Origin: Flavobacteriaceae bacterium PS02337
GTDB taxonomy: Bacteria > Bacteroidota > Bacteroidia > Flavobacteriales > Flavobacteriaceae
Assembly: GCA_029959285.1 (NCBI GenBank)
Contig: JASCOE010000005.1
Coordinates: 124,001 to 188,000 of the forward strand
DNA length: 64,000 nt
Direction of reading: 5' to 3'
Shown here piece after piece: positions 1 through 64,000 of the stretch (its first letter is position 1; the number at the start of each line of letters is the position of its first letter). The notes under the pieces were generated by a model. The model was not told where the DNA came from, did no database searches, and saw nothing but the letters and a program-made list of their open reading frames with translations. The translations under genes were made by a program, and so were the position numbers.

Positions 1-820
1 ACGCATTGTTGTGTTTTAGAATCGCAAATGTTGGTCCGTCAGTTTTAAATTCAGCAATTAAATTTACTGCAGCATCAACATCTAATAAGTTGTTGTATGA
101 TAATTCTTTTCCGTGAACTTTTTTAAACATCGCGTCAAAATCGCCAAAGAAAAATCCTTTTTGGTGAGGGTTTTCACCATATCTTAAAACTTGACCGTTT
201 GCAATACTTTCTTTGTAAATAGTCTCGTCTGTGTTGAAATAATTAAAAATTGCTCCGTCGTAGTGAGATGAAACATGAAATGCTTTAGTAGCCAACAATC
301 TTCTGTTTTCTAGAGTTGTTGCTCCGTCTTGCTCCGTAATCAAATCTAAAAGCAAGCTGTATTCGTTTACAGAAGCTACAATTACAGTGTCTTTGAAATT
401 TTTTGCACCTGCACGAATTAATGAAATTCCGCCAATGTCAATTTTTTCAATAATATCTTGTTCGCTTGCACCAGAAGCAACCGTTTTTTCAAAAGGATAC
501 AAATCAACAATTACTAAATCAATTTGAGGAATATCAAATTCTTTCATTTGTTGAACATCGCTTTCGTTGTCCTGACGATTTAAAATTCCACCAAAAATCT
601 TTGGGTGTAAAGTTTTTACTCTTCCTCCAAGAATTTCAGGAAACGAAGTAATATCTTCAACAGGAACTACTGGAATTCCAAGGTTTTTAATGAAATCTTC
701 TGTTCCTCCAGTTGAGTAAAGTGTTACATTTTGTTCATGTAATTTTCTAACAATTGGTTCTAATCCATCTTTAGAAAAAACAGAAATTAATGCTGATTGT
801 ATTTTTTTAGTTGTGCTCAT
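1..820 (-). CDS. purH: Bifunctional AICAR formyltransferase / IMP cyclohydrolase, N-terminal part (runs off the window)
   Basis: PurH catalyses the last two steps of IMP synthesis in the cytoplasm. The reverse strand from the ATG at 820 gives 273 residues with no stop, so about half of a protein that is usually about 510 residues is present. The MGS-like cyclohydrolase domain covers roughly residues 1-190, with STGGT near 37 and a VKTLHPKIFGG motif near 70. The start of the transformylase domain is seen at RYGENPHQ. The start sits behind a clear promoter box at 846-853. Identity is firm; only the C-terminal half is missing because of the window edge. Confidence 0.96.
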   Translation of the reverse strand, partial: MSTTKKIQSALISVFSKDGLEPIVRKLHEQNVTLYSTGGTEDFIKNLGIPVVPVEDITSFPEILGGRVKTLHPKIFGGILNRQDNESDVQQMKEFDIPQIDLVIVDLYPFEKTVASGASEQDIIEKIDIGGISLIRAGAKNFKDTVIVASVNEYSLLLDLITEQDGATTLENRRLLATKAFHVSSHYDGAIFNYFNTDETIYKESIANGQVLRYGENPHQKGFFFGDFDAMFKKVHGKELSYNNLLDVDAAVNLIAEFKTDGPTFAILKHNNA

Positions 821-845
821 TGTGTAGTTATGATTTTTGAGACTG

Positions 846-853
846 CAAAAGTA
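846..853 (-). promoter_or_regulatory. -7 promoter box of purH
   Basis: On the reverse strand this reads TACTTTTG, a perfect match to the Bacteroidota -7 consensus TAnnTTTG, 26 bases before the purH start. No clean TTTG -33 box was found at the usual distance. Confidence 0.6.
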
Positions 854-985
854 GTTTTTTTATATATTATTTTAAAGAAATAAGTGTAACAATATGCTAA
901 AAAAATCTACTGATGAGTAAGTTAACTTTTATTAGGTTTTTGATTTTAAATTATTGAATTTTACTTTATTGAAAAATACGAAAAT

Positions 986-2233
986 ATGCTTGTTTATCTT
1001 AGATTGTTAAAAGAAAGTTTGAGTTTTGCTATTAACGCTCTGCGAAATAATAAATTGAGAACTTTATTGTCTTTATTAGGCGTAACTATTGGTATTTTTT
1101 CAATTATAGCTGTTCTTGCAGCTGTTGATTCTTTAGATAGAAAAATTTCAAAAGATCTTAGCAGTTTAGATAAAAATACGATTTATTTAATGAAATATTG
1201 CTTTGGTCCGTCTGATATTCCGCAATGGAAACGTGAACAATTTCCAAATGTGAAATATGATGAATATGGAGGCTTAAAAAGTTCGATGAATAATACCGAT
1301 CAAGTTGCGTATCAACTTTTTGTGAATCATGAAAGTTTAAAATATGATTCAAAAACCGTTAGCGATGTAAATATTATTCCTTCGTCAAGCGAAATTGTCG
1401 ATATTGACGGATTAAGTTTTGATAAAGGAAGGTTTTACAACGAATCTGAATCAAACTCAGGAACGCCCGTTATTGTTTTAGGATATGATATCGCAGAAGG
1501 TCTTTTTGAAACGAGTGATCCGCTCGGAAAAACAATTAGATTATATGGGCAGCGATTTACAGTTATTGGAGTAATTGAAAAACAAGGAGCAGGTTTTTTT
1601 GGAAATAGTAATGATACTTCTGTTTATCTTCCAGCCAACTTTTTAAGAAGAATGTATGGCGACAACGATGCTATGACGCCAGTAATTGTTTTGAAACCCC
1701 AAAAAGGTGTCGATATGGAAGCTTACAAAGCAGAAGTTGCACAAAAACTCAGAGCAATCCGCGGAATGAAAGCAGGAGAAATGGATAATTTCTTTATCAA
1801 TGTTCTTTCAGGATTTACCGATTTTATCGATGGAATTTTAGGAAGTTTAAGAGTTGCAGGAATCTTTATAAGTTTCTTTTCATTCTTAGTTGGAGGTTTT
1901 GGAGTGGCAAATATTATGTTTGTTTCGGTTAAAGAACGAACAAATTTAATTGGTGTTCAAAAATCGTTAGGAGCTAAAAACAGATTTATTTTGTTTCAGT
2001 TTTTATTTGAAGCCGTTATTCTTTGCTTAATTGGAGGTTTGATAGGTTTAATTATTGTTTGGCTATTATCTCTATTATTGACCAATTTATTAGATTTCGA
2101 ATTCGTTTTAAGTTTCTGGAATATATTCATCGGAGCCAGTCTTTCTATTTTAGTGGGAATAATTTCAGGAATTCTTCCTGCGATTTCAGCTTCAAAACTG
2201 GATCCAGTAGAAGCTATTAGAACTGGAATGTAG
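986..2233 (+). CDS. MacB/FtsX-type ABC transporter permease
   Basis: This 415-residue inner-membrane protein has the MacB layout: a first transmembrane helix near residues 22-47, a periplasmic MacB-PCD-like domain from about 50 to 285, then three C-terminal helices (about 291-316, 335-367 and 378-400). It ends in the family signature ASKLDPVEAIR. Such permeases work with a separate ATPase and usually a periplasmic adaptor to export substrates or lipoproteins. Neither partner lies next to it here, so the substrate cannot be deduced. The ATG at 986 is preceded by an A-rich stretch typical of flavobacterial starts. The family call is firm and the function is open. Confidence 0.9.
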   Translation: MLVYLRLLKESLSFAINALRNNKLRTLLSLLGVTIGIFSIIAVLAAVDSLDRKISKDLSSLDKNTIYLMKYCFGPSDIPQWKREQFPNVKYDEYGGLKSSMNNTDQVAYQLFVNHESLKYDSKTVSDVNIIPSSSEIVDIDGLSFDKGRFYNESESNSGTPVIVLGYDIAEGLFETSDPLGKTIRLYGQRFTVIGVIEKQGAGFFGNSNDTSVYLPANFLRRMYGDNDAMTPVIVLKPQKGVDMEAYKAEVAQKLRAIRGMKAGEMDNFFINVLSGFTDFIDGILGSLRVAGIFISFFSFLVGGFGVANIMFVSVKERTNLIGVQKSLGAKNRFILFQFLFEAVILCLIGGLIGLIIVWLLSLLLTNLLDFEFVLSFWNIFIGASLSILVGIISGILPAISASKLDPVEAIRTGM

Positions 2234-2265
2234 GTTTTTTAAGTTGCTAAGGTTCTGAGATACTA

Positions 2266-2332
2266 TCCCGATAGCTATCGGGACTAAGTTTTTTTATTTT
2301 TATATGAATTGCCTCTGGCTTTAGCTGGAGGG
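2266..2332. repeat. Two intergenic palindromes (CCCGATAGCTATCGGG and CCTCTGGCTTTAGCTGGAGG)
   Basis: A perfect palindrome centred on CCCGATAGCTATCGGG lies at 2266-2283. A second imperfect one, CCTCTGG-CTTTAG-CTGGAGG, lies at 2312-2332. They fill the gap after the permease gene. Flanking words such as TAAGGTTCTGAGA recur beside other genes in this window (57330, 57590, 58100 and 60190). They look like dispersed REP-type elements and may also stop transcription on either strand. Confidence 0.6.
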
Positions 2333-2377
2333 TTGTATTTAGAAGCAGAAAGAGACTTTAGTCGAATTTTTAAAAGA

Positions 2378-2992
2378 TTATTTTTTCTGAAGTTCTGGTT
2401 TTACGAAAGGAAGTATGATTCTGTCTTCATTCCATTTTATATCTTCATAATTATAGTATTCATTGTTTTTCTTGTACTTTAAAACAGTATCTTCTTCTTG
2501 GGTTGTTCTTCTAATTTTATAAGCTTTTAGTTTATTTGTAAAGCTAAAAATTGATATGTTTTTTATTGTGTCATTTTGAGACGCAATAATTAATCTTTGT
2601 TCGTTTTCTCTTTTGCTAAGGATGTTTAGAACGAGAAAATCATTTACACTTGAAGGCGGTAGTTTAATTAAATCGATAGGTTTTAAGTTTGATAAATATG
2701 GTATAGTGTCTGTTTCAATTGTAGATCCACATATTTTCGGAATGTATTCTATTTGATAAAAAAAGAGATTTCCTTTTTTGTCTATTAAAAGCTGATTTTG
2801 GCAATAAAAACCTTTTATAGAAGGGAATATAATTTTTCTGCTGTTTTTCTTTAATGAATCAGCATATTTTTTAAGTTTTCTATCTTCAAAAGAAATAATA
2901 TAATCTTTATGTTTTACAGTTGCATTTTCCTTTTTCTTATCACAATTTAAAAGAAAAAAACAAATAACAAAGCCAATAAAAATTCTCGTCAT
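2378..2992 (-). CDS. Hypothetical lipoprotein
   Basis: A 204-residue protein with a lipoprotein signal peptide. The N-terminus MTRIFIGFVICFFLLNC ends in an LLNC lipobox followed by charged residues, so it is probably anchored in a membrane on the periplasmic side. I recognise no domain in the rest, which is lysine-rich with several DTI/DTV repeats of polar sequence. A longer in-frame start at 3031 would begin inside the accD terminator and ahead of the signal peptide, so the ATG at 2992 is preferred. No partner is suggested by neighbours. Function unknown. Confidence 0.75.
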   Translation of the reverse strand: MTRIFIGFVICFFLLNCDKKKENATVKHKDYIISFEDRKLKKYADSLKKNSRKIIFPSIKGFYCQNQLLIDKKGNLFFYQIEYIPKICGSTIETDTIPYLSNLKPIDLIKLPPSSVNDFLVLNILSKRENEQRLIIASQNDTIKNISIFSFTNKLKAYKIRRTTQEEDTVLKYKKNNEYYNYEDIKWNEDRIILPFVKPELQKK

Positions 2993-3021
2993 AGCAATAA
3001 CATTTAAAATAAAGATATAAA

Positions 3022-3052
3022 AAAATCCCAAGAAGCAATTTCTTGGGATTTT
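3022..3052 (-). terminator. Intrinsic terminator after accD
   Basis: A stem of about 13 base pairs (AAAATCCCAAGAA and its complement) with a short loop is followed on the reverse strand by a run of T. It lies 23 bases past the accD stop codon. Confidence 0.85.
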
Positions 3053-3074
3053 CTATTTTTAAATAGTTTTAAAA

Positions 3075-3929
3075 CTATCTAATGTCATTATTTTGAATCA
3101 AATCGATATATAAGTTAATCTTATCTTTCAATTCTTTTCTAGGCGTGATAAAGTCTAAGAAACCGTGCTCTAATAAAAACTCAGCAGTTTGGAAACCTTC
3201 TGGCAAATCTTTTCCTGTAGTGTCACGTACAACACGTGGACCAGCAAAACCAATCAAAGCGCCTGGCTCAGAGATATTGATGTCTCCTAACATAGCATAA
3301 GATGCAGTTGTTCCTCCAGTTGTTGGATCTGTACAAAGAGAGATATAAGGTAATTTAGCTTCAGCTAATTGAGCTAGTTTTACAGAAGTTTTTGCTAATT
3401 GCATCAAAGAATAAGCAGCTTCCATCATACGAGCTCCACCAGATTTAGAAATCATTACAAAAGGCAATCTATTTTTGATCGCGTGATCGATACCTCTTGC
3501 AATTTTTTCACCTACAACCGCTCCCATAGATCCACCGATAAAAGCAAAATCCATACAGCAAATTACAAGTTCTCTTCCTTTAGATTTTCCTACTCCCGTA
3601 CGTACAGCATCTTTAAGATGAGTTTTTTCCATTACATCTTTCAATCTTTCTGCATATTTTTTTGTATCCACAAAATGCAGAGGATCTTTAGAAGTCATGT
3701 TTTTATCTAACTCAACAAATTCGTTGTTGTCGAATAAAATTTCAAAATAGGTTGCGCTTCCAATTCGAACGTGAAAATCATCTTCAGGGCTTACGAATAA
3801 ATTTCTCGCTAATTCGTCTGCATCAATAATTTTTCCAGTAGGAGATTTGTACCACAATCCTTTCGGAACGTCCATCTTGTCTTCTGTCGCGGTCGTAATC
3901 CCTTTTTCTTGTCTTTTAAACCAAGCCAT
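3075..3929 (-). CDS. accD: Acetyl-CoA carboxylase carboxyltransferase subunit beta, lacking the zinc-ribbon cysteines
   Basis: AccD with AccA transfers CO2 from carboxybiotin to acetyl-CoA, giving malonyl-CoA for fatty-acid synthesis. The 284 residues align along the whole crotonase-fold domain: [31 protein letters not shown], and [15 protein letters not shown] are visible. The N-terminal region that normally carries four zinc-binding cysteines is present but the cysteines are not: the stretch reads WYKSPTGK and [15 protein letters not shown], with Ser, Gly, Ser and Asp in their places. As I recall, this is usual in Flavobacteriaceae. The gene follows fbaA on the same strand, 82 bases apart, so the two may be cotranscribed. 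Confidence 0.95.
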
Positions 3930-3948
3930 ATTGAATGTTTTTTTTGTT

Positions 3949-4006
3949 TAAGGTTTCAGGTTTAAAGTTGCGAAACTTGAAACTTGAAACCTGAAACTTG
4001 AAACTT
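3949..4006. repeat. Word-like degenerate repeat forming a hairpin between fbaA and accD
   Basis: This spacer is built from near-copies of the words AAACTTGAAAC and AAACCTGAAAC, with the reverse complement GGTTTCAGGTTT at its left end, so it can fold on itself. Similar text occurs near 14660, 45380, 50190 and 51260. No coding potential was seen. Confidence 0.55.
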
Positions 4007-4011
4007 TTTTA

Positions 4012-5079
4012 TTATAGTGTATTCACATTGTTTAAATCAGCAAAAGCTTGTTCAAGTCTTGCGTTGAATGTTACTTCGCTTTCACGAACCCATCTTCTTG
4101 GATCGTAATATTTTTTGTTTGGAGCATCAGCACCTTCTGGGTTTCCAATTTGAGATTTTAAATAGTCAATGTTTTTAACCATATAATCACGGATTCCTTC
4201 AGTGTATGCGAATTGTAAATCTGTATCGATGTTCATTTTGATAACTCCGTAGCTAATTCCTTCTCTGATTTCTTCAAGTGTAGAACCTGAACCTCCGTGG
4301 AAAACAAAATCAACTGGATTGTGTCCTGTGTTGAATTTGTTTTGTACGAAATCTTGAGAATTTTTTAAGATTTTTGGAGTTAATTTTACGTTTCCTGGTT
4401 TGTAAACACCGTGAACGTTTCCGAAAGCAGCAGCAATTGTAAATTTAGGACTTACTTTAGATAATTCTTCGTAAGCATAAGCTACTTCTTCTGGTTGAGT
4501 ATATAATTTTGAGCTATCAACATCAGAGTTATCAACACCATCTTCTTCACCACCTGTAATACCAAGTTCGATTTCCAATGTCATGCCCATTTTGCTCATT
4601 CTAGCTAAATATTCTTTACAGATCTCGATGTTTTCTTCGATTGGCTCCTCAGACAAATCGATCATGTGAGAACTGAATAATGGTTTTCCTGTTTCTGCGA
4701 AGTGTTTCTCAGAAGCATCTAATAAACCGTCAATCCAAGGTAAAAGTTTTTTTGCACAGTGGTCAGTATGAAGAATTACTGTTGCACCGTAAGCCTCTGC
4801 CAAAGTGTGAATATGTTTTGCTCCTGCGATTCCTCCCGCGATTGCTGCTTTTTCACCTGCATTAGATAATCCTTTTCCAGCGTTGAATTGAGCTCCACCG
4901 TTAGAAAATTGAATGATAACTGGCGCGTTTAGTTTTGCTGCAGTTTCAAGAACTCCGTTAATTGTGCTTGATCCAGTAACGTTTACTGCTGGAAGGGCAA
5001 AACCTTTCTCTTTAGCATAATTAAAGATCTCTTGAACTTGATCTCCTGTAGCTACTCCTGGTTTAATGTTGTGTGCCAT
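4012..5079 (-). CDS. fbaA: Class II fructose-bisphosphate aldolase
   Basis: This enzyme cleaves or forms fructose 1,6-bisphosphate in glycolysis and gluconeogenesis. The 355-residue length fits the class IIA family. Metal and active-site motifs are visible: the zinc histidines in HTDHCAKKLLPW, the loop LGITGGEEDGVDN, AAFGNVHGVYKPG, and the phosphate-binding HGGSGST. The start is set by MAHNIKPGV, with a promoter box 39 bases upstream. It is the upstream member of a probable fbaA-accD unit. Confidence 0.96.
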   Translation of the reverse strand: MAHNIKPGVATGDQVQEIFNYAKEKGFALPAVNVTGSSTINGVLETAAKLNAPVIIQFSNGGAQFNAGKGLSNAGEKAAIAGGIAGAKHIHTLAEAYGATVILHTDHCAKKLLPWIDGLLDASEKHFAETGKPLFSSHMIDLSEEPIEENIEICKEYLARMSKMGMTLEIELGITGGEEDGVDNSDVDSSKLYTQPEEVAYAYEELSKVSPKFTIAAAFGNVHGVYKPGNVKLTPKILKNSQDFVQNKFNTGHNPVDFVFHGGSGSTLEEIREGISYGVIKMNIDTDLQFAYTEGIRDYMVKNIDYLKSQIGNPEGADAPNKKYYDPRRWVRESEVTFNARLEQAFADLNNVNTL

Positions 5080-5117
5080 TGTAATTTTTTTTATAGTTGT
5101 TTTTAGTTTTTAGGTTG

Positions 5118-5125
5118 CAAAAATA
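5118..5125 (-). promoter_or_regulatory. -7 promoter box of fbaA
   Basis: On the reverse strand it reads TATTTTTG, which matches TAnnTTTG, 39 bases before the fbaA start. Confidence 0.6.
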
Positions 5126-5139
5126 AGAATTAATTAGCA

Positions 5140-7713
5140 TTAGAACGGATAATTTATCCCAAAATTTAAAACCGAATGACCAAAATTGTATTCTTTAAAC
5201 CATCTGTCGCCCTTCTCATGCGCCGGATTATAGGTCTTAAAGCCTAAATCTAAACGAATAACAAAAAAGCTTAAATCGTATCGTAAACCAAATCCTGTAC
5301 CCAAAGCAATTTCTTCTAAATCGTTTAAGTTGTCAAATTTTGCTTTCGGATCTATGACATTATCGAGCACATTCCAGATATTTCCGGCGTCTGCAAACAA
5401 AGCTCCTTTAACATCTCCAAAAAGTTTGAAACGAAATTCTGCACTTGCTGCAATTTTCATATTGGCCTCATTAAAGTCATTTACCGCGTTTGTGCTTCCT
5501 GGTCCTAATGCGTACGGTTGCCATGCGCGGTTATCGTTTGAACCTCCACCATAATAACTTCGTGAAAACGGAATATAGTTTGAGTTTCCAAACGGAATTG
5601 CAATCCCAAAGAAACTTCTAACCGCTAGAACTTTTTCTTTTCCAAAATCCCAGTGTTTAATATAATCAAATTCAGTTTTAATGTATTCTGAATATTCTAA
5701 GTTGAAAATCTCGTAATTTCCTTTTGAGTTTTTTTGAAGATTTCCAATTTCAGAAACTAGTGTCAATAAAGTTCCCGCTGATTCGATTTTTGTTCTAAAT
5801 TGATAGAAATTATTATCAGCTAAATCTTTTTTGGTTGTTTTTGTGAAAGTGTAACTTGTTGCTAAAATAAAGTCATTTTCTGTCAAACGAACTCTTCTTT
5901 CTTCAATACTTTCAACTTCTTTGTATTGTGGATCTCCAGGTTGTAAGGCAGTGGTATTTGTTAAAACATCATTTGTAAAACCTGTTGTACCTTTAGGTAT
6001 AGTTAGGTTTTGATTGGCTTGTTCTTCTGGCGTATCTCCCCAATTGGTTGCGGTAGTATTATAATCTTTACCAATATTATTTAGATCATTATAAGACGAA
6101 GTATAAACTCTGAAATAATTGCCTGGATTTAAATTACGTACAAATTGCGCGTTTAATAATTCCAGTTTCGCTGTATTATGTCGTTTTGGTGTCCAGTTGT
6201 ATGCTATACCTCCGGTAAAGTTTTCCTTATCTAAACCAATATTTCGCTGTTTCGAAAAACCTGACGTTATAGAAGTGTAAGGAATCATACTTTTCGGAAT
6301 AACTTTTTCTGTTCCAAAGGGCAGTAAAATTCTCGGAAAATTCAGTTTTAAATCCAAACCATATTCCGAAACATTAAAGAAATTATCATTCGGGTTTGCC
6401 ATATCTCTTGATGAACCGATATTTAAACGAGCAGAAATTTCTAAGGTTTCGGCACGGTTAAATACATTTCGAATCGTTTCAGAAATACTGGCTCCAATTC
6501 CGAAATCCTGAATATTAGAGTGAGTTAAATCTAAAGTGGCTCCAAAACTATATTTTTTTCGAGGTGTTAAATAGACGTTTGCAATAAGAGATTGCGCTGT
6601 AGAATCTCTTTTATCCACTTCGTATTGAATAGAAGGATAATTGAAAATTCTTAAATTATTTAAATATCTTGAAGAAAGTGTAGTTCTGAAATCGGCAAAA
6701 GTACTTCCTTTCGTAATAAAAATCGCATCGGTTATGGCGCGCGGTTTGTATTTTAGTTTGTTGTAACTGTAAAGGTTGAAATTTTTGTATGTTGTACTGT
6801 CTGTTGGTTTCTTTTTTGAATTGGCTGCAGAATAATCGGTGTAGATATTTACATCGCTAATTGTGTACAACTTAAAAGGTTCTGTACGGCTAGAATCTCT
6901 TCCTTGAATAGTGTTATCGCTAATTTTTAAAGTAACATCTGCTTTTGCTTTTTTACCAATGGTATCAATATCAAAAGTCACATATGTTGGCTGGAAATAA
7001 TATGCGCCGTGATTTCTGAAATAAGTTGTAATACGATTTTTTTCTTCTTCGAAATCTGTCGTTTTATATTGATTTCCAGATTTTAATACAGAAGGTTCGC
7101 TATTTGTTTTGTATAATGAATCTAAAGCTGGAGTTTTTATATCTGTACGAATGGTGTCTAATTTATAAGCTGGGCCAGTTGTAATATTATAGTTAATTGC
7201 GGCTCTTTTGCGTCCAATTGTATCAATTGTATAATCGGTTAAAACATTAAAAAAACCATTGTTGAAATAATAATATTTTAAACGCAATAATGATTTTTTG
7301 GCTTTTGCAGTGTCAACAATTACAGGCGGTTCTCCTGTGTTTTTTAAAAATTCGTGAATTCCTTTATAGTAAAATGATTGTCCAAGACGATCTACTTGTT
7401 TTGCAGATAATATTTTAGACATACGCTCATATTTACCGGGATTGTTTTTAAATTTTGCCTGATAACTAGAATCTGGATTTAAATTGGCTAAATTGTATAA
7501 ATTTAATCGAAGTTTGTACCCTAAAAGTTTCCCATTAGGTTTTTGGTACATTTGATTGGAAGCCGTTTCATCATTTGTTGACTTTCCATTTACCAAAATA
7601 TTATTTTTTACAAGAAGATTTTTTCCATCGGGAACTCTTTTTACGGCATTACAAGCGCAAATTAATATTGCAATTAGAAGAAATGCTATTATTTTTGTGG
7701 AATTATTTTTCAA
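5140..7713 (-). CDS. tamL: TamL-like BamA/TamA-family outer-membrane lipoprotein
   Basis: An 857-residue Omp85-family protein. The N-terminus ends in a lipobox (ILICAC), so unlike proteobacterial TamA it is a lipoprotein, which is the hallmark of TamL in Bacteroidota. After the signal come POTRA-like modules in about the first 380 residues, then a bacterial surface antigen barrel that finishes at GINYPF with a C-terminal aromatic. Motifs such as YYGGGSNDNRAWQPYALGPG in the barrel are typical of Omp85 lid-lock regions. It probably helps insert or assemble outer-membrane proteins with a TamB partner not present here. It is divergent from the SpoU gene with only 37 bases between starts. Confidence 0.88.
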   Translation of the reverse strand: MKNNSTKIIAFLLIAILICACNAVKRVPDGKNLLVKNNILVNGKSTNDETASNQMYQKPNGKLLGYKLRLNLYNLANLNPDSSYQAKFKNNPGKYERMSKILSAKQVDRLGQSFYYKGIHEFLKNTGEPPVIVDTAKAKKSLLRLKYYYFNNGFFNVLTDYTIDTIGRKRAAINYNITTGPAYKLDTIRTDIKTPALDSLYKTNSEPSVLKSGNQYKTTDFEEEKNRITTYFRNHGAYYFQPTYVTFDIDTIGKKAKADVTLKISDNTIQGRDSSRTEPFKLYTISDVNIYTDYSAANSKKKPTDSTTYKNFNLYSYNKLKYKPRAITDAIFITKGSTFADFRTTLSSRYLNNLRIFNYPSIQYEVDKRDSTAQSLIANVYLTPRKKYSFGATLDLTHSNIQDFGIGASISETIRNVFNRAETLEISARLNIGSSRDMANPNDNFFNVSEYGLDLKLNFPRILLPFGTEKVIPKSMIPYTSITSGFSKQRNIGLDKENFTGGIAYNWTPKRHNTAKLELLNAQFVRNLNPGNYFRVYTSSYNDLNNIGKDYNTTATNWGDTPEEQANQNLTIPKGTTGFTNDVLTNTTALQPGDPQYKEVESIEERRVRLTENDFILATSYTFTKTTKKDLADNNFYQFRTKIESAGTLLTLVSEIGNLQKNSKGNYEIFNLEYSEYIKTEFDYIKHWDFGKEKVLAVRSFFGIAIPFGNSNYIPFSRSYYGGGSNDNRAWQPYALGPGSTNAVNDFNEANMKIAASAEFRFKLFGDVKGALFADAGNIWNVLDNVIDPKAKFDNLNDLEEIALGTGFGLRYDLSFFVIRLDLGFKTYNPAHEKGDRWFKEYNFGHSVLNFGINYPF

Positions 7714-7733
7714 GTGTTTTTAAATATTTAATT

Positions 7734-7741
7734 CAAAAGTA
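7734..7741 (-). promoter_or_regulatory. -7 promoter box of tamL
   Basis: The reverse strand reads TACTTTTG, matching TAnnTTTG, 21 bases before the tamL start in a 37-base divergent spacer. Confidence 0.6.
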
Positions 7742-7750
7742 CATTATTTT

Positions 7751-8479
7751 ATGGTTAGTAAAAACCAAATAAAACTTATCTCAAGTTTACATCAAAAAAA
7801 GCAGCGTTTTGCCAATCAATTATTTTTTGCCGAAGGAGTAAAAGTAATTCAAGAATTGCTGCAATCCAATTTTGAATTAGAACATTTATACACGACTTTA
7901 AATGATTTTGAAGCAGTTCAATCTTCAAAACGAACAATTATTAATGAACAAGAACTTAAGAAAATAAGTGCTTTAGCGACTCCAAATACCTGTTTGGCAG
8001 TTTTTAAAATTCCAGCCGAAAAGAAAATAATCGATTCGGGTTTAATTTTAGCTTTAGACGATATTAGAGATCCAGGAAATTTGGGTACTATTTTACGTCT
8101 ATGTGACTGGTTTGGTATTAAACAAGTAATTTGTTCTAAAGAAACAGTAGATATTTACAACCCAAAAGTGGTTCAAGCAACAATGGGATCTATTTCTAGA
8201 GTAAATGTTAGCTACATTGATTTGAATCTATTTCTTTCTCAAACTAAACTTCCTGTTTTTGGAACTTTTATGGACGGAGATAATATTTATCAATCTACCT
8301 TACCTCAAAACGGAATCATTATTATGGGTAATGAAGCCAATGGTATTTCGGCAGAAATTGAAAAAATAGTAACTTCTCGTCTGTCAATTCCTAGATTTGG
8401 AGAGCTGCAAAAAACGGAAAGTTTAAATGTAGCTACAGCAACAGCAATTATTCTTAGTGAATTTAAACGAAATAGTTAA
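7751..8479 (+). CDS. SpoU/TrmH-family RNA 2'-O-methyltransferase
   Basis: A 242-residue SPOUT methyltransferase. The N-terminal RNA-binding substrate domain (QRFANQLFFAEGVKVIQELL) is followed by the three SpoU motifs: DIRDPGNLGTILRLCDWFG (motif 1, catalytic Arg), IIMGNEANGIS (motif 2) and SLNVATATAIILSEF (motif 3). It is expected to methylate ribose 2'-OH in rRNA with SAM, but the exact target cannot be read from sequence. The gene diverges from tamL and converges on porT. Confidence 0.92.
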   Translation: MVSKNQIKLISSLHQKKQRFANQLFFAEGVKVIQELLQSNFELEHLYTTLNDFEAVQSSKRTIINEQELKKISALATPNTCLAVFKIPAEKKIIDSGLILALDDIRDPGNLGTILRLCDWFGIKQVICSKETVDIYNPKVVQATMGSISRVNVSYIDLNLFLSQTKLPVFGTFMDGDNIYQSTLPQNGIIIMGNEANGISAEIEKIVTSRLSIPRFGELQKTESLNVATATAIILSEFKRNS

Positions 8480-8488
8480 GACTTTGTT

Positions 8489-9199
8489 TTAATGAAAAGT
8501 GAAATTTATCAAAATTGCTCTAGATTTCATCGAATCGATATTGTCTGTGTAAGCACTAGGCGAAGTATTGTCTCGAATTAATTCGTCTGTTATGCCGAAC
8601 ATTCCTCTTATCGAAGGAGAAAAAATAAAATATTCTGTAAAAATATCAATTCCCACACCTAATTCGTAAGCAGTTGTCCATTGTTTTACTCTAAATTTCT
8701 GTTGATAATTATCGTCTTGAGATTTAGCGTTACTTGATAAATTTAAAGTTGTTGACACACCGCCAACTAAATAAGGACGAATGTTTCCTGTACGCAAAGC
8801 AGAGAACTTTAATAATAAAGGAAAATGGATATAAGTACTATTTACCTCTCTTAAATAATCATTCTCTGAAGTTCCTACGCCAGAAAAATACAAATCACGT
8901 TTCGTATAATATAATCCTGGTTCAAATCGAAGATTAATATATTCCTGCAATCTTAAATCGGCTACAACACCAACATTAAAACCAGTAGTTTTTTTTACCT
9001 GAATATCTTGCGGTACAGGAGTTTTGTAATCAAACTTAAAGTCGAAACTGTTAAAACCTAAATAATAACCAAAGTAGACGCGCTGCTTCTGAAAGTTTTC
9101 AAGATTAATAATAGGGTCTTTGCTAAACATATTTTTAGCAAATTGCGAATACCCTTTTGTCGTTAAGACTAATAAAAATAAGATTACAACTTTTTTCAT
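8489..9199 (-). CDS. porT: Type IX secretion system outer-membrane protein PorT
   Basis: A 236-residue beta-barrel protein with a signal peptide (MKKVVILFLLVLTTKGYSQ). The sequence shows the PorT-type outer-membrane barrel strands, for example LNLRFEPGLYYTKRDLYF-like segments and a C-terminal ILINFTFH. PorT is needed for the gliding/type IX secretion machine of Bacteroidota. It follows ubiE by one base on the same strand, an arrangement I recall from other flavobacteria. A longer frame begins at 9262 inside ubiE, but the signal peptide fixes the start at 9199. Confidence 0.88.
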   Translation of the reverse strand: MKKVVILFLLVLTTKGYSQFAKNMFSKDPIINLENFQKQRVYFGYYLGFNSFDFKFDYKTPVPQDIQVKKTTGFNVGVVADLRLQEYINLRFEPGLYYTKRDLYFSGVGTSENDYLREVNSTYIHFPLLLKFSALRTGNIRPYLVGGVSTTLNLSSNAKSQDDNYQQKFRVKQWTTAYELGVGIDIFTEYFIFSPSIRGMFGITDELIRDNTSPSAYTDNIDSMKSRAILINFTFH

Positions 9200-9200
9200 A

Positions 9201-9932
9201 CTATTTTTTAGATGCAGAATAAATTGTTGCGACACCAAAAGTTTGAGGCATTGCCACAACATCTATAAACCCAGTTTTTCTCAAAATATTGTTCAAGGCC
9301 TCACCGTAAGGAAAAGCTGCGGCAGATTCAGACAAATATCCGTAAGCGTCGTTATCTTTAGAAAATAATTTTCCGATAAGGGGAAGAATGTTTTTACTGT
9401 AAAAATTATAACCTTGTTTGTAAGGAAATTTATCTGGAACAGAAGTTTCTAAGATTACAAAAACACCATTTGGCTTTAAAACTCTCAAGATTTCTGCAAA
9501 ACCTTTTTCAAGATTTTCAAAATTTCTAACACCAAAACCTACTGTAATAGCGTCAAAATAATTATCTTCAAAAGGCATGTTTTCAGAATCGCCTAAAACC
9601 AATTCAATAATATTAGAAAGATTTTTTTCTTCTACTTTCTTTTTTCCAACTTCAAGCATTCCTGCAGAAATATCCAAACCAATAATTTTTTCAGCTTTTG
9701 TCTGCGTCAATAAAATGGCTAGATCGCCAGTTCCAGTTGCAATGTCAAGAATAACTTTTGGTTTTTTGTCTGAGACTATTTTTAATACTTTTTTACGCCA
9801 TTTAATGTCAATTCCAAATGAAATGACACGATTTAAATTATCGTAATTCCCAGAAATGGTGTCAAACATTTGGGTTACTTGCTCTTTTTTTCCTAGTGAA
9901 GAGTCTTTATACGGAGTTATTTTTTCAGACAT
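9201..9932 (-). CDS. ubiE: Demethylmenaquinone methyltransferase
   Basis: A 243-residue class I SAM methyltransferase that converts demethylmenaquinone to menaquinone, the respiratory quinone of flavobacteria. Visible motifs are the family start ([19 protein letters not shown]), SAM motif I ([14 protein letters not shown]) and [14 protein letters not shown]. It is the first gene of a ubiE-porT unit, with a promoter box at 9947-9954. Confidence 0.95.
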
Positions 9933-9946
9933 TTTTTTTATTTAGG

Positions 9947-9954
9947 CAAATATA
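9947..9954 (-). promoter_or_regulatory. -7 promoter box of ubiE-porT
   Basis: The reverse strand reads TATATTTG, matching TAnnTTTG, 15 bases before the ubiE start, which implies a very short leader. Confidence 0.6.
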
Positions 9955-10114
9955 AACAATCTAGTTTAACTGTAATTGAGTTTTTTAATTTGTAAAATAA
10001 ATGTTTTGGTCTATTTGTTTTAAAGTCAATTTTAGAAAAATTTTAGCATCCCTAAATCTAGGTATTTTGACAAAATCACTAAATCACGGTATTGTCTAAT
10101 CTCTGTAATATGGG

Positions 10115-10506
10115 CAACTTTGTACAAGTAAAAATGATTAAGTTTTAATGATTGGTAAAGCCAAATGACTTAAAGCAGATGATTACTTTTTTGCGCTTGT
10201 AATTTCATTTGTTCATGAAAAAGTTTTGTAAGTATTGTTCTTGGGGGGATATACTATTTTACAGTGCAAAATACGTTCTTAGGATTAAATTTGTTTTTGG
10301 AAATTTTAATTTTCTGCCTTTAATATCTTAGTGGTATTTGTTATTAGAGGCGTTTTTGAGATTTAGGTCTCAAATAACATTAAATGTTATTCAGTTATCA
10401 AGTGTTCTAAACATTTGTGATTTTTAAACAAAACTATTCTTGAGTAAAGTCCTGGTCTAAAAAATCAATCGTTTTAAAAACATCCTCTGCAAAGAGGATG
10501 TTTTTT
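10115..10506 (+). ncRNA. Possible non-coding transcript in the ubiE-dfrA gap
   Basis: The 576-base gap between ubiE and dfrA has no convincing gene. On the plus strand a weak promoter-like CAACTTTG (10115-10122) precedes about 350 bases with local inverted repeats (for example GAGATTTAGGTCTC), ending at the strong terminator at 10476-10506. The only ORF (10215-10331, 38 codons) does not look like a protein. A structured RNA is possible. The terminator also serves dfrA, so it is not proof of a plus-strand transcript. Confidence 0.25.
10476..10506. terminator. Bidirectional intrinsic terminator downstream of dfrA
   Basis: The stem CATCCTCT-GCAA-AGAGGATG is flanked by A-runs on one side and T-runs on the other, so it works on both strands. 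It lies directly after the dfrA stop codon. Confidence 0.85.
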
Positions 10507-10508
10507 AT

Positions 10509-10991
10509 TTATTTTCTAATGTAAGTTTCATAAGTATAATCATAAAGATGTTTTTCGTCTTTATAATTTTCTTCAGATTCAACCAAAACCCATTCGCTTT
10601 TATTAAGTTTTGGAAAAAAAGTATCAGCTTCAAAACTATGATGAACTTTAGTTAGTTCTATAATATCAGTAAAAGGAAGGGCTAGATTGTAAATTTCGCC
10701 TCCGCCAATAATATAATTATCTTCATTTTCGGGACAAATTGCAATTGCTTTTTCAATGCTATCTACAACAATACATCCTTCTGGTTTGAAATTTTCTTGA
10801 CGTGTAATTACAATATGCACTCGATCTGGTAATGGTTTCGGAAAACTCTCAAAAGTTTTTCTCCCCATAATAATATGATGACCAGTAGTAAGTGATTTAA
10901 ATCTTTTGAAATCATTTGGCAAATGCCATACTAATTCATTGTTTTTTCCAAGCGCATTATTTTCGGCTGCAGCCGCTATCATTATAATCAT
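10509..10991 (-). CDS. dfrA: Dihydrofolate reductase
   Basis: A 160-residue DHFR that reduces dihydrofolate to tetrahydrofolate with NADPH. The family signatures are all present: NNELVWHLPNDFKRFK (substrate loop), GRKTFESFPKPLP and IIGGGEIYNLALP (NADPH site). It works together with thyA, about 1 kb away, in recycling the folate oxidised during dTMP synthesis. It follows the 2TM gene by 12 bases and is probably cotranscribed with it. Confidence 0.96.
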   Translation of the reverse strand: MIIMIAAAAENNALGKNNELVWHLPNDFKRFKSLTTGHHIIMGRKTFESFPKPLPDRVHIVITRQENFKPEGCIVVDSIEKAIAICPENEDNYIIGGGEIYNLALPFTDIIELTKVHHSFEADTFFPKLNKSEWVLVESEENYKDEKHLYDYTYETYIRK

Positions 10992-11003
10992 GGTATGCTT
11001 AAG

Positions 11004-11348
11004 CTAATTTTTATTTTGATTGTCTTCGTTAATAGAAGATTCAAGTTGAGTAATTCTCTTTTGCTGTAGAGCAACTAATCTGTCAATTTGTTCTCTTTCC
11101 CATTTTTTATTCATAAAACGATCAGTGATATACACTTTTATAAAATGTAAAATAAAAATGAAAAGCCAAATTGTGATACCCCAAATGCACCAATTTTGAG
11201 TTGTTCCTTCTCCAAATCCAAAAAATCTATTGGCAATAAATAAAAATAAACTTCCTACAAGGAAAAGGACAAAATGAAAATATAAAATCTTTTTTTGCCT
11301 TAATCTTCGTCTGGCGTATTCGTATTGTTCGTGCGATTCTTTTTCCAT
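11004..11348 (-). CDS. 2TM-domain protein
   Basis: A 114-residue protein with the 2TM domain found in Bacteroidota: a basic N-terminus (YARRRLRQKK), two transmembrane helices (about residues 21-41 and 52-72), then a cytoplasmic tail with a short coiled-coil-like segment (QIDRLVALQQKRITQLESSI). Its role is unknown. It lies immediately upstream of dfrA in the same unit. Confidence 0.8.
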   Translation of the reverse strand: MEKESHEQYEYARRRLRQKKILYFHFVLFLVGSLFLFIANRFFGFGEGTTQNWCIWGITIWLFIFILHFIKVYITDRFMNKKWEREQIDRLVALQQKRITQLESSINEDNQNKN

Positions 11349-11588
11349 AAAATAAAAATGAGATTATAAAGTTAAAATTTATTTTTGAAAGTCAATATTA
11401 TGCATGTGGAATATTTGCTTGAAAATCGTCTACGAATTTGAAATACAGAATTTTACTGCTAATAAATTGCAGATATAATTAAAAAAATATACTGTTTTTA
11501 GTATTATGATAAATCGACTAGTAGGGTAGTGGGTGTCTCGTCGAATTTAATTAATTTTAGATTGTATAAATCTAAAAACGAAATAGTT

Positions 11589-11885
11589 ATGTCTTTGAAG
11601 AAACAATTTATCAAAACGAAGCCGGTTGTTAAAGTTACATTTTCTATAGATGCCAAAGATGCTGATTCGGCAGCAGTCGTTGGAGATTTTAATAACTGGA
11701 ATCCTTCTGAAGGAACTTTAAGCAAGTTGAAAAACGGAACTTTTAAAGCTACTTATGATTTGGTTAAAGATGCGATTTACGAATTTAAGTACGTAATCGA
11801 CGGTATTTATGTAAATGATCCAGAAGCAGATTCTTATAAATGGAATGATTATGCTGGAAGTGAAAATAGTGTTTTAGTTGTATAA
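11589..11885 (+). CDS. Stand-alone CBM48 / isoamylase early-set domain protein
   Basis: A 98-residue protein consisting of one glycogen-binding-like beta-sandwich: VVGDFNNWNPSEGTLSKLKNG and YEFKYVIDG are the family hallmarks also seen in AMPK beta subunits. There is no catalytic domain, so it probably binds glycogen or a partner protein. The start at 11589 is preferred over 11529 because the homology begins there. An imperfect inverted repeat (TTTTAGATT...AAATCTAAAA, about 11560-11583) lies just upstream and may be an operator or leader hairpin. Confidence 0.82.
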   Translation: MSLKKQFIKTKPVVKVTFSIDAKDADSAAVVGDFNNWNPSEGTLSKLKNGTFKATYDLVKDAIYEFKYVIDGIYVNDPEADSYKWNDYAGSENSVLVV

Positions 11886-11912
11886 AAAAATCCGCTTATT
11901 AGCGGATTTTTT
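11884..11912. terminator. Bidirectional terminator between the CBM48 gene and thyA
   Basis: AAAAAATCCGCT and AGCGGATTTTTT form a perfect 12-pair stem with loop TATT, between two convergent genes. Confidence 0.9.
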
Positions 11913-11918
11913 GTTTTT

Positions 11919-12770
11919 TTATACTGCAACACTTCCTTTTATTGCTGGATGCGGATCGTAATCTAAAAGTGTAAAATCATTGAAATCAAAATCAAAAATG
12001 TTTTTAATCTCTGGATTTAAAATCATTTTTGGTAGTGGTTTTGGTTCGCGTGTTAATTGCAATTCCAATTGTTCAAAATGATTATTGTAAATATGTGCAT
12101 CACCAAAAGTGTGAATAAAATCTCCTGCTTCTAAATCGCAAACTTGAGCAATCATCATGGTTAATAATGCATAAGAGGCAATATTAAAAGGAACTCCTAA
12201 AAAGATATCGGCACTTCTTTGGTACAATTGACAAGATAATTTTCCTTTTGTTTCTCCTTTTTCTAAATCTGGCGCAGCTACATAAAACTGAAAAAAGGCG
12301 TGACATGGAGGCAAAGCTGCTTTATTATTGGCAACATTTTCTTCAAAAGACTTTTTAGTATCTGGCAAAACAGAAGGATTCCAAGCAGAAACCAACATTC
12401 TGCGGCTGTTTGGATTTGTCTTTAATTCGGTAATTAATTCCGAAATCTGATCGATTTCTTCACTGTTCCAATTTCTCCATTGATGGCCATACACTGGACC
12501 TAAATCACCGTTAGAATCGGCCCATTCATCCCAAATTTTAACTCCGTTTTCTTGAAGATATTTGATATTTGTATCGCCTTTTAAAAACCAAAGCAATTCG
12601 TAAATAATCGATTTTAAATGTAATTTTTTGGTCGTAACCATTGGGAAACCTTCACTTAAATCAAAACGCATTTGATATCCGAAAACGCTTTTTGTTCCAG
12701 TTCCTGTACGATCTCCTTTTTGATTACCGTTTTCTAAAACGTGTTTTACTAAATCTAAGTATTGTTTCAT
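11919..12770 (-). CDS. thyA: Thymidylate synthase
   Basis: A 283-residue ThyA that methylates dUMP to dTMP with methylene-tetrahydrofolate. Visible are [13 protein letters not shown], the catalytic Cys in [33 protein letters not shown] and the C-terminal [12 protein letters not shown] short insert after the catalytic region ([11 protein letters not shown]) explains why it is longer than the 264-residue E. coli enzyme. The unit fits with nearby dfrA. Confidence 0.97.
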
Positions 12771-12775
12771 TGTTG

Positions 12776-12888
12776 CTTTAGGCTTTATGCTGTAGGCTTT
12801 AAGCTTTTATGAGCCGCTTACAGTTTGGTCTTTAATTTTTTTTTGCTCAATATTCTAGGCTTATTGCTTAAAGCTTATAGCCTAATGC
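12776..12888. repeat. Long imperfect inverted repeat of GGCTTTA-type words
   Basis: The gap between thyA and the DUF151 gene holds two arms of about 27 bases (TAGGCTTTATGCTGTAGGC... and its degenerate complement ...GCCTAATGCCTAA) separated by about 55 bases. It belongs to the same style of word-like hairpins as at 52535, 62921 and 63366. Confidence 0.55.
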
Positions 12889-13512
12889 CTAACGTTTCGA
12901 GATTTCGTCTCTAATTTTTGCTGCTTTCTCATAATCTTCTTGAGAAACTGCTTGATCTAGAAGGTCGTTTAATTCTTGTAAACTATGTTTAGAATAAACA
13001 TCTCCAGATTGGTTGCTTTCTTCTTCGCGCCCAAAAGTTTCAGGATTTGAAAGTACATCATCAATTTCTTGAGACCCAGAATCAGATTCCGCTGTATTCG
13101 ATTTTAAATAAATACCAGCTTTATCTAAGATGTTTTTATAAGTAAAAATCGGAGCGCTAAATCGTAATGCTAATGCAATTGCATCAGAAGTTCTGGCATC
13201 AATAATTTCTTCGATTTTATCTCTTTCGCAGATTAGGCTTGAATAAAAAACGCCGTCAACAAGTTTATGAATGATTACCTGTTTTACAACGATATCAAAT
13301 CTTTCTGCAAAGTTTTTGAATAAATCGTGTGTTAAAGGGCGAGGTGGTTTTATTTCTTTTTCTAAGGCAATAGCTATTGATTGAGCTTCAAAAGCGCCAA
13401 TAACAATAGGTAATTTTCGTTCACCATCAACTTCATTCAAAATTAGGGCATAAGCGCCATTTTGAGTTTGACTGTATGAAATTCCTTTTATAGATAATTT
13501 TACTAGACTCAT
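12889..13512 (-). CDS. Bifunctional nuclease-family (DUF151) protein with C-terminal UVR motif
   Basis: A 207-residue protein. Residues 1 to about 135 are the DUF151 domain (LPIVIGAFEAQSIAIALE, RTSDAIALALRF), and the last 35 residues match a UvrB/UvrC-type UVR motif (LDQAVSQEDYEKAAKIRDEI). DUF151 proteins have been described as nucleases or as binding partners in plants and bacteria; the role here is not known. The MSLVKLSI start at 13512 is chosen over 13533. Confidence 0.85.
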   Translation of the reverse strand: MSLVKLSIKGISYSQTQNGAYALILNEVDGERKLPIVIGAFEAQSIAIALEKEIKPPRPLTHDLFKNFAERFDIVVKQVIIHKLVDGVFYSSLICERDKIEEIIDARTSDAIALALRFSAPIFTYKNILDKAGIYLKSNTAESDSGSQEIDDVLSNPETFGREEESNQSGDVYSKHSLQELNDLLDQAVSQEDYEKAAKIRDEISKR

Positions 13513-13676
13513 ATATGTTTGTAAAAAAGGCACTTAGAGCCTTATTTTATTGCTTTTTTTGATTGGAAAATAAAGCTGCAATTTTAATCAAAAAATATGG
13601 AACAAAAAAGCTGCCTATAAACAAAGATACAATATCTTGTTTTTAGGCAGCAAATATTTTGAAGAGAATTCTTGAA

Positions 13677-14645
13677 TTAAGAATGTTGCGCTTTGAAAGC
13701 TTTTAGTTTCTCAGTTAATTGAGGTACAATTTCAAAAGCATCTCCAACAATTCCGTAATCAGCCACCTTAAAGAAAGGTGCTTCTGGATCATTATTGATT
13801 ACAACTTTTACTTTAGATGAGTTAATACCCGCAATGTGCTGAATAGCTCCAGAAATACCTACGGCAATATATAAATTTGTTGCAACTGGTTTTCCTGTTT
13901 GTCCAACGTGCTCACTATGAGGTCTCCATCCTAAATCTGAAACTGGTTTAGAACATGCAGTTGCAGCACCTAAAACAGCAGCAAGATCTTCGATTAATCC
14001 CCAGTTTTCTGGACCTTTTAATCCACGCCCGCCAGAAACTACGATGTCAGCATCGGCGATAGAAACTTTTCCAGAAACTTTTTCTACAGATTCTACTTTT
14101 ACACCAAAATCATTGTCTCCAATTGTTGGATTAAAATCTTCTTCAGAAGCAGATCCTGCACTTTCGAAAATTCCGTAAGAGTTTTTAGCAAGTCCAAGAA
14201 CTTTTACATCTGTGTCAATTTGTGTAATGTTGAAAGCTTTGTTTGAGAAAGCATTTCTTTTTACTTGAAATGGTGAAGTGCTAACTGGTAATCCAACAAC
14301 ATTTGAAGCAAAACCAGCATTTAAAGCCACGGCAACTAATGATGAAAGATAAATACTGTCTGTTGTAGAAGAAAGTAAAACTACTTTTGTACCTTCTTTT
14401 TCAGCAGCTTGTTTAATTACATCGGCGTAAGCCTTGGCAGTAAAACCAGATAATTTATCGTTGTTTACTTTTAGAACTTTGTCAACTCCGTATTTTGCTA
14501 ATTCGCTAACGTCGCTGATATTTACAGTCAAAGCTGTAACAGTTGTTCCTAATGATTCTGCTACTTTTTTAGCGTAAGAAGCTAATTCGAAAGCAACTTT
14601 TTTAAATTTTCCTTCTGCAGATTCTGCATATATTAATATTGACAT
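13677..14645 (-). CDS. etfA: Electron transfer flavoprotein subunit alpha
   Basis: A 322-residue FixB/EtfA that carries FAD and passes electrons from acyl-CoA and other dehydrogenases to the quinone pool. The C-terminal FAD domain shows VSGGRGLKGPENWGLIEDLA, DLGWRPHSEHVGQTGKPV and YIAVGISGAIQHIAG. It lies 74 bases downstream of etfB on the same strand. The spacer holds another word-like repeat (AAAGTTTCAGGTTTCAAG). Confidence 0.96.
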   Translation of the reverse strand: MSILIYAESAEGKFKKVAFELASYAKKVAESLGTTVTALTVNISDVSELAKYGVDKVLKVNNDKLSGFTAKAYADVIKQAAEKEGTKVVLLSSTTDSIYLSSLVAVALNAGFASNVVGLPVSTSPFQVKRNAFSNKAFNITQIDTDVKVLGLAKNSYGIFESAGSASEEDFNPTIGDNDFGVKVESVEKVSGKVSIADADIVVSGGRGLKGPENWGLIEDLAAVLGAATACSKPVSDLGWRPHSEHVGQTGKPVATNLYIAVGISGAIQHIAGINSSKVKVVINNDPEAPFFKVADYGIVGDAFEIVPQLTEKLKAFKAQHS

Positions 14646-14719
14646 GATGTTTTTGTTTAAAAGTTTAAAGTTTCAGGTTTCAAGTTCGTAAACTGAAAAC
14701 TGCGACTGAATACTGATTA

Positions 14720-15466
14720 CTAGATTACTTTCGCTTCGTTGTGTAATAAATTGATTAACTCATCTAAATTATCTGCAGAAACTAATTTTACTGCCGATTT
14801 TGGAGATGGTTTTTCAAATTTCACTGCTTTTGTGTTTACAGCTGCATCAACTGGCTCAAGAATAGTTAACGCTTTAGTTCTTGCTGTCATAATTCCTCTC
14901 ATGTTCGGAATACGTAAATCTTTTTCTTCAACAAGACCTTTTTGACCTCCAATAATTAATGGAAGAGTAGTGCTTACAGTTTCTTTTCCACCGTCGATTT
15001 CGCGAACCGCTTTTACATTGTTTCCATCAACAGTTAAAGATGTACAAGAGTTTAAGAAGTTAGAACCTGTAATTCCTGCAATCATTCCAGGAACCATTCC
15101 ACCATTATAATCTAAAGATTCTTTTCCAGCGATTACCAAGTCGTAACCACCATTTTTAATAACTTCTGCTAATTGTTTTGCAACAAAAAATCCATCAGTT
15201 GGATTTGCATTTATACGAATAGCTTCGTTAGCACCAATTGCCAAAGCTTTACGCAATGTTGGTTCAGTATCAGGGCCTCCAACGTTTACAACCGTTACAT
15301 TTGCGCCTTGTTGCTCTTGGAACCAGATTGCACGTGTAAGACCGAATTCGTCATTAGGATTAATTACATATTGTACGCCGGCTGTATCAAATTCTGAATC
15401 ACCGTTTGTAAAGTTAATTTTTGAAGTAGTATCAGGCACATGGCTGATGCAAACTAGTATTTTCAT
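14720..15466 (-). CDS. etfB: Electron transfer flavoprotein subunit beta
   Basis: A 248-residue FixA/EtfB, the AMP-binding partner of EtfA. Visible are the N-terminal MKILVCISHVPDTTSKI, NPNDEFGLTRA, AGKESLDYNGGMVPGMIA and the recognition loop region near LPLIIGGQKGLVEEKDLRIPN. It is the first gene of the etfBA pair with a promoter box at 15500-15507. Confidence 0.96.
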   Translation of the reverse strand: MKILVCISHVPDTTSKINFTNGDSEFDTAGVQYVINPNDEFGLTRAIWFQEQQGANVTVVNVGGPDTEPTLRKALAIGANEAIRINANPTDGFFVAKQLAEVIKNGGYDLVIAGKESLDYNGGMVPGMIAGITGSNFLNSCTSLTVDGNNVKAVREIDGGKETVSTTLPLIIGGQKGLVEEKDLRIPNMRGIMTARTKALTILEPVDAAVNTKAVKFEKPSPKSAVKLVSADNLDELINLLHNEAKVI

Positions 15467-15499
15467 AAGTATATATTTTGAATTTATAATATGCTTTTA

Positions 15500-15507
15500 C
15501 AAATTTA
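15500..15507 (-). promoter_or_regulatory. -7 promoter box of etfBA
   Basis: The reverse strand reads TAAATTTG, matching TAnnTTTG, 34 bases before the etfB start. Confidence 0.55.
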
Positions 15508-15916
15508 GAATTTAATTTGGAATAATTATACTATGCATGCATAATATTTTTTAAAACTATTACGATTTCGCAGATTGCATGGTTTTGAGTGACTTTTATC
15601 GGAATCTAAAATTAAAAAATCACTCATTTTGCCTGATTGTTAGGAATTTTGCAATAATTGAAGGCGTCTGAAGGATTTATTTTTTGTCTGATAAATACTA
15701 AATTTTGGTTTTTTACGTTTTAGTGAATGAATTTCGAAGAAACAAGAATTAAACAAATAGATTAAAGTTTGTATAAAAAATGATTTTGATAAAATAAGTA
15801 CAATTATATCGTTTTCGTAAATATCACAATAAACTTTAAAAAGTTAAAACCTAAATTGAGATTGAAGTTAGTGCGATTTTAAATCTAATTTATGCTTTTA
15901 AGTTATTTAAAATATT
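15508..15916. other. Divergent etfB-pdhB spacer without a gene
   Basis: About 410 bases of AT-rich DNA between two divergent promoters. I see a short palindrome (TATGCATGCATA near 15532) and a loose inverted repeat (GAGTGACTTTT...AAAAAATCACTC, near 15588-15625), but no ORF, terminator or known RNA motif. Confidence 0.4.
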
Positions 15917-15924
15917 TATTTTTG
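15917..15924 (+). promoter_or_regulatory. -7 promoter box of pdhB
   Basis: TATTTTTG is a perfect match to TAnnTTTG, 32 bases before the pdhB start. Confidence 0.6.
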
Positions 15925-15956
15925 CTCTTCAGAAAATTCAACATACAATATAAAAT

Positions 15957-16934
15957 ATGAGAACAATACAATTTAGAGAGGCCATTTGTGAAGCGATGAG
16001 CGAAGAAATGCGTCACGATGAATCCATATATTTAATGGGCGAAGAGGTTGCAGAATACAACGGAGCATACAAAGCTTCAAAAGGAATGCTTGCTGAGTTT
16101 GGAGAAAAAAGAGTAATCGATACTCCAATTGCTGAGCTTGGTTTTACAGGAATTGCAGTAGGTTCTGCAATGAACGGAAACCGACCGATTGTAGAATATA
16201 TGACTTTCAACTTCTGTTTAGTTGGTATTGATCAAATTATTAATAACGCTGCTAAAATGCGTCAAATGACTGGTGGACAATTTAATGTGCCAATCGTTTT
16301 CCGTGGACCAACTGCTTCTGCAGGTCAATTAGGAGCAACTCACTCACAAGCTTTAGAAAACTGGTTTGCAAATACTCCAGGTCTTAAAGTGGTTGTGCCT
16401 TCAACTCCTTACGATGCAAAAGGGCTTTTAAAATCTGCAATTCGCGATAATGATCCAGTAATTTTCATGGAATCTGAGCAAATGTATGGTGACAAAGGTG
16501 AAGTGCCAGACGGAGAATACACAATTCCATTAGGGGTTGCTGATATTAAACGTGAAGGAAAAGACGTTACTATTGTTTCTTTCGGAAAAATCATCAAAGA
16601 AGCTTTTATCGCTGCTGATGAATTAGCAAAAGAAGGAATTTCTTGTGAGATTATCGATTTAAGAACTGTACGTCCGATGGATAAAGATGCAATTCTTACT
16701 TCTGTTAAAAAAACAAACCGTTTAGTAATTCTTGAAGAAGCTTGGCCATTTGCAAGTATCTCTTCTGAAATTACATATATCGTTCAAGAACAAGCTTTTG
16801 ACTTCCTTGATGCACCAATTCAACGTATTACAACTGCAGATACTCCAGCGCCTTATTCGCCAGTATTATTAAAAGACTGGTTGCCAAATGCAGGTGATGT
16901 AGTAAAAGCAGTTAAAAAAGTATTATACAAATAA
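15957..16934 (+). CDS. pdhB: Pyruvate dehydrogenase E1 component subunit beta
   Basis: A 325-residue transketolase-like beta subunit of the heterotetrameric E1. Together with an alpha subunit it decarboxylates pyruvate on thiamine diphosphate. Visible are MRTIQFREAICEAMSEEM, GEEVAEYNGAYKASKGM, PIAELGFTGIAVGSAMNG, GPTASAGQLGATHSQ and the C-terminal LLKDWLPNAGDVVKAVKK. The alpha and E2 genes are not adjacent, as is common in flavobacteria where the components are scattered. Pyruvate specificity, rather than branched-chain ketoacids, is by family resemblance. Confidence 0.9.
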   Translation: MRTIQFREAICEAMSEEMRHDESIYLMGEEVAEYNGAYKASKGMLAEFGEKRVIDTPIAELGFTGIAVGSAMNGNRPIVEYMTFNFCLVGIDQIINNAAKMRQMTGGQFNVPIVFRGPTASAGQLGATHSQALENWFANTPGLKVVVPSTPYDAKGLLKSAIRDNDPVIFMESEQMYGDKGEVPDGEYTIPLGVADIKREGKDVTIVSFGKIIKEAFIAADELAKEGISCEIIDLRTVRPMDKDAILTSVKKTNRLVILEEAWPFASISSEITYIVQEQAFDFLDAPIQRITTADTPAPYSPVLLKDWLPNAGDVVKAVKKVLYK

Positions 16935-16954
16935 TACATATTTAAAATACTCAC

Positions 16955-16992
16955 AAAACTTCATCATTCATAGTTAATTGATGAAGTTTTTT
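16955..16992 (+). terminator. Intrinsic terminator after pdhB
   Basis: AAAACTTCATCA and TGATGAAGTTTT pair over a 12-base loop and lead into a run of nine T. The right arm contains an in-frame TTG and ATG (16978 and 16981) that could be mistaken for starts of the next gene. Confidence 0.85.
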
Positions 16993-17004
16993 TTTGCCCA
17001 GACA

Positions 17005-19506
17005 ATGAAAAGAATAATTTTACTCAACCTATTTTTTGTACTTGCATTTGCGAGTATTGCTACTGCACAAACGAAAGTGAGTGGAATTGTTTTGGACAAG
17101 TCTAATCAGCCGATACCTTTTGCAAATGTTGTTTTTAAAGGCTCAAATACTGGAATTGTTTCTAATGAAGACGGACGTTTTTATTTAGAATCACCAAATA
17201 CTTATACAGCATTAATAGTTACTTCGGCAGGATTTTCAGATAAAGAAGTTCCTTTAGAAAAAGCTGTTAATTATAATTTCAAAATTGTTTTAGGCGAAGC
17301 CGAAGCACTGAATGAAGTCGTAATTTACACAGGAAAAACGTCAAAAAAAAATAATCCGGCATTGGATATTTTGAGAAAAATATGGGAAAGAAAACGTAAA
17401 AACGGACTTTACCAATTCAATCAATATCAAATGCAGAAGTACGAAAAAGTCGAGTTTGATATGAACACGATTGATAGTGCTTTTATGAAAAACAAACTTT
17501 TCAAAGGAATGGAGTTTGTCTTCAATCATGTTGATACTTCTGATGTTACGGGAAAAACATATCTTCCAATATTCATCAACGAATCTGTTTATGATGTTTA
17601 CGGAGATAATAAATTAAAGAAAGTAAAAGAGAATCTTAAAGGAAATAAAATGTCTGGTTTTAACGGAAATCAGCAGATTTTAGCCTTTGTAAAAGATCTT
17701 TATTCAGATTATAATATTTACGACAATCACCTTAAATTTTTCGATAAAAGTTTTACAAGTCCGCTTTCAAAAACAGGAATCGACGTGTATAACTATGTCT
17801 TAAAAGACAGTGCTTTTATTGATAAAAAATGGTGTTTTAATATTGTTTTTTATCCAAGACGTAAAAACGAATTGACTTTTAAAGGTGATTTTTGGGTTAA
17901 TGATACCACGTTTGCCATCAAGAAAATTAATATGGGCGTTACTAAAAGTGCCAATATTAACTGGGTAAAAGATATTTATATCGAACAGGAATTTGAAGTA
18001 GAAAACGATTCTGTTTTCCTTTTGACTCGCGATTATATGATGTCTGATTTTGCTTTAAATAAAAAAGAAAAATCAAAAGGAGTTTATGGAAAACGAACGA
18101 CTTTGTATAGAAATCATACATTCAATATTCAAAAACCAGAGAAATTTTATAAAGAAGAAGTCAATTTTATAGACAATGCGGTCTATGAACGACCGCCTGA
18201 ATTCTGGGAAGAAAATCGTTTTGAAAAATTAAATAAAGACGAAGCGGGTATTTATAAAATGCTCGATACATTGCAGACAGTCAAGCGATTTAAGCAATTG
18301 TATAGTCTCGTCTCCATTTTAGGAAGTGGTTATGTCGAATTTAAGAACTTCGATTACGGTCCTATTTATTCGACTTTTGGTTATAATGAAGTGGAAGGTT
18401 TGAGGCTAAGAGTTGGAGGAAGAACGTATTTTGGTCCAAATGATCCTTGGCGTATTCAAGCTTACACGGCTTACGGATTTGATGATAATAAATTCAAATA
18501 CGGACTTTCTGGAAAATGGATGGTTGATAAGAAAAACCGTGTCATTATTTCTGGAGGAAACAGGCGGGACATTGAACAAATTGGAGCCAGTTTAACCACA
18601 ACAAATGACGTTTTGGGGCGAAGTTTTGCATCTTCTGCCTTGTTTACAACGGGAAGTAACGGAAAATTGACCAACATTAATTTGAGTAATGTTTCTGTTG
18701 AAATGGAAGCTAAAAAGAATTTTATTGTTTCTGCAGGATTCTCTTATAGAACATTAGAATCGGCTTCAAAGACCTTTAGTTTAGATTATTATACAACATT
18801 ACCAACTGCCGCAAATCCGATGGGAGTTATAAAAAGTGATGTAAAACAAACAGAAGCAAATATTCAATTTGAATATATGCCAAACCGAAAAACTATTGGT
18901 TATGGTGTTGAAAGAGATTTAGTTGATAGTCCTTTTAGTCATTTCTTTGTTAACTTTAGTTACGGTCTAAAAGGTGTTATGGATAGTGATTTTGCTTACG
19001 AAAAAATCCAAATCTTTTACAAACAGCCAATCATTATTGGACCATTAGGAAGATCAAATATTATTTTAGAAACAGGAAAAACATTCGGAACAATTCCGTT
19101 AGGTCTAATGAGTGTGATTCCTGGAAACCAAACTTATTTTACAATCGAAAATACGTTTAGTAACCTTAATTTCTACGAATTTGTAACCGATCAATATACT
19201 ACTTTGCAATGGAATCATGATTTCGGAGGAAGATTGTTTGCAAGAATTCCATTTATGAGAAAATTAAATTGGAGAGAATTCATTGGAGTTAGAGCCGTTC
19301 ACGGAACTATTTCTGATGCCAATCGTGCTATCAATGCTTCAGGATTGCCATATAATGCTCCAGAAAAAGTATATTGGGAATATAATGCTGGAATTGGAAA
19401 TATCTTCAAAGTTTTCCGTCTTGATTTTTCTTGGAGAGGGAATTATTTAGATATGCCAGATGCACATAAATTTGCTATAAAAGGATCTTTCGGATTCTAT
19501 TTCTAG
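17005..19506 (+). CDS. DUF5686 outer-membrane protein with carboxypeptidase-like regulatory domain
   Basis: An 833-residue exported protein. The signal peptide (MKRIILLNLFFVLAFASIATA) is followed by a CarboxypepD_reg-like domain (about residues 22-105, SGIVLDKSNQPIPFANVVF) and the DUF5686 region with predicted beta-barrel strands, ending in the aromatic KGSFGFYF. The family is abundant in Bacteroidota and its function is unknown; outer-membrane location is inferred from the barrel-like C-terminus. The start at 17005 is chosen because upstream in-frame starts lie inside the pdhB terminator. Confidence 0.88.
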   Translation: MKRIILLNLFFVLAFASIATAQTKVSGIVLDKSNQPIPFANVVFKGSNTGIVSNEDGRFYLESPNTYTALIVTSAGFSDKEVPLEKAVNYNFKIVLGEAEALNEVVIYTGKTSKKNNPALDILRKIWERKRKNGLYQFNQYQMQKYEKVEFDMNTIDSAFMKNKLFKGMEFVFNHVDTSDVTGKTYLPIFINESVYDVYGDNKLKKVKENLKGNKMSGFNGNQQILAFVKDLYSDYNIYDNHLKFFDKSFTSPLSKTGIDVYNYVLKDSAFIDKKWCFNIVFYPRRKNELTFKGDFWVNDTTFAIKKINMGVTKSANINWVKDIYIEQEFEVENDSVFLLTRDYMMSDFALNKKEKSKGVYGKRTTLYRNHTFNIQKPEKFYKEEVNFIDNAVYERPPEFWEENRFEKLNKDEAGIYKMLDTLQTVKRFKQLYSLVSILGSGYVEFKNFDYGPIYSTFGYNEVEGLRLRVGGRTYFGPNDPWRIQAYTAYGFDDNKFKYGLSGKWMVDKKNRVIISGGNRRDIEQIGASLTTTNDVLGRSFASSALFTTGSNGKLTNINLSNVSVEMEAKKNFIVSAGFSYRTLESASKTFSLDYYTTLPTAANPMGVIKSDVKQTEANIQFEYMPNRKTIGYGVERDLVDSPFSHFFVNFSYGLKGVMDSDFAYEKIQIFYKQPIIIGPLGRSNIILETGKTFGTIPLGLMSVIPGNQTYFTIENTFSNLNFYEFVTDQYTTLQWNHDFGGRLFARIPFMRKLNWREFIGVRAVHGTISDANRAINASGLPYNAPEKVYWEYNAGIGNIFKVFRLDFSWRGNYLDMPDAHKFAIKGSFGFYF

Positions 19507-19536
19507 ATGATATAAGGCACAAAGGTTCAAAGTTAC

Positions 19537-19570
19537 AAAGTCGCAGAGGTTTATTTCTTTGCGACTTTTT
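19537..19570 (+). terminator. Intrinsic terminator after the DUF5686 gene
   Basis: AAAGTCGCA and TGCGACTTT pair over a 14-base loop and are followed by a T-run. It is preceded by word-like repeats (GGTTCAAAGTTACAAAG). Confidence 0.75.
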
Positions 19571-19639
19571 TTATTCTTAAATCTGTATGGAAAAAACGCT
19601 GTAACTTTCTGACTTTACGAGAACTAATTTCATTTTTCT

Positions 19640-19647
19640 TATTTTTG
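19640..19647 (+). promoter_or_regulatory. -7 promoter box of alkA
   Basis: TATTTTTG matches TAnnTTTG, 23 bases before the alkA start. Confidence 0.6.
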
Positions 19648-19670
19648 ATTTACTTTCGAAATCCAAAACT

Positions 19671-20270
19671 ATGCAAGAAGCTATTGATTTTCTTTCATCC
19701 AAAAATTCAATATTTCTAGAAATTATTGAAAAATATGGATTACCTCCCATTCCAAAACGTCCACAAGGTTTTGAAACTTTGGTATTGCTGATATTGGAGC
19801 AACAAGTTTCTATAGATTCGGCGAAAGCCACTTTTCTAAAGATCAAAGCATATATAAGTTGTAATCCAGAAAACATGCTGATTCTGACCGATGAAGAATT
19901 TAGAAATCTAGGAGTAAGTCGTCAAAAAACAAAATACATTAAAATTTTGGCGGAAGCGATTCTAAACAAAGAATTAGATATTGAAAGTTTGCCATCAAAA
20001 TCAGCAGAACAAGTTCGAGAAGAACTAATCAAATTAAAAGGAATAGGAAATTGGACAATCGATATTTACTTAATGTTCTGTCTTCAAGAGCCTGATTTAA
20101 TTCCGCTTGGCGATATTGCAGTCATTAATACCATAAAAGAATTATTGAATATTCATGATAAAGAAGAAATGAAAAACCATACAGACCAATGGAGTCCATA
20201 CCGTTCTTATGCGACATATTTGCTCTGGCATTATTATCTAAAGAAAAGAAATCGAAAGATTACGTATTAA
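19671..20270 (+). CDS. alkA: DNA-3-methyladenine glycosylase II (HhH-GPD family)
   Basis: A 199-residue base-excision repair glycosylase that removes alkylated purines. The helix-hairpin-helix is seen as LIKLKGIGNWTIDIYLMF, followed by the catalytic Asp in PLGDIAVINTI. The short length matches the compact bacterial AlkA/MPG-II class that lacks the N-terminal beta domain of E. coli AlkA. It has its own promoter box and is followed by a separate promoter for ppa. Confidence 0.9.
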   Translation: MQEAIDFLSSKNSIFLEIIEKYGLPPIPKRPQGFETLVLLILEQQVSIDSAKATFLKIKAYISCNPENMLILTDEEFRNLGVSRQKTKYIKILAEAILNKELDIESLPSKSAEQVREELIKLKGIGNWTIDIYLMFCLQEPDLIPLGDIAVINTIKELLNIHDKEEMKNHTDQWSPYRSYATYLLWHYYLKKRNRKITY

Positions 20271-20340
20271 ATGCTTGTTTTTTAAACCCTAATGCGGATA
20301 ATTTAACCTTGTTTTTTATTGTAAAACTAGATTCTTTAGT

Positions 20341-20348
20341 TATTTTTG
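20341..20348 (+). promoter_or_regulatory. -7 promoter box of ppa
   Basis: TATTTTTG matches TAnnTTTG, 33 bases before the ppa start. Confidence 0.6.
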
Positions 20349-20381
20349 CAACCGAAATTATAGAAACAATAAAAAACGAAA

Positions 20382-20912
20382 ATGACCGCAGACAAATTAA
20401 CGACTTTCGATGTGTTAATCGAAATACCAAGAGGAAGCAGAAATAAATACGAATACGATTTTGAAATTAAAAGAATGCGTTTTGACAGAATGTTATTCTC
20501 TTCAATGATGTACCCAGCTGATTACGGATTCATTCCAGAAACTTTGGCTTTAGATGGTGATCCTCTTGACGTATTAGTTTTAATAAACGAACCAACTTTT
20601 CCTGGATGTGTTATTGAAGTAAAACCAATTGGTGTTTTCCATATGGCAGATGACAAAGGACCAGACGAAAAAATCATTTGTGTACCGGTTTCAGATCCAA
20701 TCTGGAATTCATTAAATGACCTTTCAGATATTAACGGACACTTATTGAAAGAAATTGAGCATTTCTTCCAAGTTTACAAAGATCTTGAAAACAAACAAGT
20801 AGATGTTGAAGGTTGGGGAGACGTTAAAGAAGCGTTTGCAATTATTGCTGAATGTACTAAGCGTTTTAACGATATTGAAAACAAACCAGAAGGATTATTT
20901 AGTATTAAATAA
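20382..20912 (+). CDS. ppa: Soluble inorganic pyrophosphatase (family I)
   Basis: A 176-residue cytoplasmic PPase that hydrolyses pyrophosphate. Visible are the family I motifs: EIPRGSRNKYEYDFE, YPADYGFIPETLALDGDPLDVLVL (metal-binding DGDPLD) and VSDPIWN. It sits directly upstream of the membrane pyrophosphatase hppA, so two enzymes for the same substrate are neighbours: one wastes the bond as heat, the other pumps ions. A terminator separates them. Confidence 0.96.
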   Translation: MTADKLTTFDVLIEIPRGSRNKYEYDFEIKRMRFDRMLFSSMMYPADYGFIPETLALDGDPLDVLVLINEPTFPGCVIEVKPIGVFHMADDKGPDEKIICVPVSDPIWNSLNDLSDINGHLLKEIEHFFQVYKDLENKQVDVEGWGDVKEAFAIIAECTKRFNDIENKPEGLFSIK

Positions 20913-20932
20913 TTTAAGCATACATATTTTAC

Positions 20933-20969
20933 AAAAAAAGCAATACTCCGTCAGGAGTATTGCTTTTTT
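20933..20969 (+). terminator. Intrinsic terminator between ppa and hppA
   Basis: AAAAAAGCAATACTCC and GGAGTATTGCTTTTTT form a 16-pair stem with loop GTCA, followed by T-rich DNA. Confidence 0.9.
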
Positions 20970-21024
20970 GTTTAAATTCGTTTTAGTTAGTTTGTTGACT
21001 ATTAACCAAAACCATTAATATATT

Positions 21025-23574
21025 ATGAATGCATTTATGATTTACCTGCCAATTGTAATGGCAGTTTTAGGATTACTTTTCATGGGAATAAAAAGGAGTT
21101 GGGTTTTAAAACAAGATGCTGGAGACGGTAAGATGAAAGAGATTTCAGATTACATTTACGAAGGAGCCTTAGCTTTCTTAAAAGCCGAATATAAATTACT
21201 AACCATTTTCGTAATTATTGCCAGTTTAGCTTTGGCAGGAATTACATTTATTCCAGGAGTTAAAACACATTTATTAATCGTAATTGCATTTATTTTTGGT
21301 GCTTTATTTTCGGCTTATGCTGGAAATATTGGAATGAAGATCGCAACCAAAACTAACGTTAGAACAACACAAGCTGCACGTACAAGTTTGCCGCAAGCTT
21401 TAAAAGTTTCTTTTGGCGGAGGAACTGTAATGGGACTTGGTGTTGCAGGTTTAGCCGTTTTAGGATTGACATCTTTCTTTATAATATTCTTTAATTTATT
21501 CTCTGGCGGAGTTTGGAAAGATACCGATACTATGACGGTTGTTTTAGAAACTCTAGCAGGATTTTCACTTGGTGCAGAATCAATTGCTTTATTTGCACGT
21601 GTTGGAGGCGGGATCTATACAAAAGCCGCTGACGTTGGTGCCGATTTAGTTGGTAAAGTTGAAGCTGGAATTCCAGAAGATGATCCTCGTAATCCGGCAA
21701 CAATTGCAGACAACGTAGGAGATAATGTTGGAGACGTTGCAGGAATGGGAGCCGATTTATTCGGATCTTATGTAGCAACCGTTTTAGCGGCAATGGTATT
21801 AGGAAATTATGTGATAAAAGATATGGGAGGAAGTATCAATGACGCTTTTGGCGGTATTGGTCCAATTTTACTTCCAATGGCAATTGCTGGTTTCGGAATT
21901 ATATTTTCGATTATAGGAACACTTTTAGTAAAAATTTCAGACGATAATGCAAAAGAAGCACAAGTGCAAAAAGCATTAAATATAGGAAACTGGGTTTCTA
22001 TTGTTTTAACTGCTGTTGCTTGTTACTTTTTAGTACAATATATGCTTCCAGAAACTATGCAGATGAGTTTCTTTGGAGAAGGATCAAAAGCTATTTCTTC
22101 ATTGCGTGTTTTTTACGCAACTTTAGTCGGATTAATTGTTGGTGGAGCTATTTCATCGGTAACAGAATATTACACGGGATTAGGGACAAAACCAGTTTTA
22201 GCGATTGTACAAAAATCTTCAACTGGTGCAGGAACAAACGTTATTGCAGGTTTAGCAACAGGAATGATTTCTACATTTCCAACTGTTATTTTGTTCGCTG
22301 TAGCCATTTGGATTTCTTATGCTCTAGCAGGATTTTATGGCGTTGCCTTGGCAGCTTCTGCAATGATGGCAACAACAGCAATGCAATTGGCAATCGATGC
22401 TTTCGGACCAATTTCTGATAACGCTGGAGGAATCGCAGAAATGAGCGAATTACCAAAAGAAGTTCGTACAAGAACCGATATTTTAGATTCAGTAGGAAAT
22501 ACAACTGCAGCGACTGGAAAAGGATTTGCTATTGCTTCTGCAGCTTTGACTTCATTGGCTTTATTTGCTGCTTATGTAACTTTTACAGGAATTGACGGAA
22601 TCAATATTTTTAAAGCGCCAGTTTTAGCAATGTTATTTGTCGGAGGAATGATTCCGGTTGTTTTCTCAGCTTTGGCAATGAATTCTGTTGGGAAAGCTGC
22701 AATGGATATGGTGTACGAAGTTCGTCGCCAGTTCAAAGAAATTCCAGGAATTATGGAAGGAACTGGAAAACCAGAATACGGAAAATGCGTTGAAATTTCT
22801 ACAAAAGCTGCTTTACGCGAAATGATGCTTCCTGGGATTTTGACAATCGGATTTCCTATTTTAATTGTTCTTTTAGGAAAATTAGTTTACTCAGATAATA
22901 ATCAGTTGATTGCTGAAATGTTAGGAGGATATATGGCTGGAGTTACGGTTTCTGGAGTTCTTTGGGCAGTTTTCCAAAATAATGCTGGAGGTGCTTGGGA
23001 TAACGCTAAAAAATCTTTTGAAGCTGGAGTAATGATCAACGGAGAAATGACTTATAAAGGTTCTGATGCGCACAAAGCTGCTGTAACCGGAGACACAGTT
23101 GGAGATCCGTTTAAAGATACTTCTGGACCTTCAATGAATATTTTAATTAAATTAACATGTTTGATCGGATTGGTAATTGCGCCAATTTTAGGTGAAGGAA
23201 GCACACATTCTGACATCGCAGGAAAAGCTTCTTGCTGTGCTAAAACAGAATTGCACGCAGGCGGAGTTTCTAAATGTGGTGATATGTCTGGAATGACAAA
23301 AGAGGAATGTATTAAAATGTGCAAAGAAAAAGGCTGTTCTCCAGAAGAAACAGCTAAATGTTTAGCTCATTTTGATGAAAATGGAAATCCTTACCAAAAA
23401 ACGGATTGTTTTGATACTAGTAAATACGAGAAAAAATCTGTTCGTGTTGAGGTTAAAAATATAAATGGTAAAACGACAGGAACAGTTACTAAAACTGAAA
23501 ATGGCAAAACAACAACAGAAGTTTTTGAAGGAACAGAAGAAGAAGTACAGGCAAAAGTAAATGCTGCGAAATAA
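21025..23574 (+). CDS. hppA: Ion-translocating membrane pyrophosphatase with a cysteine-rich C-terminal extension
   Basis: An 849-residue polytopic inner-membrane protein that couples pyrophosphate hydrolysis to H+ or Na+ export. The catalytic loops are present: DVGADLVGKVEAGIPEDDPRNPATIADNVGDNVGD and SDNAGGIAEM, NTTAATGKGFA, GDTVGDPFKDTSGPS. The Ala in NTTAATGK marks the K+-dependent class. The pump itself ends near residue 730; the usual family length is about 670-770. After it come some 115 residues with eight cysteines between about 736 and 794 (CC, KCG, EEC, KMC, KGC, KCL, DCF) and a charged tail. The ion carried is not settled by sequence alone here. Confidence 0.95.
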   Translation: MNAFMIYLPIVMAVLGLLFMGIKRSWVLKQDAGDGKMKEISDYIYEGALAFLKAEYKLLTIFVIIASLALAGITFIPGVKTHLLIVIAFIFGALFSAYAGNIGMKIATKTNVRTTQAARTSLPQALKVSFGGGTVMGLGVAGLAVLGLTSFFIIFFNLFSGGVWKDTDTMTVVLETLAGFSLGAESIALFARVGGGIYTKAADVGADLVGKVEAGIPEDDPRNPATIADNVGDNVGDVAGMGADLFGSYVATVLAAMVLGNYVIKDMGGSINDAFGGIGPILLPMAIAGFGIIFSIIGTLLVKISDDNAKEAQVQKALNIGNWVSIVLTAVACYFLVQYMLPETMQMSFFGEGSKAISSLRVFYATLVGLIVGGAISSVTEYYTGLGTKPVLAIVQKSSTGAGTNVIAGLATGMISTFPTVILFAVAIWISYALAGFYGVALAASAMMATTAMQLAIDAFGPISDNAGGIAEMSELPKEVRTRTDILDSVGNTTAATGKGFAIASAALTSLALFAAYVTFTGIDGINIFKAPVLAMLFVGGMIPVVFSALAMNSVGKAAMDMVYEVRRQFKEIPGIMEGTGKPEYGKCVEISTKAALREMMLPGILTIGFPILIVLLGKLVYSDNNQLIAEMLGGYMAGVTVSGVLWAVFQNNAGGAWDNAKKSFEAGVMINGEMTYKGSDAHKAAVTGDTVGDPFKDTSGPSMNILIKLTCLIGLVIAPILGEGSTHSDIAGKASCCAKTELHAGGVSKCGDMSGMTKEECIKMCKEKGCSPEETAKCLAHFDENGNPYQKTDCFDTSKYEKKSVRVEVKNINGKTTGTVTKTENGKTTTEVFEGTEEEVQAKVNAAK

Positions 23575-23577
23575 TAT

Positions 23578-23606
23578 CTTTGTCAAAGTTTTAAACTTTG
23601 ACAAAG
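23578..23606 (+). terminator. Palindrome just after hppA
   Basis: A nearly perfect palindrome (CTTTGTCAAAGTTT with its complement) begins four bases past the hppA stop. It has no strong T-run of its own, but the terminator at 23614-23649 follows at once. Confidence 0.6.
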
Positions 23607-23613
23607 CTTCTTA

Positions 23614-23649
23614 AAAATGCCTCTAAAATTATTAGAGGCATTTTTTATT
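23614..23649. terminator. Terminator, copy 1 of a 36-base direct repeat flanking the HigBA module
   Basis: AATGCCTCTAA and TTAGAGGCATT form the stem, flanked by A- and T-runs, so it works on both strands. Exactly the same 36 bases recur at 24399-24434 on the other side of the toxin-antitoxin genes. Confidence 0.85.
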
Positions 23650-24013
23650 GGTTTAAAGAATATTCTTTTATAAGTGTTGAAGCGGGAATATGGAGTTTTT
23701 CATTTAGAACTCTAATTTGTTTAATCGTCAAAGCCCTTTTTCTATTAAACAATTCAGAGACTCGAGAACGACTGTTTAAAATAATTCCTAAATCAGCATC
23801 AGTTAATCCATTCTGTTCCATCATGAACCTAATAGCTTCAATAGGATCGGGTTCTGGAATTGGATAATGTATCTCTTCATATTTCTCTATCAATGTAACT
23901 AGAATATCTAACTCGTCACCTTCAATAGTATCAGGTTTTGCATCAAAAAGAGAATTAGCTTTTTCTAAAGCCAAATTATAATCTTCCTCTGTTTTTATCG
24001 GTTTTATATTCAT
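23645..24013 (-). CDS. higA: HigA-like antitoxin with C-terminal helix-turn-helix
   Basis: A 122-residue protein. The first 60 residues are an acidic helical segment of the type that wraps a HigB toxin. Residues about 65-115 are a Cro/XRE helix-turn-helix (NGLTDADLGIILNSRSRVSELFNRKRALTIKQIRVL). It is expected to neutralise HigB and repress the operon. It follows the toxin gene by one base, the toxin-first order typical of higBA. Its stop codon lies inside the flanking terminator repeat. Confidence 0.88.
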   Translation of the reverse strand: MNIKPIKTEEDYNLALEKANSLFDAKPDTIEGDELDILVTLIEKYEEIHYPIPEPDPIEAIRFMMEQNGLTDADLGIILNSRSRVSELFNRKRALTIKQIRVLNEKLHIPASTLIKEYSLNQ

Positions 24014-24014
24014 T

Positions 24015-24311
24015 TTACAAATTTTTAATATCTTTTAAATCATCATATTCACTATGTGTTCCAACAAAAAGTATATACACAATTTGAGTTTCGTAATTGA
24101 TTTTTACAATTAAACGATAATGATTTCCGCAAATATTGAAAACTACTTTATTATTACCTACAAAATCTGCCGTACCGAAAAATGATTTTATAGTATTTGA
24201 ATTATCAAAATTGTTTTTGTCAAATACTTGGTACCAAGCTAATAATTGTTGTTTTGAATTTGGAAAACGTTCCCAAAAATTTTGCAACGTTCTCTTTGCT
24301 ATTATCCTCAT
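24015..24311 (-). CDS. higB: HigB-type toxin (RelE-like mRNA interferase)
   Basis: A 98-residue protein of the HigB_toxin family, related to RelE. The pattern AKRTLQNFWERFPNSKQQLLAWYQ, then FNICGNHYRLIVKINYETQIVYILFVGTHSEYDDL matches this family, with the final GTHSEYD motif conserved. Such toxins cleave mRNA on the ribosome. It is the first gene of the pair. Confidence 0.88.
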   Translation of the reverse strand: MRIIAKRTLQNFWERFPNSKQQLLAWYQVFDKNNFDNSNTIKSFFGTADFVGNNKVVFNICGNHYRLIVKINYETQIVYILFVGTHSEYDDLKDIKNL

Positions 24312-24323
24312 GATTTACTTTTG

Positions 24324-24355
24324 CAAATATATTTAATTTTTCCCAAATAGGGAAA
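24324..24355 (-). promoter_or_regulatory. higBA promoter and candidate autorepression operator
   Basis: The reverse strand has a -7 box TATATTTG at 24324-24331. Directly upstream, where the polymerase should bind, is the palindrome TTTCCC-AAATA-GGGAAA (24339-24355), a plausible HigA operator. Confidence 0.5.
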
Positions 24356-24398
24356 TTGCGTTTTAAAAAAAAACAAATGTAAGAAAATGTTTAAAAAT

Positions 24399-24434
24399 AA
24401 AATGCCTCTAAAATTATTAGAGGCATTTTTTATT
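24399..24434. terminator. Terminator, copy 2 of the 36-base direct repeat
   Basis: Identical in all 36 bases to 23614-23649, with the same stem and tracts. It terminates the dNK gene from the right and could terminate leftward-incoming transcription. Confidence 0.85.
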
Positions 24435-24460
24435 TCGTGTAAATTTGTGCAATTCGTGTT

Positions 24461-25075
24461 CTAAAACAACCCATTCAATTCAGCATCAATTCTATTAATG
24501 ATATCTCCTAAATCTTCAGGATTGTCAACAAAATTGATATTATCAACGTCAATAATTAAAAGTTTTCCTTTAGTATAAGTCTGAATCCAAGCTTCGTATC
24601 TTTCGTTCAAACGGCTTAAATAATCGATAGAAATAGAGTTTTCATATTCGCGCCCGCGTTTGTGAATTTGACCTACTAAATTCGGAATCGAACTTCTCAA
24701 ATAAATCAATAAATCTGGTGGTTTAACCAAAGATTCCATTAATTCGAATAAAGAAGTATAATTTTCAAAATCACGACTCGTCATTAATCCCATCGAATAT
24801 AAGTTGGGAGCAAAAATATAAGCATCTTCATATATCGTTCTGTCCTGAATGATTTTTTTTCCGCTTTCGCGAATTTGCTGCACTTGACGAAAACGACTGT
24901 TCAGGAAATAAATCTGAAGATTAAAAGACCAGCGCTCCATTTGATGATAGAAATCATCTAAATACGGATTATCAACTACATCTTCATAATGAGGTTCCCA
25001 TTTGAAATGTTTGGCTAATAATTTGGTCAGAGTAGTTTTTCCTGCGCCTATGTTTCCTGCTATTGCTATGTGCAT
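24461..25075 (-). CDS. Deoxynucleoside kinase
   Basis: A 204-residue P-loop kinase of the dNK family that phosphorylates deoxynucleosides for salvage. The Walker A is GNIGAGKTTL; the substrate Arg/Asp motif DRTIYEDAYIFA and the lid arginines (HKRGREYE) are visible. Specificity (dA, dG or dC) cannot be decided. Its ATG overlaps the stop of the upstream gene by one base (TAATG), so translation is probably coupled. Confidence 0.9.
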   Translation of the reverse strand: MHIAIAGNIGAGKTTLTKLLAKHFKWEPHYEDVVDNPYLDDFYHQMERWSFNLQIYFLNSRFRQVQQIRESGKKIIQDRTIYEDAYIFAPNLYSMGLMTSRDFENYTSLFELMESLVKPPDLLIYLRSSIPNLVGQIHKRGREYENSISIDYLSRLNERYEAWIQTYTKGKLLIIDVDNINFVDNPEDLGDIINRIDAELNGLF

Positions 25076-25890
25076 TACGGTGTTACGATTTTATAATTTG
25101 ATATATCTGTAGCTGTAAAAATAGATAAAATTTGGTCTTTGTAATAAAAATTGTCAAAGGTTTTTTCTAAAATTTTTATCTCAGAAACAGCTTCAGGATT
25201 TGATTTCTCGATTCCTTTAAAAAACAATAAATTATCCTTGCTGAATATATATTGTGCTGCATTAATTATAGTGATTTTATCAAAATCTGAGGTTTTGTTT
25301 AAAGAAGTTATCTTTCCGAAAATATCGCAAGAAAAGAAGTTGTTTTTTTTATCAATCCAATAAAACGTATTGAAATCGGTTTGATAATATTTAATCGGTT
25401 CTGTCAGCGGAATAGAAACGGTTTTATATTCATTTTTTAAATAATCAAAAAGACCAATTTGCTGATTTAAAGCGTTATAAATCCACAATTGATTTTGAGT
25501 TGACATTCCGATTGCGGTTACTACAATTGGCGTTGGATTTTGAGAAAAATTAATCTCCGTCATTTTATTCAATTGATTATCCAATAAAACAACGCTATTA
25601 AAATCTTCATAAAACAATACCATTTTCAGAGGATTTTGTAAATCAACTTTCGTGATTTTTCCTAGAGAAACGTTTTTATATTCAAAAACTTCATCTCCTT
25701 TTATTTTACTAAAAACATTGTTTTTAATTTGATAAGAATATCCGAACGCATCAAATCCTAAAAAATCATCTGAATTGTTTTTATACTGAGAAATTAAACT
25801 CGGAATTATGTTCAAATTCTGTGCAGAAAGTGCATTTATAGTGCAGAAAAGAAATATAGAGAATAAAATTTTTTGCACCTTTTTATACAT
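25075..25890 (-). CDS. Hypothetical periplasmic protein, coupled to the deoxynucleoside kinase gene
   Basis: A 271-residue protein with a signal peptide (KILFSIFLFCTINALSAQ). The rest alternates short beta-strand-like segments with repeated patterns such as QIGLFDYLKNEYKTVSIPL, which may be a propeller-like fold, but I cannot name a family. The stop overlaps the dNK start by one base, so the two are one transcript, although a link between a periplasmic protein and nucleoside salvage is not obvious. Confidence 0.75.
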   Translation of the reverse strand: MYKKVQKILFSIFLFCTINALSAQNLNIIPSLISQYKNNSDDFLGFDAFGYSYQIKNNVFSKIKGDEVFEYKNVSLGKITKVDLQNPLKMVLFYEDFNSVVLLDNQLNKMTEINFSQNPTPIVVTAIGMSTQNQLWIYNALNQQIGLFDYLKNEYKTVSIPLTEPIKYYQTDFNTFYWIDKKNNFFSCDIFGKITSLNKTSDFDKITIINAAQYIFSKDNLLFFKGIEKSNPEAVSEIKILEKTFDNFYYKDQILSIFTATDISNYKIVTP

Positions 25891-26104
25891 TAGAAATTGA
25901 TTTTCAAAAGTACCAAATTACGAAAAACCTTCGTTAGAAATCTACTTTTGGCCGTTAAACCTTTTTTTATTCTAATAGTCTAAAAAATAAGCGGTTCTAT
26001 CTATATTCTATAACCGTTAATATATTTAATTTTTTGTATCTTAAAATTAATAATACATTTGAATGTAAGTTTTCTCGGATTTACTCACTTTTAAAGAAAA
26101 TAAA

Positions 26105-26992
26105 ATGAAGAAACTGTTTTTTTATATGACATTGATGCTTGTTGCTACACAAATTCAAGCTCAAAAAGATTTTCAAGGAATGGCTGTTTACGAGTCAAAA
26201 ACGCAAGCGCCAAAGTTTGAAGGAATGCGCGGGAACAGAGACATTACGCCAGAAATGCAAAAAAGCATGGAAGAGCGTATGAAAAAAATGCTTGAAAAAA
26301 CATTCATTTTAAACTTCGATAAATCGGCATCAATTTATAAAGAAGAAGAAAAATTAGAAGCACCGGGACAACAAAATGGTTTCCGTGTAATGTTTGGTTC
26401 TCTTACGGGCGGTGGCGGAACTTTCTACAAAGATGTAAAAGCAAAATCGTATACGGTCGATAAAGAATTTATGGGAAAAGAATTTCTTGTAATAGATTCT
26501 CTTCCAAAATTGAATTGGAAATTGGAACAAGAAACCAAACAAATTGGCGGTTACAATTGCTTTAAAGCGACAGCTGTAAAAGAGGCTAGTAAAACCGATT
26601 TTAGAAACTTCAGACCTAAAAATAACGACGATTCTAAAAAAGAGGAAACTAAAAAAACTTCTGGAGAAACAAAAAACAATTTTGCTGATAACTTCGAAAT
26701 TCCAAAAGAAATTGTGGTTACGGCTTGGTATACGCCAGAAATTCCGGTGAATCAAGGTCCAGAAAATTATTGGGGACTTCCAGGTTTAATTTTAGAAATT
26801 AATGATGGAACGACTACGATTTTATGTTCAAAAATTGTTCTAAATGCTAAAGATAAAGTTGAAATAAAACCGTCTAAAAAAGGAAAAGTAATTTCTCAGA
26901 AAGAATACGACGAAACGGTTATTAAGAAAATGGAAGAATTTAGAGAAATGAATCGCGGACGTGCAGGCGGACCACCTCCAATGGGAAGATAA
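26105..26992 (+). CDS. GLPGLI family protein
   Basis: A 295-residue exported protein with signal peptide (MKKLFFYMTLMLVATQIQA). The family motif appears as YWGLPGLILEIND near residue 220. The tail is basic and Gly/Pro-rich (RGRAGGPPPMGR). GLPGLI proteins occur widely in Bacteroidota, frequently beside TonB-receptor-like outer-membrane proteins; their function is unknown. Here the barrel gene begins 39 bases downstream, so the two are probably one unit. Confidence 0.9.
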   Translation: MKKLFFYMTLMLVATQIQAQKDFQGMAVYESKTQAPKFEGMRGNRDITPEMQKSMEERMKKMLEKTFILNFDKSASIYKEEEKLEAPGQQNGFRVMFGSLTGGGGTFYKDVKAKSYTVDKEFMGKEFLVIDSLPKLNWKLEQETKQIGGYNCFKATAVKEASKTDFRNFRPKNNDDSKKEETKKTSGETKNNFADNFEIPKEIVVTAWYTPEIPVNQGPENYWGLPGLILEINDGTTTILCSKIVLNAKDKVEIKPSKKGKVISQKEYDETVIKKMEEFREMNRGRAGGPPPMGR

Positions 26993-27031
26993 AAATACTC
27001 CAGTTTTTTATAATTCAAACCTTTTCTTTTG

Positions 27032-29725
27032 ATGAACAAATTATTTCTGTTTTTTGCATTTTTAATTACTTCTTTTTCTTTTTCGCAAAGTGTTCGTTTT
27101 GATGGTTTAATTCAAGATGAACAAAAAAATCCGTTAGAAATGGCCAATATTATGGCGATTAACAACGGAACAAAAGCAATGGATTCGTACGGAATTACCA
27201 ATGATAAAGGAAAATTTCAACTGACTTTAAAACCTAATACGGCTTATACAGTCAAAGTAAGTTATTTAGGTATGAAGTCTAAAGAAATTGCGGTTGCGAC
27301 CAAAGCTGAAAACATGACTCAAAATATTGTTTTAGATGGCACTGGAATCGAATTGGAAGGTGTCGAAATTGTTCGCGAAATGCCCGTTTCTATCAAAGGA
27401 GACACAATTGTTTATAATGCAGATTCTTTCAAATCTGGTACAGAAAAAAAATTGGAAGACGTGTTGAAAAAACTTCCAGGAGTTGAGGTAAATGCAGACG
27501 GAGAAATTGAAGTTGAAGGAAAAAAAGTCAGTAAATTAATGGTAGAAGGAAAAGATTTTTTTGACGGGGATACTAAATTAGGCGTTAAAAATATTCCGGC
27601 CGACGCTATTGATAAAGTTCAGGTTTTAAGAAATTACAATGAAGTTGGTCAATTGAAAGGTTTAGAAAACGATCAGGATAATGTGGCGATGAACATTAAA
27701 CTGAAAGAAGGAAAAAAGAACTTTTGGTTTGGAGATGTTACGGCAGGAATTGGCGTTGGTGAACTTGACAGTCGTTATATTATCAATCCGAAATTATTTT
27801 ATTACAGTCCGAAATACAGCATTAATTTAATTACCAATTTTAATAATATTGGTGAATTGCCTTTAACAGCGCAAGATTATTTTAAGTTTACGGGTGGATT
27901 TAAAAATATGATGAAAAAAGGCGGAAGCAGTTTTAATGTTTCTTCGAATGATTTAGGAATTTCATTGCTTCGAAACAATCGTGCTAAAGAAATTGAAACT
28001 AAATTTGGAGCTACAAACTTTGCTTATTCTGTCAATAAAGCTTGGAATATTAGTGGTTTCGGAATTCTTTCGACTTCAAAAACAGAATTAGAAACCAAAT
28101 CGCAAACTACGATTTTAGATTCTGGAGATCAGCAAAAACGTCACGAAAATACAAGTCAAAAAAATAATTTAGGACTTTTTAAATTAAGTTCGACATATAA
28201 ACCAAGCGACAAATTTCAGTTTGATTATGATATTTTAACCAAATTGACAAAACAACAAGAATATTCAGATTTGTTTAGAGAGCAAATTGTGCAGAATGTG
28301 GCGACTTCTGAAAATATTTTTACAACCAAAAAACAAGATCCGACTTCGATTAATCAGAATTTGAGTTTGTATTACACCAAAAACACAAAAAATATTTTTG
28401 CTTTTGAAATGCAGCATTTGTACCAAGACGAAAATCCGTTTTACAATGCAAATCTGCAAACGGTTCCTTTTGCACTGTCAGGATATATTACAGATCCAAC
28501 GCAATCTAGAAACGATTACAATCAGAATCGTTTTGTAAAAACTAATAAATTGGATGCGAAACTGGATTACTATTATATGGTAACGCCAAAAAGTAATTTC
28601 AATGTTACATTAGGAAATACATATTCGTATCAAAATTTCAACTCTCATATTTTTCAAATGTTGGATAATGGAGACAGAAATGATTTAACGAATGAAGAGA
28701 ATAATAATGATGTTGATTATCGTTTTAATGATGCATTTTTAGGTTTCCATTATAAAATTCTAACAGGAAAATTTACTTTGACTCCGGGTGTTAGTTTGCA
28801 TTCTTATCAAATGACAAACGGACAATTGGGTTCAGATTATTCTCAAAGTTTTACTAAAATATTACCCGATTTCTTTGCTTTATATCAAATCAAAAAATCA
28901 GAAACATTGACGTATAATTTCTCTTTGACGAATGATTTTACCGATATTAATCAGTTAGCTGCTGGTTATGTTTTGTCAGATTACAGCAGTTTATTTCACG
29001 GAAATCGTTTCTTAGAAAACGCAACTTCACAAGTGCATTCGCTTCGTTATTTCAAATATAATATGTTCAATTTTGAGAATATTTTCGCGAATGCGACATA
29101 CACAAGAAAAGTAGATGCAATAAAAACAAAAGCAGATTTTGACGGAATTAATCAGTCTTCAGTTCCATACAATTCCAATTTAGCCGATGAAACTTTTTCT
29201 GGAATGGGAGCTTACGGACGTTCATTTTTGAAGAATTACAAAGCTTCTGTAAATGCAAGTTTGAACTGGTCAAAATTCAATAACATTCAAAATAATGATT
29301 TAAGAACAACAGAAAGCTTTGTTCAGAGTTATACAGCAAGAGCTTCAACAAATTATAAAAACCTTCCAAATATCGAATTCGGATACAATCTTTTGATTAA
29401 TAAATACAGCGGTTCAACATTTTATACCGATAAACCTTTTGCCAAATTAGATTATTATTTCTTAGATAGTTTTTCTTTCGTTTCTGAATATGAATTCTAT
29501 CATTATTATAACGGAGATAAATCTGTTGATAATGAATATGATTTTTTAAGCGCAAGTTTAATCTATCAAAAGAAAAACAGCAAATGGGAATATAAAGTAT
29601 CGGCAACCAATTTATTGAATACGAGATATTTGAATGACGATAATTTTACGCAATTTTCTACAAGAGTTTCGCAATATACCGTGCAGCCGCGATATATTAT
29701 ATTTTCTATGAAATATAATTTGTAA
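27032..29725 (+). CDS. TonB-receptor-like outer-membrane protein paired with GLPGLI
   Basis: An 897-residue exported protein. A signal peptide (MNKLFLFFAFLITSFSFS) is followed by a CarboxypepD_reg-like domain (about 22-105), a plug-like domain (LKKLPGVEVNADGEIEV, VEGKDFFDGD) and a long barrel ending in FSMKYNL. It resembles TonB-dependent receptors that lack the TonB box typical of siderophore uptake. Substrate unknown. An in-frame TTG lies one codon upstream, at 27029; the ATG at 27032 is preferred. Confidence 0.88.
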   Translation: MNKLFLFFAFLITSFSFSQSVRFDGLIQDEQKNPLEMANIMAINNGTKAMDSYGITNDKGKFQLTLKPNTAYTVKVSYLGMKSKEIAVATKAENMTQNIVLDGTGIELEGVEIVREMPVSIKGDTIVYNADSFKSGTEKKLEDVLKKLPGVEVNADGEIEVEGKKVSKLMVEGKDFFDGDTKLGVKNIPADAIDKVQVLRNYNEVGQLKGLENDQDNVAMNIKLKEGKKNFWFGDVTAGIGVGELDSRYIINPKLFYYSPKYSINLITNFNNIGELPLTAQDYFKFTGGFKNMMKKGGSSFNVSSNDLGISLLRNNRAKEIETKFGATNFAYSVNKAWNISGFGILSTSKTELETKSQTTILDSGDQQKRHENTSQKNNLGLFKLSSTYKPSDKFQFDYDILTKLTKQQEYSDLFREQIVQNVATSENIFTTKKQDPTSINQNLSLYYTKNTKNIFAFEMQHLYQDENPFYNANLQTVPFALSGYITDPTQSRNDYNQNRFVKTNKLDAKLDYYYMVTPKSNFNVTLGNTYSYQNFNSHIFQMLDNGDRNDLTNEENNNDVDYRFNDAFLGFHYKILTGKFTLTPGVSLHSYQMTNGQLGSDYSQSFTKILPDFFALYQIKKSETLTYNFSLTNDFTDINQLAAGYVLSDYSSLFHGNRFLENATSQVHSLRYFKYNMFNFENIFANATYTRKVDAIKTKADFDGINQSSVPYNSNLADETFSGMGAYGRSFLKNYKASVNASLNWSKFNNIQNNDLRTTESFVQSYTARASTNYKNLPNIEFGYNLLINKYSGSTFYTDKPFAKLDYYFLDSFSFVSEYEFYHYYNGDKSVDNEYDFLSASLIYQKKNSKWEYKVSATNLLNTRYLNDDNFTQFSTRVSQYTVQPRYIIFSMKYNL

Positions 29726-29816
29726 TCAGAATTGACTGAATTTTAATGATTAAGCTGTTATTTTAATTAAGAAAGAAATATCTTTACTTAGATATTAACA
29801 GCCAAATTTTTATAAT

Positions 29817-32066
29817 ATGCGCAATTTCATTTGGAGTTTATTACTATTTACTTCGGGAATTTTTATGTCTTTTTCTCAAACAAAAGGCATCGAAAAAGGA
29901 ACTTATTTGTCTAATAATAAAGGGCAAAAAATTAAACTAAATCTATTAGAAGATAATAAATACGAATTGGTATTTTATTCTGGAGAATATGCAATAAAAG
30001 GCGATTCGTTATTATTTGCAAAAAACACATCGGCAGCGACCAACTTTGATCTTTCATTTAAAGTAGATAAAAAAGCTAAAAATGTAAAAATAAAGTTTTT
30101 AGATCCGTCTTATTATTCATTTTATATTGGAACACAAAAAGGAAAAGAAGAGGTTCAATATCAAAGACTTTCAGATATTCGTTCGAAACAAGATCCTAAT
30201 TGGACTGCAAACAATATAGAATTTGACATTGAAAAAACAGACTTTTTATATTTAGTTTATGAAGATTATGACGGCAAAAGTGATGTATACAAATATGAAC
30301 TTCCTAAAGATGTTTCAGAAGTTACGATTACTTACGAATTGGCCGTTTTAGGAGATTTGAAAATTTCTGGTTTTTATGATAAAAGCACAAATGAACTGAG
30401 AATCTCAGAGAAATCGGGATTAAATCCGCTTGTTTTTACCAATGAAAAAGATCCGCAACCAGTTAAGAAAACTTCAAAAGTACTTCCGCTAGAAACTAAA
30501 TCTATTGAAAAATGGACTTATCCAGGTAAAGAAAATACTTTATTAAACGATAATTTTGGTTCAGAAGTGGTTGTAGATACTGCCGTTGCGGTTGTTGATT
30601 ATACTGTTGCTCCGCCATCAATCAACCAATATAATTTTAAATTAAAGATTGAGAATAACTTAAATAAAGCAATTTCGGCAACTAAAGATTCAAAAAATAA
30701 TAAGTTTTTAGGAGTTTATGTTGACAATAAAAAAACAGCAAAAGAGAGTTTTGACTTTTTTATAAAAGACCAAGAAACGCAAACGGGATATAGTATGTAC
30801 GATGGCTATAATCCTGTTTACGATGTTTTCAACTATTATTTGGCTGGCGCCGATGATAAAAAATGGCTGAAGAATAATAAAATTACAAATGATCCGAGTA
30901 TTGTACTTTTAAATGGGCAAGGAGATATTTTGGCTGTTGCAAAATCTGATTTGGAAACGCAGAAATATCAATTTAACTATTATGGTGATTTTTACCGTAA
31001 GCTTTTAAGAGCAGATGCATTTGTTTCTGTAAATGCGGTTTTAAAAAGCAAAAAACCATCAGATTCAGATGTAATTAAAGCGTTTAGTAAAGCCGCTGCA
31101 TTAGAAGCTTCTTACGATTACGACTCAGAATATACTTTGGACAATACGAATTCGACGGAATTTGTAATTACAAAAACCGCTTTAGACAAAAAAGAAGTGG
31201 CCCAAGCTTGGAAGAAGTTAATTGAAGCGCATCAAAAAGACAAACAAGTAAATATGTACTTGACTGAAACTATTATAAAAGAAATCAAGAATTTAGGATT
31301 TACAAAACAGCTTTTTAATGAAGACCGAATTCTAAACGATACAGATTTTTTAGCAATCGATTATTTGTTGAAACATTCTGAAGAAATTGAAAGTAAACGA
31401 ACTGAATTCAACGAAAATAAAACAGAAATCCATAATGTCGGAAATGCTGTTTCTGAAGTTTCAAATGCATTACAACAAAATCTTTATGCTTCTCAAGACG
31501 GAATTAGTGGAGAATTAAATAAAGATAAAATCAATTCAGTTTATAAAAAAATCATTGCATCTGGAAAAGGAAATTTTGATGCTTATAAAAATTATTTTTA
31601 TTATCTAAGTCAAATTAAAGATGCCGATGGTTCAAATTCAACTTACTTAAAGGAGTTCAATACTTATTTTGACTCTACGCTTGCAGGTGGAAGTCCGATT
31701 GAGAAATTAGATGCTATTTTTGCAACATTAGATTCAAGTTCAAGTTATTCGTACGATGGATGGAGCTCGTTTAAAGATTATCATTCGAGTACGGCAAATT
31801 CAGCAGCTTGGACTGTAGTCGAAAATCCAGCTAATGCCAACTTTTTAAAAGATGCAATCAAATGGTCGGAGTACAGTTTGGTTGTAACGAAGAATAATCC
31901 GTATTATTTAGATACGCTTGCTCAATTGTATTACAAAGACGGACAAAAGCCAAAAGCGATTGAAACACAAACTCTAGCAGTTAAATATTTAGATGCAACT
32001 ATCGATGAAGTAACAGCAACTGAAATAAAAGAAGTTTTGACTAAAATGCAAAACGGAACCTATTAA
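29817..32066 (+). CDS. Large exported protein of unknown function with a TPR-like C-terminus
   Basis: A 749-residue protein with a signal peptide (LLLFTSGIFMSFS). The first third is beta-rich, residues about 290-375 have a thioredoxin-like flavour (DPSIVLLNGQGDILAVA) but no catalytic cysteines, and the last third is helical with a TPR-like unit (PYYLDTLAQLYYKDGQKPKAIE). No family name can be given. It stands alone, about 90 bases after the receptor gene and with no obvious promoter match. Confidence 0.75.
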   Translation: MRNFIWSLLLFTSGIFMSFSQTKGIEKGTYLSNNKGQKIKLNLLEDNKYELVFYSGEYAIKGDSLLFAKNTSAATNFDLSFKVDKKAKNVKIKFLDPSYYSFYIGTQKGKEEVQYQRLSDIRSKQDPNWTANNIEFDIEKTDFLYLVYEDYDGKSDVYKYELPKDVSEVTITYELAVLGDLKISGFYDKSTNELRISEKSGLNPLVFTNEKDPQPVKKTSKVLPLETKSIEKWTYPGKENTLLNDNFGSEVVVDTAVAVVDYTVAPPSINQYNFKLKIENNLNKAISATKDSKNNKFLGVYVDNKKTAKESFDFFIKDQETQTGYSMYDGYNPVYDVFNYYLAGADDKKWLKNNKITNDPSIVLLNGQGDILAVAKSDLETQKYQFNYYGDFYRKLLRADAFVSVNAVLKSKKPSDSDVIKAFSKAAALEASYDYDSEYTLDNTNSTEFVITKTALDKKEVAQAWKKLIEAHQKDKQVNMYLTETIIKEIKNLGFTKQLFNEDRILNDTDFLAIDYLLKHSEEIESKRTEFNENKTEIHNVGNAVSEVSNALQQNLYASQDGISGELNKDKINSVYKKIIASGKGNFDAYKNYFYYLSQIKDADGSNSTYLKEFNTYFDSTLAGGSPIEKLDAIFATLDSSSSYSYDGWSSFKDYHSSTANSAAWTVVENPANANFLKDAIKWSEYSLVVTKNNPYYLDTLAQLYYKDGQKPKAIETQTLAVKYLDATIDEVTATEIKEVLTKMQNGTY

Positions 32067-32112
32067 TAATTAAATCGGAATAGAATTACTTTTGTTCCGA
32101 TTTATTATTTTA

Positions 32113-32290
32113 AGATGTTATTCATTCCGTAGGAATGTCTGGTCGGTAGACTTTTTAATTGGACCTAAAGAATACGTTTCGTAGAAACGTTTGAAAACGT
32201 TTGGAATATTGATCAAACATCTGTCCCTACAGGACACGATGTTAGTGCATTATTATTTTTCTACCAACCAGATATTCCTCACGGAATAAT
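32113..32290. repeat. Nested hairpin repeat, family with CCGTAGGAA / GGTCGGTAGA
   Basis: The outer arms (ATTCCGTAGGAATGTCTGG at the left; CTACCAACCAGATATTCCT at the right) are complementary. Inside are smaller hairpins GTTTCGTAGAAAC and TGTCCCTACAGGACA. The same left-arm text recurs at the end of cobA (55476-55510), and a decayed form near 41005. Confidence 0.65.
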
Positions 32291-32301
32291 TTTATGTGAA
32301 G

Positions 32302-32338
32302 AAAAAAAGGCTGTCTATTAATTTAGACAGCCTTTTTT
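32302..32338. terminator. Bidirectional terminator downstream of metK
   Basis: AAAAAAAGGCTGTCTA and TAGACAGCCTTTTTT form a long stem with loop TTAATT, between convergent genes. Confidence 0.9.
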
Positions 32339-32361
32339 GTATGTAAATATTTCCGATTAAA

Positions 32362-33612
32362 TTATAATCCGAAAGCAGTTTTTACTTGGTCAACAAAATC
32401 AAGTTTTTCCCATGTAAACAATTCTACAGTAACTGTTTTTTCTTGTCCGCCTGGAGCAGAGAAAGTTTTAGTAACCGTTTCTGGTTTACGTCCCATATGT
32501 CCGTAAGCAGCTGTTTCGCTATAGATTGGGTTTCTTAATTTTAAACGTTGTTCGATAAAATAAGGACGCATATCAAAGATAGCTTCTACTTTTTTAGCGA
32601 TTTCACCGTTAGTTAAGTTTACTTTAGAAGTTCCGTAAGTTTCAATGAAAATTCCCATTGGCTCAGCAACTCCAATTGCGTAAGAAACCTGAACTAAGAT
32701 TTCGTCAGCAACACCAGCAGCAACTAAGTTTTTAGCAATATGACGAGTTGCATAAGCAGCGCTTCTATCTACTTTACTTGGATCTTTTCCAGAGAATGCA
32801 CCACCACCGTGAGCGCCTTTCCCACCGTAAGTATCAACAATGATTTTTCTTCCTGTTAAACCAGTATCTCCGTGAGGTCCTCCAATAACGAATTTTCCTG
32901 TTGGGTTAATATGGTAGTTGATTTTATCGTTGAATAAATGAGCGTGCGTTGGGTTTTTAGCGATAATTCTTGGAATCAAGATTTCAATAATATCTTTTTT
33001 GATTTTAGCTAACATTGCAGCTTCTTCATCAAAATCATCGTGTTGAGTTGAAATAACAATCGCATCAATACGAGTTGGTTTGTTATCGTCGCTGTATTCT
33101 AATGTTACTTGAGATTTAGCATCTGGACGTAAATACGTAATTTCTTTGTTTTCGCGTCTTAAAATTGCTAACTCTTGTAATAATTTATGAGATAAATCTA
33201 GAGCCAAAGGCATGTAGTTTTCAGTTTCGTTTGTAGCGTAACCAAACATCATTCCTTGATCTCCAGCACCTTGTTCTTCTGGCTTAGCTCTGTAAACTCC
33301 CTGATTAATATCAGCAGATTGTTCGTGAATAGCAGAAAGAATTCCACAAGAATTTGCTTCAAACATATACTCACTTTTAGTATATCCGATTTTACGGATA
33401 ACTTCACGCGCGATATGCTGCACATCAAGATAAGTATTTGATTTTACTTCACCAGCCAAAATTACCTGACCAGTTGTAACTAAAGTTTCACATGCTACTT
33501 TTGAATCAGCATCAAATGCCAAAAAGTTGTCAATTAATGCATCCGAAATTTGATCTGCAACTTTGTCTGGATGCCCTTCACTAACAGATTCTGACGTAAA
33601 TAAATAAGCCAT
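32362..33612 (-). CDS. metK: S-adenosylmethionine synthetase
   Basis: A 416-residue MetK that makes SAM from methionine and ATP. Family motifs are visible: [60 protein letters not shown] and [20 protein letters not shown]. It heads the methionine region but is transcribed away from it. A 165-base leader with a short ORF and hairpin separates its promoter (33783-33812) from its start, so it is probably regulated after initiation. Confidence 0.97.
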
Positions 33613-33660
33613 AATAATGATTAAATTAAAATTAAGCGAGGAAAATAATTGCTAAAAAGG

Positions 33661-33685
33661 GCTAAAGTAGAGTTTCTGCTTTAGC
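33661..33685 (-). terminator. Hairpin with T-run in the metK leader (possible attenuator)
   Basis: On the reverse strand GCTAAAG and CTTTAGC pair, followed after CC by five T. The stem overlaps the end of a 19-codon leader ORF, whose stop codon TAG lies in the right arm. Confidence 0.45.
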
Positions 33686-33721
33686 ATTTTTTACTACTGA
33701 AATGAATTTTTCAGCATTCAT
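33662..33721 (-). CDS. Possible 19-residue leader ORF upstream of metK
   Basis: On the reverse strand an ATG at 33721 opens a 19-codon frame ending in KAETLL and a TAG stop. The ending resembles SAETLL in leader peptide A on the other strand, and the stop lies inside the hairpin ahead of metK. It has only one Met and no Cys, so sensing would differ. Two other tiny frames overlap it (starts near 33734 and 33739). Low confidence that it is translated. Confidence 0.35.
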   Translation of the reverse strand: MNAEKFISVVKNAKAETLL

Positions 33722-33782
33722 AACGAATCATTTCATTATGAAGAGGTTGCAATCAGTTCAAATTTTTCCTCTGTTTCGGGTG

Positions 33783-33812
33783 CAAAGGTATAAAACCATT
33801 TTGATTTGCAAA
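33783..33812 (-). promoter_or_regulatory. metK promoter
   Basis: On the reverse strand TTTG (33809-33812) and TACCTTTG (33783-33790) are spaced by 18 bases, an excellent match to the Bacteroidota promoter. Confidence 0.75.
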
Positions 33813-33860
33813 TCAAAGTTCAACTTTTTTTCTTTTTTATAATAGAAATTTAACAGAAGT

Positions 33861-33883
33861 ATATTAGTTTGATAGGGTAATAG
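33861..33883 (+). promoter_or_regulatory. Candidate sulfur-regulon operator upstream of leader A
   Basis: The segment contains GATAGGGTAAT (33871-33881), identical over 11 bases to the segment overlapping the TauE/SafE transcription start at 48368-48378. It lies about 60 bases before the predicted start of the TonB-receptor transcript. Confidence 0.4.
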
Positions 33884-33901
33884 AAAATATTTTGGTTTTT
33901 C

Positions 33902-33933
33902 TTTGGTCGATTAAAAAATAGTTCGCACATTTG
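33902..33933 (+). promoter_or_regulatory. Promoter of leader A and the TonB receptor
   Basis: TTTG (33902-33905) and CACATTTG (33926-33933; one mismatch to TAnnTTTG) are spaced by 20 bases. The transcript would begin about 15 bases before the leader ATG. Confidence 0.6.
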
Positions 33934-33956
33934 CCTCGTTAAAATAACAGAACCAA

Positions 33957-34025
33957 ATGAAATTTACAGTTTGCAATATGATGTCTTGTAAGATGCCGGA
34001 ATTCTCCGCAGAGACTCTATTGTAA
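33957..34025 (+). CDS. Leader peptide A: 22-residue Met/Cys-rich attenuator ORF
   Basis: ATG at 33957 opens a 22-codon frame with TAA at 34023. The core CNMMSCKM puts four Met and two Cys codons within 24 bases. It starts about 15 bases after the predicted transcription start and ends 22 bases before a terminator. The RNA around its stop codon can pair with the terminator's 5' arm (see the attenuator entry). The peptide itself has no visible function; it is probably read only to sense charged Met/Cys tRNA. It shares the NMM-C-KM core with leader B at 37152. Too short for usual gene finders. Confidence 0.7.
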   Translation: MKFTVCNMMSCKMPEFSAETLL

Positions 34026-34077
34026 ATTTTTTTCAACAATATATAGAAACCTCTGCACATCGCAGAGGTTTTTTTTT
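34008..34077 (+). terminator. Attenuator A: terminator with alternative antiterminator
   Basis: The terminator is AAACCTCTGC / GCAGAGGTTT (34047-34071) plus nine T. Its left arm can instead pair, CTCTGC (34051-34056), with GCAGAG inside the leader ORF (34008-34013), closed inside by TATTGT (34018-34023) with ACAATA (34036-34041). That inner stem includes the leader stop codon, so a ribosome finishing the ORF would melt it and allow termination. A ribosome stalled on the Met/Cys codons would leave it intact. Confidence 0.7.
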
Positions 34078-34141
34078 GTTTAAAAAATTAAACTGTAAGA
34101 TTTTTTTTAAATCAAAAAAACACTAATTAATCAGTAAAGAA

Positions 34142-36988
34142 ATGAAGAAAAATGTACTCATCGTTTTAGGTCTTTTGACATTTTCGGGCATTAAAGCTCA
34201 GGAAAATAAAAAAGAACAGGATAGTTTAAAAAACAATGAATTATCAGAAGTTACTATTATTGGATCAAGAAGTAAAAATAGAGTTAAGACAGATGTACCA
34301 GTTCCGGTTGATGTTTTTAATGTAACTGAAATAACAAAAGGAGCGCCGCAAACCAGCGTAACTCAGATTTTAAATTATGTTGCGCCATCGTTTACGAGTA
34401 ATGCAACATCAACCGCAGATGCAACAGATCACGTTGATCCAGCGCAATTAAGAGGATTAGGACCAGATCAGGTTTTGATTTTAGTGAATGGTAAAAGAAG
34501 ACATACAAGTGCTTTGGTAAATATTAACGGATCGCCAGGAAGAGGTTCTGTAGGGACAGATTTAAATGCAATTCCATCTTTTGCCATTGAAAGAATTGAA
34601 GTTTTAAGAGATGGCGCGGCGGCACAATATGGTTCTGATGCAATTGCAGGAGTTATCAATATTGTACTGAAAAAAAATGCCAATTATTTAACGGGAGGAA
34701 TTCAATACGGAACGAATTTATCTTCTGGATCTAATAATTTTAAAGGCGGAGCCGACGGACAAACCGTTCAAGTTGATTTAAACTACGGAACTTCTTTAGG
34801 AAAACCAGGAAGTTTTTTCAACATAACAGGTAGCGCAGTGACAAGACAGGCGACAAGCCGAGCTGGAATTAGAAATAATGCTATTTTTAATGCTTATAAT
34901 GCGGTAGAAAATAGAGCAGCGCAAAACGGTGTCGAAATCAATTCGTTGTTTAGTAATATTAATTCGACTTCAAACTCAGCGCAAATTTTATCATCATTAA
35001 AACAATATGCGCCGCAAGTAAGTTATTTTACAACAGCACAGCAAAATGCGATTTCGTCTGCAACAACAATTGCACAAATGCAGACGGCTTTGAATTTTGA
35101 TGTCACAAATAATGAGTTAGCTTACAGAGGTCAGCAAAGAGCAGATTATAATATGAGTGTCGGCCAATCAGAATTGGCTTCTGGGCAAGCGTATTATAAT
35201 GCTAAATATCCTTTAACAGAAACCACTTCTTTGTATTCTTTTGGTGGAATATCGTATAGAAATGGTCAATCGTATGCTTTTAACAGATTGCCAAATGGTT
35301 CTGGAACTTTCACGCAAGTGTATGAAAACGGATTTTTACCAGAAATTGAATCTAAAATTTTAGATGCTTCCGCAGCTGTTGGTGTCACAACAGAATTGTT
35401 CGGATTTGATACCGATTTAAGTTCAACTTTAGGTTCAAACTCATTTAATTATGATGTCAATAATACAATCAATGCAACTTTAGGAACCAATTCGCCCTTT
35501 AGTTTTGATGCAGGAAAAGTTTCCTTTTTACAAAGCACAACCAATTTAGATTTTAGTAAAAAACTAGACGTTCTTTCAGGATTGAATGTGGCTTTTGGAG
35601 GTGAATTCAGATATGAAAATTACCAAATTAAAGCTGGAGAACAAGCTTCTTACGGATTATATGATGTAAACGGAAATTTGGTAACAGGAGTTTTACCAAC
35701 GACTTCGCCTTTAATCGTTACAGATTTCTTTGGAAACAAACGTGGAGCAGGAGCGCAAGGATTTTCAGGTTTCCAACCTTCAGATGCTAAAGAAAAAGAT
35801 AGAAAAAGTGGTGCAGCTTATATTGATTTAGAGTTGAATGCCACAGAAAAATGGCTAATCAATGGAGCGGCTCGTTATGAAAATTATTCTGATTTTGGAA
35901 ATACGGTTACTTTCAAATTAGCTTCTCTTTTAAAAATAACAGACAATATCAATTGGAGAATTTCTGGACAAACAGGTTTTAGAGCGCCTTCATTACAACA
36001 AAGATATTTTGAAGCAAGTTCAACTCAGTTTATAAATGGTGCGCCATATCAAGTAGGTTATTTTACAAATGATTCGCAAGCTGCAAAAAGTATCGGAATT
36101 GAAAGTTTAAAACCAGAAAAATCTAAAAGCATCAGTATAGGATTTACATTCAAAATTCCTGAAGCTAACATAACCATTGCTACTGATGCTTATTTTACAA
36201 GAATCAACGATCGAATTGTGCTTTCTGGACAATATTCGAGACCAACAGATGCGCAAATTGGAGCGGCAACTTCGCCACAGCAAGCACAAGCATTGACTTT
36301 GTTTCAAGAAGCATTTGATTTGAAAGGTGTTGAAAGAGCTTCTTTCTGGACCAACGGAATCGATTCTGAAACAAAAGGAATTGATTTGGTAATTTCTCAA
36401 AAATATGATGTAATTCAGGATTTTGTAATCAGAAATGATTTTGCTTTAAGTTTTAACGAAACAAAAAGAGTGGGAGATTTAAATGTACCGCAATCTATAA
36501 TTGATGCTGGTGGAGATCCATACATTTATTCATTTTTTCCAGAATCAAGCCGAGTTTATTTAGAAGAAGCGATTCCAAAATTGAAAGCCAATTTAATGAC
36601 GACTTTCAGCATTAAGAAACTGGATATTTATTTAAGAAACAGTTATTTCGGAAAAGTTACAGATCCAGGAGCAACAGATGTTAATTTAGATGGATTTTCT
36701 TCTGTGTACGAACATCCAGAATACAGCGCAAAATTGGTTACCGATTTATCTTTCGGATATCAAATCAATGAACATTTTAGAGCAACAATTGGGTTTAACA
36801 ATATAGGAGATGTTTATCCAGATAGAAATAATCCTTCGACTCCGGCATTTACAAACACAACTCCAACATTATCTCCAGCGCCAAGTACAGATTTGACAAA
36901 TGCGAATCAGTTTGCTTATTCTAGAGCAGTTTCTCAATTCGGATTAAACGGAAGATTTGGTTTTGCACGTTTGAGCTTTAAATTCTAA
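34142..36988 (+). CDS. TonB-dependent outer-membrane receptor under the Met/Cys attenuator
   Basis: A 948-residue receptor: signal peptide (LIVLGLLTFSGIKA), plug domain (DHVDPAQLRGLGPDQVLILVNGKRRH; ERIEVLRDGAAAQYGSDAIAGVINIVLK) and a 22-strand-type barrel ending in FARLSFKF. The plug is the classic iron-complex/cobalamin type. Because it follows a Met/Cys leader and lies between metK and metY, I infer import of a methionine-related or other organosulfur compound, or cobalamin, rather than iron. No SusD partner is present. Substrate not proven. Confidence 0.92.
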   Translation: MKKNVLIVLGLLTFSGIKAQENKKEQDSLKNNELSEVTIIGSRSKNRVKTDVPVPVDVFNVTEITKGAPQTSVTQILNYVAPSFTSNATSTADATDHVDPAQLRGLGPDQVLILVNGKRRHTSALVNINGSPGRGSVGTDLNAIPSFAIERIEVLRDGAAAQYGSDAIAGVINIVLKKNANYLTGGIQYGTNLSSGSNNFKGGADGQTVQVDLNYGTSLGKPGSFFNITGSAVTRQATSRAGIRNNAIFNAYNAVENRAAQNGVEINSLFSNINSTSNSAQILSSLKQYAPQVSYFTTAQQNAISSATTIAQMQTALNFDVTNNELAYRGQQRADYNMSVGQSELASGQAYYNAKYPLTETTSLYSFGGISYRNGQSYAFNRLPNGSGTFTQVYENGFLPEIESKILDASAAVGVTTELFGFDTDLSSTLGSNSFNYDVNNTINATLGTNSPFSFDAGKVSFLQSTTNLDFSKKLDVLSGLNVAFGGEFRYENYQIKAGEQASYGLYDVNGNLVTGVLPTTSPLIVTDFFGNKRGAGAQGFSGFQPSDAKEKDRKSGAAYIDLELNATEKWLINGAARYENYSDFGNTVTFKLASLLKITDNINWRISGQTGFRAPSLQQRYFEASSTQFINGAPYQVGYFTNDSQAAKSIGIESLKPEKSKSISIGFTFKIPEANITIATDAYFTRINDRIVLSGQYSRPTDAQIGAATSPQQAQALTLFQEAFDLKGVERASFWTNGIDSETKGIDLVISQKYDVIQDFVIRNDFALSFNETKRVGDLNVPQSIIDAGGDPYIYSFFPESSRVYLEEAIPKLKANLMTTFSIKKLDIYLRNSYFGKVTDPGATDVNLDGFSSVYEHPEYSAKLVTDLSFGYQINEHFRATIGFNNIGDVYPDRNNPSTPAFTNTTPTLSPAPSTDLTNANQFAYSRAVSQFGLNGRFGFARLSFKF

Positions 36989-37070
36989 TTAAAATAAATT
37001 TCTTTCAAGTCTTTGTTTATAAGGCTTGAAAGAAAATCTATAAAAAATAATACAAATTTTCAATTTTTAA

Positions 37071-37101
37071 TTTGGTGGTTTAAAAATATTTACTACTTTT
37101 A
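37071..37101 (+). promoter_or_regulatory. Promoter of leader B and metY
   Basis: TTTG (37071-37074) and TACTTTTA (37094-37101; last base differs from TAnnTTTG) are spaced by 19 bases. Confidence 0.55.
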
Positions 37102-37120
37102 CTCTATAGAAATAGTAGAG
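37102..37120 (+). promoter_or_regulatory. Palindrome at the leader B transcription start (possible operator)
   Basis: CTCTA and TAGAG close a 19-base palindromic segment containing ATAG, located where transcription should begin. It is loosely similar to the candidate Rrf2 sites at 48139 and 48358. Confidence 0.35.
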
Positions 37121-37151
37121 TTTAAAAAAATAAGATTAATTATAAAATAAA

Positions 37152-37232
37152 ATGAAAGCAATAGCAAAAAGAAATATGATGTGCTGTAAGATGATGCAAA
37201 ACTGCATCCCACATTGCTGTTGCCAAAAGTGA
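37152..37232 (+). CDS. Leader peptide B: 26-residue Met/Cys-rich attenuator ORF
   Basis: ATG at 37152 opens a 26-codon frame with TGA at 37230. The core NMMCCKMM has four Met and two Cys; a further NC and the run HCCC follow, so 11 of 26 codons are Met or Cys, counting the start. It begins about 45 bases after the predicted transcription start and ends 30 bases before a terminator. The last codons (CCAAAAG) can pair with the terminator arm. It precedes the small-protein gene and metY. The shared core with leader A strongly suggests a common sensing role. Confidence 0.75.
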   Translation: MKAIAKRNMMCCKMMQNCIPHCCCQK

Positions 37233-37300
37233 AAGATACAATCTTTGTTATAGTTAAACTATAAGTCCTTTTGGTCGCCATCCGAAAGGGCTTTTTTTTT
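37223..37300 (+). terminator. Attenuator B: terminator with alternative antiterminator
   Basis: Terminator arms AAGTCCTTTTGG (37263-37274) and CCGAAAGGGCTT (37282-37293) pair fully with three G-U pairs and lead into nine T. The left arm's CTTTTGG (37268-37274) can instead pair with CCAAAAG (37223-37229) at the leader's last codons. Between them two small stems fit exactly (AAAGAT/ATCTTT at 37232-37246; TATAGT/ACTATA at 37249-37263), giving a closed multi-helix antiterminator that a ribosome at the stop codon would block. Confidence 0.7.
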
Positions 37301-37321
37301 ACTCATTTAAAATTAAAAATC

Positions 37322-37501
37322 ATGAAAACGCTAAACTCAATTGCATTTGAATATTTACTAAGAAACGATTCTCAAAAAAATAATAAATCAGAAGAACTGT
37401 CAAGAGAAGTTACAAGAATAAATGTGACACAGAATTCTGAAGGTCAAAAATCATTATTGTTTAAGATGTATGATCTTGAAGAAGAAGAACTTTATGTTTA
37501 A
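37322..37501 (+). CDS. Small protein 1 with C-terminal SLLFxMY motif
   Basis: A 59-residue hydrophilic protein, no signal peptide or membrane helix. Its end, SLLFKMYDLEEEELYV, matches the end of the 67-residue protein at 40763 (SLLFLMYSKENETLFI). Both genes lie just after a leader-terminator unit and before a methionine-synthesis gene. This one is 76 bases before metY. The conserved hydrophobic-acidic tail suggests binding to a partner. Function unknown; I know of no named family. Confidence 0.6.
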   Translation: MKTLNSIAFEYLLRNDSQKNNKSEELSREVTRINVTQNSEGQKSLLFKMYDLEEEELYV

Positions 37502-37576
37502 AACTATTCAGATTTTCAATTTAAAAATCAATTACAATATATACTGTATTAACAATATTAAAAAAACTAAGAAATC

Positions 37577-38881
37577 ATGAGCACACAAAAATTTGCAACA
37601 AACGCACTACACGCAGGACATGATGTTACTAAAAACGGATCAACTAGAGCAGTGCCAATTTATCAAACTTCATCATATGTATTTAATAACGCCGATCACG
37701 CAGCCAATTTATTTGGTCTTGCCGAAGCTGGATTTATTTATACCAGATTAAATAACCCGACAAACGACGTTTTAGAACAGCGTTTAGCGGCGCTTGAAGG
37801 CGGAATCGGAGCTGTTGTAACGGCTTCTGGAGCGTCTGCAATTTCTACAACATTATTGACTTTACTGCGAGCTGGCGATCATATCGTGGCTTCAAACAGT
37901 TTATACGGAGGAACTTATAATTTATTAAAAGTGACTTTGCCACGATTAGGAATTACAACAACTTTTGTAGATCCTTCAAAACCAGAAAATTTTACCAAAG
38001 CAGCAAAAGAAAACACAAGAGCATTTTTTGTTGAATCTCTTGGAAATCCAAAATTAGATGTTTTAGATTTAAAAGGAATTTCGGCAGAAGCCAAAGCATT
38101 CAAAGTGCCATTTATAGTAGACAATACAGTTGCGACACCTTATTTATTAAACCCAATTAAATATGGTGCCGATATTGTAATTCATTCCTTAACTAAATAT
38201 ATCGCAGGAAACGGAACTTCGTTAGGAGGCGTTATCATTGATGCTGGAAACTTTGACTGGGCAAACGGAAAATTTCCAGAATTTACCGAGCCATCTGCAG
38301 GATACCACGGATTAGTATATCATGAAGCTTTAGGAAATGCTGCTTTTATTGCAAAAGCAAGAATTGAAGGATTGCGTGATTTTGGTGCTGCTTTGAGTCC
38401 GTTTAATGCTTTTCAGATCATTCAAGGATTAGAAACGCTTCCAATCCGAATTAAGAAACATAGTGAAAATGCTTTGGCTCTGGCCGAATGGTTAGAAAAA
38501 CAAGATGAGGTTGTTTGGGTAAATTATCCAGGATTAAAATCAAGTAAATATAATGATTTAGCTAAAGAATATTTACCAGAAGGACAAAGCGGTATTATTA
38601 CTTTCGGATTAAAAGGAGGTTTTGATGCAGCTAAAAAAGTGGTAGACGAAACTAAATTATTCTCATTGCTGGCTAATATTGGTGACACAAAATCATTAAT
38701 TATTCACCCTGCAAGTACTACACATCAGCAATTGACAGAAGCAGAACAAGAAGAAACAGGAGTTTCTAAAGACTTGGTTCGTCTTTCTGTCGGAATTGAA
38801 GATATAGAAGATTTGATTGCAGATCTTCAGGCTGTTTTTGAAAGTGTTAAGCTTTCACAATACAGCATCAATAAGAATTAG
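37577..38881 (+). CDS. metY: O-acetylhomoserine sulfhydrylase
   Basis: A 434-residue PLP enzyme of the Cys/Met metabolism family. It joins sulfide to O-acetylhomoserine, giving homocysteine. The long length (about 430) and FATNALHAGHD start are typical of MetY rather than MetB. Visible are YTRLNNPTNDVLEQRLAALEGG, the PLP lysine in IHSLTKYIAGNGTSLGG and HPASTTHQQL. It is under attenuator B, whose Met/Cys codons fit its product pathway. A terminator follows at 38913. Confidence 0.95.
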   Translation: MSTQKFATNALHAGHDVTKNGSTRAVPIYQTSSYVFNNADHAANLFGLAEAGFIYTRLNNPTNDVLEQRLAALEGGIGAVVTASGASAISTTLLTLLRAGDHIVASNSLYGGTYNLLKVTLPRLGITTTFVDPSKPENFTKAAKENTRAFFVESLGNPKLDVLDLKGISAEAKAFKVPFIVDNTVATPYLLNPIKYGADIVIHSLTKYIAGNGTSLGGVIIDAGNFDWANGKFPEFTEPSAGYHGLVYHEALGNAAFIAKARIEGLRDFGAALSPFNAFQIIQGLETLPIRIKKHSENALALAEWLEKQDEVVWVNYPGLKSSKYNDLAKEYLPEGQSGIITFGLKGGFDAAKKVVDETKLFSLLANIGDTKSLIIHPASTTHQQLTEAEQEETGVSKDLVRLSVGIEDIEDLIADLQAVFESVKLSQYSINKN

Positions 38882-38912
38882 GTTTTTTTGTTTTTTGTTT
38901 GAAAAATTGCCT

Positions 38913-38946
38913 TTAGTGATTGGCTTTGCTAAAGGTAATTTTTTAT
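38913..38946 (+). terminator. Intrinsic terminator after metY
   Basis: AATTGCCTTTAG and CTAAAGGTAATT pair over a 12-base loop and are followed by a T-run. Confidence 0.75.
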
Positions 38947-38978
38947 GAAAAGCATCATTATAAAAATTAAACCATATA

Positions 38979-39000
38979 GAGGCGCACCGCAGTGCGTCTC
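38979..39000. repeat. REP palindrome GAGGCGCAC-CGCA-GTGCGTCTC
   Basis: A GC-rich hairpin of nine pairs with a CGCA loop, unlike the AT-rich surroundings. An in-frame GTG within it could be taken as the start of the next gene, but ATG codons further down fit better. Confidence 0.6.
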
Positions 39001-39018
39001 AATCTGGTTAAAAATAAA

Positions 39019-40119
39019 ATGTTAGAAATTATGTCAAAGCTTAAAATAAACATTATCCTTTTCGGAATTGGAAATATCGGAAGCACTTTGATTAATCAAA
39101 TTATTGAAAGTCAGGAATTTTTTCTTGAAAGTAAGAATATTGATTTTCATTTTCCAATCATAACCAATTCGACGGTTGCTTTTTTTGAAAAAGAAGGTGT
39201 CGGTTATTCCTGGGAAACCAATTTTCTACAATTGGCAGTTCCATTTAAAGTGGAAGATATTATTGAATTTGCCAAAGAAAATGAATTCGAGAATCTCATC
39301 GCCGTAGATGCAACAGCTAGTGACGAGTTGGTGAAACATTATAATACGCTGATCGAAAACGGATTTAATATCGTAGCGGTAAACAAAAAAGCCAATACAC
39401 TTCCAATCGATTTGTATAAAGAACTGCGATTAAATCTTAAAAAGCATGACAAAGAGTTTTTGTATGAAACTTCGGTTGATACCGGAATTCCAGTGCTGCA
39501 GACTTTAAGAGATTTGTATTATTCGGGAGAAAAAATCACAAAAATTCGAGGCGTATTCTCAGATAATCTGAGTTATGTTTTTAACCGCTTTTCAGCAGAA
39601 GAGGTTACATTTTCTTCTGTTTTAAAAGATGCCAGCCTTTTGGGTTTGATGAAATCTACTTTCAAAGAAGATTTATCAGGAAATGATACCGCAAGAAAAC
39701 TTTTGATATTAGCCAGAGAAATAGGAAAAGATTTTGAGCTGTCAGACATTAAAATTAGGCCCTTTATAACAGAACAACATTTAGAAAAAAACGGTGTGTT
39801 GAATAAAGATGCAGTCGATAAAGCATTTAAAATTGCCAAAATCACACAAGCCGAAAATCATGTTTTAAGATATGTAGGAGAATTTGATGTAGAAAAAGGC
39901 AGTTTAGAAGTCAAATTGATTTCGGAGCCAATACATTCTGCTATTGGACAATTGAAAGGTTCGGATACTATTTTTGAAATTTTCACAAAATCATATGCCA
40001 ATGTACCAATCGTAATTCAGAGTGCGCCGCCATGCAAACAAGCAATTTCGAGAGGAATTATAACCGATATTTTGAAAATTGCCGAAAGAATAAGAAATAA
40101 AGAAGCAGTTTGGTTGTAA
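39019..40119 (+). CDS. Homoserine dehydrogenase paralog with altered active site
   Basis: A 366-residue protein clearly related to the dehydrogenase half of ThrA at 42328 (FGIGNIGSTLINQI against IGHGLVGGTLINQI). The nucleotide-binding loop and the NKKAN lysine are kept. Key substrate-site motifs are changed: ThrA's YTEPNPREDLGGND is LMKSTFKEDLSGND here, VGAGLP is VDTGIP, FSGTLSY is FSDNLSY, and GAGAGSAVTARG near the end is SAPPCKQAISRG. It may therefore be inactive, altered in substrate, or regulatory. It follows metY after a terminator. The start at 39019 is preferred (39031 is possible). Confidence 0.8.
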   Translation: MLEIMSKLKINIILFGIGNIGSTLINQIIESQEFFLESKNIDFHFPIITNSTVAFFEKEGVGYSWETNFLQLAVPFKVEDIIEFAKENEFENLIAVDATASDELVKHYNTLIENGFNIVAVNKKANTLPIDLYKELRLNLKKHDKEFLYETSVDTGIPVLQTLRDLYYSGEKITKIRGVFSDNLSYVFNRFSAEEVTFSSVLKDASLLGLMKSTFKEDLSGNDTARKLLILAREIGKDFELSDIKIRPFITEQHLEKNGVLNKDAVDKAFKIAKITQAENHVLRYVGEFDVEKGSLEVKLISEPIHSAIGQLKGSDTIFEIFTKSYANVPIVIQSAPPCKQAISRGIITDILKIAERIRNKEAVWL

Positions 40120-40314
40120 ATTTTTTGAGAAAAACAGAAAATAAAGTTTAAAGTTCTTTGATAAACTGATTTGTCAAGTGGAGTTAGAAATTAATAAAAG
40201 CTCATTTTTGTAAGTTTTTTACTTATTTTATATCGTTTTTATCTTTGTAAGACATTTTTTAACGTTAAAAAGATGTTTTTTTAACGATTTTTGTAATTAA
40301 ATTCTTGATTTTCA

Positions 40315-40346
40315 TTTGTGTAATAAGAAAAATAGTTGCATATTTG
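40315..40346 (+). promoter_or_regulatory. Promoter of leader C
   Basis: TTTG (40315-40318) and CATATTTG (40339-40346, one mismatch to TAnnTTTG) are spaced by 20 bases, the same spacing and first-base change as in the leader A promoter. Confidence 0.6.
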
Positions 40347-40373
40347 TGATACCCAAAAACTACTAGAAATCAA

Positions 40374-40445
40374 ATGAACTTAAAAGTCAACAAAATGTTT
40401 TATGCCATTTCGGTTATTACCGAGGCTGGGTTGTCTATTGCTTAA
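40374..40445 (+). CDS. Leader peptide C: 23-residue attenuator ORF
   Basis: ATG at 40374 opens 23 codons with TAA at 40443. The segment KMFYAISVITEAG is rich in Ile, Val, Thr and Ala codons with a single internal Met, so it may respond to threonine/isoleucine-type amino acids, which also arise from the aspartate pathway. It shares NKMF with leader D. It ends 25 bases before a terminator. It is the first of two leaders placed one after the other ahead of a small protein and, further on, metX-thrA. Confidence 0.6.
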   Translation: MNLKVNKMFYAISVITEAGLSIA

Positions 40446-40504
40446 ATTGTAACAAACACAATATATAGTAAAGCCTCCCAAAAAAATATTGGGAGGCTTT
40501 TTAA
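40422..40504 (+). terminator. Attenuator C: terminator with alternative antiterminator
   Basis: Terminator arms AAGCCTCCCAA and TTGGGAGGCTT (40471-40499) precede five T. The left arm AGCCTC (40472-40477) can instead pair with GAGGCT in the ORF (40422-40427), with an inner stem TATTG (40436-40440) and CAATA (40459-40463) around the stop codon. The CTATTG...CAATATATAG text is shared with attenuator A. Confidence 0.6.
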
Positions 40505-40547
40505 TTTTACACAAATGCAGAATTTAAAATTACAATATAAATCACAG

Positions 40548-40613
40548 ATGAATAAATCCTTACAGATGAACAAGATGTTTGCTGTCGCGCTTATTTGCGT
40601 ACTGGTCTGTTGA
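40548..40613 (+). CDS. Leader peptide D: 21-residue Met/Cys-containing attenuator ORF
   Basis: ATG at 40548 opens 21 codons with TGA at 40611. It contains QMNKMF, then a hydrophobic run with ICVLVC at the end: three Met including the start, and two Cys. No separate promoter is seen between terminator C and this ORF, so it is probably read only by transcripts that passed attenuator C. It ends 31 bases before a strong terminator. Confidence 0.6.
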   Translation: MNKSLQMNKMFAVALICVLVC

Positions 40614-40615
40614 TA

Positions 40616-40684
40616 CTAAAAAGTATAAATGAGTTTAAAAACTTAAACCCTTTTGGTATCTAAAAATCCAAAAGGGTTTTTTTA
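40616..40684 (+). terminator. Attenuator D: strong terminator after leader D
   Basis: AAACCCTTTTGG (40645-40656) and CCAAAAGGGTTT (40668-40679) form a perfect 12-pair stem before eight T. The antiterminator is less clear than in A-C: CTAAAAAG (40616-40623), just past the leader stop, pairs with CCTTTTGG with one mismatch. Confidence 0.6.
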
Positions 40685-40762
40685 TTCTTTCAAGTGATTT
40701 AACAAAAAAATAAAAGAGAAATAAAGATTATAAAACGCAAACTGAACTAAAACTTAAATATC

Positions 40763-40966
40763 ATGAGCACATTGAACTACTTAGCAGAAAAAATTTCAAA
40801 ATTGAAAAACAGAAGGACAAGAAAAAATAATCCGCCGCCACCTACGAATGAATTGGCTCACCCAAGATTCGGAATGACTGAGGGAGATAAAGGCGCTGCT
40901 AAAAAAGCACCGAACTCTTTATTGTTTTTAATGTATTCAAAAGAGAATGAAACGCTTTTCATCTAA
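40763..40966 (+). CDS. Small protein 2 with C-terminal SLLFxMY motif
   Basis: A 67-residue basic protein. It has a basic stretch (KLKNRRTRKNNPPPP), a middle region (NELAHPRFGMTEGDKGAA) and ends in SLLFLMYSKENETLFI, matching the 59-residue protein at 37322. It follows tandem leaders C and D and precedes a SAM riboswitch and metX. No named family; a role tied to methionine synthesis is inferred only from position. Confidence 0.6.
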   Translation: MSTLNYLAEKISKLKNRRTRKNNPPPPTNELAHPRFGMTEGDKGAAKKAPNSLLFLMYSKENETLFI

Positions 40967-41096
40967 ACTGAAAAGTGACATAAATTAGGGTAAAACCTGC
41001 TTAATTTTACTGGGCATTCCTGTTCGGTAAATTTTTGCGTATAATAGTTTTTGCTGAGAGTTGTTCAAGAAATTTAACAAACAGTTTTAGAATAAA

Positions 41097-41128
41097 TTTG
41101 TTTGTTAAAGAAATTAGTAGTTAATTTG
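41097..41128 (+). promoter_or_regulatory. Possible promoter of the SAM riboswitch-metX transcript
   Basis: TTTG (41097-41100) and TTAATTTG (41121-41128, one mismatch) are spaced by 20 bases, about 30 bases before the riboswitch. Confidence 0.45.
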
Positions 41129-41157
41129 CACCGTTAAGTTCAAAAAAGTATTGAAAT

Positions 41158-41261
41158 GTTATAAAGAAAGGACGAGGGATTAGACCCGATGAATCCTTAG
41201 CAACCCTTCGTTAATTCGAAGAAGGTGCTGCATTCTACCACGCCCAACGTGGAAAGATAAC
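41158..41261 (+). ncRNA. SAM riboswitch (S-box/SAM-I type) ahead of metX-thrA
   Basis: The conserved core is visible in order: GAGGGAT, AGACCCGATGAA, CCTTAGCAACCC, a variable hairpin, AAGGTGCTGCATTCTACCA and GATAAC. The closing P1 helix is GTTAT (41158-41162) with ATAAC (41257-41261). It binds SAM and is expected to shut off metX-thrA when SAM is plentiful. A palindrome with a T-run at 41275 is the candidate expression platform. Confidence 0.9.
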
Positions 41262-41274
41262 AACGAGAATTTTT

Positions 41275-41294
41275 CTAGTTTAAACTAGTTTTTT
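41275..41294 (+). terminator. Short palindrome with T-run after the SAM riboswitch
   Basis: CTAGTTTAAACTAG is followed by six T. It is short for a terminator but positioned as the expression platform of the riboswitch. Confidence 0.45.
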
Positions 41295-41336
41295 CTTTCT
41301 AATATTTCCACATACAAATCAGATAATACAACAGAT

Positions 41337-42326
41337 TTGAAATTGGAAAATATACCAAACCCTATTAGCATTCAAAATTTCACCACAGAAAATGGTGCGC
41401 TTTATCATTCGTTACCTTTAAGTTTTATTATCGCTGGTCAGCCATTGCATAGTGCGCCTATTGTTTTGGTAAATCACGCCTTAACAGGAAACTCTCAAGT
41501 TACGGGAGAAAACGGTTGGTGGAATGATTTAATTGGTGAAGGTAAAACCATTGATACTTCTGTTTACACCATTTTAGCTTTTGATATTCCAGGAAATGGA
41601 AGCAATTCTTTTTTAGTTGAAAATTATCTTGATTTTACAGCTAGAGATGTTGCCCGAATTTTTATTGAAGGAATAAAAGCGTTACAAATCGAAAAACTTT
41701 TTGCCATTATCGGAGGTTCTGTTGGCGGCGGAATTGCTTGGGAAATCTTAGCTTTAGAACCAAACATTACAGAAAATCTTATTCCGATTGCGAGCGACTG
41801 GAAATCTACAGACTGGCTTATTGCCAATTGTTTCCTGCAAGAACAAATCTTAAACAATTCTTCAAAACCAATTGAAGATGCGAGAATACACGCTATGTTG
41901 TGTTACCGTTCGCCAGAATCTTTCAAAGAGAAATTTCAACGAACGATAAATCAGGATCTTTTGATTTTTAATATTGAAAGTTGGCTGGCGCATCACGGAA
42001 AAAAATTGCAGCAAAGATTCCAATTGTCTTCTTATAAATTAATGAATCAGTTGCTTAAAACAATTGATATTACTAGAAATAGTGAAAGTTTCGAGAATTT
42101 ATTGTCTAAAACTAACGCTTCAATTCATATCGTCGGAATCAATTCAGATTTGTTTTTTACAGCAAAAGAAAACGTAGAAACCTACGAAGAATTAAAGAGG
42201 TTTAAAGACAATGTTTTCTACAGCGAAATTGTTTCGGTTCACGGACATGACGCTTTTTTAATCGAGTACAAACAATTAGATCATTTACTTGCCGACATTT
42301 TTAAGGCAGAAACAATAAAGAAATAA
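41337..42326 (+). CDS. metX: Homoserine O-acetyltransferase, TTG start
   Basis: A 329-residue alpha/beta-hydrolase enzyme that activates homoserine with acetyl-CoA for methionine synthesis. The acceptor loop VLVNHALTGNSQVTGENGWW, the nucleophile elbow IIGGSVGGGIAWEIL and the final catalytic His in SVHGHDAFLIEY are visible. No ATG is available near the N-terminus: the frame upstream is closed by a TAG at 41286, and homology begins at TTG 41337 (MKLENIPNP). It is therefore a good case of a TTG start, which may keep translation low. One base separates it from thrA. Confidence 0.92.
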   Translation: MKLENIPNPISIQNFTTENGALYHSLPLSFIIAGQPLHSAPIVLVNHALTGNSQVTGENGWWNDLIGEGKTIDTSVYTILAFDIPGNGSNSFLVENYLDFTARDVARIFIEGIKALQIEKLFAIIGGSVGGGIAWEILALEPNITENLIPIASDWKSTDWLIANCFLQEQILNNSSKPIEDARIHAMLCYRSPESFKEKFQRTINQDLLIFNIESWLAHHGKKLQQRFQLSSYKLMNQLLKTIDITRNSESFENLLSKTNASIHIVGINSDLFFTAKENVETYEELKRFKDNVFYSEIVSVHGHDAFLIEYKQLDHLLADIFKAETIKK

Positions 42327-42327
42327 A

Positions 42328-44742
42328 ATGAAAGTATTAAAATTTGGAGGTAAATCATTAGCAAACGGAGAAGGACTTAACAAAGTTGTTTCAATCATTT
42401 CTGATAAAGTAAATCAAGGTGAAAAAATTGCCGTTGTAGTTTCTGCGCGCGGAAACGCAACAGACGAATTGGAATTTATCTTAAGCATTGCTGCAAAAAA
42501 TGGCAGTTATAAAGAATTATTAGAAAATTTTAAAAAATATCAAATATCAGATTATCCGCAAGTCGATTTGTCTGAAGAATTTAATGTTTTAGATAAACTT
42601 TTTGAAGGTGTAAGTTTGATTGGCGATTACAGTAAAAAAATCAAAGATCAGATTTTATCAAAAGGAGAGTTGCTTTCTGCTAGATTGTTAACAGCAATTT
42701 TGTTAGAAAAAGGAATTCCAGCCAATTTTGTTGATACAAGAGAATTGTTAAAAACTGATTCTAAATTTGGCGATGCACAGCCTTTAGAACAGCTTTCAAA
42801 GAAAAACGTAGTCAATTATTTCAAAACACATAATGGCGAAACGGTTAATATAGTTACAGGTTTCATTGGTTCAAACAACAACAACGACACAACTACTTTA
42901 GGTAGAAATGGCAGTAACTATACCGCTTCGTTAATCGCAAATTATTTAAATGCTGAAGAATTACAAAACTTCACGCACGTTGACGGAATTTACACGGCAA
43001 ACCCAGATTTAGTGGCAGATGCAAAGAAAATTGAATATTTATCATTTAATGAAGCAAACGAGCTGGCTAATTTTGGCGCAACAATTTTGCACGCTAAAAC
43101 GATAATTCCTTTATTAGAAAAAAATATTCCGCTTCGTATTTTAAATACTTTCAATCATGAAAATCGTGGTACTTTAATTACTTCAGATTCTGCGAAAGAA
43201 GGAATTAAAACGCTTTCTGTTTTAGAAAATGTATCGTTAGTAAATCTTGAAGGACGTGGTTTGCTTGGAAAAGCTGGAGTTGACGCCAGAATTTTTAAAG
43301 TAATGGGCGATCATAATATCAGTGTAAGTATCATTTCTCAAGGTTCTTCAGAAAGAGGAATCGGACTTGTGGTTGCAACTGATAAAGCAACAACTGCGGT
43401 TGTAGAATTAGAAAAAGAATTCGAAAATGACTTTTATTCTAAAGATGTAAATCAGATTACGGTTACAGATAATGTATCGGTAATTTCGATTATTGGTCAG
43501 GATTTGAGTACGTTCCACAAACCTTACACGGCTTTAATTAGAAATAAAATTGTTCCGATTTTATTCAACAATACTGTTACGGGTAAAAATGTGAGTTTGG
43601 TTGTGAAGAAATCAGAACTGAATAAAGCTTTAAATGTAATTCACGGTGAAATTTTTGGAGTTTCAAAAAAGATCAACATTGCCATTATCGGTCACGGATT
43701 AGTGGGCGGAACTTTGATTAATCAAATCTTAGAATCTGCTTCAGCTATCGAAAAACGTAAAGGTATTAAGCTAAATGTTTTCGCTATTGCGAATTCCAAA
43801 AAAGTGCTTTTAAACAAATATGGCGTTGCCAATAACTGGAAAAGTGAAATTGATACAAAAGGTGAAGCTTACACCATTAATGATATTATTGCTTACGCGA
43901 ATGACAATCATTTAGAAAACTTAATTGCAGTAGATAATACGGCAAGTGCAAGTTTCGTAGAAAATTATATTCCTCTTGTAGAAAATAGTTTTGATTTAAT
44001 TTCTTCGAATAAAGTGGCCAATACATTAAGTTATGGTTTTTATAAAGAATTGAGAAGTGCTTTAGAAGAAAATCAGAAAAATTATTTGTACGAAACCAAT
44101 GTTGGTGCAGGTTTGCCATTAATTGATACCATTAAATTATTGCATCTTTCTGGTGAAAATATCACTAAAATTAAAGGAGTTTTCTCTGGAACATTAAGTT
44201 ATTTATTCAATAATTTCTCTGCGAAAGATGTGCCGTTTAGTGAAATTCTTCAAGAAGCAATCGATAACGGATATACAGAACCAAATCCACGTGAAGATTT
44301 AGGTGGAAATGACGTGGGAAGAAAATTATTAATTTTAGCTAGAGAGTTAGATTTACAAAATGAGTTTGAAGAAATCTCGATTCAGAATTTAATTCCAGAG
44401 CATTTACGTGAAGGAAGCGCTGCCGATTTCTTAACGAAATTAAAAGAATTCGATCCAATTTATGCTAAAATAAAAGCAGATCAAAAGCCAAATCACGTTT
44501 TGAGATATATTGGTGAATTGTCTGGAGATTTGCAAAATGATAAAGGTAATCTAGAAGTGAAATTAGTTTCTGTTCCTTCAGACACCGCTTTGGGCGGATT
44601 AAAAGGTTCTGATTCTTTCTTCGAAATTTATACAGAATCTTACGGAGATCGTCCAATCGTTATTCAGGGAGCTGGTGCAGGTTCTGCAGTAACGGCAAGA
44701 GGAGTTTTTGGAGATATTTTGAGATTATCTGACAAAGGGTAA
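42328..44742 (+). CDS. thrA: Bifunctional aspartokinase / homoserine dehydrogenase
   Basis: An 804-residue fusion. Residues 1 to about 290 are aspartokinase (LKFGGKSLANGEG; TLGRNGSNYTASLIA), about 300-450 hold ACT domains, and about 450-804 are homoserine dehydrogenase (AIIGHGLVGGTLINQIL, SSNKVANTLS, GYTEPNPREDLGGNDVGRK). It makes the committed intermediate homoserine for Met, Thr and Ile. It starts one base after metX and shares the SAM riboswitch. In this setting it serves methionine synthesis in particular. Confidence 0.95.
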   Translation: MKVLKFGGKSLANGEGLNKVVSIISDKVNQGEKIAVVVSARGNATDELEFILSIAAKNGSYKELLENFKKYQISDYPQVDLSEEFNVLDKLFEGVSLIGDYSKKIKDQILSKGELLSARLLTAILLEKGIPANFVDTRELLKTDSKFGDAQPLEQLSKKNVVNYFKTHNGETVNIVTGFIGSNNNNDTTTLGRNGSNYTASLIANYLNAEELQNFTHVDGIYTANPDLVADAKKIEYLSFNEANELANFGATILHAKTIIPLLEKNIPLRILNTFNHENRGTLITSDSAKEGIKTLSVLENVSLVNLEGRGLLGKAGVDARIFKVMGDHNISVSIISQGSSERGIGLVVATDKATTAVVELEKEFENDFYSKDVNQITVTDNVSVISIIGQDLSTFHKPYTALIRNKIVPILFNNTVTGKNVSLVVKKSELNKALNVIHGEIFGVSKKINIAIIGHGLVGGTLINQILESASAIEKRKGIKLNVFAIANSKKVLLNKYGVANNWKSEIDTKGEAYTINDIIAYANDNHLENLIAVDNTASASFVENYIPLVENSFDLISSNKVANTLSYGFYKELRSALEENQKNYLYETNVGAGLPLIDTIKLLHLSGENITKIKGVFSGTLSYLFNNFSAKDVPFSEILQEAIDNGYTEPNPREDLGGNDVGRKLLILARELDLQNEFEEISIQNLIPEHLREGSAADFLTKLKEFDPIYAKIKADQKPNHVLRYIGELSGDLQNDKGNLEVKLVSVPSDTALGGLKGSDSFFEIYTESYGDRPIVIQGAGAGSAVTARGVFGDILRLSDKG

Positions 44743-44754
44743 AAAGTCTAGTTC

Positions 44755-44839
44755 GTCATTGCGAGGAACGAAGCAATCACATTTGCTAAATCAAGCTTTG
44801 TGTAATTGTTAGTGAGGTTGCTTCGTTCCTCGCAATGAC
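44755..44839. repeat. Perfect 22-base inverted repeat (GTCATTGCGAGGAACGAAGC...)
   Basis: Two perfect 22-base arms (44755-44776 and 44818-44839) face each other with 41 bases between. The core TTGCGAGGAACGAAGCAA is a palindromic element that I recall from unrelated phyla as well as flavobacteria. It lies between thrA and osmC. Confidence 0.8.
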
Positions 44840-44869
44840 AAGTATAAAAAACAAAAAAACAACAACACA

Positions 44870-45295
44870 ATGAAAGTAACTTTAAACAGAGTAAATGACG
44901 CATTTCATTTTAAAGTAAAAAATGAACGCGGACACGTAGTTGACGTTGATAGCAGAGCCGAATTTGGCGGAAGCGATTTAGGTGCAAGTCCAATGGAATT
45001 AGTATTGATGGGAGTTGCAGGATGCAGCGCTATCGATATGATTTCAATTTTGAAAAAACAACGTCAGGAAATCACTTCTTTTAACGCTGAGGTTGAAGGA
45101 ACGCGAGTTCAAATCGAAGAAGCAAAACCTTTTAAAGAAATCGATGTGGTTTTCTATTTAGAAGGAGAAATCAATCCAGAAAAAGCAAAAAAAGCGGCAC
45201 AGCTTTCTTTCGAGAAATATTGTTCAGTTGCCAAAACAGTTGAGCCAACAGCAACCATTAATTACAAAGTTGTCTTGAACAACGAAGCTTTATAA
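44870..45295 (+). CDS. OsmC-family peroxiredoxin-like protein
   Basis: A 141-residue OsmC/Ohr-fold protein. The two redox cysteines are visible (GVAGCSAIDMISIL near residue 51 and FEKYCSVAKTV near 119), with the intervening helix. OsmC proteins reduce organic hydroperoxides with thiols. Its place between thrA and metZ in a sulfur-rich cluster suggests a role in thiol or sulfide chemistry, but this is inference. Confidence 0.9.
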   Translation: MKVTLNRVNDAFHFKVKNERGHVVDVDSRAEFGGSDLGASPMELVLMGVAGCSAIDMISILKKQRQEITSFNAEVEGTRVQIEEAKPFKEIDVVFYLEGEINPEKAKKAAQLSFEKYCSVAKTVEPTATINYKVVLNNEAL

Positions 45296-45429
45296 ATTAG
45301 ATAATTAGTCAATTAGATAATTAGAAAATGCTCAGATTGAGCATAAATAATTGACTTGTTTTAGTTTGGATTTTAGTTTGTAAAACTTGAAACCTGAAAC
45401 CTGAAACAAAAAAACAAAAACAACACACA

Positions 45430-46602
45430 ATGAATACAGAAGAATTTGGTTTTGAAACACAAGCCATTAGAACACAATTAGAAAAAACACAATTTCAAGA
45501 ACATTCATCACCTTTGTACTTATCTTCAAGTTTTATATTTGAAGACGCAGAGGATATGAGAGCTTCTTTTACAGAAGAAAAAGTTCGTAATATTTATTCT
45601 CGTTTCAGCAATCCAAATACAACTGAATTTGTTGACAAAGTTTGTGCAATGGAAGGCGCAGAAGCTGGTTATGCTTTCGCAACGGGAATGGCTGCAATCT
45701 ATTCTACGTTTGCTGCATTATTAGAATCGGGCGATCACATTGTTTCGGCAGGAAGTGTTTTTGGATCAACTCATGCGTTATTCATGACTTATTTTCCAAA
45801 ATGGAAAATCGAAACTTCTTATTTTGATATCAATAAGCCAGAAACAATTGAAAGTTTTATTCAACCAAATACTAAAATTCTATATGCAGAAACGCCAACA
45901 AATCCTGGTGTAGATGTAATTGATTTAGAATTATTAGGAGCGATCGCAAAAAAGCACAATTTGATTTTAATAATTGATAACTGTTTTGCAACGCCATATA
46001 TTCAGCAGCCAATTAAATACGGAGCACACATTGTAGTACATTCAGCAACAAAATTAATGGATGGACAAGGTCGTGTTTTAGGAGGAGTTGCAGTTGGAGA
46101 AGCTGAGTTAATTCGTAAAATTTATTTGTTTTCAAGAAATACAGGACCAGCATTGTCACCATTTAACGCTTGGGTTTTATCAAAAAGTTTAGAGACTTTG
46201 GCTGTTCGTGTAGATAAGCATTGTGAAAATGCCTTAAAAGTAGCAGAATTTTTAGAAAGTCATCCGAATGTTCAAAGTGTGAAATACCCATTCTTGAAAT
46301 CACATCCAAAATATGAAATTGCCAAAAAACAAATGCGTTTAGGCGGTAACATTATTGCAATCGAAATTAAAGGCGGTCTTGAGGCTGGACGAAAATTTTT
46401 GGACAAAATTAAATTATGTTCTCTTTCTGCAAATATTGGCGATGTAAAAACTATTGTAACGCATCCAGCTTCTACAACGCACAGCAAATTATCTGAAGAA
46501 GATCAATTGGCGGTTGGAATTACGCAAGGTTTGGTTCGTGTTTCTGTTGGTTTAGAAACGGTAGAAGATGTAATTGCAGATTTAAAACAAGCTTTAGCTT
46601 AA
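45430..46602 (+). CDS. metZ: Cys/Met-metabolism PLP enzyme, O-succinyl/acetylhomoserine sulfhydrylase type
   Basis: A 390-residue enzyme of the cystathionine gamma-synthase family. Visible are YSRFSNPNTTEFVDKVCAMEG, the PLP lysine motif HSATKLMDGQGRVLGG and HPASTTHSKL. The DGQGR variant is the MetZ type, which uses sulfide directly. Since the genome here makes O-acetylhomoserine (metX), it probably overlaps with metY in function. It could instead make cystathionine. The spacer before it is a word-like repeat (AACTTGAAACCTGAAACC). Confidence 0.85.
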   Translation: MNTEEFGFETQAIRTQLEKTQFQEHSSPLYLSSSFIFEDAEDMRASFTEEKVRNIYSRFSNPNTTEFVDKVCAMEGAEAGYAFATGMAAIYSTFAALLESGDHIVSAGSVFGSTHALFMTYFPKWKIETSYFDINKPETIESFIQPNTKILYAETPTNPGVDVIDLELLGAIAKKHNLILIIDNCFATPYIQQPIKYGAHIVVHSATKLMDGQGRVLGGVAVGEAELIRKIYLFSRNTGPALSPFNAWVLSKSLETLAVRVDKHCENALKVAEFLESHPNVQSVKYPFLKSHPKYEIAKKQMRLGGNIIAIEIKGGLEAGRKFLDKIKLCSLSANIGDVKTIVTHPASTTHSKLSEEDQLAVGITQGLVRVSVGLETVEDVIADLKQALA

Positions 46603-46632
46603 TTATATATTTCAATTTTCAAATATTTAAAA

Positions 46633-46678
46633 GACGATTTTTAGCAGTAATTTTTGGCTGTTGAAAATCGTTTTTTTA
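46633..46678 (+). terminator. Intrinsic terminator after metZ
   Basis: ACGATTTTTAGCAG and CTGTTGAAAATCGT pair over a 10-base loop with one or two bulges, followed by seven T. Confidence 0.75.
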
Positions 46679-46752
46679 TGAATCAAAAACACCTCGTTTT
46701 TTAAATAAGATAGATTAAGTAGAATATAGATGTTATTCTCATTTAAAAAGTC

Positions 46753-46760
46753 TATTTTTG
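46753..46760 (+). promoter_or_regulatory. -7 promoter box of the Rrf2 gene
   Basis: TATTTTTG matches TAnnTTTG, 73 bases before the start. Confidence 0.5.
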
Positions 46761-46833
46761 TTGCAGAATAATATGAAGCTTGTTTATTTTAGGAATAATT
46801 TAAAATCTACAATCTGAAATCTAAAATATAAAA

Positions 46834-47244
46834 ATGCTTTCAAAGAAAACAAAATACGGAATTAAAGCTTTAACCTATTTAGCCAGAAGAGAAAATAACG
46901 AACCTGTACAGATAGCAGAAATTGCAAAAAGTGAACATATTTCGATTAAATTTTTAGAAAGTATTTTGTTGCTTTTAAGAAATTCTGGTTTTCTTGGAGC
47001 AAAAAAAGGAAAAGGCGGCGGTTATTATTTAATTAAAGATCCGAAAGATATTAGTATGGCTAAAGTCTATCGTATTTTAGAAGGTCCAATCGCGTTATTG
47101 CCTTGTGCAAGTCATAATTTCTACGAAAGATGCGACGATTGTGATGATGAATCTACTTGTGCAGCACGACGCTTAATGACCGAAGTTCGTGATAATACAC
47201 TTAAAATATTAGAAAGTAATTCTTTGGCAGATATTGCGTTTTAG
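46834..47244 (+). CDS. Rrf2-family transcription regulator
   Basis: A 136-residue winged-helix protein (LSKKTKYGIKALTYLAR, then the recognition helix region IAKSEHISIKFLESILLLLRNSGF). The C-terminal half has four cysteines (PCASHNFYERCDDCDDESTC), more widely spaced than the IscR cluster ligands, so it may bind metal, a cluster or sense thiols. It stands between the methionine genes and the sulfate-assimilation block, so a CymR-like role over sulfur genes is plausible. Confidence 0.9.
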   Translation: MLSKKTKYGIKALTYLARRENNEPVQIAEIAKSEHISIKFLESILLLLRNSGFLGAKKGKGGGYYLIKDPKDISMAKVYRILEGPIALLPCASHNFYERCDDCDDESTCAARRLMTEVRDNTLKILESNSLADIAF

Positions 47245-47264
47245 TAATTGCTTTTAAACATAAA

Positions 47265-47306
47265 TAAAAAAGACCATTTCAAATTTTCGAAATGGTCTTT
47301 TTTTTA
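47265..47306. terminator. Bidirectional terminator between the Rrf2 gene and tauE1
   Basis: AAAAAAGACCATTTC and GAAATGGTCTTTTTT pair over a 7-base loop, between convergent genes. Confidence 0.9.
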
Positions 47307-47318
47307 ATGTTTTTGAAT

Positions 47319-48101
47319 TTAAAAAATCAATTTATATCCTGCCATAAAAAGCATTACTGCAATGGCATTTCTAAGAAAAGAATCGGGAACTTTTCCGCTT
47401 AAACTGCTTCCAATATAGATTCCAGGAAGCGATCCTAATAATAATTGTCCCAATAAAGCTAAATCTAAATTCCCCATAGAAGCATGTCCAATTCCAGCGA
47501 CAAGTGTTAAAGGTACGGCGTGAGCAATTTCAGTTCCAACCAAACGAGGTGTTGGTAAAAGAGGATAAAGGAAAAATAAAGTTACAGTTCCAAGTGCTCC
47601 AGCTCCAATCGATGTCAAAGTTACAGTTGCTCCTAATAAAACTCCAATTCCGATTGTCAATATGTTTTGAGTGGTACTTTCGTTGTGAAATTTATCTCCT
47701 GCATGTTTTTGAGAAAAATTTAAAAGTTTCTTTTTGAATATAATAGCAATCGAAGTAAACAATAAAGCCCATCCTAAACTGTATTTAATTACGCGATTTA
47801 TAGTTTCAATATCAGTCTTGATACTATTTAAAATCCACAAGGTTACCAATGCTGCGGGAACACTGCCTAAAGTAAGCCAGCCGGTAATCTTCCAATTGAT
47901 ATTTCCTTTTTTATTGTGTACAAATACACCTCCCGCTTTTGTAAAAGCGGCATATAGTAAATCTGTGCCTACTGCTTTTGTTGGAGGAATTCCAAAATAT
48001 AATAAAATTGGAGTCATAAGAGAACCTCCACCAACACCAGTTAATCCAACAATAAATCCAACAACTAAACCCGCAATGACAAGACCAATCTGAAAATCCA
48101 T
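47319..48101 (-). CDS. TauE/SafE-family permease 1
   Basis: A 260-residue inner-membrane protein of about eight helices. The two GVGGG repeats typical of the family are seen near the N-terminus (FIVGLTGVGGGSLMTPILL) and in the middle (LTSIGAGALGTVTLFFLYPL). These permeases move small sulfur or carboxylate anions such as sulfite, sulfate or sulfonates. Its neighbours are sulfate-assimilation genes, and a candidate operator lies between it and the second copy, so sulfate uptake is a reasonable inference. Confidence 0.88.
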   Translation of the reverse strand: MDFQIGLVIAGLVVGFIVGLTGVGGGSLMTPILLYFGIPPTKAVGTDLLYAAFTKAGGVFVHNKKGNINWKITGWLTLGSVPAALVTLWILNSIKTDIETINRVIKYSLGWALLFTSIAIIFKKKLLNFSQKHAGDKFHNESTTQNILTIGIGVLLGATVTLTSIGAGALGTVTLFFLYPLLPTPRLVGTEIAHAVPLTLVAGIGHASMGNLDLALLGQLLLGSLPGIYIGSSLSGKVPDSFLRNAIAVMLFMAGYKLIF

Positions 48102-48138
48102 AAAAAATATTTGGTGCTAAAATAATAACAATTTTATA

Positions 48139-48159
48139 ATTATCCTATAGATTTGGTAG
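48139..48159 (-). promoter_or_regulatory. Candidate sulfur-regulon operator, copy facing tauE1
   Basis: On the reverse strand this reads CTACCAAATCTATAGGATAA plus T. It agrees in 16 of 21 positions with the site at 48358 on the other strand. Each lies close to the promoter of one of the two divergent permease genes. Confidence 0.5.
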
Positions 48160-48186
48160 AGATTAAATTTGTATTTTTACAAATCA

Positions 48187-48194
48187 CAAAATTA
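48187..48194 (-). promoter_or_regulatory. -7 promoter box of tauE1
   Basis: The reverse strand reads TAATTTTG, matching TAnnTTTG, about 85 bases before the start; the candidate operator lies just downstream of the expected transcription start. Confidence 0.45.
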
Positions 48195-48318
48195 AAGTAT
48201 GCTGTTACAATCTGATGAAGCAGTGTATAATTTGTTAAATAAATTATTAATCCTTTATTAAAAATTCTTTTATCATGTTTTTAGGGTAGTAGCTTTTGTA
48301 AAAAAGTAAATATATTGT

Positions 48319-48348
48319 TTTGATATTTCAAAATATATAGTACTTTTG
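48319..48348 (+). promoter_or_regulatory. Promoter of tauE2-cys operon
   Basis: TTTG (48319-48322) and TACTTTTG (48341-48348) are spaced by 18 bases, a near-ideal Bacteroidota promoter. Confidence 0.8.
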
Positions 48349-48357
48349 CAAAGTAAT

Positions 48358-48380
48358 CTACTAAGCCGATAGGGTAATGG
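48358..48380 (+). promoter_or_regulatory. Candidate sulfur-regulon operator at the tauE2-cys transcription start
   Basis: The site begins CTACTAAG and contains GATAGGGTAATGG. It starts about 10 bases past the -7 box, where a bound repressor would block initiation. Related sites lie at 48139 (reverse) and 33861. Confidence 0.5.
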
Positions 48381-48411
48381 ATTTTTTAAGAAAAATACAC
48401 ATTCTTAAATT

Positions 48412-49314
48412 ATGGAAAATGAACTTAAATTAAACAACACTGAGATAAAGTCAAATGCTTTATCAAAGGAAAATTTATGGGTTGTGATACCTGTTGTTTT
48501 ATTGTTAGGTTTAGTAGCTACATTAATATACAATCATCACGCTGAATTTTCGTGGAGTGCATTGGTAGAAGGATTTAATGCGGAATTTTTAGTGTTTTTC
48601 GCTATCGGAGTTTTTGCCCAGTTGGTTGATGGAACTTTAGGGATGGGTTACGGAGCGACTTCAACGTCATTTTTATTGGCTTATGGAGTTCCGCCAGTTG
48701 TGAGTAGTACGGCAGTTCACGTTTCGGAAATGTTTACAACAGGAGCATCGGCGCTTTCGCATCACCGATTTGGAAATATCAATAAAAAATTGGTAAAGCA
48801 TTTATTGATTCCAGGAGTTTTAGGTTCTATCACAGGAGCTTATTTATTGTCGGATGTTATTAATGGAGATGTTATTAAGCCGTTTATTGCAGTTTATATG
48901 ATTGTTTTGGCTATTGTCATCATTAGAAAAGCATTGAGAAAAAGTATCGTAAAAAAGAAAACAAAAAAATTAGGCGCTTTAGCCGTTTTCGGAGGTTTTA
49001 TGGATTCTGTTGGAGGCGGAGGTTGGGGGCCAATTGTAACTTCAACTTTATTAGGAAGAGGAAGAAATCCGAGATATACTATTGGTTCTGTAAATGCAGC
49101 TGAGTTTGCTATTTCTTTTGCAAGTGGTATTACGTTCATGCTTTTTGGAGGAATTATTGGATGGCAAGTTATCATCGGATTAATTTTAGGAGGAGTTATT
49201 TCTGCGCCATTAGCAGCATTTTTAGTAAATAAAATCAAAAGAAAACCAATGATGATTGCTGTTGGAATTCTAATTATATTATTGAGTTTAAAAACATTAT
49301 CTAAATTATTATAA
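48412..49314 (+). CDS. TauE/SafE-family permease 2
   Basis: A 300-residue membrane protein with an N-terminal cytoplasmic tail of about 25 residues and about eight helices. Family repeats are VDGTLGMGYGATSTSFLLAYGV and FMDSVGGGGWGPIVTSTLLGRG. It starts the sulfate-assimilation run, 27 bases before cysH, so it probably imports sulfate or a related anion for that pathway (inference). Confidence 0.9.
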   Translation: MENELKLNNTEIKSNALSKENLWVVIPVVLLLGLVATLIYNHHAEFSWSALVEGFNAEFLVFFAIGVFAQLVDGTLGMGYGATSTSFLLAYGVPPVVSSTAVHVSEMFTTGASALSHHRFGNINKKLVKHLLIPGVLGSITGAYLLSDVINGDVIKPFIAVYMIVLAIVIIRKALRKSIVKKKTKKLGALAVFGGFMDSVGGGGWGPIVTSTLLGRGRNPRYTIGSVNAAEFAISFASGITFMLFGGIIGWQVIIGLILGGVISAPLAAFLVNKIKRKPMMIAVGILIILLSLKTLSKLL

Positions 49315-49341
49315 AAATAATTTTAGGAAGGAAGAGAGATT

Positions 49342-50052
49342 ATGAGTGCGATTATTGTACAAGAATTATTAGAGAAAACTGCAGCTCTTTCGCTTGACGA
49401 AACCTTAGTTTTTTTAGCAAAAGAGTTTCCGGGAAAAGTAATTTTTTCGACTTCTTTCGGACAGGAAGATCAGGTAATTACAGATTTTATTGCCAAAAGT
49501 AATACTGATATTACCGTTTTTACTTTAGACACCGGAAGATTATTTCAGGAAACTTACGATGTTTTTCATAAAACATTAAAAAAATACAAAAGACCAATCG
49601 AAGTTTTTTTTCCAGAAGCAGCTTCAGTAGAAAATCTTCTGAAAACAAAAGGGCCAAACAGCTTTTATGATTCAGTTGAAAACAGAAAAGAATGTTGTTT
49701 TATTCGAAAAGTAGTTCCGTTAAGAAAAGCTTTGGCAGGAAATTCAGTTTGGATTACGGGTTTAAGAGCCGAACAATCAGAAAACAGACAAGATTTACAT
49801 TTGTTTGAATATGACGGAAACTTCGAAATCATAAAATTCAATCCGTTACTAAAATGGACTTTAAAAGAAGTTGAAACGTATTTGTCAGAAAACAATGTTC
49901 CTCAAAATACTTTGCATAAACAAGGTTTCGTAAGTATTGGATGTGCGCCTTGTACCAGAGCAATTTTCCCTGGAGAAGATATAAGAGCTGGAAGATGGTG
50001 GTGGGAATCAAGCCATAAAGAGTGTGGTTTGCATAGCGCTAAAAAAGAGTAA
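49342..50052 (+). CDS. cysH: Adenylylsulfate (APS) reductase
   Basis: A 236-residue reductase turning activated sulfate into sulfite. The paired cysteine motifs (RKECCFIRK and IGCAPCTRAI) are the 4Fe-4S ligands found in APS-using enzymes and absent from PAPS reductases. The catalytic Cys is in KECGLH at the C-terminus. No APS kinase gene was found here, which agrees with direct use of APS. Confidence 0.93.
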   Translation: MSAIIVQELLEKTAALSLDETLVFLAKEFPGKVIFSTSFGQEDQVITDFIAKSNTDITVFTLDTGRLFQETYDVFHKTLKKYKRPIEVFFPEAASVENLLKTKGPNSFYDSVENRKECCFIRKVVPLRKALAGNSVWITGLRAEQSENRQDLHLFEYDGNFEIIKFNPLLKWTLKEVETYLSENNVPQNTLHKQGFVSIGCAPCTRAIFPGEDIRAGRWWWESSHKECGLHSAKKE

Positions 50053-50095
50053 AGAATCAAGAGGCAAGAAAATAGAATAAAGAATATAGATTTAA

Positions 50096-50150
50096 AGTTC
50101 CGAAGGAACGATCCATATTGTAGCGCCGGATTTTAATCCGGGGTAAAATA
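50096..50150. repeat. REP-like palindromes between cysH and cysD
   Basis: GTTCCGAAGGAAC (50097-50109) and CCGGATTTTAATCCGG are small palindromes in a 200-base spacer that ends in the word-like repeat AACTTGAAACTTTAAACC. No gene seen. Confidence 0.5.
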
Positions 50151-50252
50151 AAGAGAATAGAATAAAGAGTGGAGATTTTAGATCAGGTGAAAACTTGAAA
50201 CTTTAAACCTGAAACAAATTTTTTCACAACAAAAATATCAAACAAAAAAACA

Positions 50253-51152
50253 ATGAGTTCAGTATTAAAAACAAACGCTTTAGAGAGTGAAGCGATATAC
50301 ATTTTCAGAGAAGTAATTTCACAGTTTGACAAACCGGTTTTACTTTTCTCAGGAGGAAAAGATTCTATTACATTAGTGCGTTTGGCGCAAAAAGCATTTT
50401 TCCCTGCTAAGATTCCGTTTCCTCTGTTGCATGTTGATACGGGACACAATTTCCCTGAAACAATTGCTTTCAGAGACAAATTGGTAGAAGAATTAGGTTT
50501 AGAATTAATCGTTCGTAATGTTCAGGATGCTATTGATGAAGGCAAAGTAGTTGAAGAAACTGGAAAATATTCTAGTAGAAACAGCTTGCAGACTACAACA
50601 CTTTTAGATGCAATTGAAGAATTTAAGTTTGATGCTTGTATTGGTGGAGCGCGTCGTGATGAAGAAAAAGCAAGAGCGAAAGAACGTATTTTCTCTGTTC
50701 GTGATGATTTCGGACAATGGGACGAAAAAAATCAAAGACCTGAGTTGTTTGATATTTTGAATGGAAAAATTGAAAATGGACAAAACGTTCGTGTTTTCCC
50801 AATTTCAAACTGGACAGAATTAGATGTTTGGAGTTATATCGAAAAAGAACACATCGAAATTCCTTCAATCTATTTTTCACATAAAAGAAAAGTTTTTTTG
50901 AGAGACGGTTTAATCTGGTCGCATTCTCCTTTTGTGTACCAAGAAGAAGACGAACAAATCGAAGAAAGAATTGTTCGCTTCAGAACCGTTGGAGATATGA
51001 GTTGTACAGCAGCAGTTGAATCTTACGCAGCAACAATCGAAGAAGTTGTAGGCGAAATCAGAGAATCAACCATTTCCGAAAGAGGAGCCAGAATCGATGA
51101 TAAACGTTCTGAAGCCGCAATGGAAAAGAGAAAACAACAGGGATACTTTTAA
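50253..51152 (+). CDS. cysD: Sulfate adenylyltransferase subunit 2
   Basis: A 299-residue PP-loop ATP pyrophosphatase that, with CysN, makes APS from sulfate and ATP. The PP-loop FSGGKDSITLVRL is near residue 31, and HVDTGHNFPET, GGARRDEEKARAKER and the C-terminal RIDDKRSEAAMEKRKQQGYF are family features. The preceding spacer holds word-like repeats. Confidence 0.96.
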   Translation: MSSVLKTNALESEAIYIFREVISQFDKPVLLFSGGKDSITLVRLAQKAFFPAKIPFPLLHVDTGHNFPETIAFRDKLVEELGLELIVRNVQDAIDEGKVVEETGKYSSRNSLQTTTLLDAIEEFKFDACIGGARRDEEKARAKERIFSVRDDFGQWDEKNQRPELFDILNGKIENGQNVRVFPISNWTELDVWSYIEKEHIEIPSIYFSHKRKVFLRDGLIWSHSPFVYQEEDEQIEERIVRFRTVGDMSCTAAVESYAATIEEVVGEIRESTISERGARIDDKRSEAAMEKRKQQGYF

Positions 51153-51289
51153 TAATTGTTAATTATGAATTGTTAATTGTAAATGCAATTCGGAACGAAA
51201 TTTAAAAGTAGAATCAAGAAAACAAAAACATACAGATTTATAAGTTTTGAGAGAACATGAAACTTTAAACCTGAAACAAAAATATTAGA

Positions 51290-52534
51290 ATGGACGTTTT
51301 AAAAATAGCAACAGCAGGAAGTGTAGATGACGGAAAAAGTACTTTGATCGGGAGATTATTGTACGATACAAAATCATTGACTACTGATAAAATAGAAGCA
51401 ATCGAAAAAAGCAGTAAACAAAAAGGATACGATTACCTTGATTTTTCTTTGGCTACAGATGGTTTAGTGGCAGAAAGAGAACAAGGAATCACGATTGATG
51501 TTGCGCATATATATTTTTCGACTGCAAAGAAAAGTTACATTATTGCCGATACTCCGGGTCACGTAGAATATACAAGAAACATGGTTACAGGAGCTTCGAC
51601 TTCTCAGGTTTCGATCATTTTAATTGATGCCAGAAAAGGTGTTATCGAGCAAACATACCGTCACTTTTTTATCAATAATTTATTGAGAGTAAAAGAAGTA
51701 ATCGTTGCGATTAACAAAATGGATTTGGTTGATTATTCAGAAGAAGTTTTCAATAAAATCAAAGCCGATTTTCAGGCATTAAATGCAAAAAGTACTTTCA
51801 AGGAACAAAACGTAAGTTACATTCCGTTAAGTGCAATCAACGGCGGAAACGTTGTTGATCAGTCAAAAGATATGCCTTGGTATGATGGACAAACCGTTTT
51901 AGAACATTTAGAAGGATTACATGCTTCGGATGTTTTTGAAGCAGGAAAAGCACGTTTCCCAGTTCAGACAGTTATTCGTCCAAAAACAGAAGAATACCAC
52001 GATTTTAGAGGTTACGCAGGAAAATTATACGGAAACTCGATTAAAGTTGGAGATGCAGTAACGGTTCTTCCTTCTTTAACAGAATCAAAAGTGTCAAAAA
52101 TTCACTTTTTCGATAAAACATTTGACGAAGCCGTTGCAGGTTCTTCGATTACAATCGAATTAGAAAATGATATCAATGTTACAAGAGGGGATATGATTGT
52201 AAAATCAGATGAGCTTCCAAAAATTGAAAAAGACATTACAACGACAGTTTGCTGGATGGACAGTAAAAAACTGGTTCCTGGAACTAAATATTTGGTACAA
52301 CACAATACAAATAGAGTTTTAGCAAAAGTAGAAAGCATCAAAAATACAATTGCAACAGATTACTCTGGAACAACAGAAGCTTCTCAATTAGCAATCAACG
52401 AAATTGGAGAAGTAACGATCAAATTAAGCAAACCGTTATACTTTGATTCATACAACGAAAACAAATCAAACGGAGCTTTCATCTTAATTGATACAGCAAC
52501 AAACACAACAGCAGGAGTAGGTTTCATCAGATAG
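51290..52534 (+). CDS. cysN: Sulfate adenylyltransferase subunit 1 (GTPase)
   Basis: A 414-residue EF-Tu-like GTPase that drives the reaction of CysD. G-motifs are GSVDDGKSTLIGRLL, DTPGHVEYTRNM and INKMDLVDY. It is shorter than the roughly 475-residue E. coli CysN and, unlike NodQ, has no APS-kinase domain at its end. This again fits an APS-reductase pathway. Confidence 0.95.
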   Translation: MDVLKIATAGSVDDGKSTLIGRLLYDTKSLTTDKIEAIEKSSKQKGYDYLDFSLATDGLVAEREQGITIDVAHIYFSTAKKSYIIADTPGHVEYTRNMVTGASTSQVSIILIDARKGVIEQTYRHFFINNLLRVKEVIVAINKMDLVDYSEEVFNKIKADFQALNAKSTFKEQNVSYIPLSAINGGNVVDQSKDMPWYDGQTVLEHLEGLHASDVFEAGKARFPVQTVIRPKTEEYHDFRGYAGKLYGNSIKVGDAVTVLPSLTESKVSKIHFFDKTFDEAVAGSSITIELENDINVTRGDMIVKSDELPKIEKDITTTVCWMDSKKLVPGTKYLVQHNTNRVLAKVESIKNTIATDYSGTTEASQLAINEIGEVTIKLSKPLYFDSYNENKSNGAFILIDTATNTTAGVGFIR

Positions 52535-52610
52535 TTGATGGTTTTTGGTTGATAGTTGATGGTTTTTACAGCCAACAACCAACAACCATCAACCGACAAC
52601 CAAAAACTCA
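52535..52610. repeat. Word-like hairpin (GTTGATGGTTTTTGG / CAACCATCAAC)
   Basis: GTTGATGGTTTTTGGTTGAT on the left is matched by complementary CAACCAACAACCATCAAC on the right, so the whole 75-base spacer can fold. In-frame reading through it would add about 21 false residues to the next gene. Sister copies flank the gene at 63008. Confidence 0.65.
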
Positions 52611-52618
52611 AAAGAGAA

Positions 52619-54709
52619 ATGGAAAGTTTTAGAACAGAAATAGAAAATCCGGTAGTTCAGAAGGAGATTATCGAATTAGAAAAAAAGATTCACTTATTCC
52701 GTGGAGGAAAAATTGATGATGAGCGTTTTCGTAGTCTTCGTTTAGCGCGTGGAATCTACGGGCAACGTCAGGAAGGCGTTCAGATGATTCGTATCAAATT
52801 GCCTTATGGAAAAGTAACCAGCGAGCAATTGGTGCGTATTACTCAGGTTTCTGATGAATATTCTACAGGGCGTTTGCACATTACAACACGTCAGGATATC
52901 CAGATTCACTATGTGAGTTTAGACAGAACGCCGGAGCTTTGGGCAGATTTGGCTAAAGACGATATCACGCTTCGTGAAGCTTGTGGAAACACCGTTAGAA
53001 ATATCACAGGAAGCGAATTGGCTGGAGTTGACGTAAACGAACCATTTGATGTTTCGCCTTATGCACACGGACTTTTTCAATATCTGTTAAGAAACCCAAT
53101 CTGTCAGGAAATGGGGCGTAAATTCAAAATTTCGTTCTCATCTTCAGACGAAGATACGGCTTTGAGTTATTTACACGATTTAGGATTTATTCCGAAAATT
53201 AAAGACGGACAAAAAGGTTTCAAAATCATGTTCGGGGGAGGTTTAGGATCTCAGCCAGCACATGCCGAATTGCTTTCAGAATTCGTTCCGGTAAACGAAA
53301 TCATTCCAACAGCAGAAGGAATTATCCGTATTTTCGACAGATACGGAGAACGTGCCAAAAGAATGAAAGCGCGTATGAAATTCTTAATCAAAGAAATGGG
53401 AAGAGATGTTTTCCTTGATTTGGTTGAAAAAGAGAAAAAAGCCATTGCTTTTGAAACATACGAAATTGATACAACTGCTTTCGACGGACCAATTCCAGAA
53501 CCGTTATTAGAAGTTCCGCAAGTTACAATCGAAGATACTGAAGCATATGAAGCGTGGAAAAAATCGAATGTAATCAAGCAGAAACAAGACGGTTATTATG
53601 CTATCGGAATCAAAGTTTTATTAGGAGATTTTTACACTGATAAAGCGAGATTATTAGCCGATTTAATTAAGAATTACGGAGCAAATGAATTACGTTTTTC
53701 ATTGCGTCAAAATATTGTAATACGTCACATAAAAGAAGAGAATCTTCCTTTCTTTTATCAAGAATTAGCGAAGTTGGATTTTGTTCAGCTAGGATATAAT
53801 TCAATTGGAGATATTACGGCATGTCCGGGTACTGATACTTGTAATTTGGGGATTGCAAGTAGTACCGGTATTGCAGAAGAATTAGAAAGAGTTTTAGGTG
53901 CCGAATATCCTCAGTATTTAAACAATCGCGAAATCGAAATTAAAATTTCAGGTTGTATGAATGCCTGCGGACAGCATAATATGTCGGCAATTGGATTCCA
54001 GGGAATGTCAATCAACTCAGGAAAACTAGTTGCTCCGGCTTTACAAGTTTTATTGGGCGGAGGAAGATTAGGAAATGGAGCAGGACGATTTGCAGATAAA
54101 GTAATCAAAGTGCCTAGCCGTAGAGGACCAGATGCATTACGTACCATCTTAAATGATTTTGATGCTAACGGAAGTGGACAAAAATTCCTTGATTATTATG
54201 ATACAAAAGGAGAAAAATATTTCTACGAAATCTTAAAACCTTTTGCAGATGTAACCAATTTAACAGAAGCTGATTTTGTGGATTGGGGTAACGCAGACAA
54301 TTACGTAAAAGCAGTTGGAGTTGGGGAATGTGCTGGAGTTGTGATCGATTTAGTGGCGACATTATTGTTTGAAGCTAAAGAGAAATTAATCCTAGCTCAG
54401 GAATCTTTCGACAACCAAAAATGGTCAGATGCAATTTATCATGCTTACGCAGGATTTGTAAACGGTGCAAAAGCTTTGTTATTGTCAGAAAACCAAAAAA
54501 CAAATCACCACGCAGGAATTGTAGACTTGTTTGATACTGTTTTTGTTGAAAACAATAAAATCGAATTAAACTCAACTTTTAAAGATTTGGTTTACCAAAT
54601 CAATAAAAATGAACCATCAGAAGCTTTCGCTAAAGATTACATTGCTCAGGCAGTAGTTTTCTTTGATAAAATCGAAACTTTCAGAGCTCAGGAATTAGAA
54701 AATGCTTAA
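52619..54709 (+). CDS. Ferredoxin-type sulfite/nitrite reductase fused to a C-terminal HEPN-like domain
   Basis: A 696-residue enzyme. Two ferredoxin-like half-domains (for example STGRLHITTRQDIQIHYV and NELRFSLRQNIVIRHI) surround the siroheme/4Fe-4S cluster site with cysteines in TACPGTDTCNLG and SGCMNACGQH. Sulfite reduction to sulfide is inferred from the neighbours cysH, cysD and cysN. After about residue 580 the fold is normally finished, but some 110 helical residues follow (LFEAKEKLILAQESFDNQKW, DAIYHAYAGFVNGAKALL) that resemble a HEPN domain. The start at 52619 avoids the repeat upstream. Confidence 0.88.
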   Translation: MESFRTEIENPVVQKEIIELEKKIHLFRGGKIDDERFRSLRLARGIYGQRQEGVQMIRIKLPYGKVTSEQLVRITQVSDEYSTGRLHITTRQDIQIHYVSLDRTPELWADLAKDDITLREACGNTVRNITGSELAGVDVNEPFDVSPYAHGLFQYLLRNPICQEMGRKFKISFSSSDEDTALSYLHDLGFIPKIKDGQKGFKIMFGGGLGSQPAHAELLSEFVPVNEIIPTAEGIIRIFDRYGERAKRMKARMKFLIKEMGRDVFLDLVEKEKKAIAFETYEIDTTAFDGPIPEPLLEVPQVTIEDTEAYEAWKKSNVIKQKQDGYYAIGIKVLLGDFYTDKARLLADLIKNYGANELRFSLRQNIVIRHIKEENLPFFYQELAKLDFVQLGYNSIGDITACPGTDTCNLGIASSTGIAEELERVLGAEYPQYLNNREIEIKISGCMNACGQHNMSAIGFQGMSINSGKLVAPALQVLLGGGRLGNGAGRFADKVIKVPSRRGPDALRTILNDFDANGSGQKFLDYYDTKGEKYFYEILKPFADVTNLTEADFVDWGNADNYVKAVGVGECAGVVIDLVATLLFEAKEKLILAQESFDNQKWSDAIYHAYAGFVNGAKALLLSENQKTNHHAGIVDLFDTVFVENNKIELNSTFKDLVYQINKNEPSEAFAKDYIAQAVVFFDKIETFRAQELENA

Positions 54710-55514
54710 TATAAAACCCAAAATAACTTTAGTCGGTGCAGGTCCGGGCGATCCCGATTTACTTACGCTGAAAGCTGTAAAAGCATTGGCTGAAGCAAAT
54801 GTGGTTTTATACGACGCTTTGGCGAATGAAGAAATTCTGGATTATGCACCAAAAAATGCGATCCGAATTTTTGTTGGAAAAAGAATCGGAAATCATGCTT
54901 ATACGCAAGATCAAATCAATCAGTTGATTGTAGATAACGCTTTGACTTACGGAAATGTAGTTCGATTAAAAGGCGGAGATCCATTCATTTTCGGAAGAGG
55001 AAGCGAAGAAATAGAATTTGCAGAAAGTTTCGGAATTGAAACGATCGTAGTTCCCGGAATTTCATCAGTAGTTGCCGTTCCTGCAAGTCAGGGAATTTCG
55101 ATTACAAAACGCGGCGTTTCAGAAAGTTTTTGGGCAATTACCGGAACAACTTCTGATAGAAAATTATCGTCAGACGTAGCTTTAGCTGCACAATCTTCTG
55201 CAACAGTTGTAATCTTGATGGGAATGCACAAATTGCTTCAAATTATTGATTTGTTTCAAAAAGAAGATAAAGGAAATTTACCCGTAGCGATAATTCAAAA
55301 CGGAACAACTTCGGAAGAAAAAGTAGGCGTTGGAACCGTAGATTCAATATTAGAAGTTGTAAAAGAAAAAGAATTAGGTTCACCAGCGATCATTGTTTTA
55401 GGTGAAGTTGTTAGAGAAAGCCATAAATTAAAAGGATTTTACGAAGAATTTTGTCAAAAGAAAGAACTTGATAAAATGTTCCGTAAGGAACATTTGGTCG
55501 GTAGAAAAAAATAA
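54702..55514 (+). CDS. cobA: Uroporphyrinogen-III C-methyltransferase with repeat-derived tail
   Basis: A 270-residue SUMT that methylates uroporphyrinogen III to precorrin-2, the first step to the siroheme of sulfite reductase. Motifs GAGPGDPDLLTLKAV, RLKGGDPFIFGRGSEE and VPGISSVVAVPA are visible. It overlaps the reductase gene by eight bases, indicating coupling. The last 13 residues, KMFRKEHLVGRKK, are encoded by an intergenic-type repeat (55476-55510). Confidence 0.94.
   Translation: MLNIKPKITLVGAGPGDPDLLTLKAVKALAEANVVLYDALANEEILDYAPKNAIRIFVGKRIGNHAYTQDQINQLIVDNALTYGNVVRLKGGDPFIFGRGSEEIEFAESFGIETIVVPGISSVVAVPASQGISITKRGVSESFWAITGTTSDRKLSSDVALAAQSSATVVILMGMHKLLQIIDLFQKEDKGNLPVAIIQNGTTSEEKVGVGTVDSILEVVKEKELGSPAIIVLGEVVRESHKLKGFYEEFCQKKELDKMFRKEHLVGRKK
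55476..55510. repeat. REP-family left arm inside the 3' end of cobA
   Basis: ATGTTCCGTAAGGAACATTT is followed by GGTCGGTAGA, nearly the same text as the nested hairpin at 32124-32150. The right arm (GCACCGTTAGGAGCATCTGA-like) continues in the spacer to about 55560. Confidence 0.7.
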
Positions 55515-55592
55515 TGTTCCCAATAAAAATGCACCGTTAGGAGCATCTGATTGGTAAATCATCTAATTTTGTTTAGATGAAATTAAATTAAA

Positions 55593-56174
55593 ATGGAACA
55601 GAACGAATTATATCCTATATTCTTAAAACTTCATAATCTGAACGTTTTAATTGTGGGCGGAGGAAATGTAGGTTTAGAGAAACTTTCTTTTTTGCTAAAG
55701 TCAAGTCCAAATGCAAATGTTGAGGTCGTAGCACCTGACTTTCATTTAGAAATTAAAGTTTTAGCAGAAAATCATCCTTCAATTAAATTGACGGAAGCGA
55801 AGTTCAAAAAGAAAATGCTTAAAAAACGTCACATGGTAATTGCCTGTACAGACGATTTGAAAGTAAATAAAAGAGTTTACGATTTAGCGAGAGAACGTTA
55901 TTTGATTTGCAATATAGCAGATACACCAGACTTATGTGATTATTATTTGGGCGGAATCGTAACAAAAGGAAACGTAAAAATCGCTATTTCGACAAACGGA
56001 AAATCGCCAACAACAGCCAAAAGGCTTCGTGAGTTTTTTGAGGAAGTAATTCCAGAAGATATCAATCAAATGGTTGAAAATCTTAATGAGTATAGAAAAA
56101 CGCTTAAAGGCAATTTCGAAGAGAAAGTTAAAAGAATGAACGAGATAACCTCTTCATTAAAAAATAAAGAGTAA
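55593..56174 (+). CDS. cysG: Precorrin-2 dehydrogenase / sirohydrochlorin ferrochelatase
   Basis: A 193-residue Met8p/CysG-N type protein that oxidises precorrin-2 and inserts iron to form siroheme. The nucleotide-binding motif VLIVGGGNVGLEKL and NIADTPDLCDYYLGGIV, ISTNGKSPTTAKRLREF are visible. It completes the siroheme branch begun by cobA. Here the E. coli CysG is split into two genes. It is followed by 97 bases before the reductase. Confidence 0.92.
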   Translation: MEQNELYPIFLKLHNLNVLIVGGGNVGLEKLSFLLKSSPNANVEVVAPDFHLEIKVLAENHPSIKLTEAKFKKKMLKKRHMVIACTDDLKVNKRVYDLARERYLICNIADTPDLCDYYLGGIVTKGNVKIAISTNGKSPTTAKRLREFFEEVIPEDINQMVENLNEYRKTLKGNFEEKVKRMNEITSSLKNKE

Positions 56175-56271
56175 AAAAGTTTCGTAAAGAAATAAATGAC
56201 AAAAATCATTGAAAGTACAAGGATTTATTCGTTTCTTTGCGTTATTAAGAATGATTATAAACAACAACATA

Positions 56272-57324
56272 ATGATTAAAACAGATATACTTATAATTGG
56301 AGCAGGACCAACAGGTTTATTTGCCGTATTCGAGGCAGGATTGTTAAAATTAAAATGCCACATTTTAGATGCACTTCCACAACCAGGAGGACAACTATCA
56401 GAGTTATATCCTAAAAAACCAATTTATGATATTCCTGGATTCCCAGAAGTATTAGCCGGAGATTTAGTAGACGGTTTAATGGAACAAATCAAACAATTTG
56501 AGCCAGGTTTTACTTTAGGAGAACGTGCTGAAACAATCGATAAACAAGAAGACGGAAGTTTCATTGTAACTTCAAATAAAGGAACTAAATTTCATGCACC
56601 AGTTATTGCTATCGCTGGAGGTTTAGGAAGTTTTGAACCTCGTAAACCACTTATCGAAGATATCGAGTTTTATGAAGATAAAGGAGTAAAATACTTCATC
56701 AAAAATCCTGAGAAATTCAGAGATAAAAGGGTTGTTATTGCAGGAGGAGGAGATTCAGCATTAGACTGGTCAATTTTCTTAGCAAATGTAGCTTCAGAAG
56801 TAACTTTAATTCACAGAAGAAACGAATTCAGAGGCGCTTTAGATTCTGTAGAAAAAGTACAGGAATTAAAAACAGCTGGAAAAATTAAATTAATTACACC
56901 AGCAGAAGTTATCGGAATCAACGGTGCTGAACACGTTGAGTCATTAGATATCGAAGAAAACGGCGCACACCGTAAAATCGAATGCGACTATTTCATCCCA
57001 CTTTTCGGATTAACGCCAAAATTAGGACCAATCGGAGACTGGGGATTAGAAATCGAGAAAAATGCGATCAAAGTAAACAACGCATTAGATTACCAAACTA
57101 ACATTCCGGGAATCTTTGCCATTGGAGACATCAATACATATCCAGGAAAATTAAAATTAATTCTTTGTGGTTTCCACGAAGCAACTTTAATGTGCCAGGC
57201 CGCATACGGAATCATCAATCCAGGTAAAAAATATGTATTGAAATATACAACAGTTTCTGGTGTAGACGGTTTCGACGGAACACGTAAAGAAGCGCCAAAA
57301 GCGGTTGTGAAAGCGATAGTTTAA
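56272..57324 (+). CDS. Ferredoxin-NADP+ reductase, thioredoxin-reductase-like type
   Basis: A 350-residue FAD/NADPH flavoprotein of the TrxR-like class of bacterial FNR. FAD motif IIGAGPTGLFAVFEA, NADPH motif VVIAGGGDSALDWSIF and GIFAIGDINTYPGKLKLIL are visible; the CxxC pair of thioredoxin reductase is missing, as expected for FNR. It probably feeds electrons to sulfite reductase through ferredoxin. The start at 56272 is chosen by homology; a longer frame begins at a TTG at 56209. Confidence 0.9.
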   Translation: MIKTDILIIGAGPTGLFAVFEAGLLKLKCHILDALPQPGGQLSELYPKKPIYDIPGFPEVLAGDLVDGLMEQIKQFEPGFTLGERAETIDKQEDGSFIVTSNKGTKFHAPVIAIAGGLGSFEPRKPLIEDIEFYEDKGVKYFIKNPEKFRDKRVVIAGGGDSALDWSIFLANVASEVTLIHRRNEFRGALDSVEKVQELKTAGKIKLITPAEVIGINGAEHVESLDIEENGAHRKIECDYFIPLFGLTPKLGPIGDWGLEIEKNAIKVNNALDYQTNIPGIFAIGDINTYPGKLKLILCGFHEATLMCQAAYGIINPGKKYVLKYTTVSGVDGFDGTRKEAPKAVVKAIV

Positions 57325-57377
57325 TCTGAGGTGCTGAGGTTCTGAGGGACTGAGGCGCTAAGTTTTTTAAATATTGT

Positions 57378-57410
57378 AAAGCCCAAATTTTTTAAAGTTT
57401 GGGCTTTTTT
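57378..57410 (+). terminator. Intrinsic terminator after the FNR gene
   Basis: AAAGCCCAAA and TTTGGGCTTT pair over a 10-base loop, followed by six T. Confidence 0.85.
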
Positions 57411-57433
57411 AATTACCATGAAGAATCCCAGAG

Positions 57434-57552
57434 GGATGAAATATTTATAGAAAAGAAATTATTCGTTTGCAAAAGAGCTCCAGCGGAGCGACATATATTT
57501 CGCTCCGCTGGAGCTTTTGTGTTGTGCTCGTCGTTTTTCTATAAATATTATG
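57434..57552. repeat. Nested hairpin repeat with GCTCCAGCGGAGCGA core
   Basis: Outer arms AAATATTTATAGAAAA and TTTTTCTATAAATATT enclose the inner hairpin GCTCCAGCGGAGCGA / TCGCTCCGCTGGAGC. The GC-rich core contrasts with its AT-rich arms. It contains a spurious 64-codon frame. Confidence 0.7.
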
Positions 57553-57633
57553 CTCCTCTGGAGCTAAATTGTGTAAAAAGAAAAAAAACTTAGAACCTTA
57601 GCCTCTCAGCCCCTCAGAACCTTAAAAAAAACA

Positions 57634-57665
57634 TTTGCAAATCGAAAGCCTATTTCATACCTTTG
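57634..57665 (+). promoter_or_regulatory. Promoter of the SAM riboswitch-metH transcript
   Basis: TTTG (57634-57637) and TACCTTTG (57658-57665) are spaced by 20 bases, 24 bases before the riboswitch. Confidence 0.7.
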
Positions 57666-57688
57666 CACTGTTCTTAAAATTATTGTCA

Positions 57689-57801
57689 GTTATCACGAAA
57701 GGCGGAGGGATAGACCCGATGAAACCTTAGCAACCCTTTATCATAAAGAAGGTGCTAAATTCTACTTTATACGACATTTTCCAGTATTAAAGATAGATAA
57801 C
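57689..57801 (+). ncRNA. SAM riboswitch (S-box/SAM-I type) ahead of metH
   Basis: Core motifs in order are GGAGGGATAGACCCGATGAA, CCTTAGCAACCC, AAGGTGCTAAATTCTAC and GATAGATAAC. P1 is GTTATC (57689-57694) with GATAAC (57796-57801). No clear terminator follows directly. About 350 bases of repeats separate it from metH, so its output may use one of the hairpins there (for instance 58039-58071). Confidence 0.9.
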
Positions 57802-57870
57802 ACAAATACATACTCGTATTTCTCAAAACTTTTCTCGATAACATATAATATTTACTGAAACAGATTCTGT

Positions 57871-58017
57871 ATCAGGAGCGAATCATTGGCGCATTTTTGC
57901 AGTTAATAGTTCCCGCTTTACGTTGCAATCATTTTGCTTTTTAAAGAAAAAAGCAAAATGATTTCCACTTCAATCGGGGCTAATGAGCCGGCAATAGTGC
58001 ACTTTTGGAATTAATGT
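57871..58017. repeat. Dispersed repeat with TCCCGCTTTACGTTGC and CAATCGGGGC arms
   Basis: TCCCGCTTTACGTTGCAATC is followed by an inner hairpin (ATTTTGCTTTTT/AAAAAAGCAAAAT) and by CCACTTCAATCGGGGC. I recognise this layout as a common intergenic repeat in Flavobacterium genomes. It is inserted between the riboswitch and metH. Confidence 0.65.
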
Positions 58018-58038
58018 GAAAAAAAAATATCGAAGGTC

Positions 58039-58071
58039 AAACCCGACAGGTTTTTAAAACCTGTCGGGTTT
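58039..58071. repeat. Perfect palindrome AAACCCGACAGG / CCTGTCGGGTTT
   Basis: A 12-pair stem with GAAGGT and ACCTTC extending it further out. It lacks a T-run so termination is uncertain, but it lies in the metH leader. Confidence 0.6.
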
Positions 58072-58148
58072 AAAAGAACCTTCACAATCATAATAAAAAA
58101 ACTTAGCATCTTAGAACCTCAGTATCTTAGAAGCTAAAAAAAGAAGCC

Positions 58149-59153
58149 ATGGCAATAACAATTCAAGAAGCAATAAAAAAAAATATCCTAATCCTTGACG
58201 GAGCAATGGGAACAATGTTGCAACGCTATAATTTCTCCGAAGAAGATTTCAGAGGAGAGCGTTTCAAAGATTTCCCGCATCCATTAAAAGGAAACAACGA
58301 TTTACTATCCCTAACACAACCGCAAGCGATTCGCGACGTTCATGCCGCTTATTACGAAGCTGGCGCAGACATTGTAGAAACCAATACCTTCTCAGGAACG
58401 ACAATCGGTATGGCCGATTATCATATGGAAGATTTGGTTTACGAGCTAAATTACGAATCGGCAAAAATCGCAAGACAAGTGGCCGATGAGTTTACCGCAA
58501 AAAATCCAGAAAAACCACGTTTTGTGGCTGGTTCAATCGGGCCAACAAACCGTACAGCAAGTATGTCTCCAGATGTAAACGATCCGGGTTACAGAGCCGT
58601 AACGTTTGACGATTTAAGAATTGCGTACAAACAACAAGCAGAAGCTTTAATGGATGGTGGCTGTGATTTACTTTTGGTAGAAACGATTTTTGATACCTTA
58701 AATGCAAAAGCAGCACTTTTTGCAATCGAAGAAGTAAAAGAAGAACGTAATCTTGATATTCCAATTATGGTTTCAGGAACGATTACAGATGCTTCAGGAA
58801 GAACACTTTCTGGGCAGACAGTTGAAGCGTTTTTGATTTCGGTTTCGCATATTCCGTTATTAAGCGTTGGTTTCAATTGCGCTCTTGGAGCCGATTTGCT
58901 GAAACCGTATTTAAAAACATTAGCACACAATACAAGTTTTAATGTTTCAGCGCATCCAAATGCAGGATTGCCAAACGCTTTCGGACAATACGATGAAACG
59001 CCAGAACAAACTCAGGCTTTTATCAAAGAATATTTAGAAGATAATTTAATTAATATCATTGGAGGTTGTTGCGGAACAACTCCAGATCATATTCGATTAA
59101 TGGCTGAGGTTGCAAAGAATTATAAACCGAGAGTTGCGCCGGTTATTGCGTAA
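58149..59153 (+). CDS. metH: Methionine synthase, homocysteine-binding part
   Basis: A 334-residue homocysteine S-methyltransferase domain, equal to the N-terminal module of MetH. Zinc ligands are seen as Cys in [10 protein letters not shown] and the pair in [25 protein letters not shown] is at the N-terminus. It must work with the cobalamin-binding part at 60241 as a split enzyme. It is under the SAM riboswitch. Splitting of MetH is known in Bacteroidota. Here the two halves are separated by an unrelated lipoprotein gene. Confidence 0.93.
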
Positions 59154-59165
59154 CGATTTCCACTT

Positions 59166-59179
59166 CCTGCAAGGTTTTA
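59166..59179. repeat. Half of a CCTGCAAGGTTTTA palindrome
   Basis: CCTGCAAGGTTTTA is the left half of the palindrome found whole at 60150-60176, on the other side of the lipoprotein gene. Confidence 0.5.
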
Positions 59180-59212
59180 GCAGTATTTGAATGAAATATT
59201 TAGCTACGAATT

Positions 59213-59992
59213 ATGAAAAAGTTGATTTTATTCAGTGTTTTAATTTCTATTTTATCTTGTAAAAAAACAGATGATAAATCTGTAGAAAGTAAAATTTTAA
59301 AAGAATTACCGAAAGAAGCTGAAGTTAAAACATTTAACAAGGAAGTGGAAGTTGAATTACCTGAATATTCTTTAATCAAAAAAGAAAATATAAGTGTAAA
59401 AACATCAATGGATGCAGATGCTCCACTAAATAAAAAGTTTGCATTTAAATATTTAGTTTCTAATAAAATTACTAGAGAACAAATAGAACCTTTGCTAACT
59501 AAATTAATTGAAAACATTATATCTGAAGATTATGATATTGATGATTTAACAATATGGCTGTACAGTGATAAGAATTTAATTAATGGTTCATATGATGTGG
59601 CTATGGCAACTTATAGTCCTTCAAAAGGTGAAGTGACAAAAGAAATAGCAGTAAGTAATAATAAAACATCATATGTAGCAAATTTTTTAATTGCTGATAA
59701 TTTTGAAGAGCATTTGAAAAATGAATCTGAAAAAAAGTCTAGTTTGGGATTGAGCTATGATTTGAGGAAAAAAATATATCAAGAATTAGCAAATACAGAA
59801 ACTAGAGCAAGAGAAAAATTAGATAAGATTTATCCATACACGACTAATTTTGATACTGATAATTATGCGAAAAAATTAGATGAATTGTCAAAAAAATATG
59901 AAAAGGAAATTTCTAAGAAATATAAAATTGATGATGAAGCGGTAAAAAGTATTTATCAAGAAGGAGATCAAAAAGGATGGTTTAATTACTAA
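59213..59992 (+). CDS. Lipoprotein of unknown function inserted between the two metH parts
   Basis: A 259-residue lipoprotein: MKKLILFSVLISILSC ends in a clear lipobox, followed by a Lys/Asp/Glu-rich region. The middle (ITREQIEPLLTKLIENI, DDLTIWLYSDKNL) resembles a small alpha-beta domain, and the end is long and helical (KLDELSKKYEKEISKKYKID). Base composition is more AT-rich than metH on both sides. Repeat fragments flank it. It has no visible link to methionine synthesis and probably arrived later. Family not recognised. Confidence 0.75.
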   Translation: MKKLILFSVLISILSCKKTDDKSVESKILKELPKEAEVKTFNKEVEVELPEYSLIKKENISVKTSMDADAPLNKKFAFKYLVSNKITREQIEPLLTKLIENIISEDYDIDDLTIWLYSDKNLINGSYDVAMATYSPSKGEVTKEIAVSNNKTSYVANFLIADNFEEHLKNESEKKSSLGLSYDLRKKIYQELANTETRAREKLDKIYPYTTNFDTDNYAKKLDELSKKYEKEISKKYKIDDEAVKSIYQEGDQKGWFNY

Positions 59993-60026
59993 TATTATCT
60001 CGGAAAAAGATAAATCGTCTTATGAA

Positions 60027-60123
60027 ACCGAGTTTGCGTGAGGGATAGAAGTGAAAAGCCCACAGCCTGACGAAGGAAGAGCGAGGACTTGTAACGGATA
60101 GCCCGACCCGGAGGGACACGCCC
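60027..60123. repeat. GC-rich dispersed repeat (GTGAGGGATAGAAG...GCCCGACCC)
   Basis: A block with markedly higher GC than its surroundings and words GAGGGATAGAAGTG, GCCTGACGAAGGAAGAGCG and GCCCGACCCGGAGGGACACG. I recognise it as a frequent intergenic element of Flavobacterium. No ORF. Confidence 0.65.
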
Positions 60124-60149
60124 AAATTAAAATATTGAAAACGAATATA

Positions 60150-60176
60150 CCTACAAGGTTTTAAAAACCTTGCAGG
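60150..60176. repeat. Palindrome CCTACAAGGTTTTA / AAAACCTTGCAGG
   Basis: A 27-base hairpin ahead of the second metH gene, whose left half is repeated at 59166. Confidence 0.55.
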
Positions 60177-60240
60177 AAAGAAAATAGAATAAAAAACTTA
60201 GAATCTAAGCATCTTAGAATCTCAGTAACTTTAAAAAGAA

Positions 60241-62916
60241 ATGACAGAAAAAAGAAGAGACCTTGTATTATCAGGATTAGAACCGTTGATTATCACGCCG
60301 GAAAGTGTTTTCGTGAATGTTGGCGAGCGTACGAATGTAACCGGTTCAAGAAAATTCTTGAGATTAATCAAGGAAGAGAAATATGACGAGGCGCTTGATA
60401 TTGCAAGACAACAGGTAGAAGGTGGAGCACAAATCATCGATATTAATATGGATGAAGGAATGCTTGATGGTGTTCAGGCAATGACTAAATTTTTGAATTT
60501 AATCGCGGCAGAACCAGATATTTCGAGAGTGCCAATTATGATCGACAGTTCGAAATGGGAAATCATCGAAGCCGGTCTAAAAGTAGTACAAGGAAAAAGC
60601 GTTGTCAACTCGATTTCGTTAAAAGAAGGAGAAGAAGCTTTTATTCATCACGCACGACTAATAAAACGTTACGGAGCGGCGGCTATTATCATGGCTTTTG
60701 ACGAAGTTGGTCAGGCGGATAATTACGATCGTAGAGTGGAGATTTGTCAGCGTTCGTATGATATTTTGGTGAACAAAGTTGGTTTTCCTCCACAGGATAT
60801 TATTTTCGATTTGAATATTTTCCCGGTTGCGACGGGAATGGAAGAACATCGCTTAAATGCTTTGGACTTTTTTAGAGGAACAAAATGGGTTCGTGAAAAC
60901 CTGCCTCATGCTCATATCAGCGGTGGAGTGAGTAACGTTTCGTTCTCTTTTAGAGGAAATGATACGGTTCGTGAAGCCATGCACTCGGTGTTTTTATACC
61001 ACGCGATTAAAAACGGAATGACGATGGGAATCGTAAATCCGGAGATGTTAACGATTTACGATGATATTCCGAAAGACTTATTAGAACACGTTGAAGACGT
61101 AATTTTAGATAGAAGAGACGATGCGACAGAACGACTTTTGGATTTTGCAGAAAATGTAAAAGGCGAAGCAAAGAGCGATGAAAAAGTAGTTCAGGAATGG
61201 CGTTTTGGAACGGTTCAGGAACGTATCACACATTCATTGGTAAAAGGAATTGATGCTTTTATTGAAGAAGATGTTGAAGAAGCACGTTTAGCAGCAACAA
61301 AACCAATTGAAGTTATCGAAATCAATTTGATGACGGGAATGAATGTCGTTGGAGATTTATTTGGAAGCGGAAAAATGTTCCTGCCTCAGGTTGTAAAATC
61401 GGCTCGTGTAATGAAAAAAGCGGTTGCTTATTTATTGCCGTTTATTGAAGCGAGTAAACAAGCCGGAGACAAACAAGGAAACGGAAAAATCTTGATGGCA
61501 ACTGTAAAAGGTGACGTTCACGATATTGGTAAAAATATCGTTTCGGTGGTTTTGGCTTGTAACAATTATGAGATTGTAGATCTTGGTGTTATGGTTGCCC
61601 CAGAAAAAATTATTGCCGCTGCGATTGAGCATAATGTAGATATTATCGGTTTAAGCGGACTGATCACGCCTTCACTTGACGAAATGGTATATCTGGCTAA
61701 AGAATTAGACAAACAAGGAATTAAAATCCCGATTATGATTGGCGGTGCAACGACTTCGCGCGCGCATACAGCCGTGAAAATTGCTCCTCAATACAGAGAA
61801 ACGGTAATTCACGTAAACGATGCTTCGAGAGCTGTTACTGTTGCAGGAAATCTTTTAGATCATAACCGAAAAATATATGCGGCAGATATTCGTGCAGAAT
61901 ATGATTCGTTTAGAGAAACATTCTTAAATCGTTCGAGAGATAAAAACTTCCTGACGATTGAAGACGCCCGTAAAAATAAATTACCATTGGATTGGTCTGA
62001 ATATACTCCGACTAAACCAAAAGTAATTGGCAAACAAACTGTCGAAGTTGACTTAGATGTTTTGGTTCCATATATCGACTGGACACCATTTTTTCAAACT
62101 TGGGAATTGTACGGAAAATATCCGGCGATTTTAACGGATGAGGTTGTGGGCGAACAAGCAACTTCTGTTTTTGCCGATGCTCAGGCAATGTTGAAAGTAA
62201 TTTTAGAAGAGAAAAAACTAAAAGCTAAAGGTATTTACGGCATTTTCCCTGCGAATCAAGTTGATGATGACGATATCGAATTGCGTGATGAAAACGGAAA
62301 AGTTCTGGAGAAATTCTTAACGCTTCGTCAGCAGTCACAAAAAACAAAAGGCGCTCCAAACATTGCTTTAGCCGATTTTATTCTGCCAAAAGAAAGTGGA
62401 ATAGATGATTATATGGGAGCTTTCTGCGTAACAACTGGTTTTGGTGTTGACGAATGGGCAGCGGAATACGAAAAGAATTTAGACGATTATAATTCGATTA
62501 TGGTGAAAGCGCTTGCCGATCGTTTTGCTGAGGCTTTCGCCGAATATCTTCACGAAAAAGTTCGTAAAGATTTCTGGGGTTATGATAGTGAAGAATCTTT
62601 AACCAACGAAGAATTGATTAAAGAAAATTATAAAGGAATTCGTCCGGCTCCGGGTTATCCAGCTTGTCCAGATCACTTGGAAAAACCAACAATCTGGAAG
62701 CTTTTAAATGTGGCCGAAGAAATAGGAGTAACGCTGACAGAAAGCATGGCGATGTGGCCAGCTTCATCAGTTTCAGGATATTATTTCGGAAACCCAAAAA
62801 GCCGATATTTCGGACTCGGAAAAATAAAAGAAGATCAGGTTGTAGATTACGCCAAACGACGCAATGTTCCAACGGATTACGCCATGAAATGGTTGAATCC
62901 TAATATTGCGGACTAG
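60241..62916 (+). CDS. metH: Methionine synthase, folate-, cobalamin- and activation-domain part
   Basis: An 891-residue protein corresponding to MetH modules 2-4. Pterin-binding domain about 15-270 ([15 protein letters not shown]), cap and cobalamin domain about 330-540 with the lower-ligand motif [11 protein letters not shown], and the SAM-dependent activation domain about 570-891 ([19 protein letters not shown]). It transfers methyl from methyltetrahydrofolate to homocysteine through cobalamin, needing the partner at 58149. The dependence on B12 raises the chance that a nearby TonB receptor imports cobalamin. Confidence 0.95.
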
Positions 62917-62920
62917 AATA

Positions 62921-62999
62921 GTTGATGGTTGATGGTTTTTGGTTGTCGGACTTATTCGAAATCTAAAAACTATCAACTTTCAACTAACAACCAACAACT
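62921..62999. repeat. Word-like hairpin upstream of the four-helix-bundle gene
   Basis: GTTGATGGTTGATGGTTTTT on the left, CAACTAACAACCAACAAC on the right; the arms are complementary in an imperfect way. Equivalent copies lie at 63366 and 52535. Confidence 0.6.
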
Positions 63000-63007
63000 A
63001 ATAAAAA

Positions 63008-63364
63008 ATGGAATACAATAAATTAGAAGTTTGGATGGAAGCTCGGAAATTGGTGAATTTATTGTATGATTCTTCTAAATTGTTTCCAAAAGAAGAATTG
63101 TTTGGATTGACTAATCAAATGAGAAGAGCTGCGGTTTCAATACCATCAAATATTGCTGAGGGTTGTGGACGACAGACATCAAAAGAAACAATACATTTTC
63201 TTCACATTTCAAGAGGATCGTTGTATGAATTAGAAACTCAATATTATTTGGCATTAGATCAAAAATATATTGATGAGAGTACATTTAGTATCGTGTTAGC
63301 ACAGATTCAAACTTGTAAAAAGTTATTAAACGGGTTTATTAACTACTATAAAAAATTAATATAG
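63008..63364 (+). CDS. Four-helix-bundle (S23/IVS-type) protein
   Basis: A 118-residue protein of the four-helix-bundle family first found as ORFs in 23S rRNA intervening sequences. Visible is the signature EVWMEARKLVNLLYDSSKLFPKEELFGLTNQMRRAAVSIPSNIAEG. Such genes occur scattered between unrelated genes in Bacteroidota; no enzymatic role is known. It sits between metH and metF, flanked on both sides by word-like hairpins, which suggests arrival as a unit. Confidence 0.9.
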   Translation: MEYNKLEVWMEARKLVNLLYDSSKLFPKEELFGLTNQMRRAAVSIPSNIAEGCGRQTSKETIHFLHISRGSLYELETQYYLALDQKYIDESTFSIVLAQIQTCKKLLNGFINYYKKLI

Positions 63365-63365
63365 T

Positions 63366-63448
63366 TAATGGTTGTCAGTTGTTGGTTGATGGTTTGGCAT
63401 CAATAAACCCTGAAATTAACTAACAACAATCAACCAAAAACTATCAAC
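63366..63448. repeat. Word-like hairpin downstream of the four-helix-bundle gene
   Basis: Left arm GTTGTTGGTTGATGGTTTGG and right arm CAATCAACCAAAAACTATCA are complementary. It separates the gene at 63008 from metF. Confidence 0.6.
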
Positions 63449-63457
63449 TAAAAAAGA

Positions 63458-64000
63458 ATGAAAGTAACAGAACATATAGAAAACGCCAAAGGAAAAACAT
63501 TATTCTCATTTGAAATTATTCCGCCTCAAAAGGGGAAAAGCATTCAGGAATTGTACGATAATATCGATCCGTTAATGGAGTTTAAACCGCCGTTTATTGA
63601 TGTAACGACTTCTCGCGAAGAGTATATTTACATTGATAAAGGCAACGGACTTTTGGATAAAAAACTGACTCGTATGCGTCCGGGAACGCTTGGAATTTGC
63701 GCTTCTATAAAACATAAATACAATGTCGATACCGTTCCGCATTTGCTTTGCGGTGGTTTTACTCAGGAAGAAACTGAATACATGCTTGTTGATTGTCAAT
63801 ATTTGGGAATCAACAATGTAATGGCGCTTCGTGGCGATGCCATGAAAGACGAACAATCTTTTGTACCAAAAGCTGGTGGTAATCATTACGCAGTTGATTT
63901 GGTTCGTCAAATCAAAGATTTGAATTGCGGAAAATATCTTCATGAAGTAATGGATGCTGATAACAAAGCTGATTTTTGTATTGGTGTTGCGGGTTATCCT
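63458..64000 (+). CDS. metF: Methylenetetrahydrofolate reductase, N-terminal part (runs off the window)
   Basis: The visible 181 residues match MetF: KTLFSFEIIPPQKGKSIQEL, PFIDVTTSREEY, VMALRGDAMKDE and FCIGVAGYP. It reduces methylenetetrahydrofolate to the methyl donor used by methionine synthase, encoded just upstream. The full protein is usually about 315 residues. The gene continues past the window end. Confidence 0.95.
   Translation, partial: MKVTEHIENAKGKTLFSFEIIPPQKGKSIQELYDNIDPLMEFKPPFIDVTTSREEYIYIDKGNGLLDKKLTRMRPGTLGICASIKHKYNVDTVPHLLCGGFTQEETEYMLVDCQYLGINNVMALRGDAMKDEQSFVPKAGGNHYAVDLVRQIKDLNCGKYLHEVMDADNKADFCIGVAGYP

Follow-up and report, generated by a model that had tools for sequence, protein, structure and literature searches.

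Paired leader peptides upstream of a TonB-dependent receptor gene and metY in Flavobacteriaceae: probable transcription attenuators reading mainly methionine tRNA charging

The window analysed here is a stretch of 64,000 nucleotides from Flavobacteriaceae bacterium PS02337 (contig JASCOE010000005.1), and its methionine region contains a TonB-dependent receptor gene, metY and metX-thrA together with four small leader ORFs, A to D (Table 1). In the attenuators of trp, his, thr and ilv, a short leader ORF containing cognate codons is combined with the helices 1:2, 2:3 and 3:4 and an intrinsic terminator. The four ORFs lie where a preliminary description of this DNA had placed them, with an intrinsic terminator between each leader and the structural gene (A, B and C by scan, D by our own finder). 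The pairings it had listed for A, B and C (GCAGAG/CTCTGC, CCAAAAG/CTTTTGG and GAGGCT/AGCCTC) are present, but they are not confined to these three, since D pairs with its terminator too (UGAUACUAAAA with UUUUGGUAUC(U), beginning within the D stop codon). Four Met and two Cys in eight codons, which it had given for both A and B, is correct for B (NMMCCKMM), whereas A has three Met and two Cys (CNMMSCKM). Leader A does stand before the receptor gene as claimed, whereas a 59-aa ORF intervenes between B and metY; ahead of metX, C and D are followed first by a 67-aa ORF and then by a SAM-I riboswitch. Pfam and NCBIfam searches gave no match for the 59-aa protein, and NCBIfam models gave none for the four leader peptides.

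Table 1. Features of the methionine region (positions in the window).
Feature	Position	Strand	Basis or remark
Leader A putative promoter, TTG-N20-CACATTTG, flavobacterial type	33903..33933	+	8/9 positions matched
Leader ORF A, MKFTVCNMMSCKMPEFSAETLL	33957..34025	+	22 aa; ORF listing
A 1:2 hairpin, UGCcGGA..UCCGCA, immediately 3' of last Met codon	33994..34010	+	
A segment 2, GCAGAG, partner 34051-34056	34008..34013	+	
A terminator (segments 3 and 4)	34045..34073	+	terminator scan
TonB-dependent receptor, 3' of A	34142..36988	+	Pfam PF00593, PF07715
Leader B putative promoter	37072..37101	+	
Leader ORF B, MKAIAKRNMMCCKMMQNCIPHCCCQK	37152..37232	+	26 aa; ORF listing
B segment 1, GCAATAGCAA, partner 37214-37223	37158..37167	+	
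B segment 2, TTGCCAAAAG, 3' end at the stop codon	37220..37229	+	
B terminator	37263..37293	+	terminator scan
59-aa small protein ORF, between B and metY	37322..37501	+	ORF listing
metY, O-acetylhomoserine sulfhydrylase	37577..38881	+	TIGR01326, 646.5 bits, cut-off 495.1
Leader ORF C, MNLKVNKMFYAISVITEAGLSIA, related to A	40374..40445	+	23 aa; ORF listing
C segment 2, GAGGCT, partner 40472-40477	40422..40427	+	
C terminator	40470..40500	+	terminator scan
Leader ORF D, MNKSLQMNKMFAVALICVLVC	40548..40613	+	21 aa; in-frame extension up to ATG at 40515
D segment 2, GATACTAAAA, partner TTTTGGTATC at 40651-40660	40612..40621	+	
D terminator	40645..40679	+	second, own terminator finder
67-aa small protein ORF, 3' of D	40763..40966	+	resembles 59-aa protein: 31% identity, E 4e-06
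SAM-I riboswitch before metX-thrA	41156..41263	+	RF00162, 75.7 bits

Among the 361 small ORFs (15-40 codons) of the window, A and B are the only two with at least four Met/Cys in eight codons. Between 32000 and 48000 there are 21 terminator-like sites, compared with 8.6 ± 2.3 in shuffles, and a search for tandem repeats found none. A looser Met/Cys pattern gave A, B and five other matches in the organism's own genome, none of the five having a terminator within the next 250 nt; in the same genome, Ile-rich leaders with terminators precede ilvA and an ilvN-like gene. The exact core NMM(S/C)CKM was also tried as the conserved unit in 299 family genomes with up to one mismatch, where it matched leaders in the own genome only, and the two other matches have no leader nearby. 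As conservation does not reside in this exact core, the comparison turned to the regions upstream of metY.

There, a B-type leader with a terminator was found by script at 81/81 comparison loci and an A-type leader with a terminator at 79/81, where the conservation counts include related sequences and the comparison sets partly overlap (G328 is L113). The A counts exclude L109 (frame unclear), L108 yielded no A, L085 is a truncated contig, and four duplicate loci (L215, L226, L231 and L238) were removed. Genera g32 and g112 have A-type leaders at 29/29 loci and B-type leaders at 28/29, and in divergent Flavobacterium a leader with a terminator is present in 33 of 35 metY upstream regions, with the 2:3 duplex of 9/52 elements being equalled by at least 20% of shuffles. 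Many relatives carry A and B in tandem before metY, whereas in the window the TonB receptor gene separates them. Met and Cys are not fixed in order or spacing (NMMSCKM, NMCCMM, NMMRMMM, NMCMMM), and in some species the frame shifts after the core. For alignments A1 and A2, 49 loci were hand-chosen for diversity and gave 47 A and 43 B elements, and a check found misfiled elements to be absent; in the A and B sets used for duplexes, promoters and geometry, the B elements of g112, which carry a CCCTCTGG stem, were refiled from A, and L225 and L227 were dropped. In this comparison of relatives, the kind of check that had been suggested, the leaders, Met codons and competing helices of A and B are conserved, with covariation (weaker for B).

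The terminator-excluding 2:3 helix of A is paired in 98.6% of cells in the alignment of 47 elements, with a covariation of 0.174 vs. 0.041 in shuffled sequences, and 3:4 is paired in 99.2% (47 sequences). Segments 2, 3 and 4 co-vary at one position (A-U-A 22, C-G-C 17, A-U-G 5, and C-G-U, G-C-G and G-U-A one each, n = 47), although this amounts to a single pair that may have changed independently two or three times. The protector helix 1:2 is foldable in 47/47 aligned A elements (mean z modest, -1.7). Codon placement is clean in A: for the assumed ribosome edges, a Met/Cys codon starts 15-17 nt 5' of segment 2 in 112 of 113 leaders, a total of 13 such codons across the 113 leaders lie 3-14 nt before it, and in the window the Met/Cys codons stop about 15 nt short of segment 2, i.e., at the expected edge of a stalled ribosome. 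With the same assumed edges, a ribosome at the stop codon overlaps segment 2 in 111/113 A and 106/107 B leaders. A promoter-like match is found 14-24 nt from the ATG in 89/115 A entries and in 3/115 reversed controls.

Helix 3:4 of B is paired in 98.4% of cells (43 sequences) and 2:3 in 85.8% (43-sequence alignment), while for the protector helix 1:2 the value is 88.1% of 227 cells, from the 20-26 sequences containing segment 1 (the alignment ended at 75 nt of the ORF, and B elements of other genera lay outside the count). Covariation of B 2:3 is weaker than that of A 2:3: the outer pairs are broken in 10, 16 and 18 of the 43 sequences, one slid control had more two-sided changes than the true structure (16 vs. 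7 cells), and exchanging segments between clades carries a small cost. The gap between the codons and segment 2 is also less clean, with 88 Met/Cys codons at 3-14 nt; 73 of these fall in the 3-5 nt bin and are Cys codons from the CCC part or an equivalent of it. These CCC codons take part in the RNA helices 1:2 and 2:3. The B frame shifts at the CCC part in L091 and L110, yet the RNA letters of segment 2 are unchanged.

Ribosome-mediated attenuation at A and B is strongly supported by the conserved codons, the competition among three helices, the placement of codons relative to helices and the genomic context. The two elements are very probably transcription attenuators whose main input is the charging of methionine tRNA. 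Comparison shows the ORFs, their codons, the helices and their covariation, the geometry and the exchange with SAM-I described below. RNA polymerase would start just 5' of the leader ORF with a ribosome trailing behind, and when Met-tRNA is scarce, the ribosome would stall at the Met codons and open helix 1:2. Segment 2 would then be left unpaired, 2:3 would form instead of the terminator 3:4, and transcription would run into the TonB receptor gene (A) or the 59-aa ORF and metY (B). When Met is abundant, a ribosome at the stop codon would hide segment 2 and 3:4 would end transcription, and without translation helix 1:2 of A should likewise favour termination. In tandem before metY, A and B would act as two gates in series. 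Leader translation, termination and the methionine response are predicted steps, and since the terminator state always dominates in equilibrium folding (0.97 for A), the switch would depend on timing.

Attenuation by Met and Cys had originally been proposed for all four leaders, which appears right for A and B as attenuators, but Cys is probably secondary to Met and sensing by C and D is doubtful. We changed "Met/Cys" to Met with Cys secondary because 4/13 cleanly filed g32 A leaders have no Cys, whereas 13/13 have five or six non-initial Met, and because the CCC codons of B belong to RNA helices; these codons were likewise dropped as a Cys sensor. If Met and Cys were co-equal, the leaders would sense a shortage of either charged tRNA, and indeed none of the Flavobacterium A and B leaders in the count lacks Cys (78 and 81; means 1.9 and 5.6), with both TGT and TGC in use, which suggests selection on codon meaning; against the Cys-free g32 leaders and the helix-building CCC codons, we consider this unlikely. 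As for C and D, they belong to the same kind of element as A and B: C was recovered at 46.8 bits by a model made from A-type elements, and each shows the base pairing of an antiterminator. Unlike A and B, which are rich in cognate codons, the window's C and D are Met/Cys-poor, and the means for non-initial Met and Cys are 1.2 and 1.1 in 43 C leaders and 3.1 and 2.2 in 76 D leaders. C/D-type leaders also occur before metY in L250, L251, L253 and L255, where the D-type members are Met/Cys-richer, but in the window the SAM-I riboswitch intervenes between D and metX. That the window's C and D still sense Met and govern metX-thrA via read-through is therefore conceivable but doubtful.

Upstream of metY, attenuator and SAM-I riboswitch stand in for one another: SAM-I is present at 86/88 non-attenuator loci tested vs. 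0/30 attenuator loci tested (the riboswitch scan covered 12/35 of L244-L278), genus g109 holds both devices (attenuator in L123, SAM-I in L133), and L256 and L259 have neither (2/35 Flavobacterium loci). The SAM-I (S-box) riboswitch shares the location upstream of metY and differs in sensing SAM directly, without a leader ORF. No SAM-I or SAM-II aptamer was found on the metY strand for the window's metY, the 18 SAM-II hits at scanned loci are all opposite the metY strand, and no T-box reached the gathering score in the window or the riboswitch-scanned attenuator loci. The exclusiveness with SAM-I also speaks against independent small-protein or small-RNA genes whose terminators exert no control over the next gene; A and B do have their own promoter-like sites and strong terminators, as such genes would, but a promoter-like match is absent from the 90 nt 3' of the B terminator in 112/112 entries (3' of the A terminator one is present in 14/115), and the 2:3 helix would be left with no role, which makes this reading very improbable. 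Met/Cys-rich motifs can bind copper. A nascent chain acting as a metal ligand, or as a sequence-dependent arrest peptide, would suit such motifs, and a copper-sensing nascent protein controlling translation has been reported (PMC9973294). Against such a sensor, however, stand the differences among clades in how Met and Cys are ordered and spaced, the post-core frame shifts and the trading of the device for a SAM sensor at metY; no fixed arrest sequence was found in the leader peptides across the clades compared, and we regard it as scarcely plausible.

Among the matches listed in our literature search (subscription papers and supplements lay outside it), there is no prior account of the attenuators proposed here, i.e., flavobacterial ones for Met, and Vitreschak et al. 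2004 reportedly mentions Bacteroidetes. The preliminary statement that no description had been published in Bacteroidota was too strong, since clues for leader-peptide attenuation before amino-acid biosynthesis operons have already been reported in F. psychrophilum (PMC9723704); genus and kind of operon are alike, but "methionine" occurs 0 times in the main text of that paper. Met-rich leaders are known in other bacteria as well, such as MetL of C. jejuni, with an initiation peak in ribosome profiling, and the Met-rich CJsORF19 (MMYQMR) upstream of a D-methionine transport gene, both leaders being detected by the authors solely within C. jejuni or its Campylobacter relatives (PMC11955535); the C. 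jejuni transcriptome paper PMC3656092 was set aside as a source for MetL, the sought words being absent from its main text. The metL leader of Streptomyces lividans is similar in its end (CMCRRMCAF) and lies upstream of metNIQ, but has a leaderless start and, according to its authors, no typical Rho-independent terminator (PMC8079986). Poly-Cys leaders of Actinobacteria precede cys or cbs genes and have runs of Cys codons close to their stop codons, but Met is not involved, and mycobacteria are described as having no conserved terminator hairpins (PMC1262725). With the trp, his, thr and ilv attenuators, the flavobacterial elements share the cognate-codon leader, the helices, the terminator and the cognate-pathway genes, whereas they differ in the cognate (Met, with Cys), in often being two in tandem, in segment 2 of B ending at the stop codon, and in belonging to a phylum reported to lack Shine-Dalgarno sequences (PMC6847099).

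In all 46 comparison loci with A and B far apart, the TonB receptor gene is located between them. In sequence, the receptor's closest solved relatives are receptors for siderophores and B12, aligned over the plug region, which is uninformative on substrate. Within one family, control of metY may have been rewired between a SAM riboswitch and two serial Met-tRNA attenuators, the first of which drives the TonB receptor in many Flavobacterium species, a proposal to which we give equal weight for and against. If it is true, the receptor would import Met or a sulfur compound and be induced by methionine starvation, which is a predicted role for an uncharacterised TonB receptor. The swap of riboswitch and leader-peptide attenuator at one gene, even inside genus g109, offers a natural experiment. 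The attenuators also provide a clearly delimited example from Bacteroidota in which ribosomes initiating without Shine-Dalgarno sequences would need to track RNA polymerase closely for attenuation.

The preliminary description placed four short leader ORFs (A to D), proposed as Met/Cys-sensing attenuators, in the methionine region of the window; all four were found in place, and each is followed by the terminator claimed for it. Among the 361 small ORFs of the window (ATG starts, 15–40 codons, one per stop codon; 192 on + and 169 on −), only two, A and B, hold at least four Met/Cys inside a run of eight codons. Between 32000 and 48000, 21 terminator-like sites were counted versus 8.6 ± 2.3 in shuffles, and the terminators of C, A and B rank at the top.

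Features of the methionine region and further RNA elements (window positions)
Feature	Position	Strand	Context
SAM-II riboswitch of metK	33671-33777	-	back to back with leader A
Leader A	33957-34025		between metK (- strand) and TonB receptor gene
Leader B	37152-37232		upstream of 59-aa ORF, then metY (TIGR01326)
59-aa ORF	37322-37501		directly behind terminator of B
Stand-alone homoserine dehydrogenase	39019-40119		near the fused enzyme
Leader C	40374-40445		downstream of stand-alone homoserine dehydrogenase, upstream of 67-aa ORF
Leader D	40548-40613		as leader C
67-aa ORF	40763-40966		directly behind terminator of D
SAM-I riboswitch			after 67-aa ORF, before metX and fused aspartokinase-homoserine dehydrogenase
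Fused aspartokinase-homoserine dehydrogenase	42328-44742
Second SAM-I riboswitch	57687-57803	+	near Flavo-1 RNA, opposite strand
Flavo-1 RNA	57905-57985	-	near second SAM-I riboswitch

The metK gene was identified by eye and has its own riboswitch; one intergenic region holds two different devices. The best match of metX is TIGR01392 (176.5 bits, under its cut-off of 500). The two small proteins are alike (31% identity, E 4e-06) and share SLLFxMY near the end; neither matched Pfam or NCBIfam models.

The leaders are conserved at metY. In 80 metY loci of named genomes, chosen as best by MetY similarity and nearly all Flavobacterium, plus the window, an automated scan placed a B-type leader with terminator before metY in 81/81 and an A-type leader in 79/81. 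In 47 loci A is well separated from B, on its upstream side, whereas in 32 the two are close together; a TonB receptor like that of the window (at least 1642 bits) stands between them in all 46 far loci, the window not counted. More divergent Flavobacterium (33 genomes of lower MetY identity, overlapping in part with the first set) have a leader and terminator in 33 of 35 metY upstreams; a family-wide draw of 100 upstreams, 99 from other genera, gave leaders in 12 and none in 88. metY is present in 15/15 and 14/16 genomes of two other genera (g32 and g112), where A-type leaders occur at 29/29 loci and B-type at 28/29 (none at L219). Two genomes, G328 (L245/L253) and G458 (L252/L255), each have two metY copies, one behind an A/B-type and the other behind a C/D-type leader pair.

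Where the attenuator is missing, a SAM-I riboswitch usually stands in its place: it lies upstream of metY in 86 of 88 non-attenuator loci (by batch 20/20, 20/20, 19/20, 19/20 and 8/8), always on the strand of metY. It is missing at L199 and at L132, the latter with only 383 bases upstream to scan. None was detected at the 30 attenuator loci scanned (0/20 and 0/10). Neither device was found at metY in two Flavobacterium loci (L256, L259), and one genus, g109, holds both (attenuator at L123, SAM-I at L133). Sensing systems that replace one another at one gene are described (PMC2965389).

In the proposed scheme segment 2, near the leader stop codon, pairs with segment 1 (protector), or with segment 3 (antiterminator), which otherwise forms the terminator with segment 4. 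Alignment of 47 A elements (A1) bore out the expected compensatory changes: in helix 2:3, 98.6% of cells are standard pairs and covariation is 0.174 versus 0.041 ± 0.013 in shuffles (0/500 as high), and the terminator reaches 99.2%. The signal is carried by one position common to segments 2, 3 and 4 (A-U-A 22, C-G-C 17, A-U-G 5, and C-G-U, G-C-G and G-U-A once each); since it encodes Glu, Ala or Gly in most peptides, it is the RNA that is kept and not the residue. The 1:2 hairpin directly 3' of the last Met codon folds in 47/47 (−5.9 kcal/mol on average, with z averaging only −1.7), includes GCA of segment 2 in nearly all elements and is paired above shuffles in both registers (1/500 as high).

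For B (43 elements, alignment A2) the same expectation held in part: helix 2:3 reaches 85.8%, and four of its pairs show two-sided changes, but the outer pairs fail in 10, 16 and 18 of 43 elements, and two-sided cells are more numerous in one slid control than in the structure itself. The B terminator reaches 98.4%, and helix 1:2, first codons with the CCC codons of the Cys run, 88.1% where that part is present, its outermost pair failing in 17/20. The mean 2:3 duplex energy of A is −12.7 kcal/mol versus −8.8 shuffled and −9.0 swapped between clades, and that of B −12.8 versus −9.6 and −11.5, so that the clade-swap control separates A, and hardly B. Against shuffles, C gave −11.1 versus −6.9 (43 loci) and D −12.0 versus −7.0 (76 loci); in nine of 52 elements of divergent Flavobacterium, at least 20% of shuffles matched the duplex.

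Codon geometry is likewise cleaner in A, although these counts are not independent because the leaders are related. A Met/Cys codon starts 15–17 nt 5' of segment 2 in 112/113 A and 83/107 B leaders; at 3–14 nt there are only 13 such codons in all A leaders, and 88 in B, 73 of them in the 3–5 nt bin beside segment 2. With assumed ribosome edges, at least two Met/Cys codons lie at least 13 nt upstream in 113/113 A and 107/107 B leaders, and a ribosome at the stop would overlap segment 2 in 111/113 and 106/107. Non-initial Met codons number 2–6 in 113 A and 3–12 in 112 B leaders; Cys is missing from 4/13 A leaders of g32. In four loci (L111, L112, L091 and L110) the frame shifts after the Met/Cys-rich core and the RNA letters of segment 2 are unchanged. 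A genome of another family of the order (G335) has the leader LIMMMSLSMMMWMQSVYMKV upstream of metY (634.2 bits), with Met and no Cys, and weak 2:3 pairing (22% of shuffles as good).

A putative promoter (TTG-N17-21-TAnnTTTG, at least 8/9 positions, within 90 nt upstream) precedes A in 106/115 entries versus 41/115 reversed controls, and lies 14–24 nt from the ATG in 89/115 versus 3/115 (the 115 include two B elements filed wrongly under A); for B the match is 64/112 versus 11/112. After the terminator, matches occur in 14/115 for A and 0/112 for B. Before segment 3 is made, segment 2 of A is paired upstream (mean probability 0.83); once segment 3 is present, the values are 0.37 for upstream pairing and 0.53 for pairing with segment 3, and in the complete RNA the terminator prevails (0.97). 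Judging from these modelled probabilities, leader A would lean towards termination when it is not translated. In the trp leader, termination is likewise favoured without translation. The default state is less clear for B (0.38) and D (0.31).

Run on the genome of the window, the A1 model gave strong matches to just two elements, A at 107.6 bits and C at 46.8 bits. Two of three regions inspected among the weak full-length matches hold Ile-rich leaders with terminators: MKNLVQNSIIISIIIIRFT (L315, at 329, +; match just upstream of the leader) before an ilvN-like gene that scores 72.4 and 56.3 bits against acetolactate synthase small subunit models, under cut-offs of 119 and 56.9, and MKNFNNIIIAIISIIAIQQ (L316, −) before ilvA (632.6 bits, cut-off 421). 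For the two 2:3 duplexes, 0% and 3% of shuffles did as well; the organism therefore has further leaders with cognate codons. With genes named by eye, Met-rich leaders precede a metX-like gene (L308), and Met-poorer ones lie with a metH-like gene (L307). Loci L305, L307, L308 and L312 have leader-terminator elements of A/B-like form that contain few Met/Cys codons and precede similar-looking ORFs of 148–152 aa.

The supposition that nothing of the kind was published for Bacteroidota stands for methionine attenuators, no description of which was found among the matches listed in the literature search, but not for leader-peptide attenuation as such, clues for which are reported before amino-acid biosynthesis operons of F. 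psychrophilum (PMC9723704). Other papers describe sORFs that recall leader peptides, located in long 5' UTRs of Bacteroides (PMC7366714), Met-rich leaders in Campylobacter (PMC11955535) and Streptomyces (PMC8079986), and Cys-rich ones in Actinobacteria (PMC1262725). C and D are related elements with an uncertain role in the window. Judged by sequence, A and B are probably attenuators of the classical type, showing all the family features examined, A more cleanly than B.
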